Below are positions 1-64,000 of a stretch of DNA of 64,000 nucleotides, one piece after another; position 1 is the first letter of the stretch, and every line of letters starts with the position of its first letter. Made by a program: the position numbers and the translations under genes. The notes below the pieces were generated by a model, which was given only the letters and a program-made list of their open reading frames with translations, was not told the DNA's origin and made no database searches. Origin of the DNA: Sulfurospirillum oryzae (lineage in GTDB: Bacteria; Campylobacterota; Campylobacteria; Campylobacterales; Sulfurospirillaceae); contig NZ_JANZKZ010000005.1 in assembly GCF_025770725.1 (NCBI RefSeq), forward strand, positions 1 to 64,000, read 5' to 3'.

Positions 1-186
1 GCAGCAATCATTCATAATGTGATGGGATTTGCCGTGGTAGCACTCTTTATTACCCATGTGTATATGTCTATGTTCGCTATTAAAGGAGCAGTGCAGAGTA
101 TTATTACAGGGTATGTTGAAGAAGAAGAAGTGAAGATTCTTCACAGTACATGGTATAAGAAGCTTAAAGATCAGGGTAAGTTTTGA
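1..186 (+). CDS. Formate dehydrogenase cytochrome b (gamma) subunit, C-terminal end
   Basis: Only the last 61 codons are in the window; the frame is open at base 1 and ends in TGA. The visible protein has one hydrophobic helix containing a histidine in FITHVYMS, then a short charged cytoplasmic tail with EEEE and HSTWYKKLK. This matches the C-terminus of the membrane cytochrome b subunit of respiratory formate dehydrogenase, which passes electrons from the catalytic subunits to menaquinone. The following fdhD supports the call. Too little is visible to exclude a related hydrogenase or thiosulfate reductase cytochrome b. Confidence 0.7.
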   Translation, partial: AAIIHNVMGFAVVALFITHVYMSMFAIKGAVQSIITGYVEEEEVKILHSTWYKKLKDQGKF

Positions 187-204
187 TTTTACAACGACTC
201 TTGG

Positions 205-281
205 GCAAAGCTCAAGAGTCTACGTTAGACACTAGGTCACAAAACGAAGTTTCTCTGAAAAGCTTGCCTCTTGCGAGGCAG
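205..281. repeat. Intergenic stem-loop sequence related to one at 12,991-13,070
   Basis: An 11-bp stem with one G-T pair (GACTCTTGGGC, loop AAA, GCTCAAGAGTC) is followed by CTACGTTAGACACTAGG and a second hairpin (TGCCTC/GAGGCA). The spacer before selD contains GCAAAGCTTCTCAAG, CTACGCTAACACTAGG and CTTCTTGCGC in the same order. The two look like diverged copies of one intergenic element; function unknown. Confidence 0.45.
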
Positions 282-298
282 AAAAAGTGTTTACATGT

Positions 299-345
299 AA
301 AGGTACAAGAGAGATAATTTTCTTGTACCTTTCTTTATTTTTTTA
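299..345 (+). terminator. Rho-independent terminator after the formate dehydrogenase gene
   Basis: A perfect 12-bp stem (AAAGGTACAAGA, 299-310, with TCTTGTACCTTT, 321-332) encloses a 10-nt loop and is followed by a T-rich run to about 345. It separates the formate dehydrogenase transcript from fdhD. A TTTACATGTAAA palindrome at 290-301 overlaps its upstream edge. Confidence 0.8.
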
Positions 346-384
346 ATGCTAAAATATGCAAAAGAAGCACGTTAAAGGAATCGT

Positions 385-1173
385 ATGGAACCAGTTTTTA
401 AAACGACGATCACCAAGATTAAAGGTAAAGAGAAGTTTGAGCGAGAAGACACACTTGTTCGTGAGATCAAGTTAGAGCTCTACGTCAATGGTGCTAAAGT
501 GGGTGCTGTTATGGCAACACCTGTGGATCAAGAAGCCCTTGCTATTGGGTATTTGATGAGTGAAAACATCATTGAGAATTTTAGCGATGTCACTTCCCTC
601 AAGCTTCTAAACGATGGTATGCGTGTCGAAATCGAAGCGAAAGTCAACGAAGCGAACATTAAAAAGCTTAATGCTGAGGGTGTGGTTATTAGCGGTTGTG
701 GTAAAAGTATGACGGCAAACATTGATCCCGAAGCGATTGAGGCTAAAGTGATTAAAAGCGATTTTACCATTAGCAGTGATCGTTTAAGCACAGCGATGAG
801 CCAGTTTTATACGGAGTGTCCTTTGTATGAGCAAACCGGTTGTGTGCATACTGCAAAACTTTTTACCGATGAAAAGACTTATTTTATCGGCGAAGATATT
901 GCCCAACACAATACGATTGATAAAGTTGTTGGTAAAGCACAAATGGCAGGCATTGATGTGAGTAATGCCTTTTTGATGGTAAGTGGAAGGCTCTCTTCGG
1001 AGATGGTTGCTAAAGCGGTCATGCACCAAATTCCTATTTTGGCATCACGTACAGCATCGACCTGTTTGGGTTTGATGATCGCTGAAAAATTTGGATTGAC
1101 CCTGATTGGTTTTGTGCGTGGAGATACGATGAATGTTTACCGTCACCCAAGGCGAATCGTTGTAAAGGAGTAG
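385..1173 (+). CDS. fdhD: Formate dehydrogenase accessory sulfurtransferase FdhD
   Basis: 262 aa, the usual length for FdhD, which passes sulfur from a cysteine desulfurase to the molybdenum/tungsten bis-MGD cofactor of formate dehydrogenase in the cytoplasm. Family features are the early region with PVDQEALAIGYLMSENII, the central SGCGKSM motif around Cys105, and the C-terminal ASRTASTCLG and IGFVRGDTMNVY segments. The E. coli protein has a CxxC pair at the active loop; here only one cysteine is present. ATG at 385 has AAAGG upstream. It lies directly upstream of the ModE-type regulator with only three bases between, so the two are probably co-transcribed. Confidence 0.93.
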   Translation: MEPVFKTTITKIKGKEKFEREDTLVREIKLELYVNGAKVGAVMATPVDQEALAIGYLMSENIIENFSDVTSLKLLNDGMRVEIEAKVNEANIKKLNAEGVVISGCGKSMTANIDPEAIEAKVIKSDFTISSDRLSTAMSQFYTECPLYEQTGCVHTAKLFTDEKTYFIGEDIAQHNTIDKVVGKAQMAGIDVSNAFLMVSGRLSSEMVAKAVMHQIPILASRTASTCLGLMIAEKFGLTLIGFVRGDTMNVYRHPRRIVVKE

Positions 1174-1176
1174 GAC

Positions 1177-1914
1177 GTGTCTGAGATGGAAGAGTTGATT
1201 AAACAGTATTTGAATGATAAAGGCAAGCTGGATTGTTCTGATGCTTATAAAATTGCCGCTAAGTTAAAATGCCCAATACGTGAAGTGGGTGATACTGCAA
1301 AAGCTATGGATATTCGCATTGATAGTTGTGAACTTGGTCAGTTTGGGAAGATAGAGGAGGGCGTTTTTGATCTTGAAGCCTTGAACCGTCTTACACCACT
1401 TTTGGATGATCAAAATCGCGTTACATGTAAAGATGCAAGATCCCAAGCAGGAGGCATCGGACTTAAAAAAATCAGAGGTACACTCAAAGAAAAAAACATT
1501 GACGTGACCTACTGTAGTTTGGGTTGTTTTACCGAAAAAAAACGTCCTCGTTTGTATGTAAAAACCAAAACATGGATCGAAAATGCAGAGGGTGAACTTC
1601 TTTTTGGAAAAGGTAAAACGGAGATTTTAGAGCTGATCGAGCAAGAAGGATCTATCTCTAAAGCATCTGAAAAAATCGGGATGAACTATAAAAAAGCGTG
1701 GACACACATCAAAATTTTACAAAAAAATATCAACGATACGATGGTGCAAACAAGACAAGGCGGTGGAGAAGATGCGGGGACAACGCTCACACCCGTTGCT
1801 CGTGAATATATGGACAATTACCGCAAACTTCAAGCGGATATTGAAGCTTATGCCAATGAGCGTTTCAAAGAGTTGTTTTTAAAGCCTAGAAATAAAAAAG
1901 AGTTTGGGGAATAA
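1177..1914 (+). CDS. ModE-type molybdate/tungstate-responsive regulator with duplicated N-terminal module
   Basis: 245 aa. Residues about 144-215 form the ModE winged-helix DNA-binding domain (GKGKTEILELIEQEGSISKASEKIG, then MNYKKAWTHIK). Instead of the usual C-terminal Mop/TOBE domains, the N-terminus holds two similar modules (about 4-59 and 69-121), each ending in a Cys-x-LG-x-F stretch. GTG start at 1177 is chosen because AAAGGAG ends six bases upstream. Position between fdhD and the oxyanion transporter indicates control of Mo/W uptake or formate dehydrogenase genes. The ligand is not visible: no Mop domain is present, so sensing may use the N-terminal repeats or a different signal. DNA-binding role is well supported; effector is inference. 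Confidence 0.85.
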   Translation: MSEMEELIKQYLNDKGKLDCSDAYKIAAKLKCPIREVGDTAKAMDIRIDSCELGQFGKIEEGVFDLEALNRLTPLLDDQNRVTCKDARSQAGGIGLKKIRGTLKEKNIDVTYCSLGCFTEKKRPRLYVKTKTWIENAEGELLFGKGKTEILELIEQEGSISKASEKIGMNYKKAWTHIKILQKNINDTMVQTRQGGGEDAGTTLTPVAREYMDNYRKLQADIEAYANERFKELFLKPRNKKEFGE

Positions 1915-2036
1915 ATGCTCTAGGCTATTTTTGTGCTATGGAATTAATGTAAAATCTTTTCTAAGATAAAGTATTGGTTTTTAACAGAAATTTGACTAAG
2001 AATATGCAAAAAATACACATATCATAAGGAGCATAA

Positions 2037-2987
2037 ATGAGAAAAATGTTGTTGTTAAGCGGATTGGCGCTTAGTATGTTGATGGCAAAAGAGCCTATCA
2101 TTGTTTTACATGCAGGAAGCCTTTCGGTTCCATTTGCGGAGATCGAAAAAGCGTTTGAAGAAAAATATCCTCAGTATGATGTCCAACGCGAACCAAGTGG
2201 TAGTATTGCAGCAGCGCGTAAAGTGACTGACCTTGGCAAAGCGGCGGATGTTATTGGAAGTGCGGATTACCAAGTGATTGATAATATGCTTATTCCTAAC
2301 CATGCTAAATTCAACGCGCAATTTGCAACCAATGAAATGATCATTGCCTACACCGACAAATCAAAATTTGCTAAAGAGATCAACGATAAGAATTGGCCCG
2401 ATATTTTCCTTAAAGAGGGCGTAAAAGTAGGACATGCCAATCCAAATGTTGACCCATGCGGTTACCGTTCAATGCTTGTAACCATGCTTGCTGAAAAATA
2501 CTACCAAAAAGAGGGCTTTTTCAACAAACTTTTTGGATACGGCAGTCACTATGAAGTAGGCGAAGAGAATCAAAATAAAGTCGTGGTCAGACCAAAAGAG
2601 ACTGATCTTTTGGGACTTTTAGAAGCGGGTCAATACGACTATCTTTTCATTTACAAATCCGTAGCAGACCAGCACAATCTTAAATATATCACCCTTCCAG
2701 AGGCGATTTCACTGAAAAGTGCGAAATATGACAACGTCTATTCTGAAGTTTCTTTTGACATTGATGGTAAAAAACCGGGTGAAGTTGAAAGACAAATCGG
2801 CGCTCCAATGGTTTATGGCATTAGTGTTTTTGAAAACAAAAATTCACCAGCCAATAAAGCAGGTGCTGTTGCATTTGTAAACTTTGTGCTTTCTCCAGAA
2901 GGTCAAGCGATTATGAAGAAAAATGGACAAGATGCACTCAATCCTCCGATTATCACTGGCGACAGCTCTATTCTTGGAAAAAAATGA
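2037..2987 (+). CDS. wtpA: Tungstate/molybdate ABC transporter, periplasmic binding protein (WtpA type)
   Basis: 316 aa with a signal peptide (MRKMLLLSGLALSMLMAK). The mature start contains HAGSLS, and the middle has GHANPNVDPCGYRSM; both are characteristic of the WtpA/archaeal ModA type of tungstate/molybdate binding proteins, which coordinate the oxyanion in the periplasm. ATAAGGAGC precedes ATG 2037. The stop overlaps the ATPase start by four bases (ATGA), so subunits are translationally coupled. Context (fdhD, ModE-type regulator) supports Mo/W supply to formate dehydrogenase. Preference for tungstate over molybdate cannot be read from sequence alone; the symbol reflects subfamily resemblance. 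Confidence 0.88.
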   Translation: MRKMLLLSGLALSMLMAKEPIIVLHAGSLSVPFAEIEKAFEEKYPQYDVQREPSGSIAAARKVTDLGKAADVIGSADYQVIDNMLIPNHAKFNAQFATNEMIIAYTDKSKFAKEINDKNWPDIFLKEGVKVGHANPNVDPCGYRSMLVTMLAEKYYQKEGFFNKLFGYGSHYEVGEENQNKVVVRPKETDLLGLLEAGQYDYLFIYKSVADQHNLKYITLPEAISLKSAKYDNVYSEVSFDIDGKKPGEVERQIGAPMVYGISVFENKNSPANKAGAVAFVNFVLSPEGQAIMKKNGQDALNPPIITGDSSILGKK

Positions 2988-3967
2988 GTTTTCTCTCTCT
3001 GCAAGCCCTTACATGTAAAGTAGGGGCGTTTCATCTTCAAGATATTAGCTTTGATGTGGGTGAGGGCGAATACTTCGTTATTTTAGGGCATAGTGGTGCT
3101 GGCAAAACGGTCATTCTAGAGTCCATCGCAGGGCTTCACAAAGTGGGTGGAAAACTGCTTTACAACAATGAAGACATTACATGTAAAGTTCCTGAAGAGC
3201 GATCCGTTGGCTTTGTCTATCAAGATTTTGCTCTTTTCCCAAACCTTACCGTAGAGCAAAATATACGTTTTGCAAGTCGTTACAAATCTATCGAAGAGGC
3301 GGAGTCTCTTTTTGAAGATTTAGTCAATTTTTTAGGTTTAGAAAAACTTTTAAATCGCCGCATCGATAATCTCTCGGGTGGTGAAAAACAGCGCATCGCT
3401 ATAGCACGTGCTATCTTTGCCCGTCCTAAAATTTTACTCCTTGATGAGCCACTCAGTGCTATTGATCCGACGTTTCGTAATGCCATTATGAAATTTCTCA
3501 AAGACATTCACAGACGTTATGGTTTAACCACGTTACATGTAACGCACAATTTCCGTGAAGCCTCTTATTTAGCCGATCGAATTGCGATAGTCATGGACGG
3601 ATGTGTTCAGCAAGTTGGCTCGACCAATGAAGTGCTCTCTCATCCTGCAAGTCTCAAAGTAGCAGAATTTTTAGGCTTTAAAAACATCTTTCCTGCTTCT
3701 TTATTGGGGGATGATTCTTCAAGGCTTTTCTCAATTGATCCTAATGAAATTCTTGTTTCCAAAGAGCATGACATCAACTGTGATTTTGTGTATGAGGGTA
3801 AATTGGATGAGTGTATGGGCATTGTCGATCATTTTAAACTTTTTGTCTCTGTGGGCGAAAATCAATTTTTTGTTAAAATCATGAAACGAGAACACGAAGG
3901 ATGCGCGATTGATCGAGGTGAAAAAATCGTGATAGGGTTTAATCGAAAGGATGTGTGCTACCTATGA
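2984..3967 (+). CDS. wtpC: Tungstate/molybdate ABC transporter, ATP-binding protein
   Basis: 327 aa. Walker A is GHSGAGKT near residue 36, the Q-loop lies in VGFVYQDFALFPNLT, the signature is LSGGEKQR, Walker B is ILLLDEPLSAID, and the H-loop is TLHVTHN. The C-terminal 90 residues resemble the small beta-rich domain found on Mo/W and related importers. It energises import with the preceding binding protein and the following permease; both junctions are ATGA-type overlaps. Three exact TTACATGTAA palindromes (3009, 3177, 3533) lie within this one gene, read as TCK, TCK and LHV. Confidence 0.92.
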   Translation: MSFLSLQALTCKVGAFHLQDISFDVGEGEYFVILGHSGAGKTVILESIAGLHKVGGKLLYNNEDITCKVPEERSVGFVYQDFALFPNLTVEQNIRFASRYKSIEEAESLFEDLVNFLGLEKLLNRRIDNLSGGEKQRIAIARAIFARPKILLLDEPLSAIDPTFRNAIMKFLKDIHRRYGLTTLHVTHNFREASYLADRIAIVMDGCVQQVGSTNEVLSHPASLKVAEFLGFKNIFPASLLGDDSSRLFSIDPNEILVSKEHDINCDFVYEGKLDECMGIVDHFKLFVSVGENQFFVKIMKREHEGCAIDRGEKIVIGFNRKDVCYL

Positions 3968-4731
3968 GACACAAGTTTACAATCATTTTAGTCCTTTTGG
4001 GGCTTATTATGCTCTTCTTTTTAACCGCACCTCTGTTTAAGATGCTCATTGGAAATGACGTGGGGACATTGCTTAAAACCATTCAAGAAGCTGACGTTTC
4101 AGCCTCAGTCATTTTAACGATGAAAGTTTCGCTTTTCTCAACCATGTTTGCACTTTTTACAGGGCTTCCTTTGGCATACCTCATTGCGCGGTATGAATTT
4201 TTTGGAAGGTCTTTTTTGGAAACCTTGGTAGATATACCTATTATGATTCCGCATACGGCAGCGGGCATTGCGCTTTTGGTCGCTTTTGGCAGCGGCTATA
4301 TTGGAGAATTTTTTAGTGGTTTGGGTATTAAATTTATTGGTACGGAAGCGGGCATTATGATCGCCATGATGTTTCTCTCCGCAACGTTTCTTATCAATGG
4401 CGCGAAAGAGGGCTTTAAAAAAGTCGATGTCAAATTGGAAAAAGTTGCACGCACCCTTGGGGCTAGTCCCATGCACGTTTTCTTTGCCATCTCTGTTCCC
4501 AATGCTAAAAAAGACATTGTCAATGGCTGTTTGATGATGTGGGGAAGAGGACTTGGTGAGTTTGGTGCTGTTGTCATTTTGGTTTATCATCCAATGACCG
4601 CACCTGTACTGATTTATGATCGCTTCACCAGTTTTGGGTTGAGCTACTCAGCACCTGTTGCTGGCGTGATGATCATTCTCTCCATTCTTGTCTTTTTAAC
4701 GGTACGATTTATCAACAATAGACTTCGTTAA
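3964..4731 (+). CDS. wtpB: Tungstate/molybdate ABC transporter, permease
   Basis: About 255 aa with six likely membrane helices and the permease/ATPase coupling loop EGFKKVDVKLEKVARTLGAS, plus the cysW-type segments DIPIMIPHTAAGIALL and GLGEFGAVVIL. The frame could start at GTG 3955, but ATG 3964 overlaps the ATPase stop in an ATGA arrangement, as in the previous junction, so I prefer 3964. Last gene of the transporter operon; an inverted repeat at 4738-4775 follows. Confidence 0.9.
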   Translation: MRHKFTIILVLLGLIMLFFLTAPLFKMLIGNDVGTLLKTIQEADVSASVILTMKVSLFSTMFALFTGLPLAYLIARYEFFGRSFLETLVDIPIMIPHTAAGIALLVAFGSGYIGEFFSGLGIKFIGTEAGIMIAMMFLSATFLINGAKEGFKKVDVKLEKVARTLGASPMHVFFAISVPNAKKDIVNGCLMMWGRGLGEFGAVVILVYHPMTAPVLIYDRFTSFGLSYSAPVAGVMIILSILVFLTVRFINNRLR

Positions 4732-4737
4732 GACTCT

Positions 4738-4775
4738 AACAATGCGTCGTTTTGATCGAGAGACGATGCATTGTT
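4738..4775. terminator. Inverted repeat between convergent genes, probable bidirectional terminator
   Basis: A 12-bp stem with one G-T pair (AACAATGCGTCG, 4738-4749, with CGATGCATTGTT, 4764-4775) fills the gap between the permease gene and the convergent periplasmic protein gene. The T-run is weak on both sides. Confidence 0.55.
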
Positions 4776-4776
4776 C

Positions 4777-5400
4777 TTATTGGCTGATAATTTCCCATTT
4801 AAGCTCTTTTTGAATCAGCTTGAACGTCTCTTTTGTTTCCTCTTTGGTCGTATTTGTATCACTATCAAACAACCCATCACATTCAACTTCAAAGCTTAAC
4901 GATTGATCATCCAGCCATAAGGTATGTTGTACGACACAATGTGCGGGGTATTTATGTGTGAAGAGTTTGACAATGCGCTCTTCGCTTAACACATAAACGC
5001 TGATACGTGGAGATTCGTCGGCTTCAGTGACGAAGTAGTGCTTATTGGGAGAAAGGTTAGTCATGCCATCAAGCGGTATCTCTTTTCCATCGCGCAGATC
5101 AAGGGCATGGTATGCTTCGCTATCGGGCATAAAGTCGCTGAAAATGAGATATTTTTCTTTGAAGAAGCAGCCTTTGAGTGTGTAAAGTAAGGTTTTGTAT
5201 TCTTGGTCATTACCCAAATATTCATCTTTTAATTCCAATGTTTGATGGTTAATCAGGTGAATGGTCTTAACATCTTTCTCTTTTGTAAAAAATGCTTTAC
5301 ATTGCTCAAGTTGCGCCACATTGACATCATGCTCAAAATAGGCAAGATCGGCTATCAAAGAAGTTGTGATCAGGGCTAGTAAAATGCCATAAACTTTCAT
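4777..5400 (-). CDS. Hypothetical periplasmic protein
   Basis: 207 aa with an N-terminal signal peptide (MKVYGILLALITTSLIA). The mature part is hydrophilic, with two cysteines far apart (ECDG near the C-terminus, LKGCFF in the middle). A longer frame reaches 5526 but overlaps the diguanylate cyclase gene; ATG at 5400 is preferred because it carries the signal peptide and has AAGGA upstream. I do not recognise the family. It may be the last gene of the upstream binding-protein/diguanylate-cyclase operon on the same strand, separated by 28 bases, in which case a role in the same sensory pathway is possible but unproven. Confidence 0.75.
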   Translation of the reverse strand: MKVYGILLALITTSLIADLAYFEHDVNVAQLEQCKAFFTKEKDVKTIHLINHQTLELKDEYLGNDQEYKTLLYTLKGCFFKEKYLIFSDFMPDSEAYHALDLRDGKEIPLDGMTNLSPNKHYFVTEADESPRISVYVLSEERIVKLFTHKYPAHCVVQHTLWLDDQSLSFEVECDGLFDSDTNTTKEETKETFKLIQKELKWEIISQ

Positions 5401-5428
5401 CAATGGTTTTCCTTTACATGTAAAGATT

Positions 5429-7678
5429 TTAAAGCGCGGATGCTTCATAAAAACAGATCTGGTTGCGCCCTTTTTCTTTGGCTTTATACATCGCAAGATC
5501 CGCCTCTTTAATGAGTATGGCGGCATCTTTAGTTACAGCATCATTACCAAAAATGGTACAACCAATGCTAGCACCTAACAGATAGTTTCCATGAGCAAGT
5601 GCGTAAGGTTCGCATAAAAGTAAGAGAACTTTTTTGGCAATACTTTGGGTTAGATTGCGTGCAATGGCTTTTTGGTTGCCAAGATTTTTAAGCAAGATAA
5701 TAAACTCATCACCCCCAAGTCGAACAACAAGATCGCTTTCTCTAACGGTTTCTTTAAGTCTCGAAGCGGCTTGAATGAGAAGCATGTCGCCTGCATCGTG
5801 TCCATGCTTATCGTTAAGCTCTTTAAAGCGATCCAGATCAATAAAAAGGAGTGCCCCAAAATGTTTTTCATCAATACTATGACGTATGGTTTGGGCAAGC
5901 ATCTCATCGAGCAATCTGCGATTGGCAAGACGCGTAAGCGGATCGTAATAGGCAAGTTCTTGAATCTGCTGTTGAGCGACTTTATGCGTTGTTATATCAT
6001 TAAAATTGGCGATGTAATGCGTTGTTTTTCCTTTATCGTTGCGAATAGCAGTAATCGTTAAAGACTCTGCATAAATTTCCCCATTTTTGCGTTTGTTCCA
6101 AAGGTCACCTTGCCAAAAACCTTGCTCGATCAACGCTTTCCACATGAGTTCATAAAAAGCTTTGTCATGGTACCCTGAGTGTAAGATGCGAGGTGTTTTA
6201 CCAATGATTTCAGTATCACTGTAGCCTGTAATACGTGTAAACGCTTCGTTGACTTTGAGTATTTTTTCATGCACATCAGTAATCAAAATTGCCTCTTGTG
6301 TCTCAAAAGCAACAGCGGAGAGATGGAGCTGTTCGGCTCTTTTTTGGGTATCAATATTGATGTATACACCTGTGAGTAAGCGAGGTTCATGGGAGGGTGA
6401 AAACTCGATGGCTTTACCGCGTACTTGAATCCAGACCCATATCCCTTGGGCTGTTTTCATTCGACGTTCAATTAAAAAAGTGTCGCGTGCAAGAAGTTGT
6501 TCTTTGATCGATAAGAGCATGGTACTTGATTCATTAGGATGGGTCAAGTCACAAATTTTATCCCACGAAGGCTCAAACGCATTTGGTGGATAACCTAAAA
6601 GTAAAAAACATTGTGGATCCCACGTAATACGGTCGATCTGAAGATCCCATGTCCAAAGTCCTGTTTGTGTCGCCTCCATGGCAACACGGAACTGTTTTTC
6701 GTAAGAGAGCTGTCTTTTTTGGCGTTCATTCTCTTGATAATAACGCACAATCAAAATAAGCGCAAGTCCTCCTGAAAGGACAATCAAAAGTGCAGTGATC
6801 CAAAGTACTTTTGCGCGTTCTTTGTCCCAATATCCAAGGGCATAAGCTTCATCGGTTTGAATCTCGACGACAAAAGGTAGAAGCTTTGCGAGACGAAAAA
6901 CATTTAAAACGGGATGTTCATGCGTCTGAGCATGGAGAAAAAAATCTTCATGATCCATAGGGTGAGATACGGTGTAATGTGAAGCACCTAATAGGCATTT
7001 AGGATCCGTAGAAAAGAGCAAAATACCATCGAGCCTCCATAAAGAGACGACACCTTGCTCAAGAGGAAGAATGGATGTGTAATGATTGCTCAAATAATCT
7101 GTGTTGAGATTGGCAATGATGTAATAGAGTTTCTTTTCAAAAAAAACTTTTTTCAGTAAGGGTAAAAAACTAATTTCTTGTGAAGGAATAGGCGTTTGCA
7201 TTGTGCTTTGACGTGCGTTCTCAAAATCTCTTCCTGCCCAGGGAACACCAATGCGTAACAATGGAACATCGCCAAAAGGAACAGGAATGAAATTGTCCAA
7301 CGGAATGTGTTTCCCAATATTTGCCTCATTTGAGCTTGCGATGATCACACCCTCATCATTTAAGAGCGATAGGGATCTAAGATCAGGCGCATTGTGCAAG
7401 AGTTCTATAAAAACAGGGGCGAGTCCCTCTTGCGAAGGTCCTTCATTGCTGAGTAAAGGGATACGATCCATTGTTAAACTGACATGTTGAAGTATTTGTG
7501 AAAAGTGTTCTTCGAGCGTATTGGCATGAAGATTAGCAATATGGCGGTGTGTTTGAATAGCCTCTTGACGCAAGGAAGAGAGTGCCACAAAAACCGTTCC
7601 GACAATAATGATAACGATGGCAAGACTTACTGCTAGATACCGTACGATTTTTTTTTCGGGCAAAATATTTTTGATCAT
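5429..7678 (-). CDS. Membrane diguanylate cyclase with periplasmic sensor and two PAS domains
   Basis: 749 aa. A membrane helix at about 11-33, a roughly 250-residue periplasmic Cache-like sensor (SLLNDEGVIIASS), a second helix (VLWITALLIVLSGGLALILIV), then PAS1 (about 330-440), PAS2 with GYSDTEIIGKTPRILHSGYH (about 455-570), and a C-terminal GGDEF domain. The active site is an intact GGDEF, and RESD placed five residues before it fits the inhibitory c-di-GMP I-site, so this is predicted to be a feedback-controlled c-di-GMP synthase. No EAL domain. It starts six bases after the upstream binding-protein gene, implying one operon and a shared signal. Confidence 0.92.
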   Translation of the reverse strand: MIKNILPEKKIVRYLAVSLAIVIIIVGTVFVALSSLRQEAIQTHRHIANLHANTLEEHFSQILQHVSLTMDRIPLLSNEGPSQEGLAPVFIELLHNAPDLRSLSLLNDEGVIIASSNEANIGKHIPLDNFIPVPFGDVPLLRIGVPWAGRDFENARQSTMQTPIPSQEISFLPLLKKVFFEKKLYYIIANLNTDYLSNHYTSILPLEQGVVSLWRLDGILLFSTDPKCLLGASHYTVSHPMDHEDFFLHAQTHEHPVLNVFRLAKLLPFVVEIQTDEAYALGYWDKERAKVLWITALLIVLSGGLALILIVRYYQENERQKRQLSYEKQFRVAMEATQTGLWTWDLQIDRITWDPQCFLLLGYPPNAFEPSWDKICDLTHPNESSTMLLSIKEQLLARDTFLIERRMKTAQGIWVWIQVRGKAIEFSPSHEPRLLTGVYINIDTQKRAEQLHLSAVAFETQEAILITDVHEKILKVNEAFTRITGYSDTEIIGKTPRILHSGYHDKAFYELMWKALIEQGFWQGDLWNKRKNGEIYAESLTITAIRNDKGKTTHYIANFNDITTHKVAQQQIQELAYYDPLTRLANRRLLDEMLAQTIRHSIDEKHFGALLFIDLDRFKELNDKHGHDAGDMLLIQAASRLKETVRESDLVVRLGGDEFIILLKNLGNQKAIARNLTQSIAKKVLLLLCEPYALAHGNYLLGASIGCTIFGNDAVTKDAAILIKEADLAMYKAKEKGRNQICFYEASAL

Positions 7679-7684
7679 AAGAAC

Positions 7685-8467
7685 CTACTTTTCGTAAATA
7701 ATGGGTTCTAAATGATGGCGTTTAGCAGCTTCTAAGAGCCTACCATCGTGTTTGATTGCGTGAATAAAAGTTTCCACTTTTCCTTGAAATGCAGGTTCGT
7801 TTTGTGCAATTGCCCAACCATAAGGGGTAATATGAAATGGCTTCGTTGGTTTGATGAGTTTTGCCCACTCTTTCTCTTCAATCATTCGGATACCAAAAGG
7901 ATAGTCTGTCATAAAAACATCCGCTCGCCCTGCTTCAACCTCTTGCTCTCTTGCATGCAGTGAGTCAACCACTAAAAGTTTGGCTCTTTGAAGACTCTTT
8001 TGCATGAGTGCAACATGATAGGTGCCTTTGGCAACAGCTACAATGACACCCGTTTGATCGATGTCATCCCATGTTTGGATACGTTTATTGCTTTTGGAGG
8101 TAATGGCGTAAATGTCGCTCGCAAGGTGCGGTGTGGTAAGGGCTAGTTTTTCTTTTCGCTCATCGGTATGTCCGATGGCAAACATAGCAATGTCACATTT
8201 TTTTGAGTTAATATCTTGGATAAGTGTCGCAAATGAGCTCTCTTTAAAGGCAAGGCTTACACCTAATTCTTTAGCAAATTCTTTGGCTAAATCCACATCA
8301 ATGCCAATCAGTTCTTGTGTTCTAGGATTGACGTAAGAGATGCTATAGTATTCTGGCCAAATGCAGACACGTATTTTTTTTGTCTCAAGAATCGTAGTGA
8401 GGGTGTCTGCGTTTGAAAAAGAAAAAAAAGTATAACAAAAAAGAACAATCCAACCAAAGCGGCGCAT
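7685..8467 (-). CDS. Periplasmic amino-acid-type substrate-binding protein (SBP family 3)
   Basis: About 260 aa: signal peptide ending near FSFSNADTL, then the family 3 fold with ETKKIRVCIWPEYYSISYVNP, GIDVDLAKEFAKELGV and the CDIAMFAIGHTDERKEKLALTTPH region. ATG at 8467 is preferred over an upstream in-frame start because AAAGGAT lies just ahead and it begins the signal peptide. No permease or ATPase gene is nearby. The next gene is a membrane diguanylate cyclase six bases downstream, so this protein more likely delivers a ligand signal to that sensor than feeds a transporter (inference). Confidence 0.85.
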   Translation of the reverse strand: MRRFGWIVLFCYTFFSFSNADTLTTILETKKIRVCIWPEYYSISYVNPRTQELIGIDVDLAKEFAKELGVSLAFKESSFATLIQDINSKKCDIAMFAIGHTDERKEKLALTTPHLASDIYAITSKSNKRIQTWDDIDQTGVIVAVAKGTYHVALMQKSLQRAKLLVVDSLHAREQEVEAGRADVFMTDYPFGIRMIEEKEWAKLIKPTKPFHITPYGWAIAQNEPAFQGKVETFIHAIKHDGRLLEAAKRHHLEPIIYEK

Positions 8468-8566
8468 GGGATATCCTTTGTATAGAGCGTGTGTAATAGG
8501 TTTTTTGAAGTATAACACAAACTAATTGGAAAAAAAGGTTATAAAAATTTTTGTGAAAAATTGAGT

Positions 8567-8572
8567 TATAAT
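8567..8572 (+). promoter_or_regulatory. Possible -10 element (TATAAT) for the binding-protein/GGDEF-EAL operon
   Basis: TATAAT lies 28 bases before the chosen start at 8601, in the divergent spacer between two binding-protein operons. No good -35 is seen, which is common for sigma-70 promoters in Campylobacterota. Confidence 0.4.
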
Positions 8573-8600
8573 AAGTTTGATTCGTTTTAGGAGATGTAAC

Positions 8601-10088
8601 ATGCTCTTTTTTTTGAAAAAAATAATTTTTTTAGCCACAACCATGGTCTTGGTAAGCAGCTTTATGGGATGTGACCATAAAGAAAAAACCACAACTTCTA
8701 AGAAACCGTTTGAAAATCAGACGATTACACTAATTGTTCCTCAACTTCATGCTCGTTTGATTCGCGGTCCCATTCAAGATGAAGCACCTTTGTTTGAATC
8801 TGAAACAGGTGCAAAAGTGCGAGTATTGACCCCGAGTTGGGATGAGACCATTCGCAGAATCGATGAGTCAATTGCGCAGGGCAGTAAAGAGTTTGACATT
8901 TATGTGGTTATTTCTATGTGGAATGGTACACTTTTGGGTAATAATCTGATTGAGCCTATTCCTGAAGCCATTAAAAAACAGCTTGATTGGAATGATGTTT
9001 TGCCCATTTATCGCAATACAGTTCTTTCATGGAATGGCGTGACGTATGGATTTCCTTATGATGGTGACTGCATCAATCTTTATTACCGAAAAGACATTTT
9101 TGAAAACCACATGTATCAAGAGAAGTTTAAAGCTTTGCATGGCTATGACTTAGCCCCTCCAAAAACGTGGGATGAGTTTAATGACATAGCGGCTTTTTTT
9201 AACGGTTGGGATTGGGATGGAAGTGGTAAAAAAAGGTATGGATTTGCGGGACTTAGAGTCCAAGGCGATATTGCGATGCTTCAGTTCTTTGCCGCCGCCG
9301 CCGCTTATGCTAAACATCCCGATGATAAAGCCTATTATTTTGACCCAGATACTATGAAACCACGCATTAATAACCCAGGGTTTTTAAAAGCTTTAGAAGA
9401 ATATATCGCCTTGACGAAGTTTGGACCTCCTGGTATGGTCAATTTTGCAGGACACGATGTTCGTGACAATTTCGTCTCTGGCGAAGTTGCTATGGCACTT
9501 GATTGGGCGGATATGGGTGTGCATGCGGTTGATTCTCCTGTTTCTATTGTCAAAGACAAGGTAGGGTATGCACAAATCCCCGCCAGTACCAAAGTGTACA
9601 ATTCCCGCACACATCAGTGGGATGAGCGTTTCAATCAGGTGGCTTCCATTAGTGGGAATTGGATGTTTTTGGTCAATAAAAATTCAAAACATAAAGAACT
9701 TGCTTTTGCGTTTGCTTCTCACATGACATCGGCCCAAATGACTAAAAAGCTGACCGCAATGAGCGGTGTTGCTGTCAATCCTTCTCGTTACTCGCACTTT
9801 AAGAATCCCGAAAATTGGAATCAAAGCGGCTTTTCTACGGAAGATGCAAAAGCTTATTTGGAAACGATTGCGATTTCTCTTCAAAATACCAATGTGGAGC
9901 ATGATATTACGATTGCAGGGGCTGCTCATTATTATCAAGTTGCGGATAAGTATATTTATCAGGCGTTAATCGGCAACATGTCGCCCAAAGAAGCGCTAGA
10001 TACCATTGCCAAAGAGTGGGATGTAATCACGGATCGAATAGGTAGGGAGAAACAAATTATGTCGTATAAAGCGGCATTAAACCTATGA
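8601..10088 (+). CDS. Lipoprotein substrate-binding protein (SBP family 1, sugar type)
   Basis: About 495 aa. The start at 8601 gives a lipoprotein signal peptide with lipobox SSFMGC and has TTAGGAG upstream. The mature protein has the family 1 layout: ETGAKVRVLTPSWDETIRRID near the N-terminus, NGVTYGFPYDGDCINLYYRKDIF, and NWMFLVNKNSKHKELAFAFASHM. These proteins usually feed ABC sugar importers, but no transporter gene is here. Its stop overlaps the start of a GGDEF-EAL gene (ATGA), so it is more likely the periplasmic sensor partner of that enzyme. It mirrors the divergent SBP/diguanylate cyclase pair next door. Confidence 0.87.
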   Translation: MLFFLKKIIFLATTMVLVSSFMGCDHKEKTTTSKKPFENQTITLIVPQLHARLIRGPIQDEAPLFESETGAKVRVLTPSWDETIRRIDESIAQGSKEFDIYVVISMWNGTLLGNNLIEPIPEAIKKQLDWNDVLPIYRNTVLSWNGVTYGFPYDGDCINLYYRKDIFENHMYQEKFKALHGYDLAPPKTWDEFNDIAAFFNGWDWDGSGKKRYGFAGLRVQGDIAMLQFFAAAAAYAKHPDDKAYYFDPDTMKPRINNPGFLKALEEYIALTKFGPPGMVNFAGHDVRDNFVSGEVAMALDWADMGVHAVDSPVSIVKDKVGYAQIPASTKVYNSRTHQWDERFNQVASISGNWMFLVNKNSKHKELAFAFASHMTSAQMTKKLTAMSGVAVNPSRYSHFKNPENWNQSGFSTEDAKAYLETIAISLQNTNVEHDITIAGAAHYYQVADKYIYQALIGNMSPKEALDTIAKEWDVITDRIGREKQIMSYKAALNL

Positions 10089-12076
10089 TGCAACCATTAA
10101 GCATTCAACGATTAGCTTTGTATAGCTTTGCTGTATTGCTGATCGGTACGATTATGAGCGGGGCTATTTTAGTAGGTTTATTATTTAATTATGAGACCAT
10201 TAAAAACCATCAGCAGATTAGTAAAAATGCCTACGATGCCCTTTTCACACTCAAATACAACACAGAAAACCTTTTGGTTACAAACCAAATTCACAAAGAA
10301 GTCATTACGTGGGAAAGCTCTTTTGAGAAATTTACACAACGACTCAATGCTTTGCAAGAGATTGCTCTTTTTCATTCGAATGATATTGACGATTTGTTGC
10401 AAAGCATTCATGTTGCAAAGTTAAGTGTCAGTACCCAACTGCAAAGTCCCCTTTTTGATGAAAAAAATATTATGGAAAAATCGCTCTTACGTCGTTTAGG
10501 TGAAGGGCTGAATGCCAACGAAACCAGTCCTTATTATATTGCGGTACGCGATTTGATTAGTGCGATTGATTATCTGAAACAGTATGAAGATTTTTTACTG
10601 GATGAGCTCTGTGGCCTCGATATACAGATTCAAAATGAGAGTAATGTAAAACTTAAAAACACTAAAAACATGGTCGTTGCCATTCCTCTTTTAGCCTTTA
10701 TATTCACCCTGACAGTGGGAACCATTCTATGGTACACCATCGGTAAAATCGAGAAAAAGCTTGAAGATCAAAGGGAGAAGCTTGATTATACAGCGTATCA
10801 TGACTATCTTACAAAGCTTGCCAATCGCGCTCAGTTTATCACTATTTTAGAAAAAACGTTGGAAAAAGCGCAACAGCAAGACTTACGTGTAGGGCTTTTA
10901 TTTATTGATTTGGATCGTTTTAAGGAGATCAACGACTCTTATGGGCATAGTGTGGGAGATATGGTCTTATGTGAAATTGCCGAGCGACTCAATACCATTG
11001 CAGCTCATGATGCGCTTATTGCACGGCTTGGAGGCGATGAGTTTACGCTGATTGTGGAAGATAAAACAAACGAAGAGATAGAGCATTTGGTACAAAGCAT
11101 TGTTGCTACCATTCAAAAGCCCCTTTTAATTTATGCAACAGAGATGTATTTGACGTGTAGCATTGGCATTAGTCTTTTTCCTAAAGATGCCAAAGATGCT
11201 GAGTCACTTTTACGAAATGCTGATACCGCGATGTATATAGCCAAAAATAAAGGTAAAAATACATTTCAATTTTATAATCAGTCCATGACCGAAGCTTCCA
11301 TTGAGAGGCTTCAGATGGAGAGTCATTTGCGAAGAGCCATTGATAAAGAAGAGTTGGTTTTGTATTATCAGCCACAAGTGGACGTTAATAGCGGTAAAAT
11401 TACAGGTGCTGAGGCGTTGCTAAGGTGGAACGATAATATTTTAGGCAACGTCAGTCCTGCAAAGTTTATCCCTTTATCTGAAGAGACAGGGCTTATTTTA
11501 CCACTGGGCAATTGGGTTTTGAAAGAGGCATTTATACAGCAGTCAAAATGGCTACAAAGTGGAGTTGCTCCTGATATTTTAGCGATTAATATTGCGGCAA
11601 AACAGATTTACCACACAGATTTAGTTGCGATAATAACAGGTTTACTTGAGACGTATGCGATTGACCCAAATACCATTGAGCTTGAAATTACTGAGCGCAT
11701 TATCGTGGAAAATCCTGATTATACAACAAGGGTGCTCAACACGCTTCGTTCATTGGGTGTGCGTATTTCCATTGATGATTTTGGTACAGGTTACTCCTCT
11801 TTATCGTACTTGAAAACATTGCCACTTGATAAAATAAAGATTGATCAATCTTTTATTCGAGGCATACCTGCAAGCCATGAAGATAAACAGATTGTTAAAA
11901 CGATTATTAGCCTTTCTCAAGGGTTGGATAAAACTGTTATTGCAGAAGGTGTTGAAACAGAAGAACAAAAGAGCTTTTTGCAAGAGGCAGGATGCTTTGA
12001 AATGCAAGGGTATCTTTTTGCCAAAGCACTTCCTGCTGTGGAATTTGAGCAATTTATGCGTGAAGCACGTATCTAA
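10085..12076 (+). CDS. Membrane GGDEF-EAL protein (c-di-GMP synthesis and/or hydrolysis)
   Basis: 663 aa. Membrane helices at about 12-35 and 195-218 flank a periplasmic helical domain with no obvious ligand fold. A GGDEF domain follows (YHDYLTKLANRAQF, FIDLDRFKEINDSYGHSVGD, RLGGDEF), then EAL with EALLRWN, ELEITERI, IDDFGTGYSSLSYLK and KIDQSFI, and AEGVE. Both catalytic motifs look intact. No RxxD I-site stands at the usual spot before GGDEF (AHDA there instead). Translationally coupled to the upstream binding lipoprotein, which suggests ligand-controlled c-di-GMP turnover at the membrane. Confidence 0.92.
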   Translation: MMQPLSIQRLALYSFAVLLIGTIMSGAILVGLLFNYETIKNHQQISKNAYDALFTLKYNTENLLVTNQIHKEVITWESSFEKFTQRLNALQEIALFHSNDIDDLLQSIHVAKLSVSTQLQSPLFDEKNIMEKSLLRRLGEGLNANETSPYYIAVRDLISAIDYLKQYEDFLLDELCGLDIQIQNESNVKLKNTKNMVVAIPLLAFIFTLTVGTILWYTIGKIEKKLEDQREKLDYTAYHDYLTKLANRAQFITILEKTLEKAQQQDLRVGLLFIDLDRFKEINDSYGHSVGDMVLCEIAERLNTIAAHDALIARLGGDEFTLIVEDKTNEEIEHLVQSIVATIQKPLLIYATEMYLTCSIGISLFPKDAKDAESLLRNADTAMYIAKNKGKNTFQFYNQSMTEASIERLQMESHLRRAIDKEELVLYYQPQVDVNSGKITGAEALLRWNDNILGNVSPAKFIPLSEETGLILPLGNWVLKEAFIQQSKWLQSGVAPDILAINIAAKQIYHTDLVAIITGLLETYAIDPNTIELEITERIIVENPDYTTRVLNTLRSLGVRISIDDFGTGYSSLSYLKTLPLDKIKIDQSFIRGIPASHEDKQIVKTIISLSQGLDKTVIAEGVETEEQKSFLQEAGCFEMQGYLFAKALPAVEFEQFMREARI

Positions 12077-12131
12077 ATTTTACCAAAATCGTGCTAGAAT
12101 AGGACTCATAAAGAAAGATAAAGGAGTTACT

Positions 12132-12320
12132 ATGTTTGTAAAATTAAACGAGAGAGTTTACCTCAATGCAGATCGTATTACGCGCATCAAAATTGATGAG
12201 GTTCAAGATGGCATCCGTGTTCGTTTTTACGAAGGTCAAAATCAAGTGGCAAAAAGCCATAAATTTGACAGTGTTGAAAAAGCAAGTGCATGGGTTGAAA
12301 AAATAATGAATGCAAAATAA
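12132..12320 (+). CDS. Small conserved-looking protein of unknown function
   Basis: 62 aa. AAGGAG at 12121-12126 precedes ATG 12132, which fixes this short start over a longer open frame that overlaps the GGDEF-EAL gene. The sequence (MFVKLNERVYLNADRITRI, ending KASAWVEKIMNAK) is basic and looks like a small beta-rich fold with a C-terminal helix. No transmembrane segment or known motif. A TAGAAT at 12095-12100 may be its -10 element. Function unknown. Confidence 0.75.
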   Translation: MFVKLNERVYLNADRITRIKIDEVQDGIRVRFYEGQNQVAKSHKFDSVEKASAWVEKIMNAK

Positions 12321-12321
12321 A

Positions 12322-12353
12322 AGAGGTTTTATCCTCTCTTCCCTCTCTTTTTA
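12322..12353 (+). terminator. Short hairpin with T-rich tail
   Basis: AGAGG (12322-12326) pairs with CCTCT (12333-12337), followed by a pyrimidine-rich run ending CTCTTTTT. Probable terminator of the 62-aa gene; the stem is short. Confidence 0.45.
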
Positions 12354-12397
12354 AGGTCTAAGGCTTAGACTAACTTAATCACTTACTGGAGAAAATC

Positions 12398-12988
12398 ATG
12401 AAAATAGATTGTAGTGGCTTGGCATGTCCAGAGCCCGTTTTACAAACCAAAAAAGCGTTAGAAACATTGCCAAATGATTCTGTATTGGAAGTTGTTGTCA
12501 ATTCTATGGCATCCAAAGAGAATGTGATGCGTTTTGCTCAAAACGGTGGATTTGATGTAAGAGCACAAGATTTGGATGAGGGTAAAACGCTTATCACCAT
12601 TGTCAAGGGCTTTACATGTAAAACGGTTGTGGATGCTAAAGATGAGCCATTTTTAGACAAAACCTTGTTTCTGAAAAGCGATAAAGTAGGCGAGGGCGAA
12701 CTGGGCGCGAAACTTATTGTTGGCTTTTTAAAATCCACTTTGGAACTTCCAAAGCTACCTCACCGTATCGTGTGTGTCAATCAAGCCGTCCTCTTAACAA
12801 CCGCGGATGAAAGTGCGCCTATTATGGAAGTGCTTAAAGCCCTTGAAGCTAAAGGCGTTGAGATCTACTCATGCGGTGTTTGTTTGGAATTTTTTGGGGT
12901 AACAGACAAACTCAAAGTGGGCAAAATCGGTAATGCTTTTGGCACCATAGAGATGCTTTTTGGTGGAGAAGGCACTATTTCATTGTAA
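12398..12988 (+). CDS. yedF: YedF-type selenium metabolism sulfurtransferase-like protein
   Basis: 196 aa. The N-terminal TusA-like domain has CSGLACPEPVLQTKKAL with the active-type Cys10 in a CPxP motif; the C-terminal half is a DsrE-like domain with SCGVCLEFFGV. This two-domain form is the YedF protein found next to selD and thought to handle selenium in the cytoplasm. GGAG precedes ATG 12398. selD follows after 116 bases, supporting a shared role in making the selenium donor. The exact chemistry of YedF is not established. Confidence 0.88.
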   Translation: MKIDCSGLACPEPVLQTKKALETLPNDSVLEVVVNSMASKENVMRFAQNGGFDVRAQDLDEGKTLITIVKGFTCKTVVDAKDEPFLDKTLFLKSDKVGEGELGAKLIVGFLKSTLELPKLPHRIVCVNQAVLLTTADESAPIMEVLKALEAKGVEIYSCGVCLEFFGVTDKLKVGKIGNAFGTIEMLFGGEGTISL

Positions 12989-12990
12989 TA

Positions 12991-13070
12991 ACGCTTTCAA
13001 AGCAAAGCTTCTCAAGCTACGCTAACACTAGGTTTTCCTAAGCGGAAGGCTCATATTGCTTCTTGCGCAT
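12991..13070. repeat. Intergenic repeat copy upstream of selD
   Basis: Contains GCAAAGCTTCTCAAG, CTACGCTAACACTAGG and CTTCTTGCGC, in the same order as a related sequence at about 205-281. A shorter match (CTACGGTAACACTGGGG) occurs in the hairpin cluster at 43,404-43,482. Confidence 0.4.
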
Positions 13071-13104
13071 TGCATGGTCAAGAAGCTTGAAATTAAGGTA
13101 CTAA

Positions 13105-14136
13105 ATGAACAACGAAGCAAAATTGACCAAATACGTCAAAGCTGCTGGTTGCGCTGCCAAGCTGGGTCCGGGCGACCTCACAGAAGCTATAGGTGGGCTT
13201 TCTTGCACGCATGAGAACGTTTTGGTCGGCATGGATACGAGTGATGATGCCAGTGTTTATTATCTTGATGAAGAACGCGCCCTCGTCCAAACGGTAGACA
13301 TCATCACCCCTGTGGTTGATGACCCGTATGTGTATGGGCAAATCGCGGCGGCGAACTCTCTGAGCGATGTATTTGCCATGGGTGGTGAAGTCGCTACGGC
13401 GATGAACATCGTAGGTTTTGATGGGTGTCATCAACCTCGTTCAGTGCTTAAAGAGATACTCGCAGGTGGACAAAGTAAGGTTCAAGAGTGCGGTGGCATC
13501 ATCATCGGTGGGCACACCATCGAAGCACCTGAAATGACGTATGGCATGAGTGTGACAGGCTTTGTGCATCCACAGAAAATTTATCGTAACAATACGCCTC
13601 GCATTGGTGATGTGCTGATTTTGACCAAGCCTCTTGGCATGGGCATTTTGACCACGGCGATTAAAGCCGATATGCTAGAGAATTCCGTGGTTGAAAAGGT
13701 CGCTTCCATCTTAGCAACACTGAACCATAAAGCGTCTCAAATCATGAGAAAATACGATGTAAGTGCGTGTACAGATGTGACAGGTTTTGGACTTTTGGGC
13801 CATGCTTATGAGATGAGTTTTAACCGCGTTACCATTGCTTTTGAGATGAAAAACATTCCGATTTTAGAAGAAGCCAGGGCGCTTGCGGACATGGGTATTA
13901 TTCCCGCAGGGGCTTACAATAACAAAAGTTATTTAAGTGCTAAAGTGGAAGCAAAAGTGCCGCATAAGGATGAAATCATCTTGTACGATGCGCAAACTTC
14001 AGGGGGTCTTTTGATGGCAGTGTCTCAAAAAGATGCGCCAAAACTGCTTCAAAATCTCAAAGATGAAGGGCTAGGTTATAGTGCTATTATCGCAGAGATT
14101 TTACCTCTTGGAAACAAGCCACTGCTTTACATGTAA
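13105..14136 (+). CDS. selD: Selenide, water dikinase
   Basis: 343 aa, standard length. Makes selenophosphate from selenide and ATP for selenocysteine synthesis. The active-site region reads AAGCAAKLGPGDL: the catalytic cysteine and lysine are present, while the second cysteine of the E. coli GCGCK motif is alanine. Downstream are the family segments GMDTSDDASVYY (ATP/Mg binding), GQIAAANSLSDVFAMGG, GGHTIEAPEMTYG and DVTGFGLLGHAYEM. The frame ends in TAC ATG TAA, formed by the CTTTACATGTAA palindrome. With yedF upstream and a tRNA-Sec at 37.4 kb, the window covers part of a selenocysteine pathway. Confidence 0.96.
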   Translation: MNNEAKLTKYVKAAGCAAKLGPGDLTEAIGGLSCTHENVLVGMDTSDDASVYYLDEERALVQTVDIITPVVDDPYVYGQIAAANSLSDVFAMGGEVATAMNIVGFDGCHQPRSVLKEILAGGQSKVQECGGIIIGGHTIEAPEMTYGMSVTGFVHPQKIYRNNTPRIGDVLILTKPLGMGILTTAIKADMLENSVVEKVASILATLNHKASQIMRKYDVSACTDVTGFGLLGHAYEMSFNRVTIAFEMKNIPILEEARALADMGIIPAGAYNNKSYLSAKVEAKVPHKDEIILYDAQTSGGLLMAVSQKDAPKLLQNLKDEGLGYSAIIAEILPLGNKPLLYM

Positions 14137-14142
14137 GAAATT

Positions 14143-14166
14143 GAGATAACCCAAACGGGTTATCTC
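14143..14166. terminator. Bidirectional terminator between selD and the convergent small gene
   Basis: Perfect 10-bp stem GAGATAACCC/GGGTTATCTC with a 4-nt loop, seven bases after the selD stop and ten before the convergent gene end. Confidence 0.65.
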
Positions 14167-14175
14167 TGCTTTGGG

Positions 14176-14364
14176 TTACGCTTTCAGATCAAGATTTGAC
14201 CCGATGCCTTCCGATGCCAGCCCAGAAACTTGCGTTGATGCAGTATCTGTTGGTTGAGGCAGAGATTCCAACATTTTTGAAACCATCTGTTCTTGAACCT
14301 TCATTGCTTGCTTCATCGCATAGATTTCTGTGCTTGAAGGGATGCTACTATTTAGTGCGTCCAT
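14176..14364 (-). CDS. Small putative motility protein (YjfB-like)
   Basis: 62 aa. AAGGAG sits just upstream of ATG 14364. The protein has MDALNSSIPSSTEIYAMKQAMKVQEQMVSKMLESLP then a Ser/Thr-rich tail. This resembles the short YjfB-type 'putative motility protein' family: an N-terminal polar stretch, a central amphipathic helix with KxxLxxQ-like spacing, and a low-complexity end. Role unproven; no flagellar genes are adjacent. Confidence 0.65.
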   Translation of the reverse strand: MDALNSSIPSSTEIYAMKQAMKVQEQMVSKMLESLPQPTDTASTQVSGLASEGIGSNLDLKA

Positions 14365-14518
14365 GTACTACTCCTTATTAGAGCTAAACCTATATCGACC
14401 AATTTTAGTTTCTTGTGCAACTTAATCTATGGAACTTAAAATGCTTTGAGTGCATAAGGTCAGTTAATAAGTGATAAAATATCTTCAAGAAGCAGGGACT
14501 GCTTGTAAGGGAGACTTT

Positions 14519-14866
14519 ATGGAAGTAAAATATTATCTTTTATGTCCTCTTTGTAGTTATGAAACAGAACATATTACACTCGCTCGTACCTACCGCCACA
14601 TGAGCTTGCAAAAAAAATGGATGGTCTGTCTTGGATGCCATCATTTGCAAGAAAAACCTCACCCAAAACGATTTTTGCTCCAAGCACTAAAAGTGCTATG
14701 GTTACATGGAAAACAGTTTGTTTATAAAGGGCGTAAACATGATACTTCTCTTCTTCCAAAACTGTTACATAAACCTACATGTCAAAAATGCCATGGGTCT
14801 CACTTGCTAGAGTGGGATGGAAATTGCCCTAAATGTGGCAGTGCATTTTTAAAAAAAGTGGTGTAA
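14519..14866 (+). CDS. Small protein with two zinc-ribbon modules
   Basis: 115 aa from ATG 14519, chosen because AAGGGAG lies upstream. The N-terminal half has CPLC and a later CLGC; the C-terminal half has CQKC and CPKC, each spaced as a zinc ribbon. Between them is a basic, aromatic-rich stretch. No catalytic domain. Likely a cytoplasmic zinc-binding protein; nucleic acid or protein binding is possible but not shown. Confidence 0.7.
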   Translation: MEVKYYLLCPLCSYETEHITLARTYRHMSLQKKWMVCLGCHHLQEKPHPKRFLLQALKVLWLHGKQFVYKGRKHDTSLLPKLLHKPTCQKCHGSHLLEWDGNCPKCGSAFLKKVV

Positions 14867-14880
14867 AAAAAGGTTGTTTT

Positions 14881-15888
14881 TTAGCGCTGTAACAGCCATC
14901 CTATAACCCAAGCACCGTCTTTTGAAAAATAGATTTTTTGAGTAAAAAAATGAAGTTTAGTGATGGTGTCTCTTGCCAACGTTGCACCTGCAATAAGGTC
15001 TTTAGCACCATAATAATGCAGTAAAAAACATGGGGCTAAGGTCTCATCTGTACACGCTGCTTGTTCGTGCGAGAATGTTGTGATAATGCGCTCAAAATCT
15101 TCTTTCTCTAAACTGACAAAAGCTTCTAACTTCCCACCCGTTTTCAAATAAGCCGTTGCCCAAAAAATGCCACCGCTCGCATAAAGCGTCTCTTTGGTCG
15201 CAGCATTGGGAAAAGAGGTTAGCTCATTTTTAATGACATTAGCACATTTTTCTCCAAAAGAGATGTTGGCATCAAGTCTATCGGCTTGTTGTGTTGTTGA
15301 GACTGTACCTAAGGGAATTTCAAAAAAATCTATGGTATTTTTTTCATTGATCCATGCAACCTTGGTGTTGCCTCCGCCGATGTCTATCATCGAAGAGCTG
15401 TTCCATTGTGCTTTGGGAACAGAGCCATAAAATGCGTACATACTCTCTTCTCGCTCATCAATGAAAAAGAGTTTGGAGTTTGTTTTATGGGCGATACCCT
15501 TTTCTAATTCGGCTTTGTTGTGAATTTTATTTAAAGCACTACTGGCGATGATAAATATCTCGTTTTCGGATATGTTTTGATCTTTCACTAGGAGTGTTTT
15601 GAGGTGTGCAACGTCTTCACTCACAAGGTTGATCATCTCTTGACTTATAAAAAAGTTACTATTGATGCCACTTTGTGGAGCTGTATTAAAGCTATTGCGA
15701 TAGTGAATCGTTGCAAGGTTGTGGTCTATTTCGACCACATAACCTTTGACGCCTTTGCCCCCAATCTCAATCGCTCCGTACCGCTCGACACCAAAAAGTG
15801 TTGTGTAGCAAACGAGAATAAAGAGAAAAAGAAGTGAGCGAAAAGCACTCTTTGAGCTGTTTTTAAAGAACAAGGCAATACCCTGCAA
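14881..15888 (-). CDS. Ppx/GppA-like phosphatase with an N-terminal export signal
   Basis: Up to 335 aa. The ASKHA-type fold is visible: IEIGGKGVKGYVVEI near the N-terminus, the second phosphate loop SSMIDIGGGNTKVAW, IPLGTVSTTQ, and ASGGIFWATA. This matches exopolyphosphatase/guanosine pentaphosphatase relatives. Unlike the cytoplasmic family, it begins with a basic region and a hydrophobic stretch (LLFLFILVCYTTLFG) typical of a signal peptide, so it may act in the periplasm. Start is uncertain: no ATG is available, TTG 15888 opens the frame, and TTG 15873 has a better AGGG ahead. It overlaps the end of the upstream DUF4337 gene, so translation is probably coupled. Confidence 0.78.
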   Translation of the reverse strand: MQGIALFFKNSSKSAFRSLLFLFILVCYTTLFGVERYGAIEIGGKGVKGYVVEIDHNLATIHYRNSFNTAPQSGINSNFFISQEMINLVSEDVAHLKTLLVKDQNISENEIFIIASSALNKIHNKAELEKGIAHKTNSKLFFIDEREESMYAFYGSVPKAQWNSSSMIDIGGGNTKVAWINEKNTIDFFEIPLGTVSTTQQADRLDANISFGEKCANVIKNELTSFPNAATKETLYASGGIFWATAYLKTGGKLEAFVSLEKEDFERIITTFSHEQAACTDETLAPCFLLHYYGAKDLIAGATLARDTITKLHFFTQKIYFSKDGAWVIGWLLQR

Positions 15889-16441
15889 TCATGGCACCAA
15901 TGCTGCTGAGGACTAAAGAGCCTAACCAAAACTTTTTATTGCGTGTTAACGCTGAAATCGATGCCAATGCGATGGAAATTTGTAAAAAGGTAATCGCAAA
16001 ACTGAGGATATGGTGGATGTGATAGTAGTGATCACTCTGCTCATTACGCAATTCTTTCAGCCCTTCTATACGCTGTGCTTCTGCTTTGATCTCTTCTTGT
16101 TCTTTTTTATAAACCGCTACTTTTTTCATAAAATCTTCGGCTTTTTCAGGGAAGAGTTCAGCATTAACCGCATAAATATGCGATTTGACACTTTTAGCTT
16201 GGTAGTAATTCCACTGGTCAGATGCTTGACTTTGGTAGAGTACCGCTTCGTTTTTGGTTAGAATCGTTTTAGAGGTAATTTGTGATTCATACAAACCAAC
16301 GAGGGCTGTTATAATCGCTATGATAGCCGTACTGAGTGAAATATACGAAAGCCAACCTTCCGCTTCCTCTTCTTTATGTTTAACCTCTTCGAGTGCTTCT
16401 TCGACTTGTTTTAAGTGCTCTTCAATAGCATTGCTTTCCAT
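15863..16441 (-). CDS. DUF4337-like membrane protein
   Basis: 192 aa. An acidic coiled segment (EEHLKQVEEALEEVKHKEEEAEGWL), a membrane helix (ISLSTAIIAIITALVGLYES), a middle soluble part with DQWNYYQAKSVK and long charged helices, then two C-terminal helices. The DQWxYYQAKSxK motif and layout match DUF4337. AAAGGAGT precedes ATG 16441. Function of the family is unknown; here it is coupled to the exported Ppx/GppA-like gene. Confidence 0.82.
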   Translation of the reverse strand: MESNAIEEHLKQVEEALEEVKHKEEEAEGWLSYISLSTAIIAIITALVGLYESQITSKTILTKNEAVLYQSQASDQWNYYQAKSVKSHIYAVNAELFPEKAEDFMKKVAVYKKEQEEIKAEAQRIEGLKELRNEQSDHYYHIHHILSFAITFLQISIALASISALTRNKKFWLGSLVLSSIGAMIAGYCLVL

Positions 16442-16504
16442 GGGTACTCCTTTTTTTAATCATCTAAAATCGCGCGTATTTTAGCAAAAAAAAGAGTAAT
16501 GCTG

Positions 16505-17095
16505 TTATATTTTTGGGTCAATTTTAGGTTTGAATGTTTTTTCAGTGATCGTATGAAAATAATAATAGAAGCTTCCTACCACAATACCTACAAATGGAAG
16601 TGCGAAGTACCAATGCTCTTTTCCCCATTTCACCACACTTAAAATCTCATTTCCAAAATACCATACAGGCAAAATAACAACACTGCTCCAGCACCATGCA
16701 GCAAAGAGGTTAATCAGCGCGTATTTTTTAGCATCGTAACCTGTGAGTCCAATGGCAATGGGTATGATGGTGCGAAGGCCGTACATGTAACGCTGTAAAA
16801 AGATAATGGGCCAACCATGCTTTTTGAGCAAAAGATGGGCTAAGGCAAATTTTCGTCGTTGCTGTTTTAAAGTGCGATGCACATAGTTTTTGTTAAATCT
16901 ACCGATGTAAAAATAGAGCTGATCGCCCGCAAAACCGCCGAGCCCTGCTACAAAAATAGCCGTAAAGAGCTGCATGTCGCCGGTATGTGCAAACAGTCCC
17001 GCCATGACAAGACCGCTTTCTCCTTCTAAAATACTCCATAAAAAGAGTATGGCATAACCATACTCCCTCATCCAGGTTATAAAAAGTTCTTCCAT
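16505..17095 (-). CDS. DedA family membrane protein
   Basis: 196 aa, multi-pass. DedA/SNARE-associated family hallmarks are the acidic start LEGESGLVMAGLFAHTG, GGFAGDQLYFYIGRF, and FLQRYMYGLRTIIPIAIGLTG with the conserved arginine-glycine stretch. Members are thought to move lipid carriers such as undecaprenyl phosphate across the inner membrane or support proton homeostasis. Nine bases separate it from the YccF gene upstream, so they are likely co-transcribed. Confidence 0.9.
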   Translation of the reverse strand: MEELFITWMREYGYAILFLWSILEGESGLVMAGLFAHTGDMQLFTAIFVAGLGGFAGDQLYFYIGRFNKNYVHRTLKQQRRKFALAHLLLKKHGWPIIFLQRYMYGLRTIIPIAIGLTGYDAKKYALINLFAAWCWSSVVILPVWYFGNEILSVVKWGKEHWYFALPFVGIVVGSFYYYFHTITEKTFKPKIDPKI

Positions 17096-17104
17096 CGGTT
17101 TAAC

Positions 17105-17566
17105 TTAGCTGTTTTGACGCATGTTGGCTAGATTTTGTTCTGCATTGTACTTGCGTGCGGCTGCGGCGACTTCTTTATCGACAATGGTTTGCCCAATAGG
17201 AAAAAGTGAAATAGCAGCAAGCTTGAGGTGTTGAATTCCAAAAGGAATCCCAATGATCGAAGCAAAACAAGCAATGGCTGAGAGTACATGCCCTAGGGCT
17301 AACCAAATACCTGCGAAGAGAAACCAAATGATGTTACCGACAAGACCAAAGGTACTCGTTCCAACATCTTCTTTATGTAAAAGTTCTTTGCGGCTGATGG
17401 CCTCTTTGCCAAAAGGGAAAAATGTAAATTGTCCTATCACAAAACAGGCTTTTGCCCAAGGAATACCGACGATAGTTATAAATGCAAACACTCCTACAAT
17501 CCACCAGCTAAGACCCATAAAGACTCCGCCTAAAATAAACCATAAAAAGTTGCCGATTGAGCGCAT
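17105..17566 (-). CDS. yccF: YccF-type inner membrane protein
   Basis: 153 aa from ATG 17566; a longer frame to 17686 has no ribosome site, while AAGGA lies ahead of 17566. Two copies of the YccF module are visible: MRSIGNFLWFILGGVFMGL followed by FITIVGIPWAKACF, then LVGNIIWFLFAGIWLALGH followed by FASIIGIPFGIQHLKLA. Each carries a helix pair with an IxGIPxG/A turn. Function unknown. Confidence 0.88.
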   Translation of the reverse strand: MRSIGNFLWFILGGVFMGLSWWIVGVFAFITIVGIPWAKACFVIGQFTFFPFGKEAISRKELLHKEDVGTSTFGLVGNIIWFLFAGIWLALGHVLSAIACFASIIGIPFGIQHLKLAAISLFPIGQTIVDKEVAAAARKYNAEQNLANMRQNS

Positions 17567-17669
17567 AGTTGTGTCCTTAGTTTTAAGTATCGTATTGTAC
17601 TTGAAATAAGCATTTTTTTGATTACGTATGAAAGAAGTTTGGAAAAAAAGAAAGGAAGGGCAAAGATAA

Positions 17670-17695
17670 GCACTCAGACCGGGCAATCTGAGTGC
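17670..17695. terminator. Hairpin in the 270-base spacer downstream of the CDF transporter gene
   Basis: Perfect 9-bp stem GCACTCAGA/TCTGAGTGC with an 8-nt loop. T-rich sequence occurs on both sides (ATCTTTT on the plus strand). It probably ends the CDF transcript on the minus strand. The rest of 17,567-17,835 shows no gene. Confidence 0.5.
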
Positions 17696-17835
17696 ATCTT
17701 TTAAAGTGATTGAGTTTTCAACACAAAAAGGAGGTAATTGTCTTGGTAATGAAAGTATAGACGAATAGATTAAACGTGTTATTAACCTTTAGTAAATAAA
17801 AAGTCAATGAGCAAAAAACTTGGTAACTTTACTGA

Positions 17836-18750
17836 TTATTGATTAAATACAGGATCCACGTGGATCATGATGTAAAGTACAGGATGTTTTGACATTACAT
17901 TTGCCTTGACGCTCTTTGCAATCGCATGACCTTCTGCAACGGTAATGGAGCCATCTATATCTAAATGAACATCGGCTAAAATCATATCGCCTGCTTTGCG
18001 TGTTTTTAATTCATGAAAGCCAATCACACCAGGTGTCGCAGAAATTTCAGCAGCAATAGAAGCCACTTGTTCTTCGCTGACGGAGCGATCCAATAAATCT
18101 TGCGTTGCGTCCCATAAAAATTTCCATCCCATTTTACTGACCACAAACCCAACGATTAAAGCAGCAATCGGATCAAGAATAGGATAACCCGCGAGATTCC
18201 CTACGATACCTATAGCTACAACCAAGGAAGATGCAGCGTCTGATCTTGCATGCCAAGCATTGGCAATCAGCATGCTCGATTTTACTTTTTGCGCAACAGA
18301 GAGCATATAGCGGAAAAGTAACTCTTTAGCCATAAGAGCGCCAAGAGCCGTCCAAAGTGCTATTAGATGCACTGTTGGAATAGATTCAGGCGTTTGCAAT
18401 TTATGAACAGCAGACCAGATCATGCCAATACCTACAACCAAAAGCAAACCACCTAAAATCATAGAGGCTAAATTTTCATAACGTTTGTAACCATAATGGT
18501 AGTCTGTATCTGCCTTCTTTTGGCTTTTCCATGTTGCGACAAGCGCTACAAAGTCAGCGCCTAGATCGGATAAAGAGTGAACACCATCGGCAATCAAACC
18601 TTGCGAACCCGATAGTATACCAATGGCAATTTGTGCAATGGATAACCAGAGATTGACAAAAGCGCTGACCCAAATGCTTTTTTTTGCAGCTCTTTTAGAC
18701 TTTAATGAACTCTCTTCTTCCATCTCAATTTCTTGTGTGAAATTTCCCAA
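17836..18750 (-). CDS. Cation diffusion facilitator (CDF) family efflux transporter
   Basis: 304 aa. Six-helix membrane domain with the metal-site motifs DGVHSLSDLGAD and HARSDAASS (helices II and V), followed by a cytoplasmic domain ending in HPVLYIMIHVDP. These are H+-coupled exporters of Zn, Fe, Mn or Co. The metal cannot be assigned from sequence here. It starts 25 bases after the stop of the second Mg-type P-ATPase on the same strand, so a shared transcript for divalent metal handling is likely. Confidence 0.9.
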   Translation of the reverse strand: MGNFTQEIEMEEESSLKSKRAAKKSIWVSAFVNLWLSIAQIAIGILSGSQGLIADGVHSLSDLGADFVALVATWKSQKKADTDYHYGYKRYENLASMILGGLLLVVGIGMIWSAVHKLQTPESIPTVHLIALWTALGALMAKELLFRYMLSVAQKVKSSMLIANAWHARSDAASSLVVAIGIVGNLAGYPILDPIAALIVGFVVSKMGWKFLWDATQDLLDRSVSEEQVASIAAEISATPGVIGFHELKTRKAGDMILADVHLDIDGSITVAEGHAIAKSVKANVMSKHPVLYIMIHVDPVFNQ

Positions 18751-18775
18751 TTCTTACCTCTTTACGTTTATTTTT

Positions 18776-21469
18776 TCAAATTCTAGCAAATTTTTTAATA
18801 TAGTACATTTTAACGCTTTGTGTTAGAAAGATATACCCAATCATCATCACACCTAAGATACTCCAGTATTCAGCAGGCAACGCAACAAGTCCTAACGTTG
18901 GAGCAAACGGTGAAAAGGGTAGCCAAATGCCAAGACACATAATGGTGCTTGTCATCAAAATAACAGGCAAACTTGCTGTACTTTGAAAAAATGGAATTTT
19001 GTTGGTTCGAATAATATGCACAATAAGTGTTTGGGAAATGAGAGACTCCACAAACCAGCCTGTTTGAAAGAGTGCCTCATTATGCCACGCATCAAACACA
19101 TAAATCATCACACCAAAGGTAATATAATCAAAAACAGAACTCGTTGGTCCAACGATGAGCATAAAGTTTTTAATATCGGCAATATCCCATTTTTTAGGGC
19201 TTTTGATAAGTTCATCATCGACATGATCGGTTGGTGTTGTGGACTGAGAGAGATCGTACAAAAAGTTATTGGTCACAATTTGAATCGGGTGCATCGGTAT
19301 GAAAGGCAAAATGGCACTTGCTCCCACGACGCTAAACATATTGCCGTAGTTTGAACTTGAACCCATTTTGATGTATTTAATGATGTTTGCAAAGACTTTT
19401 CTTCCCAGCAATACCCCTTGCTCTAAAACAAGCAGACTTCGTTCAAGTAAAATGATGTCAGCGGTCTCTTTAGCAATATCAACCGCCGTATCGACCGAGA
19501 TACCCACGTCGGCGAGTTTGAGTGCGGGAGCATCATTGATACCATCACCCATAAACCCAACGGTATGGTTGTTTTGTCTTAGCGCACTGACAATTCGTGC
19601 TTTATTATCAGGAGAGAGTTTGGCAAAAACATTGGCTTTTTCAACGGCAATTTTGAGTTCATCTTCATTCATAGCATCAATATCTGAGCCTTTATAGATA
19701 GCTGTAATATCAAGCCCTACATCTTTACAGATTTTTTTGGTAACGAGTTCATTGTCGCCTGTGAGAACTTTGACAGACACCCCATATTCATTCAAAATTT
19801 TTATTGCCTCGCGTGCGCTATCTTTTGGAGGGTCAAGAAATGACATAAACCCTGCTAAGATCATCTCCGATTCATCTTGGATTGCATAGGCTTGTTGTGA
19901 ACTTGGGATGTTTTTATAGGCAACCGCAATAACCCTAAACCCATCGTTGTTGTAGTCGTTGACGAGGTTAAAAATATCACTGTGCATGGTGGTATCTAAG
20001 GGTAAAATCTCGCCATTTTTTTCAACATGGGTACAGACTTTGACCATCTCTTCAACAGCGCCTTTGGTGATAAGCAGATGCGAATTATCAGTTTTACCGA
20101 CTACAACAGACATTCTTTTGCGGTTAAAATCAAAAGGAATTTCATCAATTTTGTTAGGAAATTCGTTTTTTGCTAATCCTTCGATTTCAGAGTGCTCAAG
20201 AACAGCAACGTCAAGAAGATTTTTTAAGCCCGTTTGATGAAAGCTATTTAAGTAAGCCAGTTCCAAAACGTGGTCACACTCTTCACCATTAACATTGACA
20301 TGCTGTTCGAGTATGATTTTATCTTGTGTGAGCGTGCCTGTTTTGTCGGTGCATAAAACATCCATCGCGCCAAAATTTTGAATAGCGCTCAGTTTTTTGA
20401 CAATGACTTTTTGTTTTGATAACGCAAATGCACCTTTGCTTAGATTGACCGTGACGATCATGGGTAACATTTCAGGGGCAAGTCCTACGGCAACGGAGAG
20501 TCCAAATAAAAACGCACCCATCCAGTCGCCTTTTAAAAAGCCATTGACTAGCATAACGACAGGAACCATCACAAACATAAACCGAAGCATGAGCCATGTG
20601 AATTTTTTGATGCCTATATCGAAGCTTGTTGGTTCCGCCGCACTCTCAATCACCTTAGCAATAGAGCCTAGATAAGTCTCTTTTCCTGTGGTACACACCA
20701 TACCAATTGCCGTTCCACTCTCAATACTAGAGCCCATAAAACAGATATTGTATGCCCCAAGCATAGATTCAATCTCGTGATGCTCGTTCATCGCAACTTT
20801 TTCGACTGGCATCGCTTCACCTGTTAAAGAAGCTTGATTGACGAAAAGGTCTTTTGCGCTGAGGATTCTAAGGTCTGCTGGAATGATGTCTCCAGCACTA
20901 AGATGAACGATGTCTCCTGGCACTACGTCTTTAATAGGCATTTCAATTGTTTGAGAATAAGGCTGAGTTGTACTCTCCTTCGAAATAGACTCTTCATCTT
21001 GCCTAAGTACCGTAGCGGTCGAAGAGACCATGCCACTCAACTTTTCAGCCGCTTTACTGGAACGAAGTTCTTGCACGGAGGATAAAGCCACACTCAAAAG
21101 TGTCATGCCACCAACGACAATGGCTGTTCGTATGTCATCCATGTAGAGTGAAACAGTGGCGAGCACGATGAGCATCAGCGTCAATGGATTTTTGATGTTT
21201 TCAAAGACAACGACAAATGGGTTAGCTTTTTTATTTTCAGAAATAATATTGGCACCAAATTCTGAAATGCGTTTGTGTGCCTCATGCTGGCTTAGTCCTT
21301 TTTCAGAGCTATTGAGCTTTGCAAATAGTTCCTCTTTAGAGCAGGTCGCGAACTCTTTGAGTTTGGTGGTACTTGACTGGGTGCTTGTAATATTTTGCTT
21401 TGAAGCCTTGAAATTTTTGGGCAAAAATGCAGGCACTAAGGTATGAAAAAAGTAATCATATTTGAACAT
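18776..21469 (-). CDS. mgtA: Magnesium-transporting P-type ATPase (MgtA family), downstream paralogue
   Basis: 897 aa, the E. coli MgtA length. N-terminal actuator part with SLTGEAMPVEK, phosphorylation site Asp375 in DKTGTLTQ, hinge GDGINDAPALKLADVGISVDTAVD, and the type-specific C-terminal stretch FQTGWFVESLISQTLIVHIIRT. P3B ATPases bring Mg2+ into the cell using ATP. It lies 236 bases downstream of a close paralogue on the same strand and has its own leader with a 24-codon ORF. Substrate is by family; Ni2+ or other divalents are possible. Confidence 0.92.
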   Translation of the reverse strand: MFKYDYFFHTLVPAFLPKNFKASKQNITSTQSSTTKLKEFATCSKEELFAKLNSSEKGLSQHEAHKRISEFGANIISENKKANPFVVVFENIKNPLTLMLIVLATVSLYMDDIRTAIVVGGMTLLSVALSSVQELRSSKAAEKLSGMVSSTATVLRQDEESISKESTTQPYSQTIEMPIKDVVPGDIVHLSAGDIIPADLRILSAKDLFVNQASLTGEAMPVEKVAMNEHHEIESMLGAYNICFMGSSIESGTAIGMVCTTGKETYLGSIAKVIESAAEPTSFDIGIKKFTWLMLRFMFVMVPVVMLVNGFLKGDWMGAFLFGLSVAVGLAPEMLPMIVTVNLSKGAFALSKQKVIVKKLSAIQNFGAMDVLCTDKTGTLTQDKIILEQHVNVNGEECDHVLELAYLNSFHQTGLKNLLDVAVLEHSEIEGLAKNEFPNKIDEIPFDFNRKRMSVVVGKTDNSHLLITKGAVEEMVKVCTHVEKNGEILPLDTTMHSDIFNLVNDYNNDGFRVIAVAYKNIPSSQQAYAIQDESEMILAGFMSFLDPPKDSAREAIKILNEYGVSVKVLTGDNELVTKKICKDVGLDITAIYKGSDIDAMNEDELKIAVEKANVFAKLSPDNKARIVSALRQNNHTVGFMGDGINDAPALKLADVGISVDTAVDIAKETADIILLERSLLVLEQGVLLGRKVFANIIKYIKMGSSSNYGNMFSVVGASAILPFIPMHPIQIVTNNFLYDLSQSTTPTDHVDDELIKSPKKWDIADIKNFMLIVGPTSSVFDYITFGVMIYVFDAWHNEALFQTGWFVESLISQTLIVHIIRTNKIPFFQSTASLPVILMTSTIMCLGIWLPFSPFAPTLGLVALPAEYWSILGVMMIGYIFLTQSVKMYYIKKFARI

Positions 21470-21526
21470 GGGTAGTTCCTTCTTATTATTTTAAAGAAGG
21501 TGGTTTAATGTTTTGAGTCGGCTGAT

Positions 21527-21601
21527 TTAAAATTTTTTGCAGGGCACAAACAAACCACCAAGAAATGAGCAGACTTTACGAGAGCTGGGATGATCGTCCA
21601 T
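21527..21601 (-). CDS. Possible 24-aa leader peptide before the second mgtA paralogue
   Basis: ATG at 21601 is preceded by AAAGGA and the frame ends in TAA at 21527, 57 bases before the P-ATPase start. The peptide begins MDDHPSSRKVCSFLGG and ends VPCKKF. Enterobacterial mgtA is controlled by a leader peptide; this one is unrelated in sequence and only the position and ribosome site suggest a role. It could be chance. Confidence 0.4.
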   Translation of the reverse strand: MDDHPSSRKVCSFLGGLFVPCKKF

Positions 21602-21705
21602 GCTGCGTCCTTTCTTTTATGAGGTTTATTTCTATGTTCGGAATTCTATCTAAGTTTTTTAAACAATTTGTTACATGTTTGTTCTAGAGCGTTAAAGAAT
21701 CCAGA

Positions 21706-24417
21706 TTATTCTTTTGTAAATTTTTTAATATAGTACATTTTAACGCTTTGTGTTAGAAATAGATAACCAATCATCATCACGATGAGGACACTCCAATAAC
21801 CAACAGGTAGAGCAACCAGCCCAAGAGTAGGCGCAAACGGTGAAAATGGCAACCAAATACCAAGGCACATAATGCTGCTTGTCATCAAAATAACAGGTAA
21901 ACTCGCACTACTTTGAAAAAACGGAATTTTGTTCGTTCGAATGATGTGAATGATAAGCGTTTGTGAGATGAGAGACTCCACAAACCAGCCTGTTTGAAAC
22001 AGTGCTTCATGACTCCATGCGTCAAACATAAAAATCATCACGCCAAATGTAATATAGTCAAAGACCGAACTCGTAGGACCAACGATGAGCATAAAGTTTT
22101 TAATATCCGCAATATCCCATTTTCGGGGGCTTTTAATCAGCTCTTCATCCACATTGTCGGTTGGCGTAGTGGATTGGGAGAGGTCGTATAAAAAGTTATT
22201 GGTTACAATTTGAATAGGGTGCATCGGAATAAAAGGCAAAATCGCACTGGCTCCTACCATACTAAACATATTGCCGTAATTGGAACTTGCGCCCATTTTG
22301 ATGTATTTGATAATATTGGCAAACACTTTTCTTCCCAGTATCACACCTTGGGCTAAAACACGAAGGCTTTGTTTTAGCAAGATGATGTCCGCAGTCTCTT
22401 TGGCTATATCCACAGCGGTATTGACCGAGATACCCACATCGGCTACTTTGAGGGCTGGAGCATCGTTGATCCCATCGCCTAAAAAGCCAACCGTATGACC
22501 ATTTTTACGAAGAGCTGTAACAATTCTTGCTTTATGATCTGGTGAGAGTTTAGCAAAGATCGTAGCTTCTTCGACAGCAACTTTGAGTGTTTTGTCATCC
22601 ATCGTGTCAATATCTGAGCCTTTGTAAATTTTCATGACCGTAAGCCCGACATCTTTGCACACTTTTTGGCTGACAACTTCATTATCGCCTGTTAAGACTT
22701 TGATGCAGATACCGTATTCATTAAGCGTTTTGATCGCTTCTTGCGCACTCTCTTTGGGTGGATCTAAAAATGCCATAAAGCCTGCAAGAATCATTTGGGA
22801 TTCGTCTTCTATGGTATAGGCTTGTTGCGAATTTGGTATGGGTTTATAGGCAACGGCGATGACCCTAAAGCCATCCATGTTATAGTCATTCACCAGAGTA
22901 AAAATGGCATCGTGCATACTTTTATCAAAAGGTAAAACTTCACCGTCTTTCTCAACAAACGCACAGATATTTAGGGTTTCTTCAACAGCACCTTTCGTGA
23001 TGAGTAGATGCGTATTGTCAGACTTTTCAAGAACAACAGACATCTTTTTACGGTGGAAATCAAAGGGAATTTCATCTATCTTATGTGGAAATTCATTTTT
23101 GGCAAGGGACTCAATCTCTGTATGTTCAAGCACAACGCGATCTAAAAGATTTTTGAGCCCCGTTTGGTGGAAGCTGTTGAGGTAAGCGAGTTCTAAAACA
23201 TGCAAACTCTCTTTGCCGCTGGCTTCTACATGGTGGGCAAGAATGATTTTGTTTTGGGTGAGCGTTCCTGTCTTATCGGTGCATAAAACATCCATTGCCC
23301 CAAAATTTTGAATGGCGCTGAGTTTTTTAACAATGACTTTCTGTTTGGCAAGGGCAAGGGCACCTTTGCCTAGGTTGACCGTGACAATCATTGGTAGCAT
23401 CTCAGGTGCGAGTCCTACCGCAACAGAGAGTCCAAATAAAAACGCTCCCATCCAATCGTGTTTTAAAAAACCATTGAGAAGCATCACAACAGGTACCATG
23501 ACAAACATAAATTTGAGCATGAGCCATGTGATTTTTTGAATGCCTATATCAAAACTTGTAGGCTCTGCCGCACTTTCTATGGTCTTAGCGATGGAGCCAA
23601 GATAGGTTTGTTTCCCCGTAGTACAGACGATGCCGATAGCCGCACCGCTTTCGATGCTAGATCCCATAAAGCAAATGTTGTGAGCATCAAGCATGGAATC
23701 AAGCGTGTAAGGTTCATTGATGGCAAATTTTTTCACAGGCATGGCTTCGCCTGTGAGAGAGGCTTGGTTTAAAAAAAGGTCTTTGGAGCTTATAATTCGA
23801 AGATCTGCGGGGATAATATCTCCCACACTTAGATGCACAATGTCCCCTGGGACGATGTCCTTGATAGGAAGTTCCACCATTTGCGCAAGTACTTCATGTA
23901 TTTTCATATCAAAAATATTTTTTGCCTCTAAAGCGTTATCGTCATCTCTTCGAAGCACGGCTACGGAGGAGGAGACCATATTGCTTAACTTCTCAGCCGC
24001 CTTGCTTGAGCGAAGTTCTTGAAGAGAAGAGAGTGCAACACTCAGCATGGTCATACTGCTGATAACCGTAGCGGTTCTTAGATCATTCAAATAAAATGAG
24101 ACGCTGGCAAGTACAATGAGCATAAGTGTTAAAGGACTTTTGAGGTTGTCATACAAGAGAAGGAAAAGATTGGTTTTTTTATTTTCAGAGATAATATTTT
24201 TGCCAAACTCGGCTGTTCTTTTTCTGACTTCGTGTTGACTGAGCCCCTTTTCAGAACTTTTTAGCAGTGAAAAGAGTGTATCTTTGGAGCACGTTGCGAG
24301 TTCTTTGAGGGTATTGGTATTGACTTGTGGTTCAGAAATATTTTCTTTAATCGCTTTGAGATGTTTGGGAAGAAAAGAGAGTGTAAGTGTGTCAAAAAAA
24401 CGTCTGTATTCAAACAT
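21706..24417 (-). CDS. mgtA: Magnesium-transporting P-type ATPase (MgtA family), upstream paralogue
   Basis: 903 aa, closely similar to the following gene along its whole length, with identical SLTGEAMPV, DKTGTLTQ and GDGINDAPALK motifs and the same WFVESLISQTLI C-terminal region. The main difference is a longer insert after VLRRDDD (ALEAKNIFDMKIHEVLAQM) in the actuator domain. Tandem duplication is clear. Its own leader is short (about 150 bases to the divergent polymerase gene) and has no equivalent of the 24-codon ORF, so the two copies are probably regulated differently. Confidence 0.92.
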   Translation of the reverse strand: MFEYRRFFDTLTLSFLPKHLKAIKENISEPQVNTNTLKELATCSKDTLFSLLKSSEKGLSQHEVRKRTAEFGKNIISENKKTNLFLLLYDNLKSPLTLMLIVLASVSFYLNDLRTATVISSMTMLSVALSSLQELRSSKAAEKLSNMVSSSVAVLRRDDDNALEAKNIFDMKIHEVLAQMVELPIKDIVPGDIVHLSVGDIIPADLRIISSKDLFLNQASLTGEAMPVKKFAINEPYTLDSMLDAHNICFMGSSIESGAAIGIVCTTGKQTYLGSIAKTIESAAEPTSFDIGIQKITWLMLKFMFVMVPVVMLLNGFLKHDWMGAFLFGLSVAVGLAPEMLPMIVTVNLGKGALALAKQKVIVKKLSAIQNFGAMDVLCTDKTGTLTQNKIILAHHVEASGKESLHVLELAYLNSFHQTGLKNLLDRVVLEHTEIESLAKNEFPHKIDEIPFDFHRKKMSVVLEKSDNTHLLITKGAVEETLNICAFVEKDGEVLPFDKSMHDAIFTLVNDYNMDGFRVIAVAYKPIPNSQQAYTIEDESQMILAGFMAFLDPPKESAQEAIKTLNEYGICIKVLTGDNEVVSQKVCKDVGLTVMKIYKGSDIDTMDDKTLKVAVEEATIFAKLSPDHKARIVTALRKNGHTVGFLGDGINDAPALKVADVGISVNTAVDIAKETADIILLKQSLRVLAQGVILGRKVFANIIKYIKMGASSNYGNMFSMVGASAILPFIPMHPIQIVTNNFLYDLSQSTTPTDNVDEELIKSPRKWDIADIKNFMLIVGPTSSVFDYITFGVMIFMFDAWSHEALFQTGWFVESLISQTLIIHIIRTNKIPFFQSSASLPVILMTSSIMCLGIWLPFSPFAPTLGLVALPVGYWSVLIVMMIGYLFLTQSVKMYYIKKFTKE

Positions 24418-24575
24418 GGGACTTCCTTCGCAGCATGATTAGAAGGTTTTCTTGTATCAATAATTATACTCTACTTATGGGATTTTAGTTTACAAATTTC
24501 ATAGTGAAATACTTTTGAAACTTTTTTTGAAATTTATCTATACTGTTTTTATCTTTACATGTAAAAAGGTTTGAT

Positions 24576-25877
24576 GTGATTATTCATCTGGATTTGGACT
24601 GTTTTTTTGTCTCTGCTGAACGTACACGAACCCCTTTTTTGAAAGGGAAGCCCGTTGTTGTGTGCAAAAGCGGCGACACTCAAATCTTTAGCATCAAAGA
24701 TACACAGAGTCTCATCACCGAGTCGGTGGGTGGTTTCAATGGGCTGATCCAACACAAAAAAGAGTTCAACGGGTTTGATAAAAACGCATGGAAAAATGAG
24801 TTTCTGGATGAAAAAGGCAGGGTGCATGGCATCGTCATTGCTAAAAGTTACGAAGCTAAAAAGTACGGCATCAAAACAGGCACTTCGCTTCGTGATGCGT
24901 TGGCGATGTGTCCCAAACTGCTTATTGTGCCTAGTGATCATCTTTTTTACCAACTGCTTTCCACCCAGCTCAAAGCCTTTTTACAGACCAAAATTCCCAT
25001 CTTGGAGCAGTACAGTATTGATGAGTTTTGGGGTGACTTGAAGGGCTGGGTGAAGGAGGAGGAGACACATGCTTTTATGGCTTCTATTCAAAAAGAGATT
25101 TTGGAGAAATTTGATCTGCCCATCTCCATTGGGGCTTCAAGTTCCAAATGGATCGCAAAGCTTGCGACAGATTTTCGCAAACCCTATGGACTAACACTCG
25201 TTCCTAAAAATGAGATTGCCTCTTTTGTTGCTTCCATGCCCATTGAGAGTTTTCCAGGCATCGGGCGCGTGCTTCAGAAAAAATTTGCCAGTTATGGCAT
25301 CGAAACGTTAGGGGAAGTGCTAGAGCATCATAAGTTGGTATCCGGTTGGGGAACTATCGGCAAAGACCTGATCGCACGCATCAGTGGGGTTGACAACGAG
25401 CCTGTGGTCACCAAACGAGATCGTCGTTCCATCGGCATTTCACGTAATTTTCATGTCATAAACAACCGTGATGAGGTGTTGCGCCGCGCTATCATTCTCT
25501 CTCGTCATCTCTCCTACACCATTGCTAAACTGGATCTGCACCCTACGACCTACTATTTTTATCTGCGATACGAAAATGGTGTTTCATCTAAAAGCTCCCA
25601 AACGCTTGATCGCTCTTTTAGTGAGAGTGTCTACCGTGAGTGGGTTATTCAGATGTTTGCAACGCTCGATACCCATTCACATTATGGCATTTTACATCTA
25701 GGTTTAGCACTCTCCAACTTTGTCACACCCACACAAACCAAGACGTTTTCACTTTTACATGTAGAAGCTGATGAGAAGTCAAAACGGTTGTCAGAAAAAC
25801 TAACCAAACTTCGCGATAAGTACGGCATAGACATTATACGAAGTGGCGTCGAGAAGCAAGAAAATAGTGTCAATTAA
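24576..25877 (+). CDS. Y-family DNA polymerase (DinB/UmuC type)
   Basis: 433 aa. Catalytic motifs are HLDLDCFFVSAE near the N-terminus and QYSIDEFWGDL; the thumb helix-hairpin-helix is SFPGIGRVLQKKF; then SIGASSSKWIAKLATDFRKPYGLT, and a little-finger region with RRSIGISRNF. Translesion polymerase, likely SOS or stress related. The segment after CKSGDTQIF (about 60 residues with GGFNGLIQHKKEFNGFD) is an insert compared with E. coli Pol IV. GTG 24576 is used, with AAAAGG ahead. A CTTTACATGTAAAA palindrome lies at its ribosome site. Confidence 0.9.
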   Translation: MIIHLDLDCFFVSAERTRTPFLKGKPVVVCKSGDTQIFSIKDTQSLITESVGGFNGLIQHKKEFNGFDKNAWKNEFLDEKGRVHGIVIAKSYEAKKYGIKTGTSLRDALAMCPKLLIVPSDHLFYQLLSTQLKAFLQTKIPILEQYSIDEFWGDLKGWVKEEETHAFMASIQKEILEKFDLPISIGASSSKWIAKLATDFRKPYGLTLVPKNEIASFVASMPIESFPGIGRVLQKKFASYGIETLGEVLEHHKLVSGWGTIGKDLIARISGVDNEPVVTKRDRRSIGISRNFHVINNRDEVLRRAIILSRHLSYTIAKLDLHPTTYYFYLRYENGVSSKSSQTLDRSFSESVYREWVIQMFATLDTHSHYGILHLGLALSNFVTPTQTKTFSLLHVEADEKSKRLSEKLTKLRDKYGIDIIRSGVEKQENSVN

Positions 25878-25920
25878 GAGTGCGTCAACTCTTTACATGT
25901 AAAGTATAAAGGAGTCAGGC

Positions 25921-25941
25921 AAGCCACATTATGCGTGGCTT
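25921..25941. terminator. Hairpin at convergent gene ends
   Basis: AAGCCAC (25921-25927) pairs with GTGGCTT (25935-25941), overlapping the end of the minus-strand membrane protein gene. A perfect CTTTACATGTAAAG palindrome stands at 25891-25904, between the two gene ends. Confidence 0.4.
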
Positions 25942-26519
25942 CGAGCGCAAAAGAGTCTATAGGCTTCTCGTCCTATTTTTGCTGCCTCTTTATCGGGATG
26001 AAAACCCTCTATTTCATTTTCTCTAAGATAGCTGATGCTAAAGCATTTTCGTGTTTCATTAAACCACGTTGTTGTGAAGCGGTAGCCTTTTTTACTGACA
26101 GGGCTGTGTGGGTCAACAAACCCTTCTTCTTGCGTGCAGTGCGTTGCGTCTTTGAAGTAAAAAAACTCACTTTGGCAGATTTTAAGTGCATAGCTTAACG
26201 TAAAGCGAGCGATGCCTTTATCGCATACAACGATAAGCGTTGTGCGTAACAAATCCTTTAAAAGCAGAACAATCATAAAGAAAAATGGGAAAAACAAAGC
26301 ACCGATAAGCCCATGCCAGACATCTTCTTTTTGCCACCCACTGTAGAGCATCACCAAAGAGATAGCAAAGCCAAAACCGCAAAAAAGAAGTTGCGCAATG
26401 CGCACACCAAGCTCTGAGCGTATGCGCTTTTTGATGTCAAATGATTGCACATAAACCACTTTGCCAAGCTCATGCGGAAGTTTGATGTTGTAGCGCGTTA
26501 GAGGCTCTTTTGTGTTCAT
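25929..26519 (-). CDS. Hypothetical membrane protein
   Basis: 196 aa with two adjacent hydrophobic helices (VRIAQLLFCGFGFAISLVML and LIGALFFPFFFMIVLLL) in the first half, followed by a soluble domain with YFKDATHCTQEE and paired aromatic residues. The layout suggests a membrane-anchored PH-like domain, but I see no decisive motif. It starts 11 bases after the Fic gene stop, so both may share a transcript. Confidence 0.7.
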   Translation of the reverse strand: MNTKEPLTRYNIKLPHELGKVVYVQSFDIKKRIRSELGVRIAQLLFCGFGFAISLVMLYSGWQKEDVWHGLIGALFFPFFFMIVLLLKDLLRTTLIVVCDKGIARFTLSYALKICQSEFFYFKDATHCTQEEGFVDPHSPVSKKGYRFTTTWFNETRKCFSISYLRENEIEGFHPDKEAAKIGREAYRLFCARSHA

Positions 26520-26530
26520 GACTTTAGTCC

Positions 26531-27610
26531 TTAACTATGGCTGTTTTTAAGCAGTTCAAATAAACGCTTATTGATAAAATAGACTTCTCTGCCTTTTTTT
26601 TCACTCGCCAATATGCCTATCTCTTCCAACGCTTTGAGGTAGCTTGCGGCAGTTTTGCGTGTGATGCCAAGCTCTTCGACTAAAAAGTTGATTTTGGTGT
26701 AGGGATGTTTGAAAAGCAACTCCAACAACTCTTTGGAGTAGAGTTTTGGCAAGGCTTTTAAAATGACCTCTTTGCTCTCTTGCATGGTTGCATTGATGGC
26801 ATTGATAAGCACGATGCTCTTTTGCGCTGTTTGTTCTACGCCCTCAAGCATATAAAGCACCCACTCTTGCCATGCTCCCTCGCTACTCACAGCTCTTAAA
26901 AGACGGTAATACTCTGACTTGTTTTTGATGATGTAGGAGCTAAGATACAAAATGGGTATGTCTAAAAGCCCACTGAGCATCAGGAAAAGGATATTGACGA
27001 TGCGCCCCGTTCTGCCGTTGCCATCGTAAAAAGGGTGAATCGCTTCAAACTGATAATGCACAATCGCCATTTTGATGAGCGCATCAAGCTCATCGAGCTT
27101 GGGCGTGTTGATGTACTGTTCCAAATTATCCATCAGCTCATGGATGGTTTGTGGATTTTGCGGTGGCATAAAAACGACTTCGCCGCTCTGTTCATTTTTA
27201 AGAACCGTTCCGCTTTGATAACGCATACCCGCATCGTTGCCCTCTAACACTTTTTGAATCTCGATGATATGTTTTTTGAGCAATAAACGATGCTCCCCGA
27301 TCAACGAAAACCCCGTATAAAGTGCTTCACGGTAGCGTTGCACCTCTTTGGCTTGTTGAGAGATAGCGGCACTGCTCACACTCGCACGGTACAATTCATC
27401 GTGCGTTGTGATGATGTTTTCAATCTCCGAAGAGTCTTTGGCTTCTTGCAAAGAGAGGGCATTGATCAAGATGTGCTGATTGGGGATGGAGTTCGCCACG
27501 CCTTTGAGTTCAGCCAAGGCACGATTGGCGCTGATGACTTTTTTAAGAATCTCTTTTGTCTCTAGCTCGATGGAAAGTGGAAGCGGTGCGGGAATGTACT
27601 CATCAGCCAT
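26531..27610 (-). CDS. Fic family protein (AMPylase type) with C-terminal winged helix
   Basis: 359 aa. The catalytic Fic motif HPFYDGNGRTGR is complete at residues 192-203. SSEIEN at 60-65 matches the inhibitory (S/T)xxxE(G/N) helix placed before the core, so this is a self-inhibited class II Fic. Residues about 300-355 form a winged helix (INFLVEELGITRKTAASYLKALEEIG), suggesting DNA binding. Fic enzymes transfer AMP or similar groups to protein hydroxyls. Four TTACCCA-type repeats sit just upstream and may be its own operator. Target proteins are unknown. Confidence 0.92.
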   Translation of the reverse strand: MADEYIPAPLPLSIELETKEILKKVISANRALAELKGVANSIPNQHILINALSLQEAKDSSEIENIITTHDELYRASVSSAAISQQAKEVQRYREALYTGFSLIGEHRLLLKKHIIEIQKVLEGNDAGMRYQSGTVLKNEQSGEVVFMPPQNPQTIHELMDNLEQYINTPKLDELDALIKMAIVHYQFEAIHPFYDGNGRTGRIVNILFLMLSGLLDIPILYLSSYIIKNKSEYYRLLRAVSSEGAWQEWVLYMLEGVEQTAQKSIVLINAINATMQESKEVILKALPKLYSKELLELLFKHPYTKINFLVEELGITRKTAASYLKALEEIGILASEKKGREVYFINKRLFELLKNSHS

Positions 27611-27642
27611 GAAACCCCTTTGATGTGCGTCATTTTTGTAGC

Positions 27643-27740
27643 AAATTACCCATGTATTATAAATATGGGTAATTTTTTCATTATTTTACCCAAGTATTTT
27701 GGAAATGAGTCATTTTTTTGATTTTTTACACAAATATTTA
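27643..27740. promoter_or_regulatory. TTACCCA-type repeats upstream of the Fic gene, candidate operator
   Basis: A perfect 11-bp inverted repeat (AAATTACCCAT, 27643-27653; ATGGGTAATTT, 27665-27675) is followed by TTACCCAAGTATTT near 27685 and a degenerate TTACACAAATATTT near 27725. All four share the consensus TTACcCAwrTATT and lie 33-130 bases ahead of the Fic start. Confidence 0.6.
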
Positions 27741-28012
27741 TGGCAAGAGTGCTTTTTTAAACTGCTGTATCTGTTCAAGTTGATACTTTACATGTAAGCA
27801 TTTTTCATGGTTAAGAATTAATAGACTGTGCAATACTAAGAGATCAATGAGAAGTCAAAGTATGACACTAGCCTGTGAGCTGTAGGAAGCGTTCAAGAGG
27901 TACTATGAGTCGCCTTGAAGAGATAAAACAGGCTTACACAGGGTGACATCTACTGAGAAATGAGGGGGCTATGGGGGGGATTCTTCACGTGGCGGTGTTT
28001 AGATGTGACCTT
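27741..28012. other. Gene-poor junction between core genes and the left accessory element
   Basis: No convincing gene. It holds one TTACATGTAA palindrome at 27788-27797 and a G-rich stretch near 27970. Since the gene style changes here, the left end of the accessory region probably falls within it, but I could not find a convincing attachment repeat. Confidence 0.4.
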
Positions 28013-28603
28013 TCAGATATTTTTAGTATTTTCCTGTTCTTGAAGAAAAGCTATACCATCAAATGTTAAAGTATAATATGGAGGTGTTTTACTTTTGTCT
28101 ACAACCATGATATGATCCTCTTTAATAGCTTTATTTATAAGCGTTTCAAATTCTTTATTATTTTCACACCAACTTACGGCTATTGCCTCTTTATCAGATC
28201 TAAGTGTTATAAACTCTTCAAACTTATACTTTTTGTATAAATATTGTAGAAATAAAATGTATTTTTCTTTAATCAGTTTATCTTTAGTGAGCAGTAGTTG
28301 TTCAATAAGGTGTTCATCCAATAAGACTGATTTTGATACTAAAAATGTTGGCATCAGCTGTAGTATCATGTCATTTAGTTTTTCCATATTAACTTCATCG
28401 GGGTGCGCTGAAATAAAAAGTAATTCATTATATATTTCACGTAATCTTGAAGAAAAAGTATAAAAACTTTCACGCTTCAAACTAAGTTTTTCATATTGCT
28501 CAGTAGATATTTTATAGTGACCACATACATCACATTTAATAAAAAGTGTTTCATCTGTCATTTCATGCCCTACCGTGCTTTTACAAATACAACAAGTCAT
28601 CAT
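28013..28603 (-). CDS. Zinc-ribbon protein, homologous to the N-terminal part of the neighbouring TIR-like protein
   Basis: 196 aa. Two CxxC pairs (CCIC and CDVCGHYKIS) form an N-terminal zinc ribbon. The rest is helical and ends with WCENNKEFETLINKAIKEDHIMVV and PPYYTLTFDGIAFLQE. The next gene shows the same order (WCKDNLELDTLFRKAEANKHLFI, PPLSTYDAREFVE) before its effector domain, so this protein is a stand-alone copy of that recognition part. A role as regulator, sensor or decoy for the larger protein is inference. Confidence 0.75.
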   Translation of the reverse strand: MMTCCICKSTVGHEMTDETLFIKCDVCGHYKISTEQYEKLSLKRESFYTFSSRLREIYNELLFISAHPDEVNMEKLNDMILQLMPTFLVSKSVLLDEHLIEQLLLTKDKLIKEKYILFLQYLYKKYKFEEFITLRSDKEAIAVSWCENNKEFETLINKAIKEDHIMVVDKSKTPPYYTLTFDGIAFLQEQENTKNI

Positions 28604-28725
28604 GTCATATCCTCCTTTGTAGTCTTAATATTTGCAATAATATTACCTTTAGAGTTATAGATTACTAAATAAGAGAGCATAGACACCTAAAGCCTGCCCG
28701 CTTAATTCACTCTAACGTTTCCTCA

Positions 28726-28800
28726 TACTGTTTCACTAGTGGTACCAGCTCTGTGAGAGCCTGTGGAGACGACCTTATTTAATTCTTACATGTCCTTCTA
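28726..28800 (-). pseudogene. Decayed copy of the 3' end of the 70-aa gene at 29,825
   Basis: Bases 28736-28795 align with 29836-29895 (shared runs CTAGTGGTA, CAGCTCTGTGAGAGCCT and AGACGA). Read on the minus strand it starts ELNKVVS like the intact gene, then is shifted by one extra base. The two copies flank the TIR-like gene in direct orientation. Confidence 0.6.
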
Positions 28801-28805
28801 TCGTG

Positions 28806-29720
28806 TCATAGAATTTTAGCTTTTATCCTATTACTAACTTGCGTGTACAGGTCTTCTTCATTTTCCCAAACAATATGAGGATACTGTCTAGTGTCAAAAC
28901 TTAATTTACCAACATCAGAAGCTCTACAAGTCCATATCACAGGAATACCCATCCCCATGGCATAACCTGCTTCATAGTATACAGCATTACGTTGTCCTGT
29001 AAAATCTGCTATTACTGCTTTAGATGCTTTGATCATAGAGATTAATTCATCATCAATCTTTGTGTCATGTTCAGTAGTGCTTGAGCTGACTCTCACAGCT
29101 TCCAGTTTTCCATTTGAAGCATCTAATACAGCTCTTTTGACTGTAGCTTCAAACTGTTTATTCATCTCACTTGTAAAATGAAAAGCCATAAAGATTTTGT
29201 TTGAGTTTGTCTTATATCCAAGATTTTCAACAAATTCTCTAGCATCATATGTACTTAAAGGTGGAAAATACTGTCCGTCTTTATCTCGTTCTATGAAAAG
29301 ATGTTTATTAGCTTCTGCTTTACGAAATAAAGTATCTAACTCAAGATTATCTTTACACCAACAAATCACCATTAATCTTTGAGATGCATTGGAATAATGC
29401 TCACCATCATGTGCACAAATATACTTAATAAATCTTTCGTATTTTTGAGATATTTTCAAATCAGGCATTGTACGAAGTTTTTCTATCTCATCAGACATAA
29501 AAGTTGGAATTGAGCCTTGTGAATTTTCTTCTCTTATCCAACTTGAAGCAGTGTGTGGAAAATCAAAGTATTTTAACGAATGAAATAGTGAACCACTCAC
29601 TTCATAAGACAAACAGTAATAGCAATCAACATTGTAAGCGTCACGACCACTTAAGTTACTGTAAACCTTAGTCTGTTCGTGTGTATTTTTACAAATAGGA
29701 CATTCCATAACCCCTCCCAT
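28806..29720 (-). CDS. Zinc-ribbon protein with C-terminal TIR-like / deoxyribosyltransferase-like domain
   Basis: Up to 304 aa; MECPIC four codons in may be the real start. The N-terminus has CPIC and CYYC zinc-ribbon pairs. The middle helical part matches the downstream 196-aa protein. The last 130 residues begin NKIFMAFHF and contain DDELISMIKASKAVIADFTGQ, then NAVYYEAGYAMGMGIPVI. This is the Rossmann-like pattern shared by nucleoside 2-deoxyribosyltransferase and TIR-like nucleotide hydrolases, with the likely catalytic Glu in YYEAG. Such domains are effectors in phage defence. Location beside an integrase supports a defence role, but it is inference. Confidence 0.8.
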   Translation of the reverse strand: MGGVMECPICKNTHEQTKVYSNLSGRDAYNVDCYYCLSYEVSGSLFHSLKYFDFPHTASSWIREENSQGSIPTFMSDEIEKLRTMPDLKISQKYERFIKYICAHDGEHYSNASQRLMVICWCKDNLELDTLFRKAEANKHLFIERDKDGQYFPPLSTYDAREFVENLGYKTNSNKIFMAFHFTSEMNKQFEATVKRAVLDASNGKLEAVRVSSSTTEHDTKIDDELISMIKASKAVIADFTGQRNAVYYEAGYAMGMGIPVIWTCRASDVGKLSFDTRQYPHIVWENEEDLYTQVSNRIKAKIL

Positions 29721-29824
29721 AATCTCTATTTATGCTATTGTAACATCTTCTCATATTGATTGATACAGAACAACTTAAAGGATGTCGCATATTGCAACAC
29801 CCTTAACCTCACCCTATCACCGCC

Positions 29825-30037
29825 TTACTGCCTCGCTAGTGGTAACAGCTCTGTGAGAGCCTCTGAGACGACTTTATTCAACTCCTTTACCTTTTCCATG
29901 ACCTTCACTGCTTCAGGGCTTGAGATGTCTTCTATATACGCCTCACCGATAGCCTCATCGTAAGTATTGCCAATATACAAAGATGTACCGCCTTGAAGGT
30001 TTAAAGTGATGCCTACTCCATTGTGTGTGATTTCCAT
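29825..30037 (-). CDS. Small element-encoded protein of unknown function
   Basis: 70 aa. MEITHNGVGITLNLQGGTSLYIGNTYDEAIGEAYIED is beta-rich and acidic; the rest is an amphipathic helix ending LTELLPLARQ. AAAAGGAT precedes ATG 30037. A decayed copy of its 3' end lies at 28.7 kb, showing duplication inside the element. No known family recognised. Confidence 0.6.
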   Translation of the reverse strand: MEITHNGVGITLNLQGGTSLYIGNTYDEAIGEAYIEDISSPEAVKVMEKVKELNKVVSEALTELLPLARQ

Positions 30038-30150
30038 AAGTTATCCTTTTAGTGTTATTTTGGTCTAAGACCTTAAAGAAAATAGAGACAATCTATCCTC
30101 TGTAAGAGCTTAGAGTCTCCCTCAAGATGTCTAACTCTAACCCTTTATAC

Positions 30151-31428
30151 TCAAGCTTGTTGAGAACCTCTGAGAGTTGCTTCATGTTGTACCCATGTGT
30201 ATAAGACACTCATTGTGATGTCGTTGGCTACAGAGTGTCCCAGTAGGTATTTAATAACGTAGTGATCTATGTCGCCTCTTAGTGATATTTGCTTCATTGT
30301 GTGGGTGAGGAGATGTCTAAAGCTGTGAAAGGTTTTGTCAGGGTCTTTAGTGACATACTTACGATTAAACTCACCGTACCACTTGCGGTAGTTTGTAGCA
30401 TAGCCCTCCAAGCCTAGCTCTAAGTGTTCCCATAGCCTCTTACAGTTGAGTTGCCTTTGACTCTTAACATAATCAATGAAGCCTAATTCAATGAGCTTAC
30501 GATGCACAGGGATGACCCTAGCTGAGGATTTATTCTTGAGTTTCTTATCTGTAGTGTTCTTGTTAATATCAATACAATAGACACCATCAATGAGTCTTAT
30601 GTCTTCTGTGTAAAGTTGTGCAATCTCATTTATTCTCATACCTTGGTACATAGCAACAAGAGGCATATAGACACGCTCAGGAGCCTCTGAGAGGGCTTTA
30701 GTGAGCCCTGTGGTGTAGATGTAAGAATGGTGAAAGAGTTGCTTTAAGTCATCCATAGAGTAGGGTACTCTGCTAGATGGACTATTCTCATCATCTTTGA
30801 TGCTCAGACCTGTGGCTACAGACTTATCAACGTAGCCCTCAAGCTCAAGCCACTTAAAGAATGAGACAATATAGCTGAGGTACTTTTGAGCTGTTGAGGT
30901 ATTGAGTGGTGGTTGATTTAGAGCTAGTATACTTTTTATACTCATGCTTAGGTAGTTAGGCTTCATCACAGGTAAACGCACGAGCGTAGCTTTGAAGTGC
31001 TGTAGGTCATCTCTAGTGATGGCTTTAGCCTGTCGATCAACATTTACGATCATTGAAAAGACACTAAACACGAATGTATAAGCCTTGAGGGTCTTGTCAG
31101 CCCATGTGTTGGTGATGACTTTATCGTTGGAGTATTTATCAGAGAGGTCTCTAAGAGTCACTAGAGGCTGTATAGGTTTGTCTTTGAGTATCCCTTTAAG
31201 TGCGGCTCTAATGAGTGTAACTTTTTCTTCATCTGAATAGATAAAACTTCTCAACTGAAAAAAGAGGTGGTTATATTGGGATGTATGAGCAATAGCTAGG
31301 TGATTGGCTTCAGTTTTACTCTTAGTTTTTAGAGAAAATCTAAGCTCATTTAGACCTATGATTGAGTGTAAATCTTTAGGAATTAGGCACTTAAAGTAGT
31401 ATATTTTATGTCGTTTGAAGAGATGCAA
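30151..31428 (-). CDS. Tyrosine recombinase / integrase of the left element
   Basis: 425 aa. The N-terminus (FKRHKIYYFKCLIPKDLHSIIGLNELRFSLKTKSK) is the arm-type binding module of phage-like integrases. Catalytic residues are Arg265 (MYQGMRINEIAQLY), His378 and Arg381 (FHSFRHLL), His408 (LLGHS) and Tyr420. All are intact. A sequence resembling the 3' end of the tRNA-Sec gene lies about 90 bases upstream of its start, consistent with integration at that site. Confidence 0.9.
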   Translation of the reverse strand: MHLFKRHKIYYFKCLIPKDLHSIIGLNELRFSLKTKSKTEANHLAIAHTSQYNHLFFQLRSFIYSDEEKVTLIRAALKGILKDKPIQPLVTLRDLSDKYSNDKVITNTWADKTLKAYTFVFSVFSMIVNVDRQAKAITRDDLQHFKATLVRLPVMKPNYLSMSIKSILALNQPPLNTSTAQKYLSYIVSFFKWLELEGYVDKSVATGLSIKDDENSPSSRVPYSMDDLKQLFHHSYIYTTGLTKALSEAPERVYMPLVAMYQGMRINEIAQLYTEDIRLIDGVYCIDINKNTTDKKLKNKSSARVIPVHRKLIELGFIDYVKSQRQLNCKRLWEHLELGLEGYATNYRKWYGEFNRKYVTKDPDKTFHSFRHLLTHTMKQISLRGDIDHYVIKYLLGHSVANDITMSVLYTWVQHEATLRGSQQA

Positions 31429-31515
31429 AATGACCCTTTTAGTGTCCTAAAAGTGATCAAATCGTTGTCAGTTTCGTTGTCAGAAAGTGTCTCAAAGTCC
31501 CTAAAATAGTTGCAG

Positions 31516-31539
31516 CGGCGAGGGTGTAGCTCCCGAACA
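31516..31539. other. Candidate attachment site resembling the tRNA-Sec 3' end
   Basis: On the minus strand it reads TTCG, four changed bases, CTACACCCTCGCCG. The tRNA-Sec 3' end has TTCG, four bases, CTACACCCTCTCGCCG. The match lacks one CT dinucleotide. Confidence 0.5.
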
Positions 31540-31592
31540 AATGCCATAAAAACACTATTTATTGGTATTTAAGCTTTGTTGACAAACTGTAA

Positions 31593-31617
31593 ACGTACAC
31601 AAAAACGTACATAAAAA
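31593..31617. repeat. ACGTACA-type repeats, candidate integrase arm sites (left end)
   Basis: ACGTACACAAAA at 31593 and ACGTACATAAAAA at 31605. The identical 13-mer ACGTACATAAAAA occurs at 37325, next to the other integrase, with a further ACGTACC at 37313. This is expected if both ends of one element carry binding sites for its integrase. Confidence 0.5.
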
Positions 31618-31669
31618 GCTTAGACTATTTGAACGTTGATTATATCATTTTAGACAAAAGGGGTCAAAC

Positions 31670-32134
31670 ATGGGTAAAAGTAAGTTGCTCAAATTAGTAT
31701 CGCAGATGGAAGAAGAGATTGCTTTCTACAAAAGAGAGATGGAGAATTGTAAGGCAAAAAATGATGACATAAAAGTATTGCAGCTTGAAAATAGGGCATT
31801 AAAAAAACAAGTGACCTCATTAACTGAGCAAATCGCTGAAATGTCAGAACCACTGGCACTTTATGAGAAAGTATCTTACTACGAAAAAGCGCGCGCACAA
31901 ATAACCATCAATCATAACAATGTTTTAGAGGCAATGCACAGAGTATCATCTCATTATAAAAAGATGGTGGATGACTTTATTCCATCTATGCAAAAATATA
32001 AAGATGATCTTATAATGCTTTCAGATGAGTTCACAATTCCCATGGATAAATTTGCTAATGATGGATTGTTTGCAGTGAGAGATAAAGAACGAATTTTAAA
32101 GTGGGAAAATAGAAGTCAAAAAATGGCTGAATAA
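31670..32134 (+). CDS. Hypothetical coiled-coil protein
   Basis: 154 aa. AAAAGGGG precedes ATG 31670. Residues about 7-65 form a strong coiled coil (SQMEEEIAFYKREMENCKAKND, then LENRALKKQVTSLTEQI); the rest is helical with no known motif. It is the only plus-strand gene in the accessory region and lies just inside the left boundary of the right element. Confidence 0.7.
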   Translation: MGKSKLLKLVSQMEEEIAFYKREMENCKAKNDDIKVLQLENRALKKQVTSLTEQIAEMSEPLALYEKVSYYEKARAQITINHNNVLEAMHRVSSHYKKMVDDFIPSMQKYKDDLIMLSDEFTIPMDKFANDGLFAVRDKERILKWENRSQKMAE

Positions 32135-33159
32135 AAGGAGCGGACTTTCCGCTCGCTTCAACGGTAATCTTAAATCAAAAATCTATCAAAAAAATTCAAT
32201 TCTTAAACTTTTTTATTAGTTTTAGCTCATTTAATCTCAAATAACCTTAAATAATTTTAGCTTAATTCTATAAGTGCCTATTTTTGGGCGTTTTGAATAG
32301 TTTATTTTCTTGAAAATTTGTGTTTTCAATAATTAGTGTTTAGTCGTGTTAATTTACTTAAATTTGAAGCTTAAGAGATCAGATCAAACAATGAGCAGTG
32401 AATCGTTCCGCTGTTTCCTCTCTAAAAATGGAAGCATCTACCAAAAGCTCATCAAGCCCATAATTTTACATTTGATTTTTTTGATTGGAAGTGATGAGGT
32501 TTTTCTCATCTTCTCTTGTTATTTTGTGCATACATGCCATCACAGAGCCTATCAAGAATAAGCACTGTATTGATTTATGCTGATAAGCCCACCCCTTCAT
32601 GGTGGTTTTTGTAAAAAGATGTCTGCAGACTCGGTGTTGGAAGGCTTTAGACTGTAGAGATTTGATGCCCCCTACCTCTTATAAAATGTTTACCAAACAA
32701 TTTGTTTGTAAAAGTTAAGCAAGTAGCAAAGCGACAAACTGCCCAACTGTTGGGGCTTGCACTACCCTTACCGGTGAAAAGTGTTGGAAGAACCTATGGT
32801 ATTGCACCTCATCGTAATGAAAGAATTTTCAATAAACGCTTAAATTTGAACGTTAAGAGCTTTTGGCATTCAGATAGTTTTCAAAGCCTGTTCGTTCAAA
32901 TTTAACCCCTTATTGCTTCTTTATGAGCCGTGTTCACATTGTGAACTTCAAGCCATTATGATTGCTGTGTCGTTATCTTCAGAATAGACAAGTGCACTAC
33001 GCCGTTACCTTGAAGTGTATTGAAGCTCATAGATGTGTTGCGCTTGGGCAAAGTACGAAAATCGGGCTACCTAAAAAGAGCGTGTTTAGATTACACATTT
33101 GAAAACTCGGATTTGAAACCGAGTAAATTTACGGATCATATTTAGCTCAAAGTGCGACT
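32135..33159. other. 1-kb non-coding stretch rich in inverted repeats
   Basis: No convincing gene. Contents: a short hairpin with T-run (CCACC/GGTGG, 32589-32610); CAAACAATTTGTTTG near 32694; CCCAACTGTTGGG near 32739; a perfect 13-bp inverted repeat TTAAATTTGAACG (32841-32853) and CGTTCAAATTTAA (32894-32906); GTTCACATTGTGAAC near 32932; and CTCGG/CCGAG near 33104. It could be an origin, transfer or regulatory region of the element. Confidence 0.5.
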
Positions 33160-34098
33160 TTAGCTATGCGTATAACATAATGCATTACTTCGGACAATAT
33201 TAGTCTGATTTAACCCCCTCAAAACCTCGTATTGATGGACTTTTAAAAAAGTGCGACTCAAGCTATCGGTATTATGGTACACGCCAAAAAGTAGCTTGAT
33301 ATGAATAAAGCCAAAGAAACAAACGGCTAAAAGAGTTTTCATTATTCTTTGAATAGTTTTTCTATTCAGTTGAAGTGCATCGGCTAAAGCCGTCACGTTT
33401 ACTGTGCCATTTGCTTTTACATGTAAAGGCAATGATTCTTTCACTCTTTGGATATTGTGCGCATGCTCTTCTTTCTTTTGCGATCCTCTTATTTCACCAC
33501 CTTTTTTTAATTTCATTGTCACCTCATTTTTATTGAGCTTTTGTTTGGCGTTCTCTTTGATGTAGTGATAAGCCGTTGAAGCCTTTTTAAGCGCTTCTTT
33601 GTATGCGTATTTATCTTGGAGTTTATCGTTCATTTTTAACGCTGCTGCATTCATCAAATCACGCTCTAATAATCCCTTGCTGTTGAGTCGTGAGGCATAC
33701 CAAACCAAACGCCTATAAAGCTCTTTTTTATTTGATGGGTAATAAAGCGTAGGGAACGTGACAAATTCAGTTTTAAAGAACTGCGCAAGTTCGCGGAGTG
33801 AATAGACAATGCCTGTACTTTGTGTCAGTTGATTGAGATAAACCTCATCGGCAAAAATTACTGGTACAACCAGGCTTTCTTGCCACGCTCGTTTAATCGT
33901 ACTCAGCCATGAAAACTGTTTTGCGGTGCTGATATTTTGATTGATCAAATAAACGAGCATGACGTTCTCCCCATGGAGTCCTTGCAATGTGCTAAAGTGT
34001 GAAGGAGTTGGCAATCGCCCCGATACTTTTACAAAGTCATTCTTAGCCATTTGTAAGGCTATAAATGCGCTTTGTAGTTTCATCGGGGGTTGGGTCAT
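33160..34098 (-). CDS. Element protein with helix-turn-helix, possible replication or regulatory protein
   Basis: 312 aa. It starts directly after the stop of the 86-aa wHTH gene. An alpha/beta N-terminal half (ENVMLVYLINQ, VPVIFADEVYLNQL) is followed by a basic helical middle and a helix-turn-helix at about 232-250 (VNVTALADALQLNRKTIQRIMKTLL). The gene lies beside the inverted-repeat-rich stretch. I do not recognise the family; a plasmid-like initiator is possible but not supported by a specific motif. Confidence 0.65.
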   Translation of the reverse strand: MTQPPMKLQSAFIALQMAKNDFVKVSGRLPTPSHFSTLQGLHGENVMLVYLINQNISTAKQFSWLSTIKRAWQESLVVPVIFADEVYLNQLTQSTGIVYSLRELAQFFKTEFVTFPTLYYPSNKKELYRRLVWYASRLNSKGLLERDLMNAAALKMNDKLQDKYAYKEALKKASTAYHYIKENAKQKLNKNEVTMKLKKGGEIRGSQKKEEHAHNIQRVKESLPLHVKANGTVNVTALADALQLNRKTIQRIMKTLLAVCFFGFIHIKLLFGVYHNTDSLSRTFLKVHQYEVLRGLNQTNIVRSNALCYTHS

Positions 34099-34359
34099 TT
34101 ATTGTTTCGCTTGAGTGTCAAGAAACGCTAAAATTTTTCGCGTGTGCTCTTTGTTTTTAATGACGTAGTAGTGCTTCAATCCTTTACCTTTTGGGATAGA
34201 AACAATTTCTACACCATAGCCATCTCGTAGTTCAGTTGCGTAGTTTGCTAACCACGATACGCCATAGCGTTTTCCATCACTTGCCCCGATGGTCTCGCCA
34301 CTTAAAAGATCTCTTAAAAAGCGCCTGAGCACTTGACCTTTATAGTTTTGATTTTCCAT
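34099..34359 (-). CDS. Small winged-helix-like protein of the right element
   Basis: 86 aa. The pattern YKGQVLRRFLRDLLSGETI, YGVSWLANYATELRDGYGVEIVSIPKGKGLKHYYVI, with a turn of basic and glycine residues, is typical of short winged-helix proteins found in integrated elements. AAAGGT lies ahead of its ATG. It is followed without gap by the 312-aa gene and is probably co-transcribed. Confidence 0.65.
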   Translation of the reverse strand: MENQNYKGQVLRRFLRDLLSGETIGASDGKRYGVSWLANYATELRDGYGVEIVSIPKGKGLKHYYVIKNKEHTRKILAFLDTQAKQ

Positions 34360-34457
34360 TTTTTACCTTTATGATTCATCTAGTTTAAGCCCATTTTTTG
34401 AGTGAGCTTTATTGTCCTCCGTGAGGCACTTTTTCTTTTTTGACTGGTTTGATTTAT

Positions 34458-34508
34458 GATGAGGTTTTAGGTAGAATTGTGGTGCTTAAATACAACTCCG
34501 ACCTCATC
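34458..34508. repeat. Inverted repeat in the spacer between element genes
   Basis: GATGAGGT (34458-34465) and ACCTCATC (34501-34508) bracket 35 bases in the spacer upstream of the small wHTH gene. Possible operator or attenuator; no further support. Confidence 0.3.
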
Positions 34509-34533
34509 TAAAGGGGTTGGGTTCATGTACTAT

Positions 34534-34821
34534 TCATTGACTATCTCCTTTTGCATTTACTGCCTGATAATGTAAGTCATTTACGACTTGACATGATGAA
34601 AAATAGACGAAGATTTGATTTGAAAACTCATTAATCCATTGTTGCGCTGCTTGTGGGTCAATGTGCCACCGCTTTGCGTAGAAAGGAAAGCCGTACCACT
34701 CGTCATCGTGCATATCAGCGTAGTAGGTCAAAAAAGCATCCGCCTTGTCGATCTGCCCTGATGCTCTTAGCTCTCTGACATAATCGATTGGGACGAAAAT
34801 GCTATTGGGTCGCTCATTCAT
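34534..34821 (-). CDS. Hypothetical element protein
   Basis: 95 aa, overlapping the upstream excisionase-like gene by four bases (ATGA). The region NSIFVPIDYVRELRASGQIDKADAFLTYYADMHDDEWYG and the helix WHIDPQAAQQWINEF look like a small helical DNA-associated protein of the kind seen in replication modules, but there is no decisive motif. Confidence 0.6.
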   Translation of the reverse strand: MNERPNSIFVPIDYVRELRASGQIDKADAFLTYYADMHDDEWYGFPFYAKRWHIDPQAAQQWINEFSNQIFVYFSSCQVVNDLHYQAVNAKGDSQ

Positions 34822-35018
34822 CTTGGTTCACCTGATGAGGTTTTACAACCAAAGAGAGCGTTTACCTCATCGCGATCAAAGACAGTCACGCCATCGGTTA
34901 CACGGATTGGGGTAAGCTTTCCAAGTTTTGCGTATCGCCAAACGGTACTAAGACCTATTGAATTTTCTGCTGCTACTTGTTTGGCTCTAAGTCGTTGTGG
35001 TAGTGTTTGTTTTGGCAT
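34818..35018 (-). CDS. Excisionase / AlpA-like helix-turn-helix protein
   Basis: 66 aa. AKQVAAENSIGLSTVWRYAKLGKLTPIRVTDGVTVFDRDEVNALF is the MerR-type helix-turn-helix plus wing used by excisionases and AlpA regulators. Such proteins steer integrase toward excision or activate integrase genes. Its ATG is preceded by GGAGTAACACA. The position inside an integrase element supports the call. Confidence 0.8.
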   Translation of the reverse strand: MPKQTLPQRLRAKQVAAENSIGLSTVWRYAKLGKLTPIRVTDGVTVFDRDEVNALFGCKTSSGEPR

Positions 35019-35199
35019 TGTGTTACTCCGTTTGAGATTTATAGGAGTAGTTTAGCTACATTAGCGATTGCACAAGCAATCACAAATGCTACTCCCTGAG
35101 ATTTCATTAGAGTATTGTATTAGATTCAGTTGCAATCAAATAGGGCTATTGTCTCAAAAAAAGCGGATAAAAGTGATAACCAAGCGAACTTTTTAGTTC

Positions 35200-36021
35200 T
35201 TAGGAGTCGGGTTTTAATCCATCAGCAATGGCTTTAAAAATTGTCTTTTTATTTTCATTTTCTGATCGGTATCGGTCAAGTAATAGATTAAAAAAACTAT
35301 CTTCACTTTGATGTAATTTTTGCACTAACATTTGCCGTTCATCTCCATTATACGGATTAAGTTCCTCTTGTCGTGCTTTGGTGATTTGGGGCATTTTTTT
35401 ATACTCGCTTTTAAAGACGGCTTTTGTACTGTCAATTGTTTTATTGACAATTTCACTTGGATAATCAAAACATGCACCTAAAAAAAACTCTCTAATAGCT
35501 TGAGAGGGATGTTTTGGAAATTTATCTAAGACTATGATGGTAGATGAAAACTTTTGCAATTCAGCAACTTTTTTCTTAAATTTTTCAGGAGAAGGAAAAT
35601 GCTTTTCATCGATACCACTATGCGCAAATTCTGCCAAATCGTTATAAAGTTGCAAGGATGAAATGATTTGATATTGTGATTTACTGTGATTTATATGCTC
35701 ATCGATAAATTCTAAAAAATTAATATCTTTGAATGAAATAATTTGATTTATCGTATGTTCAATAACCCCTATGATTGGATTATTGTCGAGCACATAATCT
35801 CTTAAAAACATTTCTTCATCTTTTGCGAGGTTTTTGCGTTTGATGTGGTTAAAATCTTCTTTTGTACTTTCAAATATCTTTTTATGAGTTATTGAAGAAG
35901 CTATTTTTTTAATCAGCTCTTTTTTAACATTGGGTAATTCATCGGATTGTAGGTATTTTTGTATCGAGCGTGATAGTTCTTTTATGCTTTCAAATAATCG
36001 ATCAATCTCAAGCTCTTCCAT
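35200..36021 (-). CDS. Hypothetical helical protein coupled to the integrase gene
   Basis: 273 aa from ATG 36021 (MEELEIDRLF), chosen over a longer frame because GGAGAG stands upstream and it leaves one base after the integrase stop. Almost entirely helical and charged; no membrane helix or catalytic motif recognised. Being the cargo gene directly behind an integrase, it could be an anti-phage or toxin gene, but nothing in the sequence proves it. Confidence 0.65.
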   Translation of the reverse strand: MEELEIDRLFESIKELSRSIQKYLQSDELPNVKKELIKKIASSITHKKIFESTKEDFNHIKRKNLAKDEEMFLRDYVLDNNPIIGVIEHTINQIISFKDINFLEFIDEHINHSKSQYQIISSLQLYNDLAEFAHSGIDEKHFPSPEKFKKKVAELQKFSSTIIVLDKFPKHPSQAIREFFLGACFDYPSEIVNKTIDSTKAVFKSEYKKMPQITKARQEELNPYNGDERQMLVQKLHQSEDSFFNLLLDRYRSENENKKTIFKAIADGLKPDS

Positions 36022-36022
36022 T

Positions 36023-37258
36023 TTATCTCTCCACCATCGCCAAAACGTACCCACTCCACCAGTTTAAAAGAATAGTGATTTCTTTGAAGTGATCGGCTTT
36101 GTGGTTGTAGGCGCGCTCCGTTTTCCCGCCTACGGCATGATCTAAGGCTTTTTCTTTTGCCTCATAGCTGCAATTATGCTCTCTTTGGTAGGTGTCGGCG
36201 AGACTTCTAAACGTACCTCTGAAGCTGTGAACGGTTTGTTTTCGTCCGCTTACCTCATCATTGAAACCTAAACGCTTCAAAGCCATTGTAGGGCTTTCTT
36301 TGTTGATGTGTGAGCCGTTGAGGTGGAAAACGTATTCAAGGTGAGACGTGAATAAATATTGCTCTTTTAAAATGGCTATGGCTTCATCGGTAAGCGGTAA
36401 AGTAAAATCTCTTGGGTCTGCATTTTTGCTTTTCATTTCGGCGCGTGGTATGGTCAAAGAGCAATTTTCAAAGTCGATGTGCGCCCATTTGAGCATGACG
36501 AGGTTTGAGGCGCGCAACGGTACATGTAAAACGAATTTGAGCGCATTTTTGATGCTGACGTGCCCACTATAACGGTAAATGGCATTGATAAGCTCTTTAA
36601 GTGGCTTTGGCTCTGTAATGATGGGGTAATGTTTGACCTTTGGAGTGGGTAAAGTGCTTCTTTTGTGGATGTTTGCAATGACATTAACTTCGCAATATTC
36701 GCGACTGCAAGCGTAACGCCAAAGGTCATCAAAGTATTGGTACATTCTTCGCGCAGTTTCGGGATGTTGCTGCGCTTTGACTTCTAAGAGAATAGCAATC
36801 TCTTTATGGGTAATATCTGCAATATTTCGCCCTTGAAACACAGGCATAACAAAGTTTTCAAAGAGGGCTTGTTTGCGCTTAAATGTCTCTTTACCTAAAC
36901 GATACTCCTGCGCTTGAAGCCACCCATTGACAACATTTTGGAAGTTACTCTCATGTACTTTTTGATCTTCCATTTTTTGGGTACGTTTTTGATCGATAGG
37001 GTCAATGCCTTTACGAATCATTTTTAGGTACGTTTCTCTTTGTTCCCTTGCTTCTAATAGAGACGTTTGAGGGTACGTTCCAAAAGTGGTTTTTCGCCTT
37101 TTATGCTCTGTGGGGCTTTCATAGATGAATTCCCATACTTTTTTATCGGTTAAAACAAGCAGTCTTAACCCTTGCCCATCCGTTACGATGTAGGGCTTCT
37201 CTTGCGGTTTGAGCTTCTTAACTTGCATATCCGTTAATGGCGGTACTTTTCGTGGCAT
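36023..37258 (-). CDS. P4-type tyrosine integrase next to tRNA-Sec
   Basis: 411 aa. The N-terminal DUF4102-type arm-binding domain (LTDMQVKKLKPQEKPYIVTDGQGLRLLV) is typical of P4/pathogenicity-island integrases. Catalytic residues Arg249 (PLRASNLV), His344 and Arg347 (HSFRGTF), His374 and Tyr384 (ERAYNH) are all present. It ends the element against the 3' end of the tRNA-Sec gene, the same site used by several enterobacterial islands. Confidence 0.95.
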   Translation of the reverse strand: MPRKVPPLTDMQVKKLKPQEKPYIVTDGQGLRLLVLTDKKVWEFIYESPTEHKRRKTTFGTYPQTSLLEAREQRETYLKMIRKGIDPIDQKRTQKMEDQKVHESNFQNVVNGWLQAQEYRLGKETFKRKQALFENFVMPVFQGRNIADITHKEIAILLEVKAQQHPETARRMYQYFDDLWRYACSREYCEVNVIANIHKRSTLPTPKVKHYPIITEPKPLKELINAIYRYSGHVSIKNALKFVLHVPLRASNLVMLKWAHIDFENCSLTIPRAEMKSKNADPRDFTLPLTDEAIAILKEQYLFTSHLEYVFHLNGSHINKESPTMALKRLGFNDEVSGRKQTVHSFRGTFRSLADTYQREHNCSYEAKEKALDHAVGGKTERAYNHKADHFKEITILLNWWSGYVLAMVER

Positions 37259-37312
37259 TTTAGCCCCTCTTTTAGATACGTTTTTTTATCCGTTTTTGGC
37301 AGTTATTTTAAA

Positions 37313-37337
37313 ACGTACCTTTTAACGTACATAAAAA
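37313..37337. repeat. ACGTAC-type repeats, candidate integrase arm sites (right end)
   Basis: ACGTACC at 37313 and ACGTACATAAAAA at 37325; the latter is identical to 31605-31617 in the same orientation. It lies between the integrase gene and the tRNA. Confidence 0.5.
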
Positions 37338-37444
37338 TCATAAACTTATTTAGGTTATTTTAAACTGATAGAGATTAGAATTAGCTTTAAATATCTATTT
37401 TTAGGCATTTTTTGATGTATTTAAGATTGCTTGGAATTGAAGTA

Positions 37445-37544
37445 CGGCGAGAGGGTGTAGGAATCGAACCTACCAGCAGACGGTCAACCGCCCACCCAAT
37501 CGGGTTTGAAGCCCGTGGCGCACACCAGAGTCACATACCCCCCG
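37445..37544 (-). tRNA. selC: tRNA-Sec (anticodon TCA)
   Basis: The anticodon loop CTTCAAA gives TCA (bases 37507-37509, minus strand) on a CGGG/CCCG stem, with a long variable arm (GGGTGGGCGGTTGACCGTC region) and a T-arm GTAGG TTCGATT CCTAC. The acceptor is eight bases (5' CGGGGGGT, 3' ACCCTCTC), as in bacterial tRNA-Sec, but its outermost pair reads C-C, and the encoded end is GCCG, not GCCA. Both oddities sit where the island joins. The D-arm pairing is poor by eye, so exact ends are uncertain. It decodes UGA as selenocysteine together with SelA, SelB and the SelD product. Confidence 0.88.
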
Positions 37545-37602
37545 CAAAAGGAAAAATATTTTAACTAAGATATACTTTATAGAGAATAAAGTTAGCTTCC
37601 TT

Positions 37603-37608
37603 TATAAT
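37603..37608 (+). promoter_or_regulatory. Possible -10 (TATAAT) for the lytic transglycosylase gene
   Basis: TATAAT 30 bases ahead of ATG 37638, with AAAGGAGG at about 37624-37631 as ribosome site. Confidence 0.45.
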
Positions 37609-37637
37609 GAGAACAAGTTCATTAAAGGAGGATTTAC

Positions 37638-38273
37638 ATGGTATTTCGTTTTGCTATTATGTTATTTTTTCCTTTTTTGATGTGGGCAGCTCAGGCAACA
37701 GCACAGGTAAATCAAGGTGAAAATATTTGGGTGAAAGTGGGGCAGATTTACGGCATTGAGCCACGTCTTTTGTACTCTATCGCTAAAGTGGAAAGCGACC
37801 TTGACCGTTATATTGTAGCCTTTACTGCGAGTAAAATGACGCCCCAGCAAGCACAAGAGCTGAGTACGTTTTTAAGGCAAAAAGGGATTGAAAGCAAGCA
37901 GTACTCTCAGGTGATTGCGATTAAAAGCAAAAACAAATACGAAGCAAGCCATGTGGTGCATTTTCTCTACACGCACAACTACCCACGTTTTGACATGGGC
38001 ATCATGCAGATCAACTCCATTCACAAGCCTCTTTTAGACAAGGCGAACATCTCGTTTTACGACCTTTTTGAGCCAAAGATCAACATTCAAGTAGGGGCGT
38101 ACATTCTAGCGACCTGTTTTGCGAAGCATAAGAACAACAAAGACGCCATCAACGCCTACAACGGCAAGATCAATGACAATCCTTACTCCGCCAAAGTGTT
38201 TGCCGAGTTCAAAAAACTTTACAGCTCTTACCAAAAAGACAAAACGAAGCTTTACTACCGCGATCCATCATAA
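37638..38273 (+). CDS. Periplasmic lytic transglycosylase (SLT domain)
   Basis: 211 aa with a signal peptide (LFFPFLMWAAQATA). SLT features are YGIEPRLLYSIAKVESDLDR with the catalytic-type Glu52, FDMGIMQINSIH, and AYNGKINDNPYSAKV near the end. Cuts the glycan strand of peptidoglycan, often to make room for envelope machines. A stretch of about 50 residues between the glutamate and the GIMQIN motif is longer than in minimal SLT domains. AAAGGAGG precedes its ATG. Convergent with the response regulator gene; the two ends overlap by six bases. Confidence 0.92.
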   Translation: MVFRFAIMLFFPFLMWAAQATAQVNQGENIWVKVGQIYGIEPRLLYSIAKVESDLDRYIVAFTASKMTPQQAQELSTFLRQKGIESKQYSQVIAIKSKNKYEASHVVHFLYTHNYPRFDMGIMQINSIHKPLLDKANISFYDLFEPKINIQVGAYILATCFAKHKNNKDAINAYNGKINDNPYSAKVFAEFKKLYSSYQKDKTKLYYRDPS

Positions 38274-38915
38274 CTCGCCCAAGCGATACCCAACCTCTTT
38301 GATCATCTCAATCGCACCCTCTGGCAGTTTTCTGCGCAGGCGTTTGATGAGAGCTCGCATGTTAAGAACGCTCGTCTCTTCACCTTCCCAGACATACTCT
38401 TCTAGCTCGCTAAAGGTAATGACACGATGGCGATCTTTAATAAAAAGGTCTAAAAACATTCCCTCTTTTTTAGCCAGTTTAATCTCTTCGTTATTAGGGT
38501 CGAACAAGCGGTGGTTGACATAGTCATAACTGTAGCCGATCCAAAGAGCAATGGTGGAAGAGGGCTTATGACAGAGTTTTTTCACTTTTTGCACCAACTC
38601 ATAGATGAAGAAAGGTTTTTTGAGGTAATCATCACAGCCAATTTCATACGAAGCTTGGATTTTTTCCAGATCATGGTTGGAACTGATGATGATGGCAGGA
38701 ATCTCTTTATGGTAGATGCGAATGGTTTCCAAAATGGAAAGCCCATCGATGGAAGGGACGTTAATATCTAAGATAAAACAGTGATAACCATGGTTGAGTG
38801 CATCAAGTGCTTTTTCACCGTCCATAAACAGATCAACTTGATAGCCCTCTTTGATAAGGACACTTTTGATGACATTGGCAAGGCGTTCGTTATCTTCAAG
38901 AACGAGTATTTTCAT
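38268..38915 (-). CDS. OmpR-type response regulator
   Basis: 215 aa from ATG 38915, which overlaps the histidine kinase stop (ATGA). Receiver domain with the acidic pocket LEDNE, phospho-acceptor Asp50 (FILDINVPSIDGL) and Lys in DDYLKKPF; the C-terminal winged helix has LSELEEYVWEGE, VLNMRALIKRLRRKLP and VGYRLGEL. Controlled by the kinase that follows in the annotation (upstream on the transcript). Likely targets are the neighbouring asparaginase/Dcu/aspartase genes, by location only. Confidence 0.93.
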   Translation of the reverse strand: MKILVLEDNERLANVIKSVLIKEGYQVDLFMDGEKALDALNHGYHCFILDINVPSIDGLSILETIRIYHKEIPAIIISSNHDLEKIQASYEIGCDDYLKKPFFIYELVQKVKKLCHKPSSTIALWIGYSYDYVNHRLFDPNNEEIKLAKKEGMFLDLFIKDRHRVITFSELEEYVWEGEETSVLNMRALIKRLRRKLPEGAIEMIKEVGYRLGEL

Positions 38916-40762
38916 GTTGCATTTCCTAAGGTAATTGTAAAGCAAGCTCCCTCATCGGTATTATATGCTCTGATTTTTCCACCCATTTTATCTTCAATAA
39001 TGAGTTTTGACATATAAAGCCCGATGCCATGACCTTGCTCTTTGGTTGTAAAGTAGGCATCAAAGATGTTAGGCATCTCTTCAATGGGGATACCGCCCGC
39101 ATTATCGCTAATTTCGATAATGATTTTTTTAGAGTGATTGTAGATTTTGATGGTGATGTGCCCACGTTTTATCTGCTTTTTTTCTCTCGCCTCTTTGATC
39201 TGCTCTTTGGCGTTGTTCACGATGTTGAGCAGGGTTTGCATAAACTCATTTTTATAGCCACTGACCATAAGATTGGTCGCACCTTGTTTTTCAATCGTAA
39301 CATCAATATAGTTGTATTTAATGTTATGGCTGATGATTTTCATCATCGTCTCAATCGCCTCACTGACGTCAAAGACCGTTTTAGTGGTCGAAGGCATGAT
39401 GAATTTTTGAAAGTCATTAATGGTGTCGGTCATGTACTGTACTTGCACCATAATGTCATGCACATACTGATTGCTTTGCTCATCTCCCTCTTCTTCGCAA
39501 CTGTAAACGTGTTCTTGCGCAATTGTTGCAATCTCGACCAGTGGGTTTTTCCATTGGTGCGCAATGGAAGAGAAAATTTCGCCGATTTCAGCGAGTTTTG
39601 ACTGCTGAATGATGAACTGTTGATGTTTGTTTTTTTGGAGTTCAATCGCTTTGAGCTCTTTTTCACTGCGTATACGCATATAGATGTTGTGAATAAGTCC
39701 TAGGATGAGAAAGAGCAAAAATGGAGAGATCAAAAAAACGGCATCGATAAATTTTCGGTGTTTATCAAAAAAGGTTAGAGGGGCATTGACCAGTTCAAAA
39801 TCTTTAACACTCGCGTTTGGATAGACCTCAAATTGTTTAATTTTTTGGACATCAAATTGGTAAATGTAATCCACCATTGTCATTACATGTAAAGGTGGAA
39901 TTTTTTGATCTAAAACATCAATCGCCATCTCTCCCGTGGCAACACCCAATTTTTTAATGGGAACCAGTTTCCCACCAAGGGCGCCTTTCCCAATAAAAAG
40001 TGTGTCGGTGATAAAAACAGGTAAAGCGCTCTTATGGATCATGGAAGCGATTTGGCTGTTTTTATAAAGATTGCCGTATTTGTCATTGTAAAAGCGAATA
40101 AAAAAGACAGCTTCTTCTTTGTTGGGTTTAGAGAAGCGCTCTTCAAGTTCTTCAAGTGTGGAGGAGCGAATGTATTCGATCTCAAATTGATCATTGTGCT
40201 CACTCATAGCCTGTTGAATAAAAGGCTCACTGTCATCGCCATTAGCACTAGCATCGTTGATAATATAGAGTTTTTTAAGACCAGGCATCATGTGTGAGAT
40301 GATAGGAATAGTTTCAGGAATAGCACGTTTTTCCAAAATACCATAGATCCGATCTTCTAAACCTTCTTTTTGAACATCTTCAACAAAAAATTGCTCTAGC
40401 CCTGTAAAAATAATTTGTTCTGTCGTAAAAAGTTCATGGTAGTACTTAATCAAAAAATCATAAGCAAATTTATCGACGGCTACGATAACGTCGTACTTTT
40501 GATTTTTGAGTTGGAGTTTATAAAGTTCTCTTAGTTTGGCGTAGTACTCTTCTGAGCTTACGCGTTTAGAGTCCATGTATAAAATGTTGATGGTAATTTC
40601 AGGGTGGTTGTAAAAGACCTCTTCCATACCTGAAAGAACGTCATCGCTCCATTGAAAGCCTTTATGGTAAGAGTTGATAATAAGAATTTTTTTATCGTGA
40701 GCATAGAGCGAGGATTGGCTAAGGAAAAGAAGAACAGAAAAAAATAGTATGAATTTTTTCAT
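38912..40762 (-). CDS. Sensor histidine kinase with periplasmic ABC-binding-protein-like sensor
   Basis: 616 aa. Signal/anchor helix 1-20, then a periplasmic domain (about 24-310) of the ABC_sub_bind type: KKILIINSYHKGFQWSDDVLSGMEE, YDVIVAVDKFAYDFL, VFITDTLFIGKGALGGKL. A second helix lies at about 338-362. His402 in the H-box IAHQWKNPL, then N, G1 and G2 boxes (NIVNNAKEQ, ISDNAGGIP, GHGIGLYMSK). It senses a small ligand directly through the fused binding domain. The ligand is unknown; adjacent asparaginase and dicarboxylate genes make an amino acid or dicarboxylate plausible. Confidence 0.93.
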   Translation of the reverse strand: MKKFILFFSVLLFLSQSSLYAHDKKILIINSYHKGFQWSDDVLSGMEEVFYNHPEITINILYMDSKRVSSEEYYAKLRELYKLQLKNQKYDVIVAVDKFAYDFLIKYYHELFTTEQIIFTGLEQFFVEDVQKEGLEDRIYGILEKRAIPETIPIISHMMPGLKKLYIINDASANGDDSEPFIQQAMSEHNDQFEIEYIRSSTLEELEERFSKPNKEEAVFFIRFYNDKYGNLYKNSQIASMIHKSALPVFITDTLFIGKGALGGKLVPIKKLGVATGEMAIDVLDQKIPPLHVMTMVDYIYQFDVQKIKQFEVYPNASVKDFELVNAPLTFFDKHRKFIDAVFLISPFLLFLILGLIHNIYMRIRSEKELKAIELQKNKHQQFIIQQSKLAEIGEIFSSIAHQWKNPLVEIATIAQEHVYSCEEEGDEQSNQYVHDIMVQVQYMTDTINDFQKFIMPSTTKTVFDVSEAIETMMKIISHNIKYNYIDVTIEKQGATNLMVSGYKNEFMQTLLNIVNNAKEQIKEAREKKQIKRGHITIKIYNHSKKIIIEISDNAGGIPIEEMPNIFDAYFTTKEQGHGIGLYMSKLIIEDKMGGKIRAYNTDEGACFTITLGNAT

Positions 40763-40808
40763 CGGTATGTGTTCTCTTTTTAATAGATATTATAGCATAC
40801 ATGTAAAG

Positions 40809-40840
40809 TTCTCCATCTCCCCGCCAAGAGAGATGGAGAA
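40809..40840 (-). terminator. Terminator after the asparaginase gene
   Basis: Perfect 11-bp stem TTCTCCATCTC/GAGATGGAGAA with a 10-nt loop, just past the asparaginase stop on the minus strand and followed by CTTTACATG. A near-match of the palindrome (ATACATGTAA) adjoins it. Confidence 0.65.
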
Positions 40841-40845
40841 ACTTC

Positions 40846-41973
<1,128 letters not shown>

Positions 41974-43275
41974 TTATAAAATCATGCCACCAAGAGCGAA
42001 GGCAAAAATAACAGAAAGTGCAATCGCAATAACACCAGGAATAACGAATGGGTGGTTAAAGACATATTTACCAATACGTGTTGAGCCTGTATCATCCATT
42101 TCAACGGCTGCAATGAGTGTTGGATACGTTGGAAGTACGAAAAGCGCGCTAACGGCTGCAAAAGAAGCGACAACGGTCAAAGGTGAAACACCTAGAAGCA
42201 AGGCACTTGGAATAAGCGCTTTAGCCGTTGCTGCTTGTGAGTAAAGAAGTGTGCTTGCAAAGAAAAGAACAACAGCAAGTAACCATGGATAAACATTAAG
42301 TAAGTCGCCTGCAAATGCTTTGATCTCTTTGATGTGGTTGGCAACAAATGTATCACCAAGCCATGCAACACCAAGGACACAAATACATGCGCTCATACCT
42401 GATTTAAAGGTTGCAGAGTTAAGAACTTGTGCTGTCTCAATTTTGGTAAAGAAAGAGATAAACGTTGCTGCTGCAAACATGAAAAGCATAATGGCTTCAT
42501 TTCTTGGAAGAACAGGGTTTTTAATCACACCTACTTTATCGCTAATCAGTGTTGCGTATGTTACAACCGCAAGAATAGAGAGAAGGAAGATAGCGACGGA
42601 AAGTTTTGCACCTGGTTTGATTTCCAATTGAGCGTTGCCTCTTGTTTTAATAAGTCCTTTAGCCAATCTGTCTTGATACACTTCATCATCTTTAAGATCT
42701 TTTCCTAAAAAGTTAGCCACAACTGCAGCGATCATACATGCAAAGAAAGAAGAAGGAATTAAAACAGCCAATAGCTCTAAATAACCAATACCTTGTTTCT
42801 CCATAACACCACTTAAAAAGACAACAGCAGCAGAAATAGGAGAAGCTGTAATGGCAATTTGTGAAGCAACAACGGCGATACTTAGAGGACGAGATGGGCG
42901 AATACCTTGCTCTTTTGCTACTTCTGCAATAACAGGAAGTGTTGAAAACGCCGTATGACCTGTACCTGCAAAAAACGTCATAACATACGTTACAATGGGT
43001 GCAAGAATAGTGATTTGCTTAGGGTTTTTACGCAAGATTTTCTCAGCGATACTGACCATGTAGTCAAGTCCGCCTGCCACTTGCATTGCACCAATGGCTG
43101 CAATAACAGACATAATGATCAAAATAACATCGATAGGAATCGATCCTAATTTTAGCCCAAGACCAAGTGTTAAAACTAAAACACCCAAGCCTCCCGCATA
43201 TCCAATACCAATACTACCCAGTCTTGCACCAAAAAAGATGGCAGCAAGAACGACAATAACTTCTAACCATAACAT
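41974..43275 (-). CDS. dcuA: Anaerobic C4-dicarboxylate transporter (DcuA/DcuB family)
   Basis: 433 aa, multi-pass. Family markers: GSIGIGYAGGLGVLVLTLGLGLK, MAVIAAIGAMQVAGGLDYMV-like stretch, FAGTGHTAFSTLPVIAEVAKEQGIRPSRPLS, and DDTGSTRIGKYVFNHPF. Exchanges aspartate or fumarate for succinate under anaerobic conditions, matching the asparaginase and aspartase neighbours. DcuA and DcuB cannot be told apart with certainty here. ATG 43275 with AAAAGGAG upstream. Confidence 0.92.
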   Translation of the reverse strand: MLWLEVIVVLAAIFFGARLGSIGIGYAGGLGVLVLTLGLGLKLGSIPIDVILIIMSVIAAIGAMQVAGGLDYMVSIAEKILRKNPKQITILAPIVTYVMTFFAGTGHTAFSTLPVIAEVAKEQGIRPSRPLSIAVVASQIAITASPISAAVVFLSGVMEKQGIGYLELLAVLIPSSFFACMIAAVVANFLGKDLKDDEVYQDRLAKGLIKTRGNAQLEIKPGAKLSVAIFLLSILAVVTYATLISDKVGVIKNPVLPRNEAIMLFMFAAATFISFFTKIETAQVLNSATFKSGMSACICVLGVAWLGDTFVANHIKEIKAFAGDLLNVYPWLLAVVLFFASTLLYSQAATAKALIPSALLLGVSPLTVVASFAAVSALFVLPTYPTLIAAVEMDDTGSTRIGKYVFNHPFVIPGVIAIALSVIFAFALGGMIL

Positions 43276-43403
43276 GGAAACTCCTTTTAATAAACTTCTT
43301 TCATAATTTGCACGAAACCATCAAAGAAATCAGGTGCCACAAGGGAGGAAGTGGGAAAGGAAGTTATTGAGTCTTCCTTGTGGCACAGTCAAACTATTTA
43401 TCA

Positions 43404-43482
43404 GAGTTCGCTAAAGAACTCTTACCGTAGGTTTCAAAGCTTTAAAACCTACGGTAACACTGGGGCTTTTCAGCAAAGCCCC
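43404..43482. terminator. Cluster of three hairpins between aspartase and dcuA
   Basis: GAGTTC/GAACTC (43404-43421), a perfect 13-bp stem TTACCGTAGGTTT/AAACCTACGGTAA (43422-43457), and GGGGCTTT/AAAGCCCC (43462-43482) stand in a row. They separate the first aspartase gene from dcuA. The middle stem includes CTACGGTAACACTGGGG, similar to the intergenic repeats near 220 and 13,015. Confidence 0.6.
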
Positions 43483-43495
43483 AATGACAAAGAAA

Positions 43496-44902
43496 CTATT
43501 TTTTATCGTAAGTACGAGGTTTAATCATGTTTTCTGGTTTGATGATGTCATCAAGCTCAGCTTTAGCTAAAAGACCACGAGCTAGAACGATGTCATAAAC
43601 TGAACCACCTGTCTCTAGGGCTTCTTTAGCAACTGAAGTTGAGTTTTCATAACCGATAAATGGATTAAGCGCGGTGACTAGACCAATACTGTTAAGTACG
43701 AGTGCTTTACATCTCTCAGGATTTGCAGTAATGCCATCAACACAAGTATATGCCAATGTCTCAAATGCGTTTCTCATCATGTTTACAGAGTTGAATAGGT
43801 TGTAAGCAATCACTGGCTCAAAAACGTTAAGTTGAAGTTGTCCGCCTTCACATGCCATCGTAACGGCAACATCGGTACCAATAACTTGGAAACAAACTTG
43901 GTTGACCACTTCTGGGATAACAGGGTTAACTTTACCTGGCATGATAGAACTACCTGGTTGCATCGCTGGAAGATTGATTTCGCCAAAACCTGTTCTTGGA
44001 CCTGAGCTTAGAAGGCGGAGATCGTTACAAATTTTTGACATTTTGGTCGCAACACGTTTAAGAACACCCGAAATTTGTACATAAGCACCTGTATCTTGGG
44101 TCGCTTCAACAAGATCACCTGCTGTTACAAAAGGGCGACCTGTTACTTCTTGAAGTTTAGCTTCGACTGTTTTTGAGTAGTTAGGATGTGCGTTGATACC
44201 TGTACCAATTGCTGTAGCACCAAGGTTCATCTCACGCATCAATTGTTGTGCTTCGATAACACGTTGAATGTCTTCACCGATCATAACAGCATAGGTTCTA
44301 AACTCTTGCTCTAAAGTCATAGGAACAGCATCTTGAAGTTGAGTTCTACCCATTTTGATAATATCTTTGAACTCAAGCGCTTTTTTAGCAAATGAATTTT
44401 TGATAATACTCATAGAAACCGTAAGCTCGCCTAGTTTTTCAAAAAGAGCGACACGAAGTGCTGTTGGGTAAGCATCATTGGTTGATTGAGAAAGGTTAAC
44501 GTCATTATTTGGGTGAAGGAATTTGTATTCACCTTTTTTGTGACCCATTTTTTCAAGTCCGATGTTTGCAATAACTTCGTTTGCATTCATATTAGTTGAT
44601 GTACCAGCTCCACCTTGAAGCATATCAACAACAAATTGATCATGGTATTGACCACCGATGATCTCATCGCATGCTTCACAGATAACATTTTTTTTGTTTT
44701 CAGCTAAAAGGCCAAGTTCATAGTTTGCTAAAGCAGCCGCTTTTTTAACTTTTGCTAGGGAAGTAATAAACGTTGGGAATTTTGCAAGTGTAATTCCAGT
44801 AATGTGGAAGTTTTCAGCCGCACGTGCTGTTTGAACGCCATAATAACATTCGTTAGATATTTCTTTATCACCGATTAGATCGTGTTCCATTCTAGTTGAC
44901 AT
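43496..44902 (-). CDS. aspA: Aspartate ammonia-lyase, downstream paralogue
   Basis: 468 aa, standard length. Signature GSSIMPGKVNP is intact, with GGAGTSTNMNANEVIANIG and the dicarboxylate-binding NDVNLSQSTNDAYPTALR segment. Converts aspartate to fumarate plus ammonia; fumarate then serves as electron acceptor. Close paralogue of the next gene over nearly the entire length. AGGAG lies upstream of its ATG. Confidence 0.95.
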   Translation of the reverse strand: MSTRMEHDLIGDKEISNECYYGVQTARAAENFHITGITLAKFPTFITSLAKVKKAAALANYELGLLAENKKNVICEACDEIIGGQYHDQFVVDMLQGGAGTSTNMNANEVIANIGLEKMGHKKGEYKFLHPNNDVNLSQSTNDAYPTALRVALFEKLGELTVSMSIIKNSFAKKALEFKDIIKMGRTQLQDAVPMTLEQEFRTYAVMIGEDIQRVIEAQQLMREMNLGATAIGTGINAHPNYSKTVEAKLQEVTGRPFVTAGDLVEATQDTGAYVQISGVLKRVATKMSKICNDLRLLSSGPRTGFGEINLPAMQPGSSIMPGKVNPVIPEVVNQVCFQVIGTDVAVTMACEGGQLQLNVFEPVIAYNLFNSVNMMRNAFETLAYTCVDGITANPERCKALVLNSIGLVTALNPFIGYENSTSVAKEALETGGSVYDIVLARGLLAKAELDDIIKPENMIKPRTYDKK

Positions 44903-45053
44903 TTTGTCTCCTTAAGATTTAAAGGTGATGGAAGTTTAAACCTCTAAAGAGACTTGAAAATGACTTTTTTAAAAAGATTTTTGAAAAAAGATTGAAAGAA
45001 TAGAATTAATTTGAAGATATAACTTTTAAGTGATACAAAGCGTTACATGTAAA

Positions 45054-45070
45054 GAGGGCAAATTGCCCTC
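45054..45070 (-). terminator. Terminator after the upstream aspartase paralogue
   Basis: Stem GAGGGC/GCCCTC with loop AAATT just beyond the aspA stop on the minus strand; the downstream side reads TTTACATGTAACG, including a TTACATGTAA palindrome at 45043-45052. It suggests the two aspartase genes are at least partly separate transcripts. Confidence 0.5.
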
Positions 45071-45074
45071 AAAC

Positions 45075-46505
45075 TTAAATTTTATTAAACTTGCTTTTTT
45101 CAGAAAGCCCGAAATTGTGGGGTTGTATCATGTTTTCTGGCTTAATGATCTCATCAAGTTGCTCTTTATCCAATAATCCTTTAGCTAAAACGATTTCATA
45201 GACAGAACCACCGCTCTCTAATGCCTCTTTGGCGACGATGGTTGAGTTTTCATAACCGAGGTAAGGATTAAGAGCCGTAACGAGACCAATGCTATTAAGC
45301 ACGAGTGCTTTACATCTCTCGGCATTGGCAGTAATACCATCAACACACGTATATGCCAATGTTTCAAAGGCATTTTTCATCATATTAATGGAATTAAAAA
45401 GGTTATAAGCGATGAGGGGTTCAAAAACATTGAGTTGGAGTTGTCCCGCTTCGCATGCCATCGTGACGGCAATGTCCGTACCTATGACTTGAAAACAGAC
45501 TTGATTGACCACTTCGGGGATGACAGGATTGACTTTGCCTGGCATGATGGAACTTCCCGGTTGCATCGCAGGAAGGTTAATCTCACCAAAGCCTGTACGT
45601 GGACCTGAACTTAAAAGGCGGAGGTCATTGCAGATTTTGGACATTTTGGTCGCAACACGTTTGAGAACGCCTGAGATTTGCACATAAGCGCCCGTGTCTT
45701 GCGTTGCTTCGATAAGATCGCCCGCAGTAATGAAAGGACGACCCGTCACCTCTTGCAGTTTCGCTTCTACGGTCTTGGCATAATCAGGATGCGCGTTAAT
45801 GCCTGTTCCAATCGCCGTTGCTCCCATATTGATCTCGCGCACCAACTGTCTTGCTTCGTGTACTCTTTGTATGTCTTCACCGATCATCACGGCGTAAGTG
45901 CGAAACTCTTGCTCTAAGGTCATCGGAACTGCATCTTGAAGTTGGGTTCTTCCCATCTTGATGACATCTTTAAATTCACTAGACTTTTTTGCAAACGAAT
46001 TTTTGATGATGCTCATAGACTCCCCAAGCTCGCCCAGTTTTTCATAGAGTGCCACGCGAAGGGCTGTGGGATAAGCGTCATTGGTAGACTGGGAGAGGTT
46101 AACGTCATTATTAGGATGAAGGTATGTGTATTCGCCTTTTTTGTGCCCTAAAATTTCCAAACCAATGTTGGCAATTACTTCATTAGCATTCATATTCGTG
46201 GAAGTCCCAGCCCCTCCTTGGATCATGTCAACCACAAATTGATCGTGAAATTTGCCTGCAATGATGGCATCGCAGGCTTCAACAATAGCATTTTTTTTAG
46301 TTTCAGCAAGGAGATTGAGTTCATAGTTGGCTAAAGCAGCCGCTTTTTTAACTTTAGCTATGGACTCGATGAATGTTGGAAAGCTGCCAAGCGTCACACC
46401 TGTAATGTGAAAGTTCTCGACTGCACGCGCTGTTTGAACACCATAATAACACTCATTAGAAATCTCTTTATCGCCGATAAGATCATGTTCGATTCTGGTT
46501 AACAC
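45075..46505 (-). CDS. aspA: Aspartate ammonia-lyase, upstream paralogue
   Basis: 476 aa with the same GSSIMPGKVNP signature, substrate-binding segments and start (IEHDLIGDKEISNECYYG) as the neighbouring copy. The C-terminus is eight residues longer (LSEKSKFNKI). Both copies keep all recognisable active-site motifs, so both are probably active; different promoters or kinetics would explain retention. GTG start (46505) with AAGGAGTAAA region upstream. Confidence 0.95.
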   Translation of the reverse strand: MLTRIEHDLIGDKEISNECYYGVQTARAVENFHITGVTLGSFPTFIESIAKVKKAAALANYELNLLAETKKNAIVEACDAIIAGKFHDQFVVDMIQGGAGTSTNMNANEVIANIGLEILGHKKGEYTYLHPNNDVNLSQSTNDAYPTALRVALYEKLGELGESMSIIKNSFAKKSSEFKDVIKMGRTQLQDAVPMTLEQEFRTYAVMIGEDIQRVHEARQLVREINMGATAIGTGINAHPDYAKTVEAKLQEVTGRPFITAGDLIEATQDTGAYVQISGVLKRVATKMSKICNDLRLLSSGPRTGFGEINLPAMQPGSSIMPGKVNPVIPEVVNQVCFQVIGTDIAVTMACEAGQLQLNVFEPLIAYNLFNSINMMKNAFETLAYTCVDGITANAERCKALVLNSIGLVTALNPYLGYENSTIVAKEALESGGSVYEIVLAKGLLDKEQLDEIIKPENMIQPHNFGLSEKSKFNKI

Positions 46506-46586
46506 GCCTTTACTCCTTGAATTTAAGTCTCATTTTGTGACACATTATAGCACTCAGTGACTGCAAAATCTTTACATGTAAAAATT

Positions 46587-46609
46587 ACATTTTAAACCAT
46601 TTAAAATGT
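46587..46609. repeat. AT-rich inverted repeat in the aspA/motor divergent spacer
   Basis: ACATTTTAAA/TTTAAAATGT with a 3-nt loop, next to a CTTTACATGTAAAA palindrome. It lies in the divergent spacer, so a regulator site is possible. Confidence 0.4.
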
Positions 46610-46750
46610 TAAAAAGTCTTCAAATCTTGCACTTTAAGGGTTTTTGTACGCAAATATTGATAGAATCATTAGCTTTTAGTCGAATCTCATTAAAAAAAAC
46701 ACTTAAAATCTAACACATATTGTAAAACAAGGAAGAAGTGATTCACGCCC

Positions 46751-48952
46751 ATGAAACGTATTAAGGTCCTTAAAGCATATCTGATTATCTGGCTCTTCAT
46801 TCTTTATGTTGTGTACACCAACGCAGAACTACTGGGTGTCTTTTTTATGGCAACGGTGATTTTTAGTACAGCTATTGTTGGCTTGCTCGCTGTTGGATCA
46901 CTCTATCAAATTGTCAGTGGCTACGATATTATGATGTTAGGCGGTACCTTTGGGGCACTTGCCTATAAAAAAACAGGGTATGAATTTTACATAAAAAGTA
47001 TCGATTCTCTTCTACCTGCGAATATTGCGCACATGCTTAAGATGCGTAAAAGTCAACAAAAAATGCTTTTCACGCAAGAAGAGTCACGCAATATTATCGA
47101 ATGGCTTGATAGTAAATTCCGTAAACAAAAAGCCTACATAAACTTCTTTATTAACACGGCGATGCTTATAGGCTTACTTGGAACGTTCGTAGGCTTGGTT
47201 GAAGCAATCGACAATATGGGCCAGATTATTTTAGGGCTCAATGGCGATATTGACATTAAACAAATTATGCAAGATTTCTCTGGTCCTCTTTCAGGTATGG
47301 CTATTGGTTTTGGCGCGTCGCTTTTTGGTGTTGTTTGTGCGGTTATTTTGGGTATCAATGGTTATATTTTATTCCGTTCGCAAGATACATTGATTAGTGG
47401 TGTTGAAAATTGGCTCAAAGACAGGATTATTGATATTGCACCTGAGATGCTTGGTCGAAGCACGGCTTCTATGGCAACCGATCTTCCTGAGCAACGCAAA
47501 AGCTTTATGGATATTTTTCTTGAACAGATGAATAACTTTACGGGTGAAATTTCTAAACTGACCAAATCCAATGAAAATTTTCATGCTATGGCGCAGACAC
47601 TAACGTCAATGAAAGCAGTTATGGATGAACAACAGGCAACATTTCAAAAAATAGCAGGTTCTCAAGAAAATTATGTGCAAAAATTTGATGCTTTTTCTGA
47701 ATATGCTAAAAAAGCAGATGAAATAAAAGCACAACAGCAGCATCACGATAAAGCAGCCATGCAAGCTGTATTGGAAGAGCATGGTCAGCTGCTTACGCAA
47801 AGTGCCAATACCCTTTTAGCTCTGAATAATGGCATTGTCAATGTGAATAACAAAATGGAGCTTCAACATCAAATATCTGAGAAAGTCGTAGCACTGAGCG
47901 AGCAACAGCTCATTCAAGATGCAACGCTACACAAAGAGACGCTTCAAGCAGTCGATCAGCTCTTAGTGGGTGTTGAGCGTGGCACTGAACGCGTTGTCAC
48001 TGTGTTAAATCAGCATGAAAATAAACTGGATGTGATGATCCAAGACTTAGGCACAACATCGCGTGTTCTTTCTGAAATTTACACTCAACTGGAAGCGAGC
48101 GGTCACGTTTTACTGAACATTGCCTCAGCCCAAACACATCATTTTGATGAAACACTCAAAGCGTATAGTACGATGCAAGAGCAAATGAAGATGTTAGATA
48201 GGGCACTTAATCTCGAAATCACAACACTCGAATCTTTAGGCACGCAAAGAGCGCAGGAACATGCTGTGGTAGTTGAGAATCAGCAAAAAGCGCAAGGTGT
48301 TTTTGAGACGATAGCCGTGACGATAGAAACGACAAAACAGACACTATTAACGGTTTTAGACGTGCAAGAAATCTTTAAAGCTGAAGCCAAAGAAGCCTCC
48401 CAAGAATCGCTTCAAGCCGTCGTGGAAGTCCAAAGAGCTTTAGCTCTTAATAAAGCATCACTCGAATCACTTTTAGTTGCGCATGAGAATTTCCATACAC
48501 GCTATTTCAATGCACAGTATGAAACCAAAAATACATTGCAACAGATCAGCCAAGGTGTGACGGCTGAAAATCACATTAGCACGGAGCTTTTACAAGCATC
48601 AACGCTTATCAATCAAACACAAAAAATGAATGCTGAACAAGAGAGGGAACTTTTGGGTGCGTTAGGCGATGAGTTGGCACGCATAGAAGCGTTTAATCAA
48701 TCAGCGATGGAACATAAAAAAGAGTTTGAAGAGGCGTATTTTAAACACAGCGATGAAAAACAAACCTATGTGGTCGCAGAACTTGGTCAAAAGATTGAGC
48801 AGACACAAGAACAACTTGAGACAATGGCACAATCACTTAAAAATATTGAGGAAGTTATTGCTCGACTTGATAAACATAATGCACTTCATGGTACGGGTGT
48901 TGCCGATGAAATCAAGGGCTTCTTTAGTTCGCTCTTTCATAAAAATTCATAA
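46751..48952 (+). CDS. MotA/TolQ/ExbB-like inner-membrane protein with a long coiled tail (ZorA-like layout)
   Basis: 733 aa. Two N-terminal helices (about 8-52), a cytoplasmic loop, then the conserved ion-channel helices at about 131-152 (INTAMLIGLLGTFVGLVEAIDNMG) and 180-208 (LSGMAIGFGASLFGVVCAVIL), as in MotA, TolQ and ExbB. Residues 215-733 are a long, Gln- and Glu-rich helical tail with repeated coiled-coil heptads. A MotA-like channel with a very long cytoplasmic tail is the plan of ZorA of the Zorya defence system, but no ZorC, ZorD or ZorE is here. Followed by the MotB-like gene after 17 bases. Likely an H+- or Na+-driven motor subunit tied to the RTX export genes downstream. Confidence 0.85.
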   Translation: MKRIKVLKAYLIIWLFILYVVYTNAELLGVFFMATVIFSTAIVGLLAVGSLYQIVSGYDIMMLGGTFGALAYKKTGYEFYIKSIDSLLPANIAHMLKMRKSQQKMLFTQEESRNIIEWLDSKFRKQKAYINFFINTAMLIGLLGTFVGLVEAIDNMGQIILGLNGDIDIKQIMQDFSGPLSGMAIGFGASLFGVVCAVILGINGYILFRSQDTLISGVENWLKDRIIDIAPEMLGRSTASMATDLPEQRKSFMDIFLEQMNNFTGEISKLTKSNENFHAMAQTLTSMKAVMDEQQATFQKIAGSQENYVQKFDAFSEYAKKADEIKAQQQHHDKAAMQAVLEEHGQLLTQSANTLLALNNGIVNVNNKMELQHQISEKVVALSEQQLIQDATLHKETLQAVDQLLVGVERGTERVVTVLNQHENKLDVMIQDLGTTSRVLSEIYTQLEASGHVLLNIASAQTHHFDETLKAYSTMQEQMKMLDRALNLEITTLESLGTQRAQEHAVVVENQQKAQGVFETIAVTIETTKQTLLTVLDVQEIFKAEAKEASQESLQAVVEVQRALALNKASLESLLVAHENFHTRYFNAQYETKNTLQQISQGVTAENHISTELLQASTLINQTQKMNAEQERELLGALGDELARIEAFNQSAMEHKKEFEEAYFKHSDEKQTYVVAELGQKIEQTQEQLETMAQSLKNIEEVIARLDKHNALHGTGVADEIKGFFSSLFHKNS

Positions 48953-48969
48953 AATTGAGGAATTAACGT

Positions 48970-49602
48970 ATGGCAGCGGGTACTGATCAAGGAGAGATGA
49001 ATCCTTTTATCTCGTACGTAGATCTTTTTTCATCTGTTATTCTTGTATTACTTCTTTTTGTACTGATTATGTTTGTTAATGTGGGCTACTATATGCAGTT
49101 TAACTCAAAAAATGTCTCATCCACTGCGGCACAAGAAGTTGTGAGCCCTCAAACGCAGAGTAAAGAATCATCTAAAGTGGTCTTTGTAACCGCCAAAGAT
49201 CCGAGTAAAGTGACAACGACTCAAAGCAGTAGTGACGTTGGTGAGAACACACTGACGAAACAGGCTGACAAATCAACACTCGCTGACTATAAAGAGTCTG
49301 ACCTCATTATTATTTTTAAAGATAATGACTATTTTGTCAATAAAAGCGTGGTGTCTCAACTGATTAAAACAATGGAAAAAATACTTAAAGTTAAGCCTAC
49401 GGCTACCTTTGTGATTAGCGTGGGGGATTCTAAAAAATTGATCAGCTCAACGCAAACAAAACAGGTCTCTTTGGGGCGTGTTTTAAGTTTTAAAAACAGT
49501 CTTGAAGCAGTACCCGAATTGAAAAATAAAATTCAAATTAACTACAAACAGCAAGAACAAATTCATCATGAATTTGGCTATCTTAAAGTAGATGTAAAGT
49601 AA
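48970..49602 (+). CDS. MotB/ZorB-like motor partner protein
   Basis: 210 aa. One helix at about 14-38 (FISYVDLFSSVILVLLLFVLI), with Asp18 placed like the protonatable Asp of MotB and ZorB. A Ser/Thr/Gln-rich linker (about 40-95) leads to a periplasmic domain with FVISVGDSKKL and VSLGRVLSFKNSLEAVP, which resembles a reduced OmpA-like fold; the usual peptidoglycan-binding Asp is not seen, though SxxR is. GAGGA precedes ATG 48970. With the MotA-like gene it forms a predicted stator-type pair. Confidence 0.82.
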   Translation: MAAGTDQGEMNPFISYVDLFSSVILVLLLFVLIMFVNVGYYMQFNSKNVSSTAAQEVVSPQTQSKESSKVVFVTAKDPSKVTTTQSSSDVGENTLTKQADKSTLADYKESDLIIIFKDNDYFVNKSVVSQLIKTMEKILKVKPTATFVISVGDSKKLISSTQTKQVSLGRVLSFKNSLEAVPELKNKIQINYKQQEQIHHEFGYLKVDVK

Positions 49603-49605
49603 GGA

Positions 49606-50985
49606 ATGCGAGTGCGTTTTAAGTTTTTTAATGCTTTTTTGACCGTAATCTTAGGGTGTGGTGTTTTTTTACCTTCTCTTTTCGCGGTTGATAGTGAAGA
49701 AGATAGTGTCTCTAAACTCAATGCGTTTTTGGCTCAAAAAGATGTTGATACCTTAAACACCAATAATGCAACCTTGAAGAAAGCTGTTGAGGTAGCTATA
49801 AAATCGAATTATCGCATTAAACAAGCGCAAGAGCGAATTTATCAAGCAGAACATTCAACCAAAGAAGCTTATGCAGACTTCTTGCCTAAGCTAGATGTCT
49901 CTACGACCGGAACTTCTAAAGATAGCAGTGGCTTTGATACCCAAAAATATGGACAAGCCAGAGGCGATCTTGTGGCTTCTTACAATGTCTACTCTTCCGG
50001 AATGCACAGTGAGACGGTGGAGAGAACGTACATTACAAAAAAAGAACAAGAAGAACGTTTACGAGGTACGCTGGAAGAAGAGATCAACAAAGTCATCGAT
50101 GCGTATTTTAGTGTCGCTTATGGACGACTGGCGGTTGAAGTCAATAAAAGTAACTATGATAAATTGTTAAAAATTCTTGATATCGTTAAAACAAAAAGAG
50201 AATTGGGTGCGGCAACAGCAGGAGATGAAAATTCTATTTTAGCGAGTGTTTCCAATGCTAAAACAGCACTGATTAACACTGAATCTTCTTTCAATAATGC
50301 CAAGGATTATTATGAATTTTTAACAGGCTCCAAAGTGGAAGATCTTAATCCCTTTGAGATGAGCTTTGAAACGAAACTTTCAACGTTTGATGAACTATTT
50401 GAGGATATTAAAAAACGCAATACCGATCTTAATATCTTAGAGACACAAATTAAGGGTAAGCAAAAAGATGTGGTTATCAATAATGCAACCGATGGTCTCA
50501 AAATAGATTTCTCGATGACAAACTCGAAACGTTATAAAGATGACAACCTTCAAACATCGAGCCCTTCAGAAGGTAAAAACCGTGATTTTATTGCTGAATT
50601 GACCTTTAGCTATAACCTTTATGATGGTGGGCGAACAGAGGCAAAAGCGGCAAGACTTATGAGTGAAGCTTCTGCTTTGATTTATGATCTCGAATACACC
50701 AAACAAGACACGAAGTGGAATTCGCAAAAACTTTTTAACTCTGTTCAAACGAATGCTAAAACGATTGATACCCTTAGTACCGAAATTGATGCAAGTAAAA
50801 AAATGGCTGAAGCGTATTGGGAAAAATTTAGGCTCTCTAGCCAAGATTTGGTGACACTTTTACAAGCACAAAGACAAGTCAATAGCGCTGAATTAGAAAA
50901 GTTACGCAGTGAAAAAGCTCGTATAGTGGATTATTTTTCCTTGCTTACAAAACAAGGAAAACTCGTGGAATTCTTTGGTTTTTAG
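49606..50985 (+). CDS. TolC-family outer-membrane export protein
   Basis: 459 aa. Signal peptide (FLTVILGCGVFLPSLFA), then the two OEP repeats: LKKAVEVAIKSNYRIKQAQERIYQAEHSTKEAYADFLPKLDV and, in the second half, FIAELTFSYNLYDGGRTEAKAARL, ending with the helix QDLVTLLQAQRQVNSAELEKLRSEKARI. Forms the outer-membrane duct of type I secretion and efflux systems. Start is uncertain: ATG 49606 is tight against AAGGA, and GTG 49612 has better spacing. Lies between the motor-like genes and the RTX cluster, so it is the likely exit for the giant RTX protein. Confidence 0.9.
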   Translation: MRVRFKFFNAFLTVILGCGVFLPSLFAVDSEEDSVSKLNAFLAQKDVDTLNTNNATLKKAVEVAIKSNYRIKQAQERIYQAEHSTKEAYADFLPKLDVSTTGTSKDSSGFDTQKYGQARGDLVASYNVYSSGMHSETVERTYITKKEQEERLRGTLEEEINKVIDAYFSVAYGRLAVEVNKSNYDKLLKILDIVKTKRELGAATAGDENSILASVSNAKTALINTESSFNNAKDYYEFLTGSKVEDLNPFEMSFETKLSTFDELFEDIKKRNTDLNILETQIKGKQKDVVINNATDGLKIDFSMTNSKRYKDDNLQTSSPSEGKNRDFIAELTFSYNLYDGGRTEAKAARLMSEASALIYDLEYTKQDTKWNSQKLFNSVQTNAKTIDTLSTEIDASKKMAEAYWEKFRLSSQDLVTLLQAQRQVNSAELEKLRSEKARIVDYFSLLTKQGKLVEFFGF

Positions 50986-51013
50986 GTCTAATTTTGAAAT
51001 AAGGTCATTGAGG

Positions 51014-51271
51014 ATGTATCATAGGTTTATAGTCTATTTATTAGCGTGCTTTGGCATAACTCAAGGATATGCCAACGAAGGCAATACGACGCAAAAAAAA
51101 GAAGATATAAAAGCCACTGTTTTATTTCAAGGCAAAGAGGCGTATGATAAACACTTAAAGCAAAAAATAGATGAGAAATCTTCTTCTGTTGACGTGAAAA
51201 AAAAAGAGATAACGCCCTCCAATGAAAACAACATCAGTGATGTTTTTAAAATGCGTACTATTAAAGAATGA
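51014..51271 (+). CDS. Small exported hypothetical protein
   Basis: 85 aa from ATG 51014 with a signal peptide (FIVYLLACFGITQGYA). The mature part is short, hydrophilic and lysine/glutamate-rich (QGKEAYDKHLKQKIDE). Its stop overlaps the next ATG (ATGA). No recognised family; possibly a periplasmic accessory of the export system. Confidence 0.65.
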   Translation: MYHRFIVYLLACFGITQGYANEGNTTQKKEDIKATVLFQGKEAYDKHLKQKIDEKSSSVDVKKKEITPSNENNISDVFKMRTIKE

Positions 51272-53055
51272 TGGAACCTCATACACAAGCCTTCGTTATG
51301 GCCGGCGATACTTTTTTAAAAGATCGTGAACTCTCCTCCGCGATTACATGTTATCACAAAGCATTGACGTATCCACTCGAAAAGCAAATAGCCGTAAAAG
51401 TTCTCAATAACCTAGGTGTTGCTTATAAGCGTCAAGGCTCTTTTGAAAATGCTATTGCCATTTTTCAAAAAGGAATAGAGACAGATGCTTCTTATCCAGC
51501 ATTTTATTCCAATTTATCGGTGGTGTATCGATTACAAAAACGGTATCAGGAAGCATTAGACATTTTAATTAAAACAGTAAGCCTTCATCAACAGTTTCAT
51601 GACTATAGGACACTTGTTGAATTTTTGGGATTTCTTAAAAAGCCCCAAGAAGCACTGAGTATGGCTTATGAAGCACAAAAACGGTTTCCTAAAGAGTACG
51701 AAGCACACTTGGTACTGGGTAATCTTTTTGCCTCATTTAAAGCATACCATCAAGCTATAGAACCCTATCTTAATGCTATTTCACTTGCTCCAGAAAAGAC
51801 ACAAGCGTATAATAATCTAGGCGTTGCCTATAAGGAACTTGGGCAGAATAAAGAGTCTTTGGAAGCGTATCAAAAAGTGTTGGCACTCAATCCAAAAGAT
51901 TCCGCTGTTTACAATAATTTAGGTAATTTGTTGCGTAATATGGGCGATTTAAAGGGCGCTCTTGAGCACTTGAAATACTCCATTGCACTCAACCCTGATT
52001 ATGCAGACGCTTATAGCAATGTGGGCGCTGTGTATAAAGAGGCAAAAGAGTATCAAGCCGCTATTCCGTATTATCAAAAAGCATTGGCTCTAAAGCCTGA
52101 ACATACCAATGCTAATTTTGATATGGCACTTATAGAACTTACGTTTGGAAACTATGAAAGTGGATGGAAACGTTATGAGCATAGACTCAAAATGAGCGAA
52201 CTTATCGCTAAAATTCACCCTTATAAAACACCTATGTGGCGAGGTGAATCGCTTTTAGGGAAAACGTTGCTTTTGCAAAATGAACAAGGGTATGGGGATA
52301 ACATTATGTTTATTCGTTATGTATCTTTTTTTGTTGCAATGGGCGCAAAAGTCATTGTTAGAACAAGACCTGAACTTGTCAGTCTTTTTGCTTTTGTTGA
52401 AGGTATTGACGCTGTTTACAGTGAAGAAGAGGCTATCCCTTTACATGATTATTATCTACCGCTGCTTTCCGCACCCTTTTATTTTAAAACAACACTTGAG
52501 ACGATTCCAAAGGCATTTCCGTACTTACATGTAAAGCATCAAACCGTCACGTTAAGCCTTGATAAACAACGTTTGAACATTGGTCTTGTGTGGAGTTCAA
52601 GCCGCACCAATAAAGATTTTAACAATAAATATATTGGACTTTTTCAGTACAAATCCCTTTTTGAGATTCCCAATACTGCTTGGTATTCATTGCAAGTAGG
52701 CGAGGATGCGCTAGAGATAGAAAAAGAAGGGCTGGAAGATAAAATAGTTGATTTATCACCTCATTTGATTGATTTTGCAGCGACGGCACAAATGATTCAA
52801 AAATTAGATCTTGTCATTACAATGGACACGGCCGTAGCCCATTTGTGTGGAGCATTGCATAAAGAGGCGTGGGTTTTGGTTCCAAAACCTGCCGATTGGC
52901 GTTGGATGCAAGAGGGAGATAGAACCCCATGGTATGAAAGTTTAATTCTATTTAGACAAGTGAATAAAGGTGATTGGAGTGTGCCGATTGAAGCGGTTAA
53001 AACAAGATTGAAATCTTTTTCTCGCAATGATAAAATAGGCATAATAGGCGCATGA
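51268..53055 (+). CDS. TPR protein with C-terminal glycosyltransferase-like domain
   Basis: 595 aa. Residues about 1-290 are tandem TPR units (NNLGVAYKELGQNKESLEAYQKVLALNPKD is typical). The C-terminal 270 residues resemble GT-B glycosyltransferases of the GT9/GT41 type: LLLQNEQGYGDNIMFIRY, NIGLVWSSS, and the nucleotide-sugar end VITMDTAVAHLCGALHKEAWVLVPKPADWRW. This form often glycosylates surface or secreted proteins. Coupled to the small exported gene and just upstream of the Cache and RTX genes, so modification of the RTX protein is plausible but unproven. Confidence 0.85.
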   Translation: MMEPHTQAFVMAGDTFLKDRELSSAITCYHKALTYPLEKQIAVKVLNNLGVAYKRQGSFENAIAIFQKGIETDASYPAFYSNLSVVYRLQKRYQEALDILIKTVSLHQQFHDYRTLVEFLGFLKKPQEALSMAYEAQKRFPKEYEAHLVLGNLFASFKAYHQAIEPYLNAISLAPEKTQAYNNLGVAYKELGQNKESLEAYQKVLALNPKDSAVYNNLGNLLRNMGDLKGALEHLKYSIALNPDYADAYSNVGAVYKEAKEYQAAIPYYQKALALKPEHTNANFDMALIELTFGNYESGWKRYEHRLKMSELIAKIHPYKTPMWRGESLLGKTLLLQNEQGYGDNIMFIRYVSFFVAMGAKVIVRTRPELVSLFAFVEGIDAVYSEEEAIPLHDYYLPLLSAPFYFKTTLETIPKAFPYLHVKHQTVTLSLDKQRLNIGLVWSSSRTNKDFNNKYIGLFQYKSLFEIPNTAWYSLQVGEDALEIEKEGLEDKIVDLSPHLIDFAATAQMIQKLDLVITMDTAVAHLCGALHKEAWVLVPKPADWRWMQEGDRTPWYESLILFRQVNKGDWSVPIEAVKTRLKSFSRNDKIGIIGA

Positions 53056-53142
53056 AGAGAGATTTTAGCAAGAGAATGCTATGATATATAACAATATGTT
53101 AATCATGCATTTTAATAACTGAATACAAAATGGAGAGATGTA

Positions 53143-54108
53143 ATGTTTAGTATGATACTTAAACTTCAAGCGCTATTTGAAAGACTTAAAAAACACAAAG
53201 CACTTTGGTTTACAACAATTACAGCAATAGCTTTTTTCGGTATTGTAGGGACGCTTTATTATCTTAACTCAATGACGCACCGTGCGACTAAAAATCTTTA
53301 TGAAGCGACCAATACAAGTTATTTTAATGATTTGGATACAAAAATTGGTGATTCGATTTATAATCTTGAAATTATCGGTAGCATGTTATTGTCCAACCCA
53401 GAGTTTATTGCTGCTATTAATTTGCAAAATAATACCTCTGCGATGATGGAAAAACTCAACACGCTTGATGCAAATTTACAGATTATTGCTAAAAACAGTA
53501 TTGTTATAGAGCTTTACACGAAAAACTTTGTCAAAATTGCCTCTTCTTCAGCAACGCCTGTATTAACGACAGAAGCTTATGATTTGGATAGTTTGCGAAA
53601 AGTCGTCGCGACGAATCAACCACTCAGTGGCATTGAATACCAAGACGGTCAAGTTTTTTTAAAAGCGCTCTATCCAACAACAAACGGTATTTTAGAGATT
53701 AAGCGCTCGGCGGATTTTTTATATGACGTCTATCAAGCCAACGGAAAAATTTTTCAAATTTTACTCGATAGAGATCTTTTAGAAATGAAGAAGTTGCAAA
53801 CGTTTAAACATCAAAAAATTGGAAAAAATGAAATCAGTGTACAAGCTAAAGCAGACAGCGCATTTCTGAGTAAAATCGCAGAATTGGATTTTGAGAAGAT
53901 TATTGCGGATAAATATTTATTGAGTGACGATTATTTTATATTAGCCAAGCCACTCCTTAATGTGGATGGCAAAAAAGTGGGTGTTATTATCGTTGGTGAA
54001 AGTATCACCAAAGAAAACAGTCTCCCTAAAATGACTAAGAAAATTTCTACAGGACTTACAACGGCAGCCCTTGGCTTAGTCGTAGCACTTTTAATTTTGA
54101 TGATTTGA
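53143..54108 (+). CDS. Membrane Cache-type sensor protein without output domain
   Basis: 321 aa. Helix at about 22-43, a 250-residue periplasmic region with double-Cache features (IVIELYTKNFVKIASSS, LVALYPTTNGILEIKRSADFLYDV-like, DDYFILAKPLLNVDGKKVGVIIVGES), then a second helix (STGLTTAALGLVVALLILMI) at the very C-terminus. Methyl-accepting, kinase, GGDEF or EAL parts are absent; the protein stops two residues after the helix. GGAGAG precedes its ATG. It may signal through a partner or control the RTX protein at the membrane (inference). Confidence 0.8.
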   Translation: MFSMILKLQALFERLKKHKALWFTTITAIAFFGIVGTLYYLNSMTHRATKNLYEATNTSYFNDLDTKIGDSIYNLEIIGSMLLSNPEFIAAINLQNNTSAMMEKLNTLDANLQIIAKNSIVIELYTKNFVKIASSSATPVLTTEAYDLDSLRKVVATNQPLSGIEYQDGQVFLKALYPTTNGILEIKRSADFLYDVYQANGKIFQILLDRDLLEMKKLQTFKHQKIGKNEISVQAKADSAFLSKIAELDFEKIIADKYLLSDDYFILAKPLLNVDGKKVGVIIVGESITKENSLPKMTKKISTGLTTAALGLVVALLILMI

Positions 54109-54135
54109 AAGACGCACACAGAGTGTTTAAAGTAT

Positions 54136-54146
54136 AAGGAGGAGGG
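54136..54146 (+). promoter_or_regulatory. Strong ribosome-binding site of the RTX gene
   Basis: AAGGAGGAGGG, eight bases before ATG 54155, is the strongest such site in the window and fixes the start of the giant frame. Confidence 0.85.
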
Positions 54147-54154
54147 AAAGAGTT

Positions 54155-57100
54155 ATGCCTGCTACATCTGAGGTTAATTACAGTAAGAGCACTACGACTC
54201 TCAAATCACCTCCTGCTGCTGGAGAAAATATCAATCTTTTTTTACGTCCTGGGGATGAACTCTCTTTAGGTGTTGATCTTTCAAAAGCAAAATTACAAAT
54301 TGTGGGGGGCGATGTTGTCGCAACACTCCCCAATGGCGGACAAATCACCTTTGTATCGTTGGGTATGATGGTTTTTGAAACCAACGCTCCTGTTGTGAAA
54401 TTGCCAAATGGCATGGTCATGCAAGTGGAGCAGATTTTAAATAAGATCCAAGATATTGGACAAGCTCCCAAAGACTCCGTTCTTGTGTCAGGCCCTGTCT
54501 CGCTTCAAAGTGAACAGCAAAATACTGCTAAAGATGAACACACTAAAAAAGAAGAATCCCCTGTTAATGACTATAATGCCTATTATGTAGACCCTCAGCC
54601 TTTTATCAAACCGCTTGATAATACGAACACCAAAGAGAATAGCGGAAAATATCTTCACGAAGCGGTAACGGAATATACGAGCAATAACCCTGCTGTGAGT
54701 GATAGTAGTGAAAAAAATAAATTTATGGATGAGCAAAGCAAGAGCAAAGACAACGTCGCTGATGTTTCTGCTGCACTCTCATTTGACCTTGGTTTTTATC
54801 AAATAAAAAGCTCAGACGCCGTAGCGGGTGGAATCACGACGGTATTAGGTGGAACAGGAAGTGCCCTCGGTAATGTGAGCAAAAGCGCTGCGGCGCAATT
54901 TCAACCTGAAACGTTAGATTATCGCAGTGATGCGTACCCAACGGTGATTACAGCAGATAATCCTAGTCTTGTTAATGATACCTATCTTACAAAATTGGTG
55001 AGACTTAGTGTCTCACAACCTATTGGTTTTGCCATTAAAAATATTACAGTTTTAGGTTTAACAGACGCATTTCAAATCCTCAATTCCGATTTTACGTCAG
55101 CCAATACGACGGGCGGTGGCTGGAGTCTTGCTTCAGGGACAGGATTCACATCAACTGCAACCGATGGTGGTGAAGTCATAGAGTTTTACATTCGTTATGA
55201 GCCAAATGCTGCCAATATGACGTTAAATTATGATTATTTGATGAAAGTCAATTTAACATCGCAGTTTGATATGGCAAATGTCCCTGTTGCAAAGCAAGGA
55301 GAAGTCGTTGTTCCAGAGTTGGTGACATTAACAAATTATAAAGATGTGGGTGTCATTGTTAAAACAGTTGCAACAGAGGCTGATTATACGTATACGGGAC
55401 ATTATCCGACTGGATTTGTGGTCGATACCACTCCCAATGAAAATATTATTTATACATCCAAGTACGACTCTACCGTTTATGGTGGGCTCTCTAACGATAC
55501 GATTTATGGCAATATTGGTAACGATACGCTAAGTGGTGATAAGGGCAATGATACAATTAGTGGTGGTTCTGGGGCGAATGTCATTAGTGGTGGCGATGGA
55601 ATCGATACTGTTAGCTATGATTTTGTTGTTAAAAATTACAGCGATACTTTTTTATCAGCCCACAGTGGACTCTCAAACGATCCTCACCCACAAGGCGTTA
55701 TTGTCAATCTTCAAACAGGGTTTGCCTCTGGTCAGACCATCGAAGATTCAGCTCCAAATGATGAATATAATGGTGAGGCGCTGGTTAATATCAACGATAC
55801 ATTAACCAGTGTTGAAAATGTGATTGGTTCAAAGTTTGATGACACAATCATTGGTAGCAATACGGTTGCTAATATGCTTCATGGTGGAGAGGGTAATGAT
55901 ACTCTTGATGGCGGAAGTAGTGGGGGAAATTATCTTTACGGTGAAGCAGGAAATGATTGGTTAATTGGTAGTACTCGCGATGCTAAAATTGATGGTGGCG
56001 ATGGCGTTGATACCATTGATTTTTCAAATAATGCCGTTGGTATTGAAATTACACTCAATAACTCTTCGAATGGTAGCATTAAAGATATTGGAGCATCTGC
56101 TGCAACAACCGTTATTTTAAATGTCGAAAATGTTGCAGGAACACAGTATAAAGATATTATAAGCGGCGACAACTCTAACAACCTTTTAATTGGTGGTTAT
56201 AATCATTTAGCAACGAGCGTTACGGCAAATGATGATACGATCAGTGGTGGTGCAGGTGCCGATACGATTGTGGGCGACATGATGGTAGACGCGCTTATCG
56301 CTACTACGATGTATGGTGGAAATGATGTTTTAAGCGGTGGATCTGAAAATGATACGATTTATGGCGATTCTGCGCCTATTTTAAGCACATCTACGCTTGT
56401 TGTCGAGGCTGATCAGAGTAGAGAATATATTGTTGATGGAGGTTCTACCCTCGCAACGATTGTCGGTGGTAATGATACCCTAAAAGGTGGCACGGGTGAT
56501 GATCTTATTGATGGCGGAAGCGGTTATGATACCGTTGATTTTAGTAGCTCATCAGCAAGAGTCATTGTCAATTTAGGATTGGCTGGCAATGTAGGCTCTG
56601 CCACAGGAGAAGGAACAGATCGCTTACTCAATATAGAAAATATTATTGGCTCTAGCTATGGTGATACATTAGCGGGAAATGAGTTGGCTAATACCCTAAA
56701 TGGTGGTAGCGGTGGTAGCGACTGGGTTGATTATGGATATGCTGGAAGTGGTGTTAGTGTTGATTTAAGCACTGGTTTGGCAACTGCTGGCGGTAGTGAT
56801 ATAGATACGCTTCTATCAATCGAGAATGTCCTTGGCTCCAGTCACGACGATACGATAACCGATAAGAGCGGTACAGCAAATACATTATTGGGGCTAAATG
56901 GCAACGATATTTTCTTTTCTCATAATAATAACACAGGCGGTACAGATACCTTTGATGGTGGAAATGGTATCGATACCATCGATTATTCGCTCTCTTCTGG
57001 TAATTTACATGTAACCCTTGGTGGAAGTACCAATATTGATACTCTCATCAACATAGAAAACATAGTAGGCGCAACTGGCAATGATACATTAGTTGGTGAT

Positions 57101-60100
57101 GCAAACGCCAATATACTCAAAGGAATGGCGGGTGCAGACACTCTTATGGGTGGTGCTGGGGCAGATACTCTTGATGGTGGTTTGGGGCAGGATATGGCGG
57201 ATTACTCGACATCAAATTCGATTACGGTGACTCTGGCTAACGGGACGGTTGTTGATGGGCTTGGCTCTACCGATACATTGACAAGTATTGAAATCATCAA
57301 AGGTTCAAATTCAGCGGATGTTATGACGGGCTCAAACTCATCTGATACGCTTATAGGAAGTGGCGGAAACGATACTTTTTTTGCGAGTGCTGGGGGTGAT
57401 ATTTATTATGGAAATGATACGTTAAGCAGTACAGATGCAAGTTCAAATGCAGATAGAGTTGACTACTCTGTCGCTGTTGCAAGCGTTGATAATATTTTTG
57501 CAAATTTGTCTGCAAACGCTGTTTATTTAAGAAATGGTGCTGCGGTTGTTTCTACAGATACACTGTATAGCATTGAAGAGATCTATGGCACTACTGGCAA
57601 CGATACCATGATAGGTCGCAGTGGTTCCGTCAATATTTTATCCGGTGGAGATGGTAACGATACCTTAACGGGAAATACAGATGGCGATGTATTAGACGGA
57701 GGAAATGGAGTTAATTTAGCTGATTATTCTGCAAGAACTCAAAATTTAACGGTCGATCTCTCCTTATCTTCTAAAAATATTTTCATTACTGGAACAACAG
57801 CAACCACAACCAATTCTGATACGTTGAGCAATATCCAAAATGTAACCACAGGCAGTGGAAACGATACATTAACAGGAAATAGTAGCAACAATATTTTAAC
57901 AGGCGGTGCTGGTGATGATACCTTTATCGGTGGCGCTGGAAATGATACGTTTATTGGTGGTACAGATACCACGCACGATAGTGGTAACGATACCGCGAAT
58001 TATTCAGCCTCTATCACTGCCATCGATGCAGACTTAACGCGTGGTTCTGGACAAGTCATAGGCAATGCGACCACGGATGGTACCGACACATTGTATGGCA
58101 TAGAAAATATTATTGGAACAGCACAAAACGATACGATCGTCGGTGATAACACTAATAATATTTTAACCGGAGGCGCTGGAGATGATACACTAACGGGTAA
58201 CGGCGGTGCAGACCAGATAAGTGGCGGAACGGGAAATGACACGATATATGGCGGTTATGACGGTGATTTGATCGATGGAGGAAGTGGTGCTTTAGAGAAA
58301 AATAGCATCAATTACAGTGGATTTGCCGCGGATGCTACCATAAACCTCAACACAGCCAAAGCGTACCTCAATGCGACACCATCACTATACGATTCTGTCA
58401 CCAATATTCAAAATGTGATTGCTGGCACGGGAAATGACATTCTGATTGGTAAAAGTGGCGTTGTCAACACCCTTCAAGGTGGTGCAGGGGATGATACGCT
58501 TAGTGGAAATTTAGATGGCGATTTTTTAGATGGACAAACACATACTAGCGGCGATACAGCAGATTACAGTGCCTATACAGCTACGACTAATATTACGGTC
58601 GATATGGGTGCTCAGACTATTGCACAAAGTGGAAGTGCTACGGCTAAAGACTCTTTTAGCAATATCGAAACTATAAAGACGGGTGCTGGAGCAGATACCT
58701 TTAGCGTCAATACGGCATTGGATGCAAGTGCCTATACCCTTGATGGTGGTGCAGGTACCGATATAATCGATTATAGTGCAATATCTGAAGCAATCAATGT
58801 TACCTTAAACAGTACCACCTATGCAACCGTAACGGTTGGCGCGTCAGGTGGTGGTAATGATGAAGTCATTAAAAATATTGAAGATGTCAGCGGCTCTAAA
58901 GCAAACGATACGATAATTGGCGATCTCCTCGCCAATAAAATTTACGGAAATGAAGGCAATGATACACTCGATGGCGGGGCAGGAAGTGACCTCGTTTATG
59001 GAGGCGATGGTAACGATTTCATTATCGGCACTAAAGACGGTGTCGCAGACTCTTACTATGGAGGAAATGCGAGTACCGATACTGGAACAGCAGACAAAAT
59101 CGACTATACTGCCGTTACTTCTAATATGACATTAACTTCGGGAACGACCGTCACAGATAGTACCAATAGCATTGGAACAGATACCCTAAATGGCATAGAA
59201 ATTTTTGATTCTGGTAGCGGAAATGATACGCTCAGTGGCGGCACTGTGGGGATGACCATCTATGGTAATCTTGGTGCAGATAAAATTACCGGTAGTAGTG
59301 GTAACGATATTCTTTATGGTGATAACATAACCAACAGTCATGGCGCAGGTGATGGGCACAATACCTTAGCAGGTGGTGCGGGGATTGATATATTATATGC
59401 TGGTGATGCGGGTGATACGCTTCGTGGTGATGCAGGCAATGACACCATGGTCGGTGGTGCAGGTGTTGACTCGCTTGATTATGCGACAAACAATATTGCG
59501 ATTACGGCTCTGCTTAATATGGGTATGGTGAGCGGTGATGGTCTTGATGTAGTTGATACAACAACGATTGAAATTTTACGTTCCGGAACAGGTGCCGATA
59601 CGATTACGGGTGCGGATACAGGCATTTTAAAAACAATTTACACGGGTGGTGGAAACGACATTATCAATGGTGGGACACTAGGTGAAACACTATACGGTGA
59701 AGCGGGTAACGATACGTTGCGCGGTGGCGGTGGTGTAGATACCCTTTATGGCGGCACTGGTAACGATGTGGTCTATGGCGCAATTGACGGCGATACCCTT
59801 TATGGCGATAATGGAACGGGCAATGTTTTAGGAACAAGTGATACGTTGGATTTTTCGGATATAGCAACCAATCTGGTTGTCAATATGAGTACGCAGTCAA
59901 CCACGGGTGGAACTGTCAATACAAATGCAAGCATTTTCTTTGAATTTGAAAATATAACCGGTGGCTCTGGAGACGATCAAATCACGGGCGATGCAAATGC
60001 CAACATCTTAAAAGGCGCTGCTGGTAACGATACTTTTTTTGTTAGTAATGGCGCAGATACGATTGATGGTGGACTTGGCATTGACACGATGGACTTTTCA

Positions 60101-63100
60101 AGCCGAAACTCTTCGGTGAATGTCAATCTTGCAACATTGCAAATTATTAACAATGGCAATGGTGAAACACAATCTCTCCAAAATATAGAAAATCTTTCGG
60201 GTGGCAATGCCGGTGATACCCTGTATGGTGATAGCTTGGTGAATACCATCTTCGGAAATCTTGGGGCTGACCAGATCTTTGGCAATGATGGCAATGATGT
60301 TTTATACGGAGATAATGTAGGCAATACACACACGACAGCCGATGGTCACAATACCCTTGATGGAGGGGTTGGCAATGATACGCTCTACGCAGGAGACAGT
60401 GGCGATACACTTATTGGCAGTGCAGGCAATGATACGCTTTATGGTGGCGCAGGAGCCGATGTCCTTCAAGGCGGAGCAGGAGATGACACCCTAGATGGTG
60501 GCGGTGGAATTGATATAGCAGATTACCGCAATGCAACGGCAAAAGTTGTTATTACAGCAGATATAGTAGATCCTACCAATTTGACAACGGGAACATCAAG
60601 CGGAACAGAAGGAACCGATATTATTACCAATACCGTTGAAGTTGTCTATGGAAGCTCTGGTTATGGCGACACCATGATCGGTAATGCTAATGCCAATACG
60701 TTTTACGGCTGGGGCGGTAATGACACCCTAAGCGGCGGGCTTGGCAATGATACCATTTACGGTGGAGCAGGTGATGATACCATTGCGGGTAATGGTGGCA
60801 ATGATACACTTGTAGGTGGTGATGTGATCGGCACGCTTGCTGGATGGGATACCGTAGACTACTCCGCAGATAGTGCAGGCGTAACCGTCAATCTAACCGC
60901 TGGAACAGCCATTGACGGATTGGGTGGAACGGATACCCTCAGTGGTTTTTCACGTGTTTTAGGTTCAAATTTTAACGATACGCTGACAGGTAGTGCCATT
61001 GCGGATGAGTTACGCGGTAGCGGTGGTGATGACTGGTTTGTCATGACAGCAGGCAATGATACAATCTACGGTGGTACGACATCCCAGACCAATGGAGATA
61101 CGGTAGATTTTATCAATGCTTCAACGGCGGGTGTGGTTGTCAATCTTGCGACGAGTAGCGCGAGTGGAGCTGATATTGGAACGGATGCCCTTTATGAAAT
61201 CGAAAATATTTCTGGCTCCAATTTTAACGATACCATTACTGGTGATAGCAATAATAACACCCTTGTAGGTCGAGCACTGGGTGATACAATTTTAGCCGGT
61301 GCTGGAGCTGATATTATTTATGGTGATGATAACCTTCTAAATGGTAATTTTGATGGTAGCCAAACAGGTAATGACTTTTTATACGGACAAGATGGAAATG
61401 ATACCCTTTATGGAGGGCTTGGTAACGATAGCCTTTGGGGTGGTAATAACGATGATACCCTTTATGGTGGAACGGGTGATGACTACTTAAACGGTGAAAG
61501 TGGCATCAATACTCTTTATGGTAATGAAGGCAATGACACGTTTGAGCTAAATGTCACTACCGCAACCAATACCATCACAGGTGGCAATGGTACAGACACA
61601 TTAAATTTTTACAATGCTGGCGCTATTACGATTGATTTAGCGCTCACTTCCGCCCAAGCAACTGGAGGAGGAGGCAGTGTTACACTTCTTGATAGCATTG
61701 AAAATATTTCAGGCTCCAATAGCGGTGCAGATATCATTGCAGGAAATGCTTCTAACAATACGATCTTGGGAAATGCAGGCAATGATTCACTCTTTGGTGC
61801 CGCAGGCGATGACTCTATAGATGGTGGTGTAGGCAACGATACGTTAGCGGGTGGTGTAGGAGCAGATATTATTACCGGCGGCACAGGTGATGATGTTCTT
61901 CGTGGAGGTGGTTCTGCTTATAATAGTGCTAATACAGCAGATGGCTCTGCCGATACACTCTATGGCAATGCTGGAAATGATGTGCTTTACGGCATGCTTG
62001 ATGGCGATACTCTCTATGGCGGTGATAACGCTACAACATTTAATGGCAATGATAGAATAGATTACAGTGAACTGGGTGCTGGAGCTGTTTATATCGATAT
62101 TAACGCAACGGCTGGACTATCCTTTGCACAATTAGTAGGTACTCCAGCAACCATAGATACCATTTATGGATTTAATACGGTCTATGGAAGTAGCGGAAAC
62201 GATACTATTGTAGGCAATATCAATGACAATAGTATCAATTCAGGCTCAGGGGATGATGTCATCTATATGAGCCCACTAGCAACCATTTCATCATCAGCGA
62301 GTGCGGGTAGCGATACGATCGATATGGGCATTGGAGACGATAAGCTTTATGTGTTTGCATCGGAGCTTACAAGTACAGATACAATCAATGGTAATACGGG
62401 TAATGACACTATTTTGTTTAGAGATGGTGGAATACTCAATAATGCTTCTGCTTTTGCCAATGTATCTTCTATAGAGGTTGTTCAGTTTGCTGATGTTGCT
62501 AACACCATCAGCCTTGATACAACACAACTGAATGGGGTACAACTCATTGGTGGTTCTTCCGATGACATCTTTAACTATGCCATAACTAATTTTAATAGCC
62601 TTGATAAAATAGATGGTGCTGTAGGAAATGACACTTTGTCGTTTACAACAGCTGGGACACTGACTGACTCGATGCTCAGTTCTGTTTCAAGTATTGAAAA
62701 AATACAGCTTGCCAATGGAATCAATACCGTCACCGTTGATGTGAGCAGTGTGAGTGGAGGCGTTGCAACACTCTATGCTGGAACAAGTGGCACCAATACC
62801 TATAACTACTCACTCGCGAATCTTACAAGTGCCGATCATATTGTGGGTGGTGGTGCAAGTACTACGGATATAGTGCAATTCTTAAATGCTGGAACCATCG
62901 CAGACGATACAAGGTTTAGTGGTCTTAGCTTTATAGATCAGATCAGGCTTGCAAATGGGACAAATACTTTTAACATTGGTTCGAATGAAACACAACTCAG
63001 CGGTGTCAGCCTTATTGGTGGCAGTGGTATCGATACGTTTGTGTATACCTCAACAGCATTAACCGATGCCACTGCGAATGCAAAATTGGCAGGATCTGGT

Positions 63101-64000
63101 AGTAATGATATTTTGCAAATTACAGGAAGTACCAATGTTGTGAATGCCAATCTTTCAGGATTCACAGGCATTAATACTTTAAATCTAAACAGTTATACCG
63201 GCACTATTGCCCTTGGTGCAAACGCTACAACTATGGGACTTTTAAACATTGATGCCAGTGGAAATGCTGGAATATTGACTATTGATGCTTCGGGTATGAA
63301 TTCTGCTGTTACGATTAATGCGACAAATGCGAATGGAAGTACCTATAAAGGGAGTGCTGTTGCAGGAGATGTTTTAAATATTAACAATGCTTTAACCAAT
63401 CAAGATGCTTCAAATATAACAGGCATCGAGACTATTAATGTAAATGCCAATACAACCTTTACAGGCGACATTACAGGTGTGAGTAATCTGAGTGTCGCAA
63501 GCTCAAAAACACTGAACCTTGATGCCAGTGCATTAAGCGGCGATACAATGAGTATTGCCGATGCGGGTACTTTGGTGATCAACAATGCGAGCAGTTCAAC
63601 GCTATTAAATGGACTTACTTTGACAGGTGCGGGCGCTTTACAAGTCAATGGAACCAGCAGCAATGATACCATTACGCTCAACTCCACGCTTACGTCATAC
63701 ACAGGAACAATCACACTAAGTGGTGGCGCAGGGGATGATATGATTGTCGGTAGTGGCAAAAATGATACGCTCTTGGGTGGTACTGGAGCCGACACGCTAA
63801 CCGGAAGTGCTGGAACCGATAGGATGGATGGTGGAGAAGATGGCGATGTGTATCGTTTTACGGCAGCAGCAGATATTGCAGCAGATGTCATTAACGATAC
63901 AGGCAGCAGTGGAAATGATCTTATTTTTATGGATGCAAGTGGCAATTTTTCTCTAGCGAGTGTTTCAGTTAATGGCGTTGAAGAGCTTAAATTTTATCAA
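54155..64000 (+). CDS. Giant RTX repeat protein (probable secreted adhesin), partial
   Basis: Open for 3,282 codons and still open at the window end. Residues 1-100 form a beta-rich module (GDELSLGVDLSKAKLQIVGG, ATLPNGGQITFVSLG) similar in plan to N-terminal modules of large RTX adhesins; 115-210 is a polar linker; from about 442 come very many Ca-binding nonapeptides (IYGNIGNDTLSGDKGNDTISGG type) in units of roughly 80-110 residues, separated by DYS... and IENVIGS stretches. After about 62.3 kb the repeats thin into a beta-helical region (LANGTNTFNIGSNETQLSG). No cleavable signal peptide, so type I secretion is expected; the ABC and HlyD partners are not in the window. All minus-strand frames here are shadows of the repeats. 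Confidence 0.93.
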   Translation, partial: MPATSEVNYSKSTTTLKSPPAAGENINLFLRPGDELSLGVDLSKAKLQIVGGDVVATLPNGGQITFVSLGMMVFETNAPVVKLPNGMVMQVEQILNKIQDIGQAPKDSVLVSGPVSLQSEQQNTAKDEHTKKEESPVNDYNAYYVDPQPFIKPLDNTNTKENSGKYLHEAVTEYTSNNPAVSDSSEKNKFMDEQSKSKDNVADVSAALSFDLGFYQIKSSDAVAGGITTVLGGTGSALGNVSKSAAAQFQPETLDYRSDAYPTVITADNPSLVNDTYLTKLVRLSVSQPIGFAIKNITVLGLTDAFQILNSDFTSANTTGGGWSLASGTGFTSTATDGGEVIEFYIRYEPNAANMTLNYDYLMKVNLTSQFDMANVPVAKQGEVVVPELVTLTNYKDVGVIVKTVATEADYTYTGHYPTGFVVDTTPNENIIYTSKYDSTVYGGLSNDTIYGNIGNDTLSGDKGNDTISGGSGANVISGGDGIDTVSYDFVVKNYSDTFLSAHSGLSNDPHPQGVIVNLQTGFASGQTIEDSAPNDEYNGEALVNINDTLTSVENVIGSKFDDTIIGSNTVANMLHGGEGNDTLDGGSSGGNYLYGEAGNDWLIGSTRDAKIDGGDGVDTIDFSNNAVGIEITLNNSSNGSIKDIGASAATTVILNVENVAGTQYKDIISGDNSNNLLIGGYNHLATSVTANDDTISGGAGADTIVGDMMVDALIATTMYGGNDVLSGGSENDTIYGDSAPILSTSTLVVEADQSREYIVDGGSTLATIVGGNDTLKGGTGDDLIDGGSGYDTVDFSSSSARVIVNLGLAGNVGSATGEGTDRLLNIENIIGSSYGDTLAGNELANTLNGGSGGSDWVDYGYAGSGVSVDLSTGLATAGGSDIDTLLSIENVLGSSHDDTITDKSGTANTLLGLNGNDIFFSHNNNTGGTDTFDGGNGIDTIDYSLSSGNLHVTLGGSTNIDTLINIENIVGATGNDTLVGDANANILKGMAGADTLMGGAGADTLDGGLGQDMADYSTSNSITVTLANGTVVDGLGSTDTLTSIEIIKGSNSADVMTGSNSSDTLIGSGGNDTFFASAGGDIYYGNDTLSSTDASSNADRVDYSVAVASVDNIFANLSANAVYLRNGAAVVSTDTLYSIEEIYGTTGNDTMIGRSGSVNILSGGDGNDTLTGNTDGDVLDGGNGVNLADYSARTQNLTVDLSLSSKNIFITGTTATTTNSDTLSNIQNVTTGSGNDTLTGNSSNNILTGGAGDDTFIGGAGNDTFIGGTDTTHDSGNDTANYSASITAIDADLTRGSGQVIGNATTDGTDTLYGIENIIGTAQNDTIVGDNTNNILTGGAGDDTLTGNGGADQISGGTGNDTIYGGYDGDLIDGGSGALEKNSINYSGFAADATINLNTAKAYLNATPSLYDSVTNIQNVIAGTGNDILIGKSGVVNTLQGGAGDDTLSGNLDGDFLDGQTHTSGDTADYSAYTATTNITVDMGAQTIAQSGSATAKDSFSNIETIKTGAGADTFSVNTALDASAYTLDGGAGTDIIDYSAISEAINVTLNSTTYATVTVGASGGGNDEVIKNIEDVSGSKANDTIIGDLLANKIYGNEGNDTLDGGAGSDLVYGGDGNDFIIGTKDGVADSYYGGNASTDTGTADKIDYTAVTSNMTLTSGTTVTDSTNSIGTDTLNGIEIFDSGSGNDTLSGGTVGMTIYGNLGADKITGSSGNDILYGDNITNSHGAGDGHNTLAGGAGIDILYAGDAGDTLRGDAGNDTMVGGAGVDSLDYATNNIAITALLNMGMVSGDGLDVVDTTTIEILRSGTGADTITGADTGILKTIYTGGGNDIINGGTLGETLYGEAGNDTLRGGGGVDTLYGGTGNDVVYGAIDGDTLYGDNGTGNVLGTSDTLDFSDIATNLVVNMSTQSTTGGTVNTNASIFFEFENITGGSGDDQITGDANANILKGAAGNDTFFVSNGADTIDGGLGIDTMDFSSRNSSVNVNLATLQIINNGNGETQSLQNIENLSGGNAGDTLYGDSLVNTIFGNLGADQIFGNDGNDVLYGDNVGNTHTTADGHNTLDGGVGNDTLYAGDSGDTLIGSAGNDTLYGGAGADVLQGGAGDDTLDGGGGIDIADYRNATAKVVITADIVDPTNLTTGTSSGTEGTDIITNTVEVVYGSSGYGDTMIGNANANTFYGWGGNDTLSGGLGNDTIYGGAGDDTIAGNGGNDTLVGGDVIGTLAGWDTVDYSADSAGVTVNLTAGTAIDGLGGTDTLSGFSRVLGSNFNDTLTGSAIADELRGSGGDDWFVMTAGNDTIYGGTTSQTNGDTVDFINASTAGVVVNLATSSASGADIGTDALYEIENISGSNFNDTITGDSNNNTLVGRALGDTILAGAGADIIYGDDNLLNGNFDGSQTGNDFLYGQDGNDTLYGGLGNDSLWGGNNDDTLYGGTGDDYLNGESGINTLYGNEGNDTFELNVTTATNTITGGNGTDTLNFYNAGAITIDLALTSAQATGGGGSVTLLDSIENISGSNSGADIIAGNASNNTILGNAGNDSLFGAAGDDSIDGGVGNDTLAGGVGADIITGGTGDDVLRGGGSAYNSANTADGSADTLYGNAGNDVLYGMLDGDTLYGGDNATTFNGNDRIDYSELGAGAVYIDINATAGLSFAQLVGTPATIDTIYGFNTVYGSSGNDTIVGNINDNSINSGSGDDVIYMSPLATISSSASAGSDTIDMGIGDDKLYVFASELTSTDTINGNTGNDTILFRDGGILNNASAFANVSSIEVVQFADVANTISLDTTQLNGVQLIGGSSDDIFNYAITNFNSLDKIDGAVGNDTLSFTTAGTLTDSMLSSVSSIEKIQLANGINTVTVDVSSVSGGVATLYAGTSGTNTYNYSLANLTSADHIVGGGASTTDIVQFLNAGTIADDTRFSGLSFIDQIRLANGTNTFNIGSNETQLSGVSLIGGSGIDTFVYTSTALTDATANAKLAGSGSNDILQITGSTNVVNANLSGFTGINTLNLNSYTGTIALGANATTMGLLNIDASGNAGILTIDASGMNSAVTINATNANGSTYKGSAVAGDVLNINNALTNQDASNITGIETINVNANTTFTGDITGVSNLSVASSKTLNLDASALSGDTMSIADAGTLVINNASSSTLLNGLTLTGAGALQVNGTSSNDTITLNSTLTSYTGTITLSGGAGDDMIVGSGKNDTLLGGTGADTLTGSAGTDRMDGGEDGDVYRFTAAADIAADVINDTGSSGNDLIFMDASGNFSLASVSVNGVEELKFYQ

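Follow-up and report, generated by a model that had tools for sequence, protein, structure and literature searches.

The window, the whole 64,000-nucleotide stretch of Sulfurospirillum oryzae DNA analysed here, carries a Fic gene that is preceded by iterated TTACCCA sites. This raised the question of whether the Fic protein reads these sites itself and to what effect. SoFic is a widespread one-gene anti-phage system, and its control is little understood. The initial annotation had taken self-repression by the enzyme as the simplest explanation. We find that the sites form an array which is very probably SoFic's own operator, to which dimers would bind via the winged helix to repress fic or the unit following the array.

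By its domain content the gene is a class II Fic of the SoFic family with a C-terminal winged helix-turn-helix (wHTH) domain. Pfam matches were obtained to Fic_N (4.5e-28), Fic (8.3e-20) and SoFic-like_C (5.9e-27), the best PADLOC model was SoFic (7e-123, residues 4-355) and the nearest solved structures in a PDB comparison were 9vjc, 9tc4, 3eqx and 3zcn. The sequence HPFYDGNGRTGR fits the catalytic motif HPFx[DE]GNGRxxR and is found in 105 of 113 loci, the window counted. The inhibitory helix, SSEIEN, is N-terminal as in class II and fits [ST]xxxE[GN]; SSEIENI or a close variant is present in 112 of the 113 loci (window counted), the remaining locus being a gap. In the AlphaFold model (mean pLDDT 88.1) the C-terminus is folded into helices 307-314 and 318-330 and strands 334-339 and 342-347, and residue 319 is the second residue of the recognition helix. 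The winged helix initially noted at the Fic C-terminus was borne out by both Pfam and the model.

The 196-aa ORF behind fic is probably co-transcribed with it. Among the five window neighbours scanned with Pfam, no hsd-like gene was detected. In the close relative L035 (5196-9011), the same fic has a PADLOC PDC-S05 gene and a type I restriction subunit behind it, at the place where the window has the unmatched 196-aa ORF. By eye, the N-termini of two adjacent window ORFs on the minus strand, 28013-28603 and 28806-29720, each show a zinc-ribbon-like pair of cysteine motifs. The ORF at 28806-29720 matches the PADLOC TIR effector model (3.3e-12), and its Pfam match to nucleoside deoxyribosyltransferase lies under the cut-off. 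The two are possibly a further defence gene pair beside the integrase at 30151-31428.

The array 5' of fic consists of six TTACCCA(T)-type half-sites at 27626-27732, which alternate in orientation and follow one another at about 20 bp, the steps being 19 and 21 bp. In the middle is the perfect inverted repeat of the initial annotation, recovered as AAATTACCCAT/ATGGGTAATTT at 27643-27653 and 27665-27675. Its two further copies of TTACCCAwrTATT are present, but they belong to two decayed palindromes, of which they form the left halves, at a 40-bp period; TTACCCATGTATT at 27646 and TTACCCAAGTATT at 27686 are exact, whereas TTACACAAATATT at 27726 has one mismatch. The distance of 33-130 bases given there had to be corrected, as the array lies 15 to 122 bases upstream of the ATG, whose first base is 27610.

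Table. Features of the fic locus in the window.
Feature	Position	Strand	Evidence
196-aa ORF, begins 11 bases past fic	25929..26519	-	no Pfam/PADLOC match
SoFic-type Fic gene, 359 aa	26531..27610	-	Pfam, PADLOC, PDB relatives
SoFic-like_C winged-helix domain, residues 276-350	26561..26785	-	PF21248 5.9e-27, AlphaFold model
Recognition helix, T317-R318-K319 at N-terminus	26621..26662	-	AlphaFold helix 318-330, position ranking
Half-site 1, ATGACGCA, nearest start codon	27626..27633	-	
Half-site 2, TGGGTAAT, one perfect-palindrome arm	27645..27652	-	
TATAAT, possible -10, in perfect-palindrome spacer	27656..27661	-	seen in sequence; two-hexamer sigma-70 scan negative
Half-site 3, ATTACCCA, other perfect-palindrome arm	27666..27673	-	
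Half-site 4, TGGGTAAA	27685..27692	-	
Half-site 5, ATGACTCA	27706..27713	-	
Half-site 6, TGTGTAAA, most distal	27725..27732	-	

The half-site arrangement is not due to chance. Counts of the single 13-mer were uninformative and were dropped as evidence (86 matches in the window at up to 3 mismatches, 82.4 expected). It is the arrangement that is non-random, since none of 2000 dinucleotide shuffles reached the array score (observed 13, highest shuffle 4). When 180-base windows were moved through the 64 kb in steps of 30, only those overlapping the array scored above 4. The 2.63-Mb genome contains a single exact copy of the palindrome TTACCCA-N13-TGGGTAA (0 for the backward control). With up to 3 mismatches allowed, there was no sign of a wider regulon in this genome, as 109 matches against 133 for the reversed control correspond to chance.

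Homologues were taken from the family, from the phylum (65 of 397 genomes at E<=1e-80) and from a species-wide collection (best 80 of 577 relatives). A first scorer looked for alternating half-sites every 19-21 bp, allowing any regional 8-mer with at least 2 G/C. It covered 180 bases to either side of fic in 113 loci, and its cut-off was set at the 99th percentile of 7000 shuffles. Arrays were observed in 41 of 110 5' flanks and in 44 of 111 3' flanks, on both sides in no locus, and in 85 of the 113 loci overall, near-copies included. The 3' placement of about half of them (44/85) had not been foreseen in the initial annotation. Control windows 2 kb away were never positive (0/62 and 0/67), and after removal of proteins with at least 97% identity, 78 of 106 loci had an array. 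A second scorer was anchored on CAT, and 42 later loci (plasmid, phage-labelled and further phylum loci) were added, which were scored by this one only. By one scorer or the other, 108 of 138 non-redundant homologues have an array immediately 5' or 3' of fic; 2 loci were positive on both sides, and of 240 control windows 1 was positive. The conservation of the repeats at homologues, which the initial annotation had put up for checking, was thus confirmed, with half-site letters that track the recognition helix. The 30 homologues without an array include the plasmid-borne L148, L149 and L151, and chains of class words were seen in some of the 30 (L173, L176, L177, L179, L182 and L183). A search of a viral contig collection gave 105 pattern matches, none of them a relative; phage records gave 5 matches, of which the one fetched (H61/L154) is 54% identical.

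The geometry of the arrays was then counted with fixed class words and no 20-bp constraint. Distances peaked at 11-12 bp between the inner ends of facing pairs (89 pairs), at 29-30 for back-to-back half-sites (94 pairs) and at 40-41 for half-sites of the same orientation (111 pairs), with smaller peaks at the sums. Of the 85 significant arrays, 75 have 3-6 half-sites in the 180 bases scanned, and the full range is 3-9. Palindromes of a locus's own word were found 95 times beside fic and 4 times elsewhere in 654 kb, where 3 of the 4 extend one array; palindromes of other-class words were found beside fic 2.5 times on average. An unusually long 5' array was seen in L143, with 9 half-sites within the scanned bases; it runs on to about -335 and resembles duplicated blocks.

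Each array has its own word; most half-sites have five variable letters and then, on the side of the dyad, CAT. With the second scorer a word was found in 79 of the 138 homologues, and the words were grouped by residues 317-319. TRK goes with TTACCCAT/TTACTCAT (13/13), SRQ and TRQ with xTTAACAT/C (27/27; the [ST]RQ word is TTTAACAT), SRP with CTTTACAT or one letter off (5/5), HRN with GTGTGCAT/TTGTGCAC (5/5), SRL with CTATACAT/C or CTTTACAT (6/6), SRI with CTATACAT (3/4), TRI with CTATACAT/CTTTACAT (3/3) and HRQ with TTCGACAT (2/2). HRD was found with TTCGACAT and TTCGGTAT, the words of the HR[DEQ] helices as a group, ERH with ACTACCAT, HRH with TTCTACAT and QRK with GGGTACAT. Among the winged-helix positions, residue 319 was the best predictor of the operator in pairs at 50-70% catalytic identity (1.89 vs 0.96 for the next). 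When operators were sorted by nearest consensus, with P/I/L/V pooled as one operator class and D/E as one, helix class equalled operator class in 66 of 77 first-set loci. The 11 exceptions are L046, L047, L061 and L063 (K), L141 (D), L097 (N), L069, L081, L111 and L118 (I/L/V) and L080 (P after K318). The pairing of helix and bases looks textbook-like: lysine with a GGG strand, glutamine with A, acidic residues with C and aliphatic residues with T. We propose that two residues at the beginning of the recognition helix, 317 and 319, set the half-site.

Shared ancestry was separated from covariation on a tree built from the catalytic domain alone, without the wHTH domain, with independent pairs taken on starred branches. 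The best tree needs 24 changes of helix class, of which the starred branches force 10 for K and 7 for Q. In the tree-independent pairs helix and operator changed together in 7 of 7 cases for Q (p 0.016), went the same way in 8.4 of 10 and the opposite way in 0 for K (median p 0.008) and gave 4.7 of 6 for D/E (p 0.06); N and P/I/L/V had too few such pairs. L050 (K) and L125 (Q) have catalytic domains that are 95% identical, with the words TTACCCAT vs TTTAACAT, and L135 (K) and L133 (D) are 94% identical there, with TTACTCAT vs TTCGGTAT. Thus, within one clade at 94-95% catalytic identity, K, Q or D at 319 accompanies three different operators; closer pairs with L137 rest on a row that is only 31% filled. 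Conversely, Firmicutes proteins with SRK/TRK (L077, L090 and L116) share the window's TTACCCAT at 52-54% protein identity. Helix and array have switched together repeatedly. Because the half-site letters covary with the recognition helix of Fic itself, sequence-specific reading of the array by its own winged helix is strongly supported.

Mixed classes within one row were seen in the 3' array of L063 (TTCGGTAT, TCGACAT, GTTAACAT and TTACCCAT) and also in L009, L112, L124, L133 and L138; these arrays are possible fossils of earlier specificities. One genome (G019) has two SoFic-like genes of different class, L040 and L034: a broken gene with a TTACCCA-type array and an intact ERH gene with CTACCAT-like sites under the first-scorer threshold.

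For the 42 later loci, the code based on residue 319 alone gave 28 matches (L153 being a tie), 8 misses and 6 weak cases. All 16 loci with at least 80% identity to the first set matched, whereas the 26 below 80% gave 12 matches, 8 misses and the 6 weak cases. The 319-only code was rejected, as it fails for HRQ, HRH and KRQ helices. These misses fit once residue 317 is added, a post hoc rule by which histidine or lysine at 317 pairs with TTCGACAT-type sites.

A relative of the Pantoea gene is present in 278 of 5426 complete genomes. Three E. coli loci were fetched; all encode KRQ helices, and immediately 5' of fic they carry ATCGACAT/TTTAAACAT half-sites, as expected from Pantoea L153 and from L187 and in line with the 317 rule. 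Two of them contain 26 and 33 half-sites, counted at up to 2 mismatches, in stretches of 489 and 629 bp, where shuffled controls gave means of 7.7 and 9.6 and maxima of 15 and 17. Their spacing (14, 26, 30, 16) departs from the 20-bp rule. In L189 a 70-bp unit is repeated 7.4 times, and the array of L190 is shorter than those of L188 and L189. The intergenic stretch of L188 is exactly 140 bp, two 70-bp units, shorter than that of L189. Among the 60 genomes listed of the 233 matching this stretch, the span is long in 54 and nearly as long in 1, 140 bp shorter in 4 and partial in 1. The E. coli Sofic intergenic array is possibly a length-variable operator.

What would binding achieve? The 5' arrays end 0-47 bases ahead of the start codon in 40 of 41 loci (81 in L118), which is a repressor position, and the window's inverted repeats lie 5' of fic as in Fic autorepressors of the CccR kind. 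Repression is the most likely effect of the array, given the 5' position, the TATAAT inside the palindrome and the precedent of CccR. The self-repression proposed initially is therefore supported, with the reading of the array by the winged helix resting on comparative evidence and repression itself on position and CccR. The support is trimmed by two results: the code did more poorly on distant loci, and the best -10 match points forward in only 21 of 36 5' arrays. Promoter orientation was dropped as a guide, being uninformative for 5' and 3' arrays alike (23 of 41 forward in the latter). The two-hexamer scan flagged no sigma-70 promoter at the window array.

In the mechanism that we propose, SoFic dimers would bind half-sites about two DNA turns apart and in alternating orientation through the C-terminal winged helix. 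Several dimers could line up along an array, the window's six half-sites giving room for three. In the window the probable fic promoter lies within the array, so that occupied sites would switch off fic together with the ORF behind it. A potentially toxic AMPylase would in this way be kept at low levels as long as its repressor is not consumed, modified or displaced. Arrays in 3' position would silence the following unit, in some relatives the hsdM of a type I restriction system. The array, its geometry, its location beside fic and its covariation with the helix are observed; binding itself, its occurrence as dimers, repression and an influence that binding may have on AMPylation are inferred.

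A different role for the same binding would be that the winged helix holds the array mainly to set the state of the enzyme, as a storage site or 'DNA antitoxin', rather than to repress. The arrays of 26 and 33 half-sites in E. coli far exceed the needs of a promoter, 3' arrays leave the 5' end of fic uncovered, and in CbFic2 DNA binding promotes dimers and de-AMPylation while the monomer AMPylates (PMC10628234). On the other hand, 75 of the 85 significant arrays have just 3-6 half-sites in the 180 bases scanned, and the regulatory and toxic activities of CccR are reported to be independent (PMC9755527). The array may possibly control the enzyme state, which would be more of a surprise than repression, but we consider it unlikely as the main function. 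Its extreme form, with the array as the toxin's antitoxin made of host DNA, is still more doubtful. SoFic dimers parked on the array would stay inactive or de-AMPylating; a phage that degrades the host chromosome would remove the array and free active AMPylase, and the infected cell would shut down. T5 degrades host DNA early. Robust protection against T5 by E. coli Sofic has been described (PMC12249575), and in two of the three loci fetched from E. coli the array extends over several hundred bp. If it were true, the array would sense the integrity of host DNA, and the repeated switching of the helix-array code would keep co-resident or incoming copies off one shared array.

The 3' arrays could also mean that Fic is a general controller of type I restriction systems, similar to C proteins. 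In 7 of 41 non-redundant loci with a 3' array, the next gene after the array has an hsdM-like start (shared N-terminal sequence, Pfam-confirmed in L054); HsdR follows in L056 and a methylase-specificity fusion in L080 (both by Pfam). At least 19 of 80 loci have sequence clusters read as hsdM/S or hsdR no more than five genes away. This linkage is a lower bound because of short contigs, but 61 of the 80 loci have no such cluster nearby, and none of the five scanned window neighbours is hsd-like. We therefore regard a general role of this kind as rather improbable. Some 3' arrays are followed by housekeeping-looking genes, a methyltransferase and a CobQ-like gene (Pfam) and xseA (by eye), which would be odd as targets. 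The share of genes on the same strand after a 3' array (19/24) was dropped as evidence, as it is near that of other loci (34/49).

Two further explanations are very improbable. The palindromes could act as RNA, as transcript hairpins or terminators and perhaps as an RNA antitoxin, since the plus strand of the window palindrome was scored as a terminator-like hairpin and some 3' arrays have longer inner complementarity (by eye); yet the equal spacing of about 20 bp within and between palindromes suits faces of DNA and not separate hairpins, the half-site letters covary with a DNA-reading helix, and the only plus-strand ORF of at least 80 aa that ends just before the site (27290-27565) is antisense within fic. 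Equally remote is another regulator on the array, the match to the Fic helix being shared ancestry only: a separate HTH gene lies upstream of the array in two E. coli loci, but no HTH regulator is annotated in the fetched third locus or in the Pantoea stretch, the operator switches follow residue 319 on a tree without the wHTH domain, and distant proteins with the same residue 319 share the word.

In conclusion, the operator arrays of SoFic genes, the code that they follow and their placement on either the 5' or the 3' side are new within the literature searched. No SoFic operator was found among the open-access PMC papers listed; the papers behind the newest SoFic PDB entries, 9tc4, 9tch, 9tcl and 9tb0, may include work on DNA. 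The arrays give SoFic a candidate cognate DNA site with a testable code, and the natural set of helix-operator covariation, with its 24 switches on the best tree, should be useful for studying how repressor specificity evolves.

That a Fic protein with an HTH can repress itself is already known from CccR of Yersinia pseudotuberculosis, a Fic toxin and autorepressor shown experimentally (PMC9755527). As described there, it binds an inverted repeat in its own promoter in an HTH-dependent manner, and promoter activity is 3.3-fold higher in the mutant. CccR resembles SoFic in its N-terminal inhibitory helix, C-terminal HTH and dimeric state, and its half-site AGATAATCAT likewise ends in CAT toward the dyad (PMC9755527). 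It differs in being a secreted effector with 29% identity at 45% coverage to SO_4266, and in having one pair with a 26-bp spacer (PMC9755527), where the window has TTACCCA-N13-TGGGTAA and the arrays have a half-site every 20 bp. The anti-phage protein EcSofic belongs to the same family as the window Fic by PADLOC and sequence, and the E. coli gene has an array of its own. A dimer, a C-terminal domain and a small antitoxin, AS1, are described for EcSofic in PMC12249575, the passages of which name vector lac operators only and no native operator. RptR is also a repressor with repeated sites in a type I restriction-modification defence island; unlike SoFic it is a small dedicated repressor without an enzyme domain, and its direct repeats contain a TAGCTA palindrome (PMC12255303). 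CbFic2 (CBU_0822) shares DUF4172, Fic and wHTH domains with SoFic, and HTH-DNA binding changes its enzyme state, although random DNA was used and the target is host histone (PMC10628234). The passages of that paper leave the specific CbFic2 site open and call DNA binding by SoFic not yet shown. The arrays turn the question raised by CbFic2, whether there is a specific site and whether it switches the enzyme, into a direct experiment.
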